From a virus: a stretch of DNA of 22,738 bases. The number at the start of each line of letters is the position of its first letter. Position 1 is the stretch's first letter. This document shows, in pieces, positions 1-22,738 of the stretch. Both the position numbers and the translations under genes were made by a program. The notes beneath the pieces are model-generated. The model was not told the origin of the DNA. It was given only the letters and a program-made list of their open reading frames with translations, and did no database searches. The stretch lies in the IMG/VR virus record IMGVR_UViG_3300042386_001572, positions 1 through 22,738 of that record; one strand, given 5' to 3'.

Positions 1-1231
1 CAGACACATTACCTCCACGATATTCCGAAACAACCATTGGAGAAATTGTTGTATCCCATTGACCTAAGAAATTATCTCCTTCATTTGTAGTCACTAAATT
101 CATTGATAAACCTCTAACTACTCCACTTTCAAATGAAGATTTTAATAAATTTGAATATATTTCGTGTACATATAATGGAAAATCTGAATAATTCTTATCA
201 AATACATCAGTTCCAAATACTTTAGAAATATATTTTGTTGAACTTTGGTCAAATGTACATGTAAATGAAGTTCCACCTGTCACGGTTAAACCAGTAACAT
301 TGATTAAAAACTCACCTAATGGATTAACTCCCATATCATCAACATCTTGACTAATTTCAATTTGTGTGTTACCTGTAACTTCTAATGTTAATGTTTGACC
401 AACATAACGACCTCTTGATCTTAATGCAGCGACAACAACACCATGTTGTTCGTAGTTATGTTCAGCATCATATTCAAATCTTGTTACATCCCATTTGGCG
501 TTTGAACCATCAAATTCAAAAACATATGAATAAACCGCATCAACGGTAGTTTCATCACCTGGTGTTGACAAATGATAACAAGAGTTATACCACTCTTTAC
601 CGTTAGGATTATTTGAATTAAACTTACCAGTTAATGGAGAAACTAATTCATCACCACTTGGTTCTACTTCACCTTCAGGAAGTTGTCCAATAACGAACCA
701 CTCATTATCGTGAGTTGCACCAGTAGTGTATCCACTAAACTTAGAAACTAAATAATCTGTGATTGATGTACCCTCTACAGAAGTTATACCTGATAAATGA
801 CTATATAATGCTGTTATATCATCAATACCTCCGGCAGTTAAAGTAACGCCAGTATAATCACTTGTAGTTTGGAATTCTTGTAAAATTACACCTCCGATAG
901 TTTTAATACCGAAAGTTTTGTTTGGTTTATATCCTGTCAATCCCAATACTCTTGTTACGAATAATTGGTTAGACTCTTGTAAATAAGACTTTGCAACGTA
1001 AGGTAATTCATACTTTGGGTTACCGTCACCGAATTTCATTGGTGAAGTTGGTCCGAAATATGTCTTAAACTCATCAAAATTACCTACTAAAATTGGTTCA
1101 AAAGCTGGACCTTTTAAAGTCTCACCTACTAAACCTAATGTGGTAACCCCAACGCTTTGTGCAACGAATGTTAAATCCTTCTCTGATGTATAGACACCTG
1201 GAGAAACGAATACTCTGTTTGAATTTGCCAT
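1..1231 (-). CDS. Tail sheath protein, gp18-like (C-terminus cut by window edge)
   Basis: Contractile tail sheath subunit, which polymerises around the tail tube and contracts on infection. Translating the minus strand from the ATG at 1231 gives an open frame of 410 codons running off the left edge, so the C-terminal part is missing. The N-terminus (MANSNRVFVSPGVYTSEKD) carries the SPGVY-[ST]-E-x-D signature of T4-like gp18 sheaths, followed by regions typical of the family (GLVGETLKGPAF, the FGPTSPMKFGDGNPKYELPY region, and YLQESNQLFVTRVLG). The variable middle, from about residue 150, probably forms the protruding domains. No Shine-Dalgarno sequence precedes the start; a TATTTATA motif lies 38 bases upstream. 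The next genes on this strand are the gp15-like stabilizer and a probable neck protein, as expected for a tail-assembly cluster. The family call is strong; only the length is unknown. Confidence 0.9.
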   Translation of the reverse strand, partial: MANSNRVFVSPGVYTSEKDLTFVAQSVGVTTLGLVGETLKGPAFEPILVGNFDEFKTYFGPTSPMKFGDGNPKYELPYVAKSYLQESNQLFVTRVLGLTGYKPNKTFGIKTIGGVILQEFQTTSDYTGVTLTAGGIDDITALYSHLSGITSVEGTSITDYLVSKFSGYTTGATHDNEWFVIGQLPEGEVEPSGDELVSPLTGKFNSNNPNGKEWYNSCYHLSTPGDETTVDAVYSYVFEFDGSNAKWDVTRFEYDAEHNYEQHGVVVAALRSRGRYVGQTLTLEVTGNTQIEISQDVDDMGVNPLGEFLINVTGLTVTGGTSFTCTFDQSSTKYISKVFGTDVFDKNYSDFPLYVHEIYSNLLKSSFESGVVRGLSMNLVTTNEGDNFLGQWDTTISPMVVSEYRGGNVS

Positions 1232-1269
1232 CGATTAATGTTTGGTTAATATTTTTTTATTACTTATCT

Positions 1270-1277
1270 TATAAATA
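1270..1277 (-). promoter_or_regulatory. TATTTATA start-site motif, tail sheath gene
   Basis: Exact TATTTATA in the direction of the sheath gene, 38 bases before its ATG at 1231. This is the longest spacing of the exact copies in the window, so it is the weakest member of the set. Confidence 0.4.
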
Positions 1278-1323
1278 TCTTTGTTTTTAGTAAAGATTTC
1301 CGTATTTTTCTTAAAAAGATAGT

Positions 1324-1331
1324 TATTTATC
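1324..1331 (+). promoter_or_regulatory. TATTTATC, variant start-site motif
   Basis: A 7-of-8 match to TATTTATA in gene direction, 16 bases before the ATG of the small plus-strand gene at 1348. That spacing matches the 15-21 base class seen at other genes. Confidence 0.35.
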
Positions 1332-1347
1332 TTTTATTATCTTTATC

Positions 1348-1503
1348 ATGGAAAACAAACAAAAAAACGTTAAGATAGGTGAAAAACACCACGAAATGCT
1401 AAAATCATATTGTGATAAGAATGGTTTAAAAATCTATAAAGTTTTAGAAAAACACATTGAAGATTTATGTAAACCAAAAAAGAAAGATATATATGGTGAA
1501 TAA
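1348..1503 (+). CDS. Small basic protein, possibly ribbon-helix-helix-like
   Basis: A 51-residue, lysine-rich protein read from the ATG at 1348 to the TAA at 1501. It opens MENKQKNVKIGEKHHEML, a short possible beta strand (KNVKI), followed by two predicted helices separated by an N-G turn (EKHHEMLKSYCDKNG, then LKIYKVLEKHIEDLC). Strand-helix-helix at this size is the layout of ribbon-helix-helix (Arc/MetJ-type) DNA-binding proteins. That is an inference from pattern, not a recognised family member. The gene faces away from the tail sheath gene across a 116-base divergent region and ends one base before the stop of the gp15-like gene on the other strand, so it fills the whole space between two morphogenesis genes. 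A TATTTATC motif 16 bases upstream supports it being real. Confidence 0.6.
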   Translation: MENKQKNVKIGEKHHEMLKSYCDKNGLKIYKVLEKHIEDLCKPKKKDIYGE

Positions 1504-1504
1504 A

Positions 1505-2782
1505 TTAGTGTAAGTATGTCACATTAATAACTGAACCGACGGATGGTAAACCCAATAACCTAATCTGTTTTGTGTTTTGAATAATGAAATTATCATTTTC
1601 ATCTTGGACTAATCCATTAATATCTAAACTTACAAAACTATCAATGTCATAGTTTAAATTAACGAATTCGGTTGACTGTGGGTTTATAGTAAAAGATTCC
1701 TCAGTCAGATAAACAACCTTACCATAATTGTTTAGGAATGTAGTAACGTTGTCAACTCTACTGTCTTTTTTACCTCTATAATATTGAATTGTAATAACAT
1801 CTCCTTGTTCAGGTGCACCCAAAGTTGTAATTCTTGATGTTCCCGATATGTGTAAATAATTTAAATCACGAATTAAAAGTTCACCATTAAGATATACATT
1901 AAACAATTTTGTTATAGGTTCCCCAACACCAAAAACGGTTTGAGTACCGTCGGCGATTATTGTTACTAATGTAAGGTCAATATTTGATGTGACTATTTTT
2001 TTAGTTACGGGTTTATTAGTTATAAATTCACTAACTAAAAAGGCTCTACTAATTGCTGGAGTAACTTCAAATTCTTCATCGTCAATTAACAATCCTAACA
2101 TTGTAAATTTATAGGTTTGTAAATAAAATCTACGTCCATCCAATGTTTCCATTGGTGTATTGTCTTCAATACCATCTAAAATGATTGGTATGTAATGTCC
2201 TTTAACTGATGTATATGATTGTCTAGATGAAAACTTTTGTAATACGATTTTATTAAACTTATTAAGTTCTCTTAACTTGTTACAAACAAAAACAATTTCA
2301 TATGACATATCAATTGCCACAGGTTGAGGCATTTTGTATATGTCCGCACCCATTTGGTTTCCGTCCCACGTTGGTACGGTTGCATAATGAAAAGTTTGTC
2401 TATCGGGAATTGTTCTTTGTGTTGACGGATTCGTACCAGGTTGAACTTCGGGTTTTCTTATAATTGCAATAAATGGTAGTTTCATATTACCATCATCATC
2501 CGAAAAATCCCAATTATTTGAAAACTCAGCCCATCTTTGGATTGTTAAAATTTTAGGGATTACAGGTATTTGGTTACCGTCACTGACAATCTTAAAAGTT
2601 TTTTTTGCATAGTCTAACATACCTGCGTCTAAGTCTTCATGTAAAACTGAATCAGGTAAAAAACTATCTGACTTAGTAATTTTATCTAATAATTCTTGTC
2701 TTCTATTGATGACATTGTCACCTCTTTCGGTTTCTTTGTTTCCGTAGACCTCAATGTCAGTTTTTCTTTTAGGTATTCCCAT
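1505..2782 (-). CDS. gp15-like tail sheath stabilizer / tail terminator with two extra C-terminal beta modules
   Basis: A 425-residue protein. The ATG at 2782 is chosen over one 39 bases further upstream because it follows an AGAGGA Shine-Dalgarno-like sequence and lies one base beyond the stop of the preceding gene. Residues 75-250 resemble T4 gp15, which caps the tail tube and sheath: a variable loop region, then P-x-A-I-D-M-S-Y-E-I (152-163), a helix with IVLQKF (179-184), an IPIILDGIEDNTP strand/loop (198-210), and DGRRFYLQTYKFTMLG (215-230), matching gp15's DGDNLSRRRIEWSLTFEVNG region in order and spacing. T4 gp15 is about 272 residues. Here residues about 268-336 and 356-424 are two copies of a small beta module (LNG or ING, then G-x-P-x-x-G-x-x-I-x-x-x-Y) not known to me from gp15. 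The sheath gene is the next morphogenesis gene on this strand, supporting the call. The gp15 assignment is by eye at remote similarity. Confidence 0.6.
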   Translation of the reverse strand: MGIPKRKTDIEVYGNKETERGDNVINRRQELLDKITKSDSFLPDSVLHEDLDAGMLDYAKKTFKIVSDGNQIPVIPKILTIQRWAEFSNNWDFSDDDGNMKLPFIAIIRKPEVQPGTNPSTQRTIPDRQTFHYATVPTWDGNQMGADIYKMPQPVAIDMSYEIVFVCNKLRELNKFNKIVLQKFSSRQSYTSVKGHYIPIILDGIEDNTPMETLDGRRFYLQTYKFTMLGLLIDDEEFEVTPAISRAFLVSEFITNKPVTKKIVTSNIDLTLVTIIADGTQTVFGVGEPITKLFNVYLNGELLIRDLNYLHISGTSRITTLGAPEQGDVITIQYYRGKKDSRVDNVTTFLNNYGKVVYLTEESFTINPQSTEFVNLNYDIDSFVSLDINGLVQDENDNFIIQNTKQIRLLGLPSVGSVINVTYLH

Positions 2783-2783
2783 A

Positions 2784-3296
2784 TTATATTCCTCTAAATT
2801 CACCCTCTTGAACAGGTGCACAAATTATTGTTCTATAGTGTGGTTTAAAACCAAACATTTTATGTTTATTATCTGAAGTTACCTTACCGTCGTTTGTGAC
2901 ATTATAATATCTAACTTTATCTTCAGAATCTTGGTAACCTATATAATCACCATATTTTATATCTATTTTTAATTCTTCTAAATGTGTTATATAAACAGAT
3001 ATCATTAAATTACCTGGTTCGTTATACCTTAATAAACCCGACTTATACGATGAATTTTTAGGTTCATCTATTTTAACCAATCCATTGAACTCAATTGGAG
3101 GATAGTACTTAATTTCCCCATTACCCGCCTCCGCATAAACAGAATCGGTATCACTCTTACTTCTATCAACACGATATAAGACTAATTTCATATTCAAATC
3201 CCCGTGTAAATACTCCTGACCCATTTGAATATTGATATCAAAATCGTCTTGTGAGAAGAATTTACTTAATCTGGTGATAGGTAATTTGTTATTCAT
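2784..3296 (-). CDS. Probable neck / head-tail connector protein (possibly gp14-like)
   Basis: A 170-residue protein ending one base before the start of the gp15-like gene, so the two are surely co-transcribed. Visible features are LVLYRVDRSKSDTDSVYAEAG (about 38-58), then I-K-Y-Y-P-P-I-E-F-N-G-L-V, and late in the protein I-K-Y-G-D-Y-I-G-Y followed by V-R-Y-Y-N-V and Y-R-T-I-I-C-A-P-V. A VYxEA segment, a hydrophobic strand, and GD-[YF]-I before a Y-x-V strand recall head-closure and neck proteins of myoviruses. In T4, genes 13 and 14 encode the neck and precede gene 15. The place next to a gp15-like gene fits, but I do not recognise the family with certainty. The start has AAGGAT immediately before ATG, and TATTTATA 5 bases upstream. 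Confidence 0.45.
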   Translation of the reverse strand: MNNKLPITRLSKFFSQDDFDINIQMGQEYLHGDLNMKLVLYRVDRSKSDTDSVYAEAGNGEIKYYPPIEFNGLVKIDEPKNSSYKSGLLRYNEPGNLMISVYITHLEELKIDIKYGDYIGYQDSEDKVRYYNVTNDGKVTSDNKHKMFGFKPHYRTIICAPVQEGEFRGI

Positions 3297-3301
3297 ATCC
3301 T

Positions 3302-3309
3302 TATAAATA
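3302..3309 (-). promoter_or_regulatory. TATTTATA start-site motif, neck-protein gene
   Basis: Exact TATTTATA in gene direction, separated from the ATG at 3296 by only 5 bases (AGGAT). Read the other way it is the T4 late consensus TATAAATA, but the helicase gene on that side has a different upstream sequence. Confidence 0.5.
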
Positions 3310-3340
3310 GTTTAATCTTACAATCTATTTAGTTATATTA

Positions 3341-3352
3341 TATATATTGTGT
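3341..3352 (+). promoter_or_regulatory. TATATATTGTGT element before helicase start
   Basis: This sequence directly abuts the ATG at 3353. A close relative (ATATATTTGTGTT) abuts the start of the gene ending at 6136 on the other strand. Neither of these two non-structural genes has a nearby gene-oriented TATTTATA. The relative contains TATATTTG, an exact match to the Bacteroidota -7 box TAnnTTTG. A host-type early promoter is possible, but two examples are weak evidence. Confidence 0.3.
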
Positions 3353-5104
3353 ATGGAAAATAAAATACCCGAAATTGAGGCTAGAGAAATATTATTAAAC
3401 TACGAAGGTTCCAATAATCAGTTTCTTGATTGGAAGAGAAAATTTACCGAAGTTAAAAACTTTAAATTGACTCGTCCCCAATCTGAACACGTTATGAAAT
3501 ATAAAGATGTTGTTCCTAAGGTTGCAAGAAAATATATTAATATTGTATCTACGTTTGCTGAAAAGATTATGGAGGAGAGATTTCTTCCTAAACCACCTGA
3601 AAGTATTTGGTGTGAAAAATTATTATGTGATTCAGATAAAGCATTCCATATATGGGGTAAAGTTTTAGATAGTGACCAATTGAGTGCAATGTGGTTACCT
3701 AAAGCCGCAATTGTTCAAGAAGAAAAGAAATTAAATCGTGTTATTGATTATAGTCCATATGATGTTAGACCACCAATGGAACATCAAAAAGTTGCTATTG
3801 AGAAATTATTAGCTAACGATAAGTTTATATTGGCTGATGATATGGGTTTAGGTAAAACAACCTCCGCAGTAATCGGTGCAATAGAGAGTGGAGCTAAGAA
3901 AGTTTTAATTGTATGTCCAGCGTCACTTAAAATCAACTGGCAAAGAGAAATTTCAAATTACTCAGATAGACGTGTGTTAATAGTTGAAGGTCGTAAATGG
4001 GGTTCTACGTTTGATTTCTATATTATCAATTATGATATCATTAAAAATTATCATACAACAGATAAGAGTGAAGATAGTGATGATTATAAATTATTAGTTA
4101 ATGAAGGATTTGATTTAGCAATTGTGGATGAAGCACATTACGTTTCAAATACTACCGCAAACAGAACTCGTTTATTAAATGACGTATTAGAAAAAATTCC
4201 TAAAGTTTGGTTATTAACTGGAACACCAATGACATCAAGACCAATCAACTATTTTAATTTATTAAAAATTGTTGATTCACCTTTAACATTGAATTGGCAA
4301 TCATATGTTCGTAGATACTGTAAAGGATATCAATTCACGGTAGGTAATAGAAAAGTATGGAATACAAGTGGTGCAAGTAATTTAGATGAACTTCGTGAAA
4401 GAACTAAATCATATGTTCTTCGTAGAATGAAAACCGATATTCTTGATTTACCTGAAAAAATTGTAACACCTGTGTTTGTTGAATTGACAAGTAAGATGTA
4501 CGATGAAGAGTTGGAAGAATTTACACGTATAAGTAACGATAAGAAAAATGATGAGACGATTAGTGTTACATTAAATCGTTTAATGAAAATTAGACAACTT
4601 ATATCTTACGAAAAAATTCCATACACTTGTGAATTAATAGATAAATGTTTGGAACAAGGAAAGAAAGTTATTGTATTAACAAACTTTACTATGACACTTG
4701 ATATGTTACATGACAAATATAAAAAGAATTCTGTAACACTTGATGGTCGTATGAATAAAGATAAACGACAAGAAAATGTTGATAGGTTTCAAACGGACGA
4801 TAAGATAAAAGTTTTTATTGGTAACATTAAAGCTGCGGGTGTTGGTATTACATTAACCGCAGCAGAAGTTGTTATTATGAATGACTTATCATTTGTACCT
4901 GCAGACCATTCACAAGGTGAAGATAGAGCTTATCGTTACGGACAAAAGAATAGTGTTTTAGTTTATTATCCTGTATTTGAAAATACAATTGAAAAGGTAA
5001 TCTACAATATATTACAAAAGAAAAAGAATGTAATTGACCAAGTGATGGGTGACGGAGAATACTCCGAATCGTTCAGTAAAGACCTACTTAAAAGTCTCCT
5101 TTAA
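3353..5104 (+). CDS. SNF2-family (SMARCAL1-like) helicase/ATPase
   Basis: A 583-residue superfamily 2 DNA translocase. The ATG at 3353 is preferred over a TTG two codons earlier. All core motifs are present: Walker A in DDMGLGKTT (162-170), VCPASLKINW (motif Ia), the DEAH box at 259-262, LLTGTPM (motif III), LRRMKTDILDLPEK, typical of SNF2 proteins, KAAGVGITLTAA (motif V) and QGEDRAYRYGQ (motif VI, 521-531, arginines 525 and 528). The compact form resembles the SMARCAL1/HARP subgroup, which rewinds or remodels forked DNA. In a phage it probably acts in replication, repair or recombination, as UvsW does in T4, though UvsW is not SNF2-like. About 140 N-terminal residues have no recognised domain. 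The gene diverges from the neck-protein gene and overlaps the next gene tail-to-tail by 21 bases. Confidence 0.92.
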   Translation: MENKIPEIEAREILLNYEGSNNQFLDWKRKFTEVKNFKLTRPQSEHVMKYKDVVPKVARKYINIVSTFAEKIMEERFLPKPPESIWCEKLLCDSDKAFHIWGKVLDSDQLSAMWLPKAAIVQEEKKLNRVIDYSPYDVRPPMEHQKVAIEKLLANDKFILADDMGLGKTTSAVIGAIESGAKKVLIVCPASLKINWQREISNYSDRRVLIVEGRKWGSTFDFYIINYDIIKNYHTTDKSEDSDDYKLLVNEGFDLAIVDEAHYVSNTTANRTRLLNDVLEKIPKVWLLTGTPMTSRPINYFNLLKIVDSPLTLNWQSYVRRYCKGYQFTVGNRKVWNTSGASNLDELRERTKSYVLRRMKTDILDLPEKIVTPVFVELTSKMYDEELEEFTRISNDKKNDETISVTLNRLMKIRQLISYEKIPYTCELIDKCLEQGKKVIVLTNFTMTLDMLHDKYKKNSVTLDGRMNKDKRQENVDRFQTDDKIKVFIGNIKAAGVGITLTAAEVVIMNDLSFVPADHSQGEDRAYRYGQKNSVLVYYPVFENTIEKVIYNILQKKKNVIDQVMGDGEYSESFSKDLLKSLL

Positions 5105-6136
5105 TTCTTTTAATTTATCAATTATTAATTGCTCTAATTGACTATCTTTAAAATCGGCAATTTTAATGTTAATCATTTTTTCTGGTTGAGAGTGAATTAT
5201 TATTTCATTTATAGAACCAGGTAAATGTTCAATTTCAATTAATATTTTATTTTGAAAACAATATTTTGCTATTTCATTTAGTTTTTCTGCAACCATAATT
5301 GATTCTTTGATTATTATTGGATGTGTTATTTCTTTTTTAAACAATATATTATAACCAACTCTACTAATATATGGTTTTAAATTTTCAAATAATATTATTT
5401 CAGTTTGATTATCATTTATATCTACATAACACCAATAATGTACACCGGCTTTTAAATCATTAGCAGCACCCTTTATTAAATAACCGTTTTCTGATTTATC
5501 AATTACTTTACCACCTTTAACTTGAATTTTGATTATTTCTTTTCTTTTATAAATGTCTTTTGTTACTGCAGTCAACATTACATCAATACCAATAAAATCA
5601 TTTGGGTCACCTCTTTCTAATGCAAAATCCATATGAGTTATTTTGTAATCACTAAATAACTTTTTTATTTTATACATTAAAGCGATAATAGTTAATTGAC
5701 CTTTTGTCCAAGATTCATTACATCTAAACCAAAAATGATAAAAATATTTCGTATCAATATTAGTTGTAAAATATAACTCAAAATTTTGTTCAACAAATTT
5801 AAAAAGAATATTCAAATTATCTTCCCATTTTTCCTTATTGTTAAAATCCAATTCAATACCTGTTGAATCATAAAAAAGGTAATAGAAATCATGAAAACAA
5901 TATGGATGTGTATTTGGAGTATTTCTCCAACACCAAGAAATAGGAGTGTTTCCATCATATTCAACAATTCCATAATTTCCGTTTTTGTACCAAAATCCCC
6001 AAATCCCTAATTCTATACCCTTTTTTTTAAAAACATAATTACATTTTGTTTTATATAATTTTTTAAAGTCTCCACTTAATAAACCTTTAAAATAATCATA
6101 TTCATATTTTCTGATATGTGAGGTTAGTATATCCAT
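5084..6136 (-). CDS. Hypothetical protein, possible PD-(D/E)XK-fold nuclease
   Basis: A 350-residue protein of no family I can name. Its most informative stretch is the middle: a glutamate in FALERGDPNDFIGID (E174, D177, D180, D185), then a strand ending KIQVKGG (Q205, K207), then YLIKGAANDLKAG and a WCYVDI strand. A G-[IV]-D followed 20 residues later by [EQ]-x-K on a beta strand is the catalytic signature of the PD-(D/E)XK fold (Holliday-junction resolvases, many restriction and repair nucleases), with Q replacing E as in some members. The aromatic-rich N-terminal 150 residues (Trp, Tyr, Phe; for example FWYKNGNYGIVEYDG) could be a target-recognition part. Its codons look more AT-rich than those of the fibre genes. 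It ends inside the 3' end of the helicase gene on the other strand. Cas4-, Hjc- or Mrr-like roles cannot be told apart from sequence alone. Confidence 0.45.
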   Translation of the reverse strand: MDILTSHIRKYEYDYFKGLLSGDFKKLYKTKCNYVFKKKGIELGIWGFWYKNGNYGIVEYDGNTPISWCWRNTPNTHPYCFHDFYYLFYDSTGIELDFNNKEKWEDNLNILFKFVEQNFELYFTTNIDTKYFYHFWFRCNESWTKGQLTIIALMYKIKKLFSDYKITHMDFALERGDPNDFIGIDVMLTAVTKDIYKRKEIIKIQVKGGKVIDKSENGYLIKGAANDLKAGVHYWCYVDINDNQTEIILFENLKPYISRVGYNILFKKEITHPIIIKESIMVAEKLNEIAKYCFQNKILIEIEHLPGSINEIIIHSQPEKMINIKIADFKDSQLEQLIIDKLKELKETFK

Positions 6137-6149
6137 AACACAAATATAT
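6137..6149 (-). promoter_or_regulatory. ATATATTTGTGTT element with TAnnTTTG box
   Basis: It abuts the ATG at 6136 and contains TATATTTG, an exact match to the Bacteroidota -7 promoter box TAnnTTTG. It resembles TATATATTGTGT before the helicase start. If it were a promoter the mRNA would be leaderless or nearly so. Weak evidence from two examples. Confidence 0.3.
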
Positions 6150-6151
6150 GA

Positions 6152-6159
6152 TATTTATA
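6152..6159 (+). promoter_or_regulatory. TATTTATA start-site motif, neck-protein gene (plus strand)
   Basis: Exact TATTTATA, 15 bases before the ATG at 6175. On the minus strand the same bases read TATAAATA, 15 bases before the start of the divergent gene at 6136, so the direction in which it works is ambiguous at this site alone. Confidence 0.45.
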
Positions 6160-6174
6160 GTAATATACCAAATT

Positions 6175-7296
6175 ATGGCTCAAATTATAACACAAGAACA
6201 AAAAGATAAATTATATACACAGGTATTTCACCTATTAGGTATGCCTGTCCGTGGAATTGAACTTACAGAGGAACAGATGGATACCTTTATGGAACTTTCA
6301 CTCTCTGAATATGAACAATATGTAAGTGATTGGTTAATTGAATCACAATGGTCCGCTTTGGCCGGTTTAGACGTAGATACACAATCTTTAACAAGAGCGT
6401 TTACTACGAGAAGTTTAGATTATGAAACTCAATACACTTACTCATATTCAAAGATTGTAGGTTTACAGGCGAATGGTCCTTGGGAAATGAAAAAGGATTT
6501 TATAACGATTGTAAAAGGTCAACAAACATATGAAGTTCCTGCTGGTCGTGAAATTAATGAACTTTTATGGTTTACACGTGCAGAATTAACCGATTCTATT
6601 ATTGACCCGTTCTTAGGTGGATTTGGTGGATTAGGTGGTGTTGGATTTGGTGGTATTGGTGGATTTGCTCAAATGGGTAATGCGGGTTCTTATTTTATGA
6701 TGCCGGCATATGATTTGTTAGCGAGAATGCAAGATAGAAGTTTAAAGAATAGACTTATTGGTGGTGAATTAACATACAGAATTACCGCAGGTCCTGAAGG
6801 TAAAAAATTGGTTCATTTATATAATGTACCAGGTGGTAAGTTTGACTTCGCAAACGTTGCTTCTAATAATTTCAAAGTTTGGTATTGGTATTATGATGTT
6901 AATGATGGTGATAGAGATGATTGTTTAGCTAAAAATAAAGATATTATTAAGTTACCTTCGGATGTTGAAATGGAAGATATGACATGGGAATCTTTAAATA
7001 AACCAGCTCAAAACTGGGTTAGAAAGTATTTGATTGCATACTCTAAAGAAGGTTTAGCAAGAATATGGGGTAAATTCTCAGGAGATTTACAAGTTCCAGA
7101 TAGTGCAGTTAAATTAGATTACTCAACATTACTAACTGAAGCTAAAGATGAAAAGATGAAATTAGTGGAAGAATTAATGCAAAGATTAGAAAGACTCCGC
7201 CCCGACAAACTTCTTGAAAGAAAAGCCGGCGAAGCGGAGAATCTAAATAAGGCACTTAAGTTTAGAGCAATGCCATCACCATTTAATGTAATCTAA
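6175..7296 (+). CDS. Probable T4-like neck protein (gp13-like)
   Basis: A 373-residue protein starting MAQIITQEQKDKLYTQV. An in-frame ATG nine codons upstream would run through the TATTTATA motif, so the start at 6175 is preferred. The N-terminus, LLGMPVRGIELTEEQMDTFMELSLSEYEQY (21-50), matches the pattern of T4-type neck proteins: L-G-x-P-V, then I-x-[LV]-[TD]-x-[ED]-Q, then a helix ending in E-Y. Later come GQQTYEVPAGREINELLW (115-132) and WYWYYDVNDGDRDD (236-249), plus a long amphipathic helix (WESLNKPAQNWVRKYLIAYS), consistent with a connector-ring protein. Residues 147-163 are a glycine/phenylalanine-rich insert, unusual for this family. T4 gp13 is 309 residues. The gene lies on the opposite strand to the other neck and tail genes and overlaps the polymerase gene by 4 bases at the 3' end. 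The family assignment is moderate. Confidence 0.5.
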   Translation: MAQIITQEQKDKLYTQVFHLLGMPVRGIELTEEQMDTFMELSLSEYEQYVSDWLIESQWSALAGLDVDTQSLTRAFTTRSLDYETQYTYSYSKIVGLQANGPWEMKKDFITIVKGQQTYEVPAGREINELLWFTRAELTDSIIDPFLGGFGGLGGVGFGGIGGFAQMGNAGSYFMMPAYDLLARMQDRSLKNRLIGGELTYRITAGPEGKKLVHLYNVPGGKFDFANVASNNFKVWYWYYDVNDGDRDDCLAKNKDIIKLPSDVEMEDMTWESLNKPAQNWVRKYLIAYSKEGLARIWGKFSGDLQVPDSAVKLDYSTLLTEAKDEKMKLVEELMQRLERLRPDKLLERKAGEAENLNKALKFRAMPSPFNVI

Positions 7297-10190
7297 CTTT
7301 CAATTACATGAAAGGCATAATCGTGACCATTGGTTTCAATTATCTCTTCTTCATTTGACTTAGTACTTTCAGCCTGAAGTGTAACCACTTTTCTATTATG
7401 TTCCACCCAATATTGGTCAGCAAGTTCTAAACTATTTTCTACATACATAAAATAAGGGTCTCTTTGTACTCTATTCCAAAAGATTACTTCACTATCAGAT
7501 AGTGTCATAACTTCATCTAATTTATCTTGACCTTCTTCTTTTAATGGAAACCCATTAACAAGATCACATTGAGACTTAGTAAAGTATTGTCTGTCTTTTG
7601 GGTCTTCAATTAATATATCTTCTCTAATTGCCGGATTGAAAACAACTAATAAAGGTTCAACACGTTTGTTGAAATTATTTAAATAACGAGGAACATTATA
7701 ATCACCTTTTAAATCAGGATTGTTTTGTATTTCTTTCTCATCAATCATGTAACAGTTCACCTCAATAAAATCATTTGGCATTGGATAACCATTCTTTGCA
7801 GTAAATTCTTCTTGTTGTTTCTTTGTTGGTTTTGTAATCTTTTGTACATCACCTGATGATTTTTTAGAACCATTATTAACATAATAAATTGTATCACCTA
7901 AACCCGCAGGATAATCACTATTCATAATTAATTCCATATGTGCTTGACGAGACATTAATGAACCAGCTTTAGTAGTTTTAGTAACATACTTTTTATATTC
8001 ATTAACACTTTGTTTAACACGTGCTTTATTTGCTATCTTTGATAATGGAATTTCTTTTTCATAAATCTTTGTTACATAATCGTAATATAATTCTACGAAA
8101 GAATGTCCATCACCATTTAACAAATACTTTAATCCTTCATCCAAGAACTCAACAATATATGTTTGTAATTTTTTAGATTTAATTGTATTACCTGTTAGTT
8201 TAATTTTCTCTTTTCCTTTCTTCATCATTTTAATAATGTAGTTCTTACGAGAAACATTAATACAAGCCGGTGCAACATAGTCAATATCTAAACCCATTTC
8301 ACCTCTCATGAATATATCATTGAACTCCGCAGTATGTGCTTCAATACCTACATATTCTTTTCCTTCTGTAACTAATTCATTTAATCCTTTACCAACATAT
8401 ATTGCATCCTTTGCACTATCGGGTGTTTCAAAGTTCACACCATCTGTATCCATTACTAGAGGTTTATAACCCTTCTTCATATAGAACATAATCATCATAC
8501 GTAAACACTGACGACCAATACAAGTAATGGTTTCACCTGAATTCATTTCACCCCAAGGGAATACGTGTGGTGCGGATAAACTACCGAAATATGCGTTGAT
8601 AAAAATCTTAATTGGTAATTGTTTACGATCATATACCTCAGACATAACAGGATCACTATTCTTTAATTCACCCGCTAAGTTTTTATATTTAATACGAATG
8701 TTTCTGAAATATTTTAACATTGATTTTTGAACTCCCATAACATCACAATCAGGAAACACATCATATACTAATTGAATTGATGGATAGAGTGATGAGTAGT
8801 CAAACTTAACAATGTTCTTTGCGTATCCCACATTTAATAAACGAGATAATCCACCTGTGAAAGCACGTTTCTCATCTTTTGCTGGTATTGCCAAGTTGTG
8901 TTCGTATGACCACGCTAACATGATAATTTTCCACAGTGTTGCAGTTCCCATAGTTGCAATTCTTTCATACGTGGTAGGAACCAATTTAGAAAGTAAGAAC
9001 GTTGATTGAGAGAAACTATCATCTACAACCATAGTTTCATACAAGTCATCATCAAGATATTGTTCCACAATTTTTCTTCCTGTCCATATTTCAAACTTAC
9101 CTGGATATTTTTGTGTTAAATTTTCTGTACCAGGTTCTCCAATTTGTTTGTATCCACCTGTCTTTGGATTTACATAATAACTTTCGTTATCAAGATATAT
9201 TTTGGAAATCTTTGAACCATCTACGTATACACGATTAGGTTTTTCTTTCTCCAAATATGTTGTAATATATTTCAATCCCCAACTTTTAATTTCACTATTA
9301 ATTGCCTGAGCACGTCTTACAGAATGGGCAATATCAATAATATTGAAACCCCATATAACGTGTTGTTTATATGGTTCAATTTCATTTGCAAGTTTTAACA
9401 TTCCTTCTTTCTCTTTCATTCCTTGCGTTGTGAATATTTGTGTTAAACCATCAACATCAACACCAAGAATTTCTGCACGTTTTAATATAAACGGCCAGTC
9501 AAAGAACGCTGAGTTATAACCTGCAACAATGGTTGGTTTTAAATCTTTAATGTATTTGAAAAATCTTTCTATACATTTCTTCTCACCGTCTTCACCAAAT
9601 GCTGCTATTGTTTCATTCATACCACGGTTGTCCTTAACTCCAATTAATATAATGACACAAGTCTCAGGATCAAGACCTGTGGTTTCAATATCAAATACAA
9701 ATCTATTAACTCCACCGTAATCATCAATACCCTTAAACAATCTTTTTTTCTTCTGTATAAGATATTGTTCTACAGGGTTTAAGATAGTAAACAAATGTCT
9801 ACACTTTTCATCCCATGGATTTAATCCACCCATCCTAAAGAACGATACCAAATCCGTATAAGATTTAATACTTCTAACAATATGAGTCATACCATTTTCT
9901 AAACGTTCGTTGCCGTGAGTATCCAACTTTTCAATTAGGATACCAAATTCACCCATACGTTTTTTCTGCATTGCCTTTGAATCTCCATAGAAATTCATAC
10001 CTGTCAAATCACCTACCCATAAGAACGGTGTAAATGTATCAGGTTTAACGATTTTCCCTTGTTCAGGATCTTGAATAATTTTGTAGATTGTATTTGTGGG
10101 ATAGTCGTATTCAACTCCGACGATATACATTTCATCGTCGCCACCATTGAGGAAGCCTTCAATAACTTCCTGAGAGATAACCTCTTTCAT
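7293..10190 (-). CDS. Family B DNA polymerase with 3'-5' exonuclease (T4 gp43 type)
   Basis: A 965-residue replicative polymerase, near the 898 of T4 gp43. The exonuclease has Exo I FVFDIETTG (D167, E169), Exo II GYNSAFFDWP (N226, D231) and a plausible Exo III at YLDDD (Y378, D382). The polymerase has motif A in KFDYSSLYPSI (D464), motif B as KIFINAYFGS (K528, N532, Y534, G536) and motif C as VMDTDGVNF (D581, D583), where most family B enzymes have DTDS. All catalytic carboxylates are present, so it should be active. A KKLQTYIVEFLDEGLKYLL thumb segment follows. No Shine-Dalgarno or TATTTATA precedes the ATG. The 90-base leader holds a small hairpin at 10223-10236. The gene ends tail-to-tail with the neck gene, the two stop codons sharing CTAA. 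Confidence 0.95.
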   Translation of the reverse strand: MKEVISQEVIEGFLNGGDDEMYIVGVEYDYPTNTIYKIIQDPEQGKIVKPDTFTPFLWVGDLTGMNFYGDSKAMQKKRMGEFGILIEKLDTHGNERLENGMTHIVRSIKSYTDLVSFFRMGGLNPWDEKCRHLFTILNPVEQYLIQKKKRLFKGIDDYGGVNRFVFDIETTGLDPETCVIILIGVKDNRGMNETIAAFGEDGEKKCIERFFKYIKDLKPTIVAGYNSAFFDWPFILKRAEILGVDVDGLTQIFTTQGMKEKEGMLKLANEIEPYKQHVIWGFNIIDIAHSVRRAQAINSEIKSWGLKYITTYLEKEKPNRVYVDGSKISKIYLDNESYYVNPKTGGYKQIGEPGTENLTQKYPGKFEIWTGRKIVEQYLDDDLYETMVVDDSFSQSTFLLSKLVPTTYERIATMGTATLWKIIMLAWSYEHNLAIPAKDEKRAFTGGLSRLLNVGYAKNIVKFDYSSLYPSIQLVYDVFPDCDVMGVQKSMLKYFRNIRIKYKNLAGELKNSDPVMSEVYDRKQLPIKIFINAYFGSLSAPHVFPWGEMNSGETITCIGRQCLRMMIMFYMKKGYKPLVMDTDGVNFETPDSAKDAIYVGKGLNELVTEGKEYVGIEAHTAEFNDIFMRGEMGLDIDYVAPACINVSRKNYIIKMMKKGKEKIKLTGNTIKSKKLQTYIVEFLDEGLKYLLNGDGHSFVELYYDYVTKIYEKEIPLSKIANKARVKQSVNEYKKYVTKTTKAGSLMSRQAHMELIMNSDYPAGLGDTIYYVNNGSKKSSGDVQKITKPTKKQQEEFTAKNGYPMPNDFIEVNCYMIDEKEIQNNPDLKGDYNVPRYLNNFNKRVEPLLVVFNPAIREDILIEDPKDRQYFTKSQCDLVNGFPLKEEGQDKLDEVMTLSDSEVIFWNRVQRDPYFMYVENSLELADQYWVEHNRKVVTLQAESTKSNEEEIIETNGHDYAFHVIES

Positions 10191-10222
10191 GTTTTATATT
10201 TTTTTAATGTGACGTATTAGCT

Positions 10223-10236
10223 TGTGGAAAACCACA
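10223..10236 (-). promoter_or_regulatory. Short hairpin in the DNA polymerase leader
   Basis: In the minus-strand RNA, TGTGG and CCACA pair perfectly around a TTTT loop (5 bp). The hairpin ends 32 bases before the polymerase ATG. The sequence after it is A-rich, not U-rich, so it is not a standard intrinsic terminator. T4 DNA polymerase represses its own translation through a hairpin in its mRNA leader; a similar role here is only an analogy. The remaining intergenic bases up to 10280 show nothing else I recognise. Confidence 0.3.
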
Positions 10237-10280
10237 GTTTGCCTTGTTTACATTAATAAATATAATTAAAAAAAGTGGTA

Positions 10281-10649
10281 TTAAATAATATTGATGAATA
10301 ATTTTTCTCTAATCGGTAAAATCAATTTAGTGGTATTGTTACCATTACCATCATTAAATTGAACCGTGACTTTACCTTCAAACTTACCAATTTCGGAAGT
10401 TTGTTCTTCGGTGAATCTATATGTAATATAATATTCGTCGTTAATATTGTTAAACTTTTTTGTTCTGTTTGTTAAATTACATGTGGCATCTAAAATGTAT
10501 GGGGTACCTGACACAACATCAACCATTTCAAATGTAATTTCTGCATTTTCAAGCATTTGATTGAATGATGACTTATCGTTTTTACCGTCGTCAATCATTC
10601 TCATCTTTAAAATTGGGTCAGATGCACCTTGTCTTATAAAAAATTCCAT
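10281..10649 (-). CDS. Small beta-rich tail protein, BppU N-terminal-domain-like
   Basis: A 122-residue protein with the layout of BppU_N-type baseplate domains. It opens with F-F-I-R-Q-G-A-S-D-P, then a charged segment with DDGKND, an A-E-I-T-F-E-M-V-D strand, a central strand (YILDATCNLTN), Y-Y-I-T-Y-R-F-T-E-E-Q-T-S-E-I-G-K-F-E-G with the characteristic E-x-x-T-x-x-x-G-x-[FY], then VTVQFNDGNGNNTTKLILP and a final I-x-x-K-L-F-I-N-I strand. In siphophages such domains attach receptor-binding proteins to the baseplate. At the end of a fibre-gene block it could be a fibre adaptor or small tip protein. The similarity is remote and seen by eye only. TATTTATA lies 4 bases before the ATG. Confidence 0.5.
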   Translation of the reverse strand: MEFFIRQGASDPILKMRMIDDGKNDKSSFNQMLENAEITFEMVDVVSGTPYILDATCNLTNRTKKFNNINDEYYITYRFTEEQTSEIGKFEGKVTVQFNDGNGNNTTKLILPIREKLFINII

Positions 10650-10653
10650 ATGT

Positions 10654-10661
10654 TATAAATA
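10654..10661 (-). promoter_or_regulatory. TATTTATA start-site motif, BppU-like gene
   Basis: Exact TATTTATA in gene direction, 4 bases (ACAT) before the ATG at 10649. Both flanking genes are on the minus strand, so the reverse reading TATAAATA would point antisense. This site therefore supports the gene-direction reading. Confidence 0.5.
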
Positions 10662-10693
10662 TATTCTCGTTCCGATTGTTGTTTATTTTTGTT

Positions 10694-11338
10694 TTAATTG
10701 GTAGTTTCCATTGTTTTCTGAAAATATCGTTCAATTCTTTTACTTAATCGGACTCTTACGTCGGTTGTGGTTCTACCCACCACATCGTATGGTAATATAA
10801 AACCAAAACTTAAAAATATTCTTCTTGATTTGAATTCGTTCGTCCAATGTTTGTATAATGATGCCTCAAATCCGTATAAATCACCTTCATTTATTTTTAT
10901 AACATCTTTATCTAAAAACAATTCGTAATCCTCTGATAAAACACTAATATTACATTTATAATTAACATGTCCTTCAACTGCCGCGTCATAGTGAGGATTT
11001 ATCTTTCCACCACTATTCATATCTACCGCTTGTAAGAAGATATGGTTTTTAGGAAATTCAAATTCTTCCGCAATTCTATCAATAATGGTATCAATCAAAT
11101 CAGGTAGTTTATCTTTTGAAACATCTGATACCGCTTGGAACTTTGTAATATAATTTGTAAAAGGTGTATTCGAAATATCAAACATATAAGTTTTACCTTT
11201 TAGTTCTTTTGATAATTCCGAAAGATGATGATTAGCACCATTACCGCTATGGTCAATTGAGTCTATCCAATTTATTATTTGTTTGGACTCGGATGGTGTA
11301 ATAAATCCCCTTTTAATTTTATAATTATTATTTTCCAA
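10694..11338 (-). CDS. 2-oxoglutarate/Fe(II)-dependent oxygenase, prolyl-hydroxylase-like
   Basis: A 214-residue enzyme of the double-stranded beta-helix dioxygenase superfamily, which couples 2-oxoglutarate oxidation to hydroxylation of a substrate. The iron triad is clear: H116-x-D118 in NPHYDAA and H164 in LYKHW. R172 or R173 in SRRIFLSFGF is the expected 2-oxoglutarate-binding arginine. The size, and an N-terminal RGFITPSESKQIINWI helix ('oxygenase lid' region), fit small phage prolyl-4-hydroxylase-like enzymes. The substrate is unknown; the Pro-rich fibre proteins encoded in the same block are candidates (inference). The start is odd: the frame opens just after a TGA and its only early start is TTG at 11338, inside the last codons of the upstream gene and after a run of seven A. 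No other ATG occurs until residue 52. The enzyme call is strong; the start is uncertain. Confidence 0.85.
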   Translation of the reverse strand: MENNNYKIKRGFITPSESKQIINWIDSIDHSGNGANHHLSELSKELKGKTYMFDISNTPFTNYITKFQAVSDVSKDKLPDLIDTIIDRIAEEFEFPKNHIFLQAVDMNSGGKINPHYDAAVEGHVNYKCNISVLSEDYELFLDKDVIKINEGDLYGFEASLYKHWTNEFKSRRIFLSFGFILPYDVVGRTTTDVRVRLSKRIERYFQKTMETTN

Positions 11339-11576
11339 TTTTTTTCAAATTATGTTTTGCTAAAAACTCTTTGGGGTTCATCGCCTCTATTATAGTTAAT
11401 TCAGCAGAATCCATCATCTGTTTAGCCTTTTCTTCCGTAACCGCCATTACACACAATTTGTGAGTTGAAGGTAATTCTCCGGTTGGTGATAAATCTATTT
11501 TTAAGATATTATCATCTTTCATTTTTTCTCTTGCTTGCTGAACTTTTGATTCTTCGCACAATATACATATTCTCAT
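11328..11576 (-). CDS. Hypothetical small phage protein (82 aa)
   Basis: Unrecognised function. It begins MRICILCEES, a hydrophobic strand followed by charged helices (KVQQAREKMKDD), then LSPTGELPSTHKLCVMAVTEEKAKQMM, and ends in MNPKEFLAKHNLKKIGK. The strand-helix-strand-helix rhythm suggests a small alpha/beta fold. Two Cys near the N-terminus (ILCEES and the later HKLCVM) are not spaced like a zinc site. Its last four codons overlap the start of the oxygenase gene by 11 bases, so translation of the two is very likely coupled. It starts 15 bases after the nonapeptide-fibre gene ends, without a motif of its own, so it probably belongs to the same transcript. Confidence 0.7.
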   Translation of the reverse strand: MRICILCEESKVQQAREKMKDDNILKIDLSPTGELPSTHKLCVMAVTEEKAKQMMDSAELTIIEAMNPKEFLAKHNLKKIGK

Positions 11577-11591
11577 ATTTCTTTTGTTTTA

Positions 11592-13862
11592 TTAATCTAT
11601 AGGTGCAATGATTGTCGACTCTATATACCATTGACCATAATTATCTAACGCAGTTAATATAGGTGTTCCATCAAACCTTCTTTGAATAGTTTTGTTATAA
11701 TATTCATAAACCATTGGGGTTGCACCAATCGTATCTACCGTCAAAACTAAATCACTCGTTCCACCAAATGAACCAGAAGCTATTGTTATTGTATCACCAG
11801 TTAGGTATAGTTTTCCAATGGTTGAAGCTTCAACATTACTAACAAGAGTTGACGCAACAGTGATTGTAAATACTGAATTTACTCCTGCCCCTGATGATGT
11901 TCCAGTTACACCTGTATAAACTCCATCGGTTCCGGTAGTTGATGGGTATGAAAAATTTTCGGGGTTTCCTAAATATGTGGTAAAATCTATTCCATTTAGA
12001 GGAGTTTCTATTCTATTAAATTGAAAAGAGTTACCTACTGTATTGTTTTCAAACTCATCCCCAATATTATTATTATAAAAATATTCTCCAATTGTATTGT
12101 TATTAAAATAGTTTCCAATTACATTACCTCTACTATTGCTTCCACCAAATCCAAAACCTTCACCGATGTTGTTACTATAAAAACTATTTCCAATTTGATT
12201 ATATCTAAAATCATCTGTTATTCCGTTATCATAAAAATTATTTAATATAAAATTATTTTGAAAATATAATCCTATATCATTTGAATAAAAGTCGTTTCCA
12301 ATGTTATTTTTTAAAAAATAATTTTCAATCTCATTTCCCCCAAAATTGTTCCCAATTTTATTATCATCAAACTGACCCACTATTAAATTCGCCTTAAATC
12401 CATTACCAATATGATTGTCCTCAAAAGTTGATTGATTGTTAATTGATCCTAATGTATTATTGTGAAAATCAAACCCAATTGTATTATTATCAAAAGAGTG
12501 ATAAATGATGTTTGTATAGAAACTATTTCCCACCGTGTTATTATCAAAACTATTTTTAATTACATTATTAGTAAAATTACCAACTACGTTATCATTAAAA
12601 CTATTTTGTATAATATTATTACTAAAAGAGGATTTAAATGTGTTATCAGAGAAATCATCATCACCAGTGTAAAAATTACCATAGAATGATCCCATTATTA
12701 AATTTTTTTCAAAATCGTACGAGTCATTATCACCTAAATTGTTGTTATAAAAATCATTTTGAATAATATTATTTAGAAAATCACATATAATTATGTTATT
12801 GTAAAAATCTGAAGATATTGTATTGTTATCAAAATCATTATCAATTACATTACCATAGAAATTACCACTAATTGTATTATTTGTACAATCATCATTAAAG
12901 GTATTGTTTCTAAAATTACTTCCGAATGAATTGTCTCTATGTGGACTATCTCTAAAAACATTGTTTGAAAGCAAGAAAGTATCTCCATTATCTATAGTGT
13001 TTGCAACTCTATTACCACAAGTATTGTTAAAACATCCATTATAACTTGTAAATGTTTTGTATTCTGTAAATCCTGTGTTAGAAATAATATTGCTTTGTTT
13101 GTAAGACATTCCATTATCGGTTATACTGTCTGTATAGAAAGTGTCATTGACATTATAAATTGTGCGTCCCGTAACAGTCATACTCGTTTCTGTATCAATA
13201 GAAACAATTTCATAAAAATCTACATTATATGCGTTTGAACTAACAATACCTATAACTTCTCCGGTAGTTCTATTTGTAAAATTTGTTCCTACACCCGTTA
13301 CAACACCAACACTATTAATACTTACTTTTCCGACATAAATTTCCTCAGCACTATATGTATTATATCTCTTAAATAAAACTTCTCTAAAGTCATAATCAAA
13401 AGCATTTCCTTTATCGTCAATTCTATATGTTATTCTACCAAACGCGGCACCCGCAGTAACTTCGGTAGATGTAAAATATGGATCATATTGTATTGTATCA
13501 CCAGAATATTCTGGTTGATATGCGTGTTCTGAAATTTTATCAACATCAGTTGCCAACACAAGTATAGGTGCAACATTACCTTGTTTGTAATTACCAGTTT
13601 CAATTGTACTACCAGTGTGGTCATAATCAGGTTGGTCGTAACAAGTTTTGAAATCTGTGATTAAATAATGTTTACCTGGTGTTAATGTTGCACCTGTTAA
13701 AAGAGAATATAACTCACTATGTGTTACTTCCTCATATATTGAGACACTTAGTAAATTACTTACGCTTACTTTTTTAGTTTCTCCGTTGTTAACTATTGGT
13801 AACATATCTCCCGATAAAGGTTCGGTAAGTTCATTTAATTGTGAAATTTTTTGATCTGCCAT
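11592..13862 (-). CDS. Tail fibre/spike with about 32 nonapeptide repeats (predicted beta-solenoid)
   Basis: A 756-residue fibre protein. The N-terminus, KISQLNELTEPLSGDMLPIV followed by N-N-G-E-T-K-K-V-S-V-S-N-L-L, is the common attachment peptide of phage tail fibres; the collagen-like fibre upstream starts with a similar one. Residues 45-260 are an unassigned beta-rich region. Residues about 317-620 are a repeat array with consensus F-x-x-N-x-[IV]-G-N-x. I count 32 copies, mostly exactly nine residues apart (for example Phe 335, 344, 353, 362, 371 and 480 through 570), with insertions near 375, 398, 472 and 573. Inward Phe and Ile with Asn between them suggest a solenoid with an Asn ladder. 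It is neither pentapeptide (five-residue period) nor RTX (no GGxGxD). Residues 625-756 form a beta C-terminal cap (GTDGVYTGVTGT, TGDTITIASGSFGG). It probably contacts the host surface. Confidence 0.75.
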   Translation of the reverse strand: MADQKISQLNELTEPLSGDMLPIVNNGETKKVSVSNLLSVSIYEEVTHSELYSLLTGATLTPGKHYLITDFKTCYDQPDYDHTGSTIETGNYKQGNVAPILVLATDVDKISEHAYQPEYSGDTIQYDPYFTSTEVTAGAAFGRITYRIDDKGNAFDYDFREVLFKRYNTYSAEEIYVGKVSINSVGVVTGVGTNFTNRTTGEVIGIVSSNAYNVDFYEIVSIDTETSMTVTGRTIYNVNDTFYTDSITDNGMSYKQSNIISNTGFTEYKTFTSYNGCFNNTCGNRVANTIDNGDTFLLSNNVFRDSPHRDNSFGSNFRNNTFNDDCTNNTISGNFYGNVIDNDFDNNTISSDFYNNIIICDFLNNIIQNDFYNNNLGDNDSYDFEKNLIMGSFYGNFYTGDDDFSDNTFKSSFSNNIIQNSFNDNVVGNFTNNVIKNSFDNNTVGNSFYTNIIYHSFDNNTIGFDFHNNTLGSINNQSTFEDNHIGNGFKANLIVGQFDDNKIGNNFGGNEIENYFLKNNIGNDFYSNDIGLYFQNNFILNNFYDNGITDDFRYNQIGNSFYSNNIGEGFGFGGSNSRGNVIGNYFNNNTIGEYFYNNNIGDEFENNTVGNSFQFNRIETPLNGIDFTTYLGNPENFSYPSTTGTDGVYTGVTGTSSGAGVNSVFTITVASTLVSNVEASTIGKLYLTGDTITIASGSFGGTSDLVLTVDTIGATPMVYEYYNKTIQRRFDGTPILTALDNYGQWYIESTIIAPID
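12003..12914 (-). repeat. Coding array of 27-bp units (nonapeptide repeats)
   Basis: The DNA encoding residues 317-620 of the fibre is built from degenerate 27-base units, seen on the plus strand as recurring [AT]TTATTNTNAAA with AAAATNNTT spacing. The units differ at most synonymous sites, so this looks like an old, selected protein repeat and not a recent expansion. Confidence 0.75.
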
Positions 13863-13883
13863 TTTGTGTTTGTTTTTCTTTTA

Positions 13884-13891
13884 TATAAATA
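13884..13891 (-). promoter_or_regulatory. TATTTATA start-site motif, nonapeptide-fibre gene
   Basis: Exact TATTTATA in gene direction, 21 bases before the ATG at 13862, followed by an A-rich leader. The neighbouring genes are both minus strand, so an antisense reading would serve no gene. Confidence 0.45.
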
Positions 13892-13912
13892 GTTTTATTT
13901 TTTGTCTATTAC

Positions 13913-16900
13913 TTAGTATTTTGCAGCTAATGCTAGAACTCTATTGTTCATTACAGTATTACCATTCGTTGTAACTGACCAAGTATCACCATCAGTTGAT
14001 GTTGCCAATTGATTTGTTCCGATACCACCAGCAACCCATTTAGTACCTGTCCACGTTACACAATATGATTGTAATGAGAATATTGTATTACTATTTGTCG
14101 CACCTGACCATGTTATACCATCAGATGAATATGCTAATGCATTTGTTCCTTGACCTGCAGCAACCCATTGTGAACCATTATAAGCTATACCATAACCAGT
14201 ACCTGTGATTCTACTATTTCCACTTGTTGAACCTGACCATGTTATACCATCTGATGAATATGCAATTCTATTTGCACCTGTACCAACTGCAACCCATTTA
14301 TCTTCACCCCAAGCGACATTCCAACATGTACCTGTGAATATTGTACCACTATTTGCAGATGCCGTCCAAGATATACCATCATCCGAATATGCTATTGTAG
14401 TTCTATTTCCAGTGCCACCTGCAGGTGATGAACCTACGGCAACCCATCTACTTCCATTATATGCCACAGTATTTGGTACACTACCAATCACATTTGAATT
14501 TGATGCCGCTGTCCAAGTTATACCATCTGTTGAATATGCAAATTTGGCAGCACCCGACGAAATACCAACCGCAACCCATTTATCACCTCCATATGCAACA
14601 CCTCTAACATTTGTTGTAAACATGGATGAACCATTTGTTGATCCCGACCATGTATTTCCATCAGAAGACCAAAGTAAAGCGTTTGAATTACCTCCACCTG
14701 CAGTTCCTCCTGCGACAAATATATTTCCATCAGTTGCAACAGCAAGTGCTGGTTGAGTTATAAATGTGGCACCATTAGATGAATTTGTCCAATTATCACC
14801 ACCATCATATGAATAACCTAATACGTTTACTCCACCCGCAGCAACAATAATGTTTGAAGGTATTGGTGTTGCAGTTGGTGTTGGTGTTACCGTTGGTGTT
14901 GGTGTTGGTGTATCCGTAGGTGCTGGTGTATTTGTAGGTTCAGGTGTTGGTGTTACCGTTGGTGTTACCGTTGGTGTAGCCGTTGGTACTGGTGTACTAG
15001 TTGGGTTAGGTGTTGGTGTAGGTGTTGCTGTTGGTCCACCTGGTGTTGGTGTTGGAGTAGGTGTTCCACTACCAAATGTTATTGATATTGTACTACCACT
15101 TACGAATGATGCGTTTGATGTTTTTGTTTGTGTACAAGATTCGGTATTAATTACAAAGAAACTATTTCCGCCACCAACATTTTGAATTCCAAACGAACCT
15201 GGCGTTGTACTTGTATATGTTGCGGTATCACCATTTTGTGATATTGTAATTGTTCCTGTTCCACCTGTGTATCCACTAAATTGTGATGTATAATCGGTAC
15301 CTACACTATCTTTTACACTAAAATGAAGCATTAAACCACTAACTTTATTAGGATTATACGTTTCTATGCTACTTCCTGTGACAATCATAAATAATGCGTT
15401 TCCATTTCCTGATGGTGCTCCTGCATTCATAACACCTTCATCACTATAGAAAAACCAAGATCCCGCTCCTGCTTCACTTGTTGGTGTTGGAGTTGGTGTA
15501 CTTGTTAATGTCGGAGTGGGGGTTGGTGTATCGGTAGGTGGTACCTCCGTAGCTGTTGGTGTAGGGGTAGGTGTACTTGTTAATGTAGGTGTAGGAGTAG
15601 GTGTACTTGTTAATGTAGGTGTTGGAGTAGGTGTTACTAATGAAGCTTCACAATCATCACAATTCAAATGAAAAGTAAGTGGTGAGCCTGTATCTGTTGG
15701 GGTAGCAACAATCTTATTGACAATTCTGTAACATCCACTTGGAGTTGCTCCTGTAAATGTTATGTTGTTTATGTCGCCAGCAGCGAATGCTCCTGGTCCT
15801 AAATCAGCAACTAATACGTTCAAATTAGTACATCCTGAAATTGTATAAGTTGTTGTTGTCCCATCAATACAATCCGAACAATTAGAATAAGATGATGATA
15901 TTGGGTTACTACCATCTGTAGGTGCTGTATCAATTTTATTAACAATGGTATAACACTCACTTGCAGTTGAACCTGTAAAATCTAAATAGAATGTATCACC
16001 AGGGAAAAATGCTCCTGGTCCTAAATCAGCGACAATAACATTTGAACTACTACATCCCGAAATTGTATAAGTTGTTACTCCACTTAAATCAATTGTAGGT
16101 GTAGGTGTACTTGTTGCTGTCGGAGTTGGTGTTGGTGTCATTTCAGGGAACACAGCTTTTAATGTTGCCGTATCACCAGTGATAGTTACAATGGTGTTAG
16201 ATGAATTAGGTACAGGTAAATTAACATTAGTACCCTCCCAATTTTGAAATAACCCACTACCACTAAACGCGATAATAGAATATTGTTGGTTTTTAATAAC
16301 ACTGATTGTTGTATCTGATGTATATGTGACTCCACCGAATGAAATGCCATCATAACCCATAACTATATCAATATCTAACGACGCCATTTCTGGTGTTGGT
16401 GTTGGTGTAGATGTCGGACCCGGCGTTGGTGTAACTGTTGGTGTTGATGTTGGTGTTGCGGTTGGTGCAACACAAGTTAATAATGCCACAACTTGATTCG
16501 ATACAAATTCAAATATAAAAGGTGCATTAAATTCACCATCGGAAAGAATGTAATAACCATCTGTTATGGATGCTAAAACATTTGAATTTGCACCAAGGTA
16601 AGCATAATCACCAACACTTACATCTGGATTATCAAAATAAACATCAAAAGAACCACTTATAGTGCAAGTTTCTTCATTTAAACAAGCAATACCGTCACAA
16701 GCTAATTCCAAATCAGTCCCAAATGGACCTGTAGTATTAGTTCTATCAATTAATGTATATTGGAATCCGTGATTAATTGGTGTAGGAGTTGGTGTTGGTG
16801 TCGGTGTATCTGTAGGTGCCGGTGTTGGTGTAGGTGTTGGGGTATCTGTCGGTACCGGTGTATCTGTTGGTGTCGGTGTATCTGTAGGTGCCGGTGTTGG

Positions 16901-17566
16901 TGTAGGAGTTGGGGTTGTTGATGTAGATTCTAATAAAATATTATCTCCATTTTCTTGTAATAAACTATCACCATTCTCTTGTAATAAACTATCACCTAAA
17001 TTATCAGTTGGTGTCGGTGTTGGTGTTGCAGTTGGTGTTGGTGTATCAGTTGGTAACGGAGTTGGTGTATCAGTTGGTAACGGAGTTGGTGTATCAGTTG
17101 GTAACGGAGTTGGTGTATTAGTTGGTATTGGAGTTGATGTAGGTGTTGGTGTACTAGTAGGTGCTGGCGTTAATGTTGGAGTTGATGTTGGTGAAGGTGT
17201 TGTACCCATACCGAAGTTTGTCCAATACCCATTACTGTTCAACCAAATCTTAGCATCATTACCTGAAGCAAAAGTTTCATTAAATTGAAAATTACATAAA
17301 TTAATAAATGAATTTTCGGTTAAACCTCCTGAACCCCAAAATCCAATATTACATGGAATAAAAGAAATTGGGTTTGGGTGTGTCCCACTTAAATCAGCAT
17401 ATCCTATGACATATTGTAAATCTAAATCTGGAGATGCCCACCATTTAACTCCACCTATATTGGATGAATAATCTTGTGCTGTTGTACCTATAGCTAAATC
17501 ACCTATTTGTTCTGTACCGTCTATCAAACTACCGGTATTGTATGCAATTGGAAGTATTGTTGCCAT
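13913..17566 (-). CDS. Modular phage adhesin: Thr-Pro linkers joining small domains, seven-bladed beta-propeller at C-terminus
   Basis: A 1217-residue tail adhesin read as beads on a string. Residues 1-120 are a phage N-terminal domain ([37 protein letters not shown]). Six Thr-Pro-rich linkers (122-189, 215-263, 367-393, 476-492, 645-697, 835-904) separate the following: an 8-residue triplication (191-214, GDSLLQEN), a beta domain with four Cys (264-366), an InlB-B-repeat-like domain (394-475, with FQNWEG and [10 protein letters not shown]), two tandem four-Cys domains (about 497-569 and 571-640), a jelly-roll-like domain (702-834) and a C-terminal propeller (905-1217). The propeller has seven blades, each with S-x-D-G-x-x-W, close to the sialidase Asp-box, and W-V-A-V-G strands. 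Propeller tips usually bind ligands, so this end probably recognises the host. A TATTTATT variant lies 18 bases upstream. Confidence 0.8.
14855..15064 (-). repeat. (TP)n linker-coding repeat, linker 6 of the large adhesin
   Basis: A 70-residue Thr/Pro linker before the propeller. On the plus strand it is an almost uninterrupted run of GGTGTT/GGTGTA-type units. The same DNA pattern recurs at the other linkers of this gene and of the gene at 17612-19663. Confidence 0.85.
15476..15634 (-). repeat. (TP)n linker-coding repeat, linker 5 of the large adhesin
   Basis: A 53-residue Thr/Pro linker ([10 protein letters not shown] repeated). It includes near-identical direct repeats about 30 bases long (GGTGTACTTGTTAATGTAGG and its copies), a good substrate for slippage. 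Confidence 0.85.
16091..16141 (-). repeat. (TP)n linker-coding repeat, linker 4 of the large adhesin
   Basis: A short Thr/Pro linker of 17 residues between the InlB-like domain and the tandem four-Cys domains. Confidence 0.8.
16388..16468 (-). repeat. (TP)n linker-coding repeat, linker 3 of the large adhesin
   Basis: A 27-residue Thr/Pro linker before the InlB-like domain. Confidence 0.8.
16778..16924 (-). repeat. (TP)n linker-coding repeat, linker 2 of the large adhesin
   Basis: A 49-residue Thr/Pro/Asp linker with direct repeats of the segment coding for [11 protein letters not shown]. Confidence 0.85.
16928..16996 (-). repeat. Three tandem 24-bp units coding GDSLLQEN
   Basis: [16 protein letters not shown] and GDNILLES follow each other without spacing. 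The first two copies are nearly identical in DNA (TTCTTGTAATAAACTATCACC on the plus strand), so the duplication is recent or kept by conversion. The block lies between two Thr-Pro linkers. Confidence 0.8.
17000..17203 (-). repeat. (TP)n linker-coding repeat, linker 1 of the large adhesin
   Basis: A 68-residue Thr/Pro linker with three exact-looking tandem copies of a 30-base unit ([10 protein letters not shown]; plus strand GTATCAGTTGGTAACGGAGT), a sign of recent tandem duplication. Confidence 0.85.
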
Positions 17567-17584
17567 TAAATTTTTTGTTACTAC

Positions 17585-17592
17585 AATAAATA
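17585..17592 (-). promoter_or_regulatory. TATTTATT, variant start-site motif, large adhesin gene
   Basis: A 7-of-8 match to TATTTATA in gene direction, 18 bases before the ATG at 17566. Confidence 0.35.
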
Positions 17593-17611
17593 GTTAATAT
17601 TATGTAAAATA

Positions 17612-19663
17612 TTAAATAAAATTACCGTTGTAATTAGATAAATTGTATTGTAAGGTCGCAACATGTTGTTGATCTTCGCCATTTTGTGATACTAAAGTAA
17701 CAATAGTACCTGTTGAAGCAACTCCATAAAGTCCAGTATATGTGTTATTAACAAACAAATATGCATCCTCATCTAAAGACATACTACCTCCTTTATACAT
17801 CATTACATCCATCACAACTGGATTAGAACCTAAACTACCATACCACATAGCATTCATGTCTATTGTAATTGTTGAACCACTAAATTGTGGAAATTGTGAT
17901 TTAAATTGTATTAAATCTATAAGGACAGATTCAAAACCTGTTCCTGTATTATCACCCGCCCATTTTAAAATTGGTGTTTCACTATCAACAGGAAATTCAT
18001 TAGACCTGTTCCATCCAATATATGTTGATAAATCATTTTGTCCAATATCAGGGTTACTAATTCTTGTTCTAGTATCTAAGTCAGCACCATCCGTGAACGC
18101 ATATGTTACAACTATATAGTCGGCATTAAATGTAAATCCACTAGGTGGTGGTGTTGTAAACGGATATGGTGTTGGGGTAGGAGTTGGTGTTGCCGTTGGT
18201 GCAGGTGTCGGGGTTGGCGTGTGTAATGCGTAAATCGGTATTATTTCCGCAGTATTTCCTGTAACGGTTATAGTTGTAGGATTTGACGTTGAATTACTAA
18301 TTGTCATTCCACTATAATCCCATCTAACAAAACTTTGACCATTTTGTGTTGTACCTGTAACACCATAACTAACGTTTCTTGTTACACCTGTAAAAATATC
18401 TGTAAATCTCTGTATGTCATCAAATTTAATAAATTGTCCTTCACCTAACCTAACCATTAATTGAACAATGTCAGGTGTAGGTGTCGGTGTGAGTGTTGGT
18501 GTACTGGTAGGTGTAGGAGTTACGGTAGGTGTTGATGTTGGAGTACTAGTTGGTAATGGTGTGGGTGTTGGTGTTGGTGTTCTAGTAGGTGTACTTGTAG
18601 GTGTTGGTGTTGGGGTATTAGTAGGTGTAGGGGTTGGTGTAAATAAATTATTATATAAGTTATCCTCACAATCATCTCCACATTCTGTAATACTAAAATT
18701 AGGTTTTATATTTGTATTATAATTGTCTTTTATCTGTAAATGTGTGAAAGGATATTCGTAATAATTGTATTGTAATAAATCAAATTCTGTCTCACCTTCA
18801 TGTATTTCTCCAGATTCAATTGTACCTCCACCAAATACTTGTACCAACGGATTTAAATCTGTTTTAAAATAAATAATTGTAATTGTACTTCCACTAACTG
18901 GTATTATAGATTCAATAAACTCAATTGATGATGTATTTTCATCGTGTGTAAATTCAACATCTTGTTTTTTTACTCTATCGTCAACTAATACACTAACCAA
19001 AGTACCAATATCTTGACCAACATCAAAAATTGATTGAGAACCATCAGCATTAAAACTAACTGTTTCAATCTGTCTAGTTGTTGGTATTACTTCTTCAAAG
19101 TTTTCTAATGTATAAACTTTTTGTCCGTTCAAATAAATTTTTAAAACTCCTAATCTTGCACTTCTGTTTTCATACCATTTTTGATTTAAACTCTCAACAA
19201 CGGTATAAAATTCTGTTGCACCCGTTAACCAATCCAATTGGTCTATTGTTGTTATCTTATCGGTAATTAAATCATTTATACCTCCATAATTTGGTAAGTC
19301 ACAACCATCCAATTCTCTGTATCTTTCAAATACTATTGAAAGATTAAAATCATTTGACGTTCCACCAGAACACAAAACAGATGTTTGTCCGGTTGCGGTA
19401 TAATAAATTGGTGTATCGTTGTTATCTAATTTATAATGAATTGCCTCCCACAACACTCTTCCATCATCAGTAAAAGAAAATGACAAATTATTATCAGCAT
19501 AATTTTCTTGTTCTGTTTCACCACTTATACCCCAATAGTAAAAAGTTGTTCCACCAGACCAATCAATTCCGTCTCTATTAAAAACAAAATCTAATGTCCA
19601 ACCTTTTTCGGTTCTTTTTCTTATGTAAGGGTCTCCTGATTCTAAAATATATGTTGTTGCCAT
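17612..19663 (-). CDS. Modular tail fibre/adhesin with two Thr-Pro linkers
   Basis: A 683-residue protein. Residues 1-198 are a phage fibre N-terminal region starting [20 protein letters not shown], with a [20 protein letters not shown] beta segment. Residues 199-268 are a beta module ([13 protein letters not shown], ending G-S-T-I-T-I-I-Y-F) that matches the first of two modules at the C-terminus of the gp15-like protein. A Thr-Pro linker (341-397) is followed by an InlB-B-repeat-like domain (399-481: [21 protein letters not shown]) related to one in the adhesin downstream, a second linker (482-506), and a C-terminal domain (510-683) with [19 protein letters not shown], an IDMNAMWYG strand and [10 protein letters not shown] cannot name that last domain; as the distal end it may bind the receptor. 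TATTTATA lies 4 bases before the ATG. Confidence 0.75.
18146..18220 (-). repeat. (TP)n linker-coding repeat, linker 2 of the 683-aa fibre
   Basis: A 25-residue Thr/Pro linker between the InlB-like domain and the C-terminal domain, written in the same GGTGTT-type DNA on the plus strand. Confidence 0.8.
18473..18643 (-). repeat. (TP)n linker-coding repeat, linker 1 of the 683-aa fibre
   Basis: A 57-residue Thr/Pro linker ([16 protein letters not shown] units). Its plus-strand DNA is G-rich (GGTGTAGGTGTCGGTGTGAG and similar), like the linkers of the neighbouring adhesin gene. Confidence 0.85.
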
Positions 19664-19667
19664 TCTT

Positions 19668-19675
19668 TATAAATA
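19668..19675 (-). promoter_or_regulatory. TATTTATA start-site motif, 683-aa fibre gene
   Basis: Exact TATTTATA in gene direction, 4 bases (AAGA) before the ATG at 19663, in a 47-base gap between two minus-strand genes. This favours the gene-direction reading. Confidence 0.5.
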
Positions 19676-19710
19676 TTAGTATAATCTTTCTATTGAAATT
19701 ATATTATTGT

Positions 19711-22164
19711 TTATTCACCTACCCATCTTGCCTGAAACCAAGACCTTCCTTCGTATTGCGATCTTGAATTAGATGCCCCACCAACATTTACAATGTTTAT
19801 GAAATCAGTTGAACCATTTAGATACACAATTTTTGTTACCTGTTGAGCCACTGCACCAAAAGCACCAGTAGTAACAACAATTCCATTATTTTTTTTAATT
19901 GCCATAGACGCTTCACTATTTCTATATACATCATAGGTTGCAGTAATTTCCCAATAACCAGCCTTCTGCGGAGTAAATGTATAAGTTGAAGTATTAAACC
20001 AACTACTTGATACATTAACCGTATTATTCACAACACTATATCTACAAGGGTCTTCAGTAAATGAACCTGGTAAGGTATAAGTAACATCTGCGTATGCTTC
20101 AAGTAAATAAAGAGTTGGTGCAAGATTTGTTGATACACCATTTCCTAAAGTAGTCAAATCAAAATATCCACCTCTAGCGTTACCACCTTGTTCAAAAATT
20201 CTTAATCTATTTTGATAAGAATCAATTGTAATTCCACTACCTGTAAGTGAGTTGTTTGTTTGTGATTTTGCTAATAAAATTTCTCCACCTTCATCACCAC
20301 TTCCAGTTCCAACTTGTAATTTAGTTGTTATTATGTTCATTGAACCACTTATTATTACTGAACCTGTAATATTTTGAGTTGTTGAAATTGAACCTGTTGT
20401 TAGAACATTACCACCTGTACCTGTAACATTTAAGTTTCCGCCAACATTCACATCACTTGTTGTGGTTAAACCACTAATTGCGGTTAGTGCAAATGTTGGG
20501 TTGATTTGAATATAGTTTGCTACTGCTGTACCATCACTTCCGGCTGAAACGGTTCCTCCACCCCAAGCATTGATGGTATAAACTGTTGGTGTAGTTACTG
20601 TTAATACCCAAGTTCCTTGAAGTCCATTATTTACTGTACCGCTGGCTTGATACCAATTAAAAACACTGGTGTTTGCAACCTGTGAACCACCTGTAAATAT
20701 ACCCATTGCACTATAACCGCCATTAACTTTTGCCTGAGCAGTAATCAAGTAAGTACCTGGTTGTAGAGTTGGCAGGGTAAAGACGGTAGTTCCTGGACTT
20801 GAGGCTCCAACCACTTGATTATAACTGTTTGACAAAGTCACTTTACCAACTGTTGCATTCATCGTTCCCGTTGCGGTTGATTGAATTGCAACCACACCTG
20901 TTGTGAGATTTGCCACACCATAAGTTGTTGGTTGTCCGTTTACAATTACATTATCAAATGAACCTGTTGGAGCCGTTAAAGTTGTTCCACTATATGTTAA
21001 ACCTGATTGAACGGTTGCGTTTGTTCCTGAACCATTATATGTTATTAAACCACCGGCTGTTGAACCTGTAAGTGTTACTAAACCTGATGTTCCGCTAGTA
21101 CCACTTGTTCCCGCCGTTCCTGATGAACCTGATGTTCCTGAAGAACCTGAAGAACCTGAAGAACCACTAGAACCTGAAGTTCCTGAAGAACCATCTGATC
21201 CTGATGAACCTGAAGTACCAGCAGTTCCTGAAGTACCTGCAGTTCCTGAAGAACCACTAGAACCTGATGAACCATCTGAACCTGAAGAACCTGAAGTTCC
21301 TGATGTACCAGCAGTTCCTGAAGAACCACTAGAACCTGACGAACCTGATGTTCCCGAAGAACCGTTAGAACCTGACGTTCCACTTGTTCCTGAGGAACCA
21401 TTAGAACCACTCGTTCCTGATGAACCTGATGAACCTGATGAACCTGAACTACCATTAGAACCGGATGTTCCACTAGTCCCGGCAGTACCTGAAGAACCTA
21501 TACCAGATGTACCACTAGTACCTGATGTTCCATTTATACCGCTGGTTCCAGATGTACCGTTAATACCGCTAGTACCTGAAGTACCATCACTACCACTTGA
21601 ACCATTAGAACCCGATGTTCCACTACTACCATTAGAACCTGATGTTCCTGAACTACCGTCACTTCCACTAGTACCTGAAGAACCGTTAGAACCTGATGTT
21701 CCATCCACACCACTAGTTCCTGAACTACCACTAGTTCCTGACGTTCCGTCTATACCATTTGATCCTGATGAACCATTAATACCTGAAGTACCACTCGTTC
21801 CATCAATACCAGATGAACCACTTGTCCCATTAATACCCGATGAACCAGATGTGCCACTACTTCCATTTGAACCTGATAATCCACTTGTTCCTGAGGAACC
21901 ATCACTTCCTGATGTACCAGAACTTCCGTTAGAACCCGAAGAACCAGAACTACCATTAGAACCTGATGTTCCACTACTTCCGTTTGACCCTGAAGTACCT
22001 GACGTTCCAGATGAACCGGCAGTACCTGAAGTTTGTGAATTTCCCAATATGGTTTCACGAGTTACTTTATAAGTGGTTGTTTCACCACTATTATTCATAA
22101 TAAAATATGCTCCTGTTGTGTCCCCAGTGAATAATGGTAATTCGTTTACTTTTTTATTGTTCAT
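19711..22164 (-). CDS. Collagen-like tail fibre with C1q/TNF-like jelly-roll domains
   Basis: An 817-residue fibre. The N-terminus, KKVNELPLFTGDTTGAYFIM, is the phage-fibre attachment peptide also seen on the nonapeptide fibre. Residues 47-361 are Gly-X-Y triplets, about 104 of them, nearly all G-[ST]-[SNDAT], without proline, and with one visible break (Gly-Ile). Then come a beta domain (about 432-553: TLPTLQPGTYLITAQAKVNG, AVANYIQINPT), a fibre segment with GDEGGEILLAKS and NRLRIFEQGG, known from phage fibres, and a second jelly roll (about 690-817: FTPQKAGYWEITATYDVYRN, MAIKKNNGIVV, VYLNGSTDFI, WFQARWVGE) in the C1q pattern. Collagen-like stalks ending in jelly rolls trimerise, as in C1q. 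Without proline, the stalk's stability must come from elsewhere. The C-terminal domain is the likely receptor binder. TATTTATC lies 4 bases upstream of the start. Confidence 0.8.
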   Translation of the reverse strand: MNNKKVNELPLFTGDTTGAYFIMNNSGETTTYKVTRETILGNSQTSGTAGSSGTSGTSGSNGSSGTSGSNGSSGSSGSNGSSGTSGSDGSSGTSGLSGSNGSSGTSGSSGINGTSGSSGIDGTSGTSGINGSSGSNGIDGTSGTSGSSGTSGVDGTSGSNGSSGTSGSDGSSGTSGSNGSSGTSGSNGSSGSDGTSGTSGINGTSGTSGINGTSGTSGTSGIGSSGTAGTSGTSGSNGSSGSSGSSGSSGTSGSNGSSGTSGTSGSNGSSGTSGSSGSSGSSGTAGTSGTSGSSGSDGSSGSSGSSGTAGTSGTAGTSGSSGSDGSSGTSGSSGSSGSSGSSGTSGSSGTAGTSGTSGTSGLVTLTGSTAGGLITYNGSGTNATVQSGLTYSGTTLTAPTGSFDNVIVNGQPTTYGVANLTTGVVAIQSTATGTMNATVGKVTLSNSYNQVVGASSPGTTVFTLPTLQPGTYLITAQAKVNGGYSAMGIFTGGSQVANTSVFNWYQASGTVNNGLQGTWVLTVTTPTVYTINAWGGGTVSAGSDGTAVANYIQINPTFALTAISGLTTTSDVNVGGNLNVTGTGGNVLTTGSISTTQNITGSVIISGSMNIITTKLQVGTGSGDEGGEILLAKSQTNNSLTGSGITIDSYQNRLRIFEQGGNARGGYFDLTTLGNGVSTNLAPTLYLLEAYADVTYTLPGSFTEDPCRYSVVNNTVNVSSSWFNTSTYTFTPQKAGYWEITATYDVYRNSEASMAIKKNNGIVVTTGAFGAVAQQVTKIVYLNGSTDFINIVNVGGASNSRSQYEGRSWFQARWVGE
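21084..22026 (-). repeat. Gly-X-Y (collagen-like) coding repeat
   Basis: 9-base units coding G-[ST]-S, G-S-[ND] and similar triplets, with varied synonymous codons (GGT, GGA, GGC and GGG for Gly; TCA, AGT and TCT for Ser). The varied codons argue that the repeat is kept by selection at protein level and not by fresh slippage. One triplet is short (Gly-Ile, near 21500). Confidence 0.85.
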
Positions 22165-22168
22165 TTAA

Positions 22169-22176
22169 GATAAATA
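22169..22176 (-). promoter_or_regulatory. TATTTATC, variant start-site motif, collagen-like fibre gene
   Basis: A 7-of-8 match to TATTTATA in gene direction, 4 bases (TTAA) before the ATG at 22164. The spacing equals that of the exact copies at 10654, 19668 and 22477. Confidence 0.4.
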
Positions 22177-22181
22177 TTTTT

Positions 22182-22472
22182 TTAATGTTGATATTGTATG
22201 CACTCTTCGTTTTGTGTTAGTATTGAAAATTCGTCTTGTGTTAAAATGGTATAATCACACCCATACTCAACACTTGAACCTACAGTGCTTTCATATATAA
22301 TTGGTAATGATGGTTCACGACTATTATCCAGTTGAAAGTCATACTCTTCAGAAAAATCTAAAACTATGTCTATCCACCCAGTTTTATCTAATGTGAAATC
22401 ATATGTTTCTGAATTATCAATCTTCAAATCCAATTTTGAACCATAATATTTCAAAATATTCTGTCTAGTCAT
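22182..22472 (-). CDS. Hypothetical small protein with two internal duplications
   Basis: 96 residues, no recognised family. Two internal repeats are visible: LKIDNSETYDFTLDK (about 16-30) against IVLDFSEEYDFQLDN (36-50), a 20-residue period of acidic beta strands, and YTILTQDE against FSILTQNE (74-81 and 82-89) in tandem. The second motif recalls the GDSLLQEN repeats in the large adhesin, a type of short phage linker. As first gene of the minus-strand fibre block, ending 17 bases before the next start, it is probably a small structural or fibre-linked protein (inference from position). An exact TATTTATA lies 4 bases before the ATG. Confidence 0.65.
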   Translation of the reverse strand: MTRQNILKYYGSKLDLKIDNSETYDFTLDKTGWIDIVLDFSEEYDFQLDNSREPSLPIIYESTVGSSVEYGCDYTILTQDEFSILTQNEECIQYQH

Positions 22473-22476
22473 ATTT

Positions 22477-22484
22477 TATAAATA
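22477..22484 (-). promoter_or_regulatory. TATTTATA start-site motif, first gene of the fibre block
   Basis: Exact TATTTATA in gene direction, 4 bases (AAAT) before the ATG at 22472. It lies in a 52-base divergent region that also holds the plus-strand copy at 22502. Confidence 0.5.
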
Positions 22485-22501
22485 TCTTTCATACTATTTG
22501 A

Positions 22502-22509
22502 TATTTATA
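22502..22509 (+). promoter_or_regulatory. TATTTATA start-site motif, right-edge gene
   Basis: Exact TATTTATA on the plus strand, 15 bases before the ATG at 22525, the same spacing as at the plus-strand neck gene (6152 and 6175). Confidence 0.5.
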
Positions 22510-22524
22510 TAAAAGTCTATTTGA

Positions 22525-22738
22525 ATGAATAATTTTATAAAACAGGTAATTGAGGAGACGTTTTCGTCAAAAGCACAACAAAGATTCTTTTATGCTCAGG
22601 CAGGAAAGGGTGGAAAAAAGGGTAAAAAATGGTCTAAGTGGGCAAAAGAATACTCAGATAAGACGGATTTTAAAAAAATACCTGAGAAAGTAGAGAACGA
22701 AGAAGAGGTTGATGAAATTGTGGATAAACAAGGTAATA
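22525..22738 (+). CDS. SKAQQRFF-type phage protein, 5' part only
   Basis: 71 codons before the right edge cuts the frame. The N-terminus is MNNFIKQVIEETFSSKAQQR followed by FFYAQAG, then Lys/Gly-rich KGGKKGKKWSKWAKEY and FKKIPEKVE, then acidic residues. The S-K-A-Q-Q-[RK]-F-[FM] motif recurs in short proteins and N-termini of tailed phages (a DUF3008-like pattern), whose role is unknown to me. The strong basic character suggests nucleic-acid or capsid-core contact (inference). It diverges from the fibre block. Confidence 0.65.
   Translation, partial: MNNFIKQVIEETFSSKAQQRFFYAQAGKGGKKGKKWSKWAKEYSDKTDFKKIPEKVENEEEVDEIVDKQGN

Follow-up and report, generated by a model that had tools for sequence, protein, structure and literature searches.

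The gene P0001 occupies positions 11,592 to 13,862 on the minus strand of the window, which is the whole stretch of 22,738 nucleotides analysed here, and encodes a putative tail-fibre protein of 756 residues bearing repeats. The product is probably a modular tail fibre from a large phage with a contractile tail, and its rod would be formed by a right-handed solenoid with a turn of 18 residues. The nonapeptide repeat of this rod is a new family, and the overall fold class is a known one. A search of the open literature gave no description that we recognised as this nonapeptide repeat.

The initial annotation proposed thirty-two nonapeptide repeats of the form F-x-x-N-x-[IV]-G-N-x, and these proved to be real, far above the level in shuffled sequences. 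The 32 units, delimited by eye from their spacing, lie at residues 317–620 (positions 12,003 to 12,914, minus strand). The pattern F-x-x-N-x-[IVL] occurs 27 times, with start residues from 335 to 613, and five degenerate units starting at 317, 326, 393, 404 and 577 complete the 32, where those at 326 and 577 start with Cys and Ser, respectively. In residues 266–630, F-x-x-N-x-[IV] was found 25 times, compared to a mean of 1.19 and a maximum of 6 in 10,000 shuffles, and consecutive Phe residues exactly nine apart were found 21 times, compared to a mean of 1.86 and a maximum of 8 in 10,000 shuffles. Ten intervals of nine residues run without a break from Phe480 and Phe489 to Phe570. Only 8 places satisfy the consensus in its longer form, F-x-x-N-x-[IV]-G-[ND]. 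The proposed alternation of hydrophobic residues five and four apart was reproduced, as the power at period 4.5 reaches 3.79 (shuffle maximum 1.49) against 0.10 at period 5 and 0.10 at period 6. Tandem Repeats Finder detects just 2.2 copies of 27 bp and 1.9 copies of 11 bp, and the small number of copies found indicates that they have diverged in their DNA.

The variability of each site was counted among seven distinct close sequences, including that of the window. At repeat positions 1, 4 and 6, 5 of 96 sites are variable, compared to 64 of 191 elsewhere (Fisher p = 1.3e-8), and at the exposed positions 2, 3 and 9 the number reaches 49 of 95. The Asn at position 4 is invariant at all 32 places, and an Asn ladder along the solenoid is plausible. 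In the termini, 1 of 42 sites is variable in residues 1–42 and 66 of 135 in residues 622–756. A receptor side confined to one half of the coil was rejected, as the variable exposed sites divide by unit parity into 23 and 26; by unit number modulo 3, they are 22/33, 15/33 and 12/30. Ice binding through Thr at position 5 was discounted on reasoning alone. By showing at which repeat positions residues are fixed and at which they change, the site counts predict the faces that are turned towards the host.

The number of units in one coil was examined by comparing exposed residues between repeat units in 35 dereplicated viral relatives out of 64 proteins. The identity at lags of 1 to 6 units was 0.132, 0.212, 0.134, 0.188, 0.130 and 0.157. 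Exposed residues thus match more at lags 2 and 4, which indicates a turn of two nonapeptides, or 18 residues, and gives the proposed two-unit coil the backing of a test made on sequence alone. When the set of relatives was re-picked with the window protein added, the even-minus-odd difference over lags 1–5 was 0.071 against a standard deviation of 0.006 for shuffled unit order (z = 12.7). The synonymous codon identity in the 35 relatives was 0.59–0.62 at all six lags, and this lack of alternation speaks against a recent duplication of 54 nucleotides. In the window protein alone, the even-lag signal is weak (0.06, reached by 3.6% of shuffles). It is absent in the NTFGN-type relatives, where the identity is 0.48–0.50 at every lag (52 of 62 proteins kept). 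A coil of 27 residues made of three units was also rejected, because matching at lags divisible by three is lower rather than higher (−0.033).

The repeat region was predicted by AlphaFold2 to be a solenoid both in the full-length protein and when modelled alone. The predicted solenoid covers residues 296–625 (positions 11,988 to 12,977, minus strand), of which 296–624 were modelled alone with a mean pLDDT of 89.6 and a pTM of 0.87 (87.6–89.6 among five models), giving strands, mostly of two residues, at every Phe and every Ile. The model of the whole protein is of mediocre quality, with a pLDDT of 70.9 and a pTM of 0.50. The repeat contains irregular spacings of 8 (residues 422–430), 11 (393–404), 13 (371–384), 14 (466–480) and 16 (561–577). 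As the initial annotation expected for such spacings, the latter four correspond to insertions of 2–7 residues, and the strands resume after each of them in the model. These insertions are residues 402–403 (12,654 to 12,659), 380–383 (12,714 to 12,725), 475–479 (12,426 to 12,440) and F-G-F-G-G-S-N at 570–576 (12,135 to 12,155), all on the minus strand; in the last, F570, G571 and G573 do not change across the 20 rows of alignment A2.

AlphaFold2 draws solenoids too readily from repetitive sequence, and the periodicity might be an artefact of composition or slippage on which the program imposed a solenoid. The region of 365 residues at 266–630 is indeed rich in Asn and Phe (86 and 44 residues), and the repeat copies of the NTFGN-type relatives are far more uniform. 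However, the divergence of the copies in DNA, the position-specific constraint and the even-lag matching of exposed residues without synonymous matching, well beyond shuffled unit order, make such an artefact very unlikely.

Superpositions of the solenoid model with VIA gave 50 listed rows with Z of 14.6–20.6. The best is EtpA (Z 20.6, rmsd 3.0, 326 of 329 residues), followed by the Pam1 tailspike (Z 20.4, rmsd 3.6, 320 residues) and Vag8 (Z 18.8), an autotransporter. The leading targets are right-handed, and on this comparison the predicted model has the form of a right-handed parallel beta-helix. No pentapeptide-repeat structure appears among the 50 matches listed, which is undiagnostic because such structures are short. 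Foldseek gave no match for the solenoid model at E ≤ 0.001 (best 4.4e-3), and the TM values were at most 0.28 in 49 of 50 listed rows, the exception being 8vbb at 0.42. The full-length model gave one match at E ≤ 0.001, and TM values of 0.12–0.15. Against BFVD, it gave 18 rows at E ≤ 0.001, including some pectate-lyase-like proteins and beta-helix phage proteins with TM ≤ 0.21 on the query; the best row, H9NBX6, has an E of 3.2e-8 and covers 150 columns. The description as an uncommon beta-solenoid fold stands for the repeat and fails for the shape as a whole, since the latter superposes on parallel beta-helices, a class that is common among phage tail spikes.

EtpA and Vag8 are bacterial secreted proteins that share the beta-helix superposition, yet their identities are 7% and 5%, and their turns are probably longer, with 438 and 420 residues where the model has 329 and 318. 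The tail spikes of Pam1, Sf6, P22 and HK620 resemble the model over 276–320 residues (Z 14.6–20.4 in the listed rows) and in their phage fibre setting, whereas P0001 has an 18-residue turn of two similar nonapeptides and a regular sequence repeat, and no lyase domain was found in it with Pfam. This likeness also allows a tail spike bearing an enzyme, whose beta-helix would hold the active site of a polysaccharide lyase or hydrolase, as do those of PL6 alginate lyases and capsule depolymerases. PL6 lyases superpose on the model (7o7t, Z 16.3, 18% identity, 261 residues), as do depolymerases and tailspikes of phages, among them Sf6, HK620 and K64-1 S2-4. However, function is not implied by a common fold, hydrolase domains are likewise missing from the Pfam matches, the units are broken by just four short insertions, and the region is poor in Lys and Arg (14 of 365 residues); we consider an enzyme spike quite unlikely.

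Sequence searches gave few further links to known structures. The profile of the solenoid alignment matched the FNIP-repeat protein Crov588 (6nyr) at E 0.0011 as the top match among PDB sequences, then two chains of 423 residues at E 0.055, and nothing else. The best single stretch of Crov588 has an E of 0.18 with a bias of 20.5 bits, which indicates a common Phe/Asn composition rather than a common register. With phmmer, P0001 and its relative L110 gave nothing below E 0.04.

The repeat had been set apart from pentapeptide, hexapeptide and RTX repeats. This is borne out in that the tandem consensus of none of them is present, whereas the coil count of two nonapeptides is that of RTX. The pentapeptide consensus has one isolated match and no tandem pair in residues 317–620, three tandem hexapeptides of a left-handed beta-helix are not matched (period-6 power 0.10), and the RTX motif GGxGx[DN] does not occur in the 756 residues. 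The model resembles pentapeptide repeats (PF00805) in its short strands every 4–5 residues and in a polar residue two before the inward one (N-x-F and N-x-I here, A-[DN]-L there), and differs from them in the alternating 5+4 spacing, Asn in place of Ala/Ser, and 18 instead of 20 residues per coil. For comparison with a pentapeptide coil, 6fls ranks 34th in Foldseek (E 0.27), and every 18 residues of the model contain four short strands.

RTX proteins are described as having two nonapeptides per right-handed coil (PMC6891781, PMC3034196), each nonapeptide with one residue pointing inward (PMC6891781). An RTX-type beta-roll that depends on calcium but no longer shows the textbook consensus would share the nine-residue unit and the 18-residue coil. 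The RTX-type antifreeze protein of Marinomonas primoryensis (3p4g), an ice-binding protein with 19-residue repeats, does superpose on the model (Z 17.4, rmsd 4.0, 275 residues) over a near-equal residue count, 312 in the model against 304. However, besides the missing motif, there are two inward hydrophobic residues per nonapeptide here, and the predicted coil has four short strands, not two; such a roll is highly improbable.

The preferred reading is a rigid rod at residues 296–625, a right-handed parallel beta-solenoid in which each turn would point the Phe of position 1 and the Ile/Val of position 6, two of each, inward. As these residues alternate five and four apart, four short strands per turn are the most likely arrangement, and the coil would resemble a shortened pentapeptide-repeat coil of 5+4+5+4 instead of 5+5+5+5, with turns made by Asn at position 4 and partly by Gly-Asn at 7–8. 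There is about an even chance that this is an uncatalogued subclass of right-handed beta-solenoid, whose four-stranded 5+4 coil, 18 residues long, lies between the pentapeptide-repeat and RTX coils in structure. It would then be a shaft, devoid of the calcium motif, that receptor-binding fibres of large uncultured phages and Bacteroidales prophages widely have in common, with a core that tolerates replacement of Phe/Ile by Cys/Phe. Such a slim coil would be a test of the minimum turn of a right-handed beta-helix.

Outside the solenoid, residues 1–42 (13,737 to 13,862) form an N-terminal module that is replaced by other modules in relatives, and would anchor the protein on the virion or on an adjacent fibre protein. 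Residues 43–255 may act as a conserved connector. They comprise the conserved 'ITDF...YDFR..LFKRY' domain (residues 43–173, 13,344 to 13,736), which hhalign shows to be homologous to a domain in proteins of bacteria, mostly Bacteroidales (probability 99.4%, E 1.7e-21), and a beta-rich continuation in the AlphaFold2 secondary structure (residues 174–255, 13,098 to 13,343). A linker of low confidence follows (residues 256–295, 12,978 to 13,097; pLDDT 27–37 in blocks over 251–300), and the protein ends in a C-terminal domain that is beta-rich in the model (residues 626–756, 11,595 to 11,987), all on the minus strand. Exposed positions 2, 3 and 9 and the C-terminal domain would form the changeable surface that meets the host cell.

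P0001 itself matched no family in Pfam (E 1), NCBIfam (E 1) or PHROG (E 0.1), and its label as a tail fibre gains support from relatives. One relative (L015) has an N-terminus with matches to tail-fibre and tail-spike families of PHROG and to Pfam Mtd_N, and another (L012) carries PA14. On the contig there are also a match to a tail sheath and several fibre-like genes in a row. The adjoining frame of 1217 residues with Thr-Pro linkers (13,913 to 17,566) and the neighbour of 817 residues with a collagen-like stretch (19,711 to 22,164; Pfam Collagen, E 7.1e-45), both on the minus strand, are probable members of the same fibre cluster; BLASTP gave no match between the N-termini of P0001 and the collagen-like neighbour. 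A PHROG search also found a head-tail adaptor gene in the window, and this, together with the sheath gene, would suit a virion protein placed elsewhere, such as a capsid decoration or scaffold. That placement is unlikely in view of the modules in L015 and L012 and of variable exposed residues and C-terminus beside a conserved N-terminus. The fibre and Mtd_N modules and the fast-changing exposed positions point to a receptor-binding fibre, which would be located on the virion, may oligomerise and presumably contacts a receptor.

The repeat is present in at least 64 distinct viral proteins (95 loci fetched). Relatives are frequent in IMG/VR contigs, the second scan of which covered the best 80 of 152 relatives, and the repeat is common to many phages; it was also seen by eye in a 636-kb phage. 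With a profile made from the repeat, many probable tail fibres of uncultured phages could be given a name. The conserved domain is rare in whole genomes: profile A4 found it in 4 of 247 genomes of one order, and profile A5 in 2 of 296 genomes of the phylum, where each count includes the centre genome. An initial scan of genomes with the complete alignment gave 25 matching stretches, none of which was confirmed. Relatives in bacterial, mostly Bacteroidales, genomes carry Cys/Phe in place of the inward Phe/Ile pair, and phage genes are matched beside them, namely integrase, endolysin and portal at L104, a baseplate hub at L098 and a baseplate wedge at L114 (E 2e-4).

The repeats are carried by a 756-residue minus-strand ORF (11592..13862), in which the array occupies residues 317-620. 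The pattern F-x-x-N-x-[IVL] occurs 27 times in this protein and, together with five degenerate units, gives 32 nonapeptides, which bears out the number claimed in the initial annotation. Between residues 266 and 630, F-x-x-N-x-[IV] was observed 25 times against a shuffle mean of 1.19 (maximum 6), and Phe residues nine apart were observed 21 times against 1.86 (maximum 8). The strict form F-x-x-N-x-[IV]-G-[ND] is satisfied at only 8 places, the copies are scarcely detectable as tandem repeats in the DNA, and the protein matched nothing in Pfam, PHROGs or NCBIfam.

Positions 1 and 6 of the unit are alternately five and four residues apart, which averages to a hydrophobic period of 4.5. In the periodogram of hydrophobic residues, this period has a power of 3.79, compared with a shuffle maximum of 1.49, and there is no signal at period 5 or 6 (0.10 each). 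Read as N-x-F-x-x plus N-x-I-G, the nonapeptide resembles pentapeptide repeats with one residue missing from alternate copies.

The AlphaFold2 model of the full protein (16 sequences) was mediocre overall, with a pLDDT of 70.9 and a pTM of 0.50; its ten-residue blocks from 401 to 570 score 83-96. The solenoid alone (residues 296-624, 20 sequences) gave a pLDDT of 89.6 and a pTM of 0.87, with the five models at 87.6-89.6. In this model, DSSP places a short strand, usually two residues long, at every Phe and every Ile, that is, four per 18 residues. Foldseek returned no match to the solenoid model with E ≤ 0.001 (best 4.4e-3), and the TM score was at most 0.28 in 49 of the 50 rows listed. In VIA, a second look at Foldseek's matches that superposes nearly the whole rod, the model was matched to EtpA (Z 20.6, rmsd 3.0, 326 of 329 residues), the cyanophage Pam1 tailspike (Z 20.4, 320 residues), Vag8 (Z 18.8), the Marinomonas antifreeze protein 3p4g (Z 17.4), the Sf6 tailspike (Z 17.1) and PL6 lyases (Z about 15-16). 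The leading targets are right-handed helices, and superposition preserves handedness. The model points to a right-handed parallel beta-helix, a fold class well known in phage tail spikes; the structural guess of the initial annotation was largely right, while its description of the fold as uncommon was overstated. PMC6891781 describes 3p4g as built of 19-residue repeats. The residue ratios, 312 model residues covering 304 of 3p4g and 321 covering 446 of Sf6, would both be consistent with an 18-residue turn in the model.

If a turn consists of two nonapeptides, exposed residues stack on their counterparts two units along, and similarity should be greater to these than to adjacent units. Identity at positions 2, 3, 5, 7, 8 and 9 was scored in 35 viral proteins, kept from 64 at less than 30% shared 6-mers, and was 0.132, 0.212, 0.134, 0.188, 0.130 and 0.157 at lags 1-6, respectively. 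Among proteins with 30 or more comparisons at a lag, identity at lag 2 was above that at lag 1 in 32 of 34 and above that at lag 3 in 28 of 34; lag 4 exceeded lag 3 in 24 of 32. The difference between even and odd lags has a z of 12.7 against unit order shuffled within runs. Duplication of 54-base blocks would lift synonymous codon identity at even lags, and this identity is flat, 0.59-0.62 at all lags; lags at multiples of three are lower (−0.033), which speaks against a three-unit turn. In the window protein alone, the even-lag effect has the same sign (0.06) and is reached by 3.6% of shuffles. The NTFGN-type repeats (N-T-F-G-N-x-C-x-x), whose units are much more uniform, show no even-lag effect (0.48-0.50 across lags 1-6; 403 units; 52 proteins retained out of 62), and neither do the 23 bacterial proteins alone. 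For the bacterial form, the evidence has a gap here.

Two IMG/VR scans yielded 95 viral loci (L002-L096) on contigs of up to 436 kb; of 152 relatives, the second scan retained the best 80, so these loci are an undercount. A protein with five or more N-x-[IVLF]-G motifs is present at 93 of the 95 loci, and 64 of these proteins are distinct. Viral relatives that are complete share a domain, equivalent to residues 43-173 of the window protein, ahead of the repeats, and their N-termini are diverse. At three of the 35 dereplicated loci (L026, L027, L031), the fetched stretch has at least two ORFs that each carry seven or more N-x-[IVLF]-G. Among 50,697 records of a phage collection, one match at E ≤ 1e-5 was found, to the N-terminal domain (E 1e-6) in a 636-kb uncultured phage (LR756504.1, ~582-584 kb, L169), where degenerate nine-residue repeats follow by eye.

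A degenerate DNA pattern of the domain core, run against 84,980 prokaryote species at one genome each, found 23 stretches, 18 of them in records titled as Bacteroidales or as groups within it; the others were from Erysipelotrichales (two), Christensenella, Candidatus Scybalousia and one unnamed bacterium. Profile-profile comparison of the domain as it occurs in viruses with its bacterial version gives a probability of 99.4% (E 1.7e-21). At least five N-x-[IVLF]-G motifs were present in 15 of the 23 proteins (11 from Bacteroidales-titled records), of which at least ten have, by eye, the NTFGN form. In the viral stretches, this pattern was found in 21 and the domain core in 27, with both at six loci. 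Ten neighboring ORFs from five bacterial loci were scanned. L104, with integrase, endolysin and portal matches, is thus a prophage; L098 matches a baseplate hub and L114 a baseplate wedge (E 2e-4), and three ORFs at L116 and L102 gave no match or families of unknown function. The others are probably prophages too, and the scarcity of the domain in whole genomes (4/247 and 2/296, the center genome counted in both) fits phage cargo.

In 2200 units from the 64 viral proteins, Phe occupies position 1 in 82%, Ile position 6 in 69% and Gly position 7 in 44%; the search pattern required Asn at position 4, which is therefore 100% by construction. The 15 bacterial proteins supply 188 units, with Cys at position 1 in 73%, Phe at position 6 in 74%, Gly at position 7 in 80% and Asn at position 8 in 66%, which indicates that the inward pair is swapped from large/medium to small/large. 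A Bacteroidales relative (L117, 2014-3507, minus strand) has units of C-x-x-M-S-F-S-Q-x, with Met at position 4 where other repeats have Asn.

Variation was examined in ten close sequences, of which three are identical to others, leaving seven, the window included; one (L010) lacks the N-terminus. Positions 1-9 vary at 1, 20, 12, 0, 7, 4, 0, 8 and 17 sites (each of 32; position 9 of 31), with crude pN/pS values, which ignore codon bias and shared ancestry, of 0.04, 1.55, 1.39, 0, 0.54, 0.52, 0, 0.56 and 1.55. Variable sites thus number 5 of 96 at positions 1, 4 and 6 and 64 of 191 elsewhere in the unit. Position 7 is invariant at all 32 places although it is not counted as inward and its neighbors 8 and 9 vary; between units (residues 317-621) it is mixed, with G, D, S, I, K and others. 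Neither odd nor even units are favored by the variable sites at positions 2, 3 and 9 (26 vs 23), which by unit modulo three number 22/33, 15/33 and 12/30. Of the N-terminal 42 residues, one varies, compared with 66 of 135 in residues 622-756. A host-contacting fiber would be expected to show this combination of a fixed base, a rod whose core is constant while its surface changes, and a variable tip.

The N-terminal module of the relative L015 matches PHROG tail-fiber and tail-spike families and Pfam Mtd_N, a domain from the N-terminus of a phage tropism determinant; L012 has a PA14 domain near its C-terminus, and four further relatives have no Pfam match. Neighbors in the window, a virus record of 22.7 kb, include matches to a tail sheath (PHROG 23, E 1.3e-9) and a head-tail adaptor (PHROG 211), a helicase (PHROG 62, Pfam SNF2) and a family B DNA polymerase. 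From these modules and this neighborhood, a receptor-binding tail fiber is the best reading of the window protein; its virion location, oligomerization and receptor are points that we infer. The protein could instead be an enzymatic spike, but none of the results suggests an active site. This repeat, which has an 18-residue turn of two units and lacks a calcium motif, is absent from Pfam, PHROGs and NCBIfam, and no description of it was found in the open literature searched. With the fold class known and the repeat uncatalogued, the novelty lies in the repeat and not in the fold.

Three long same-strand ORFs directly upstream of the repeat gene, with Thr-Pro linkers or a collagen-like stretch, are read as further fiber proteins. 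A 1217-residue ORF (13913-17566, minus strand) has long Thr-Pro linkers and six S-x-D-G-x-x-W motifs 43-49 apart (residues 967-1190), perhaps a beta-propeller-type repeat at its C-terminus. In the ORF at 19711-22164 (minus strand; Pfam Collagen, E 7.1e-45), the collagen-like stretch is by eye composed largely of G-S-S, G-T-S and G-S-N triplets and has almost no proline. The nearest named relatives of the DNA polymerase (7293-10190, minus strand) are those of Salinibacter phages at only 24.5% identity, which indicates that the phage belongs to a poorly sampled lineage.
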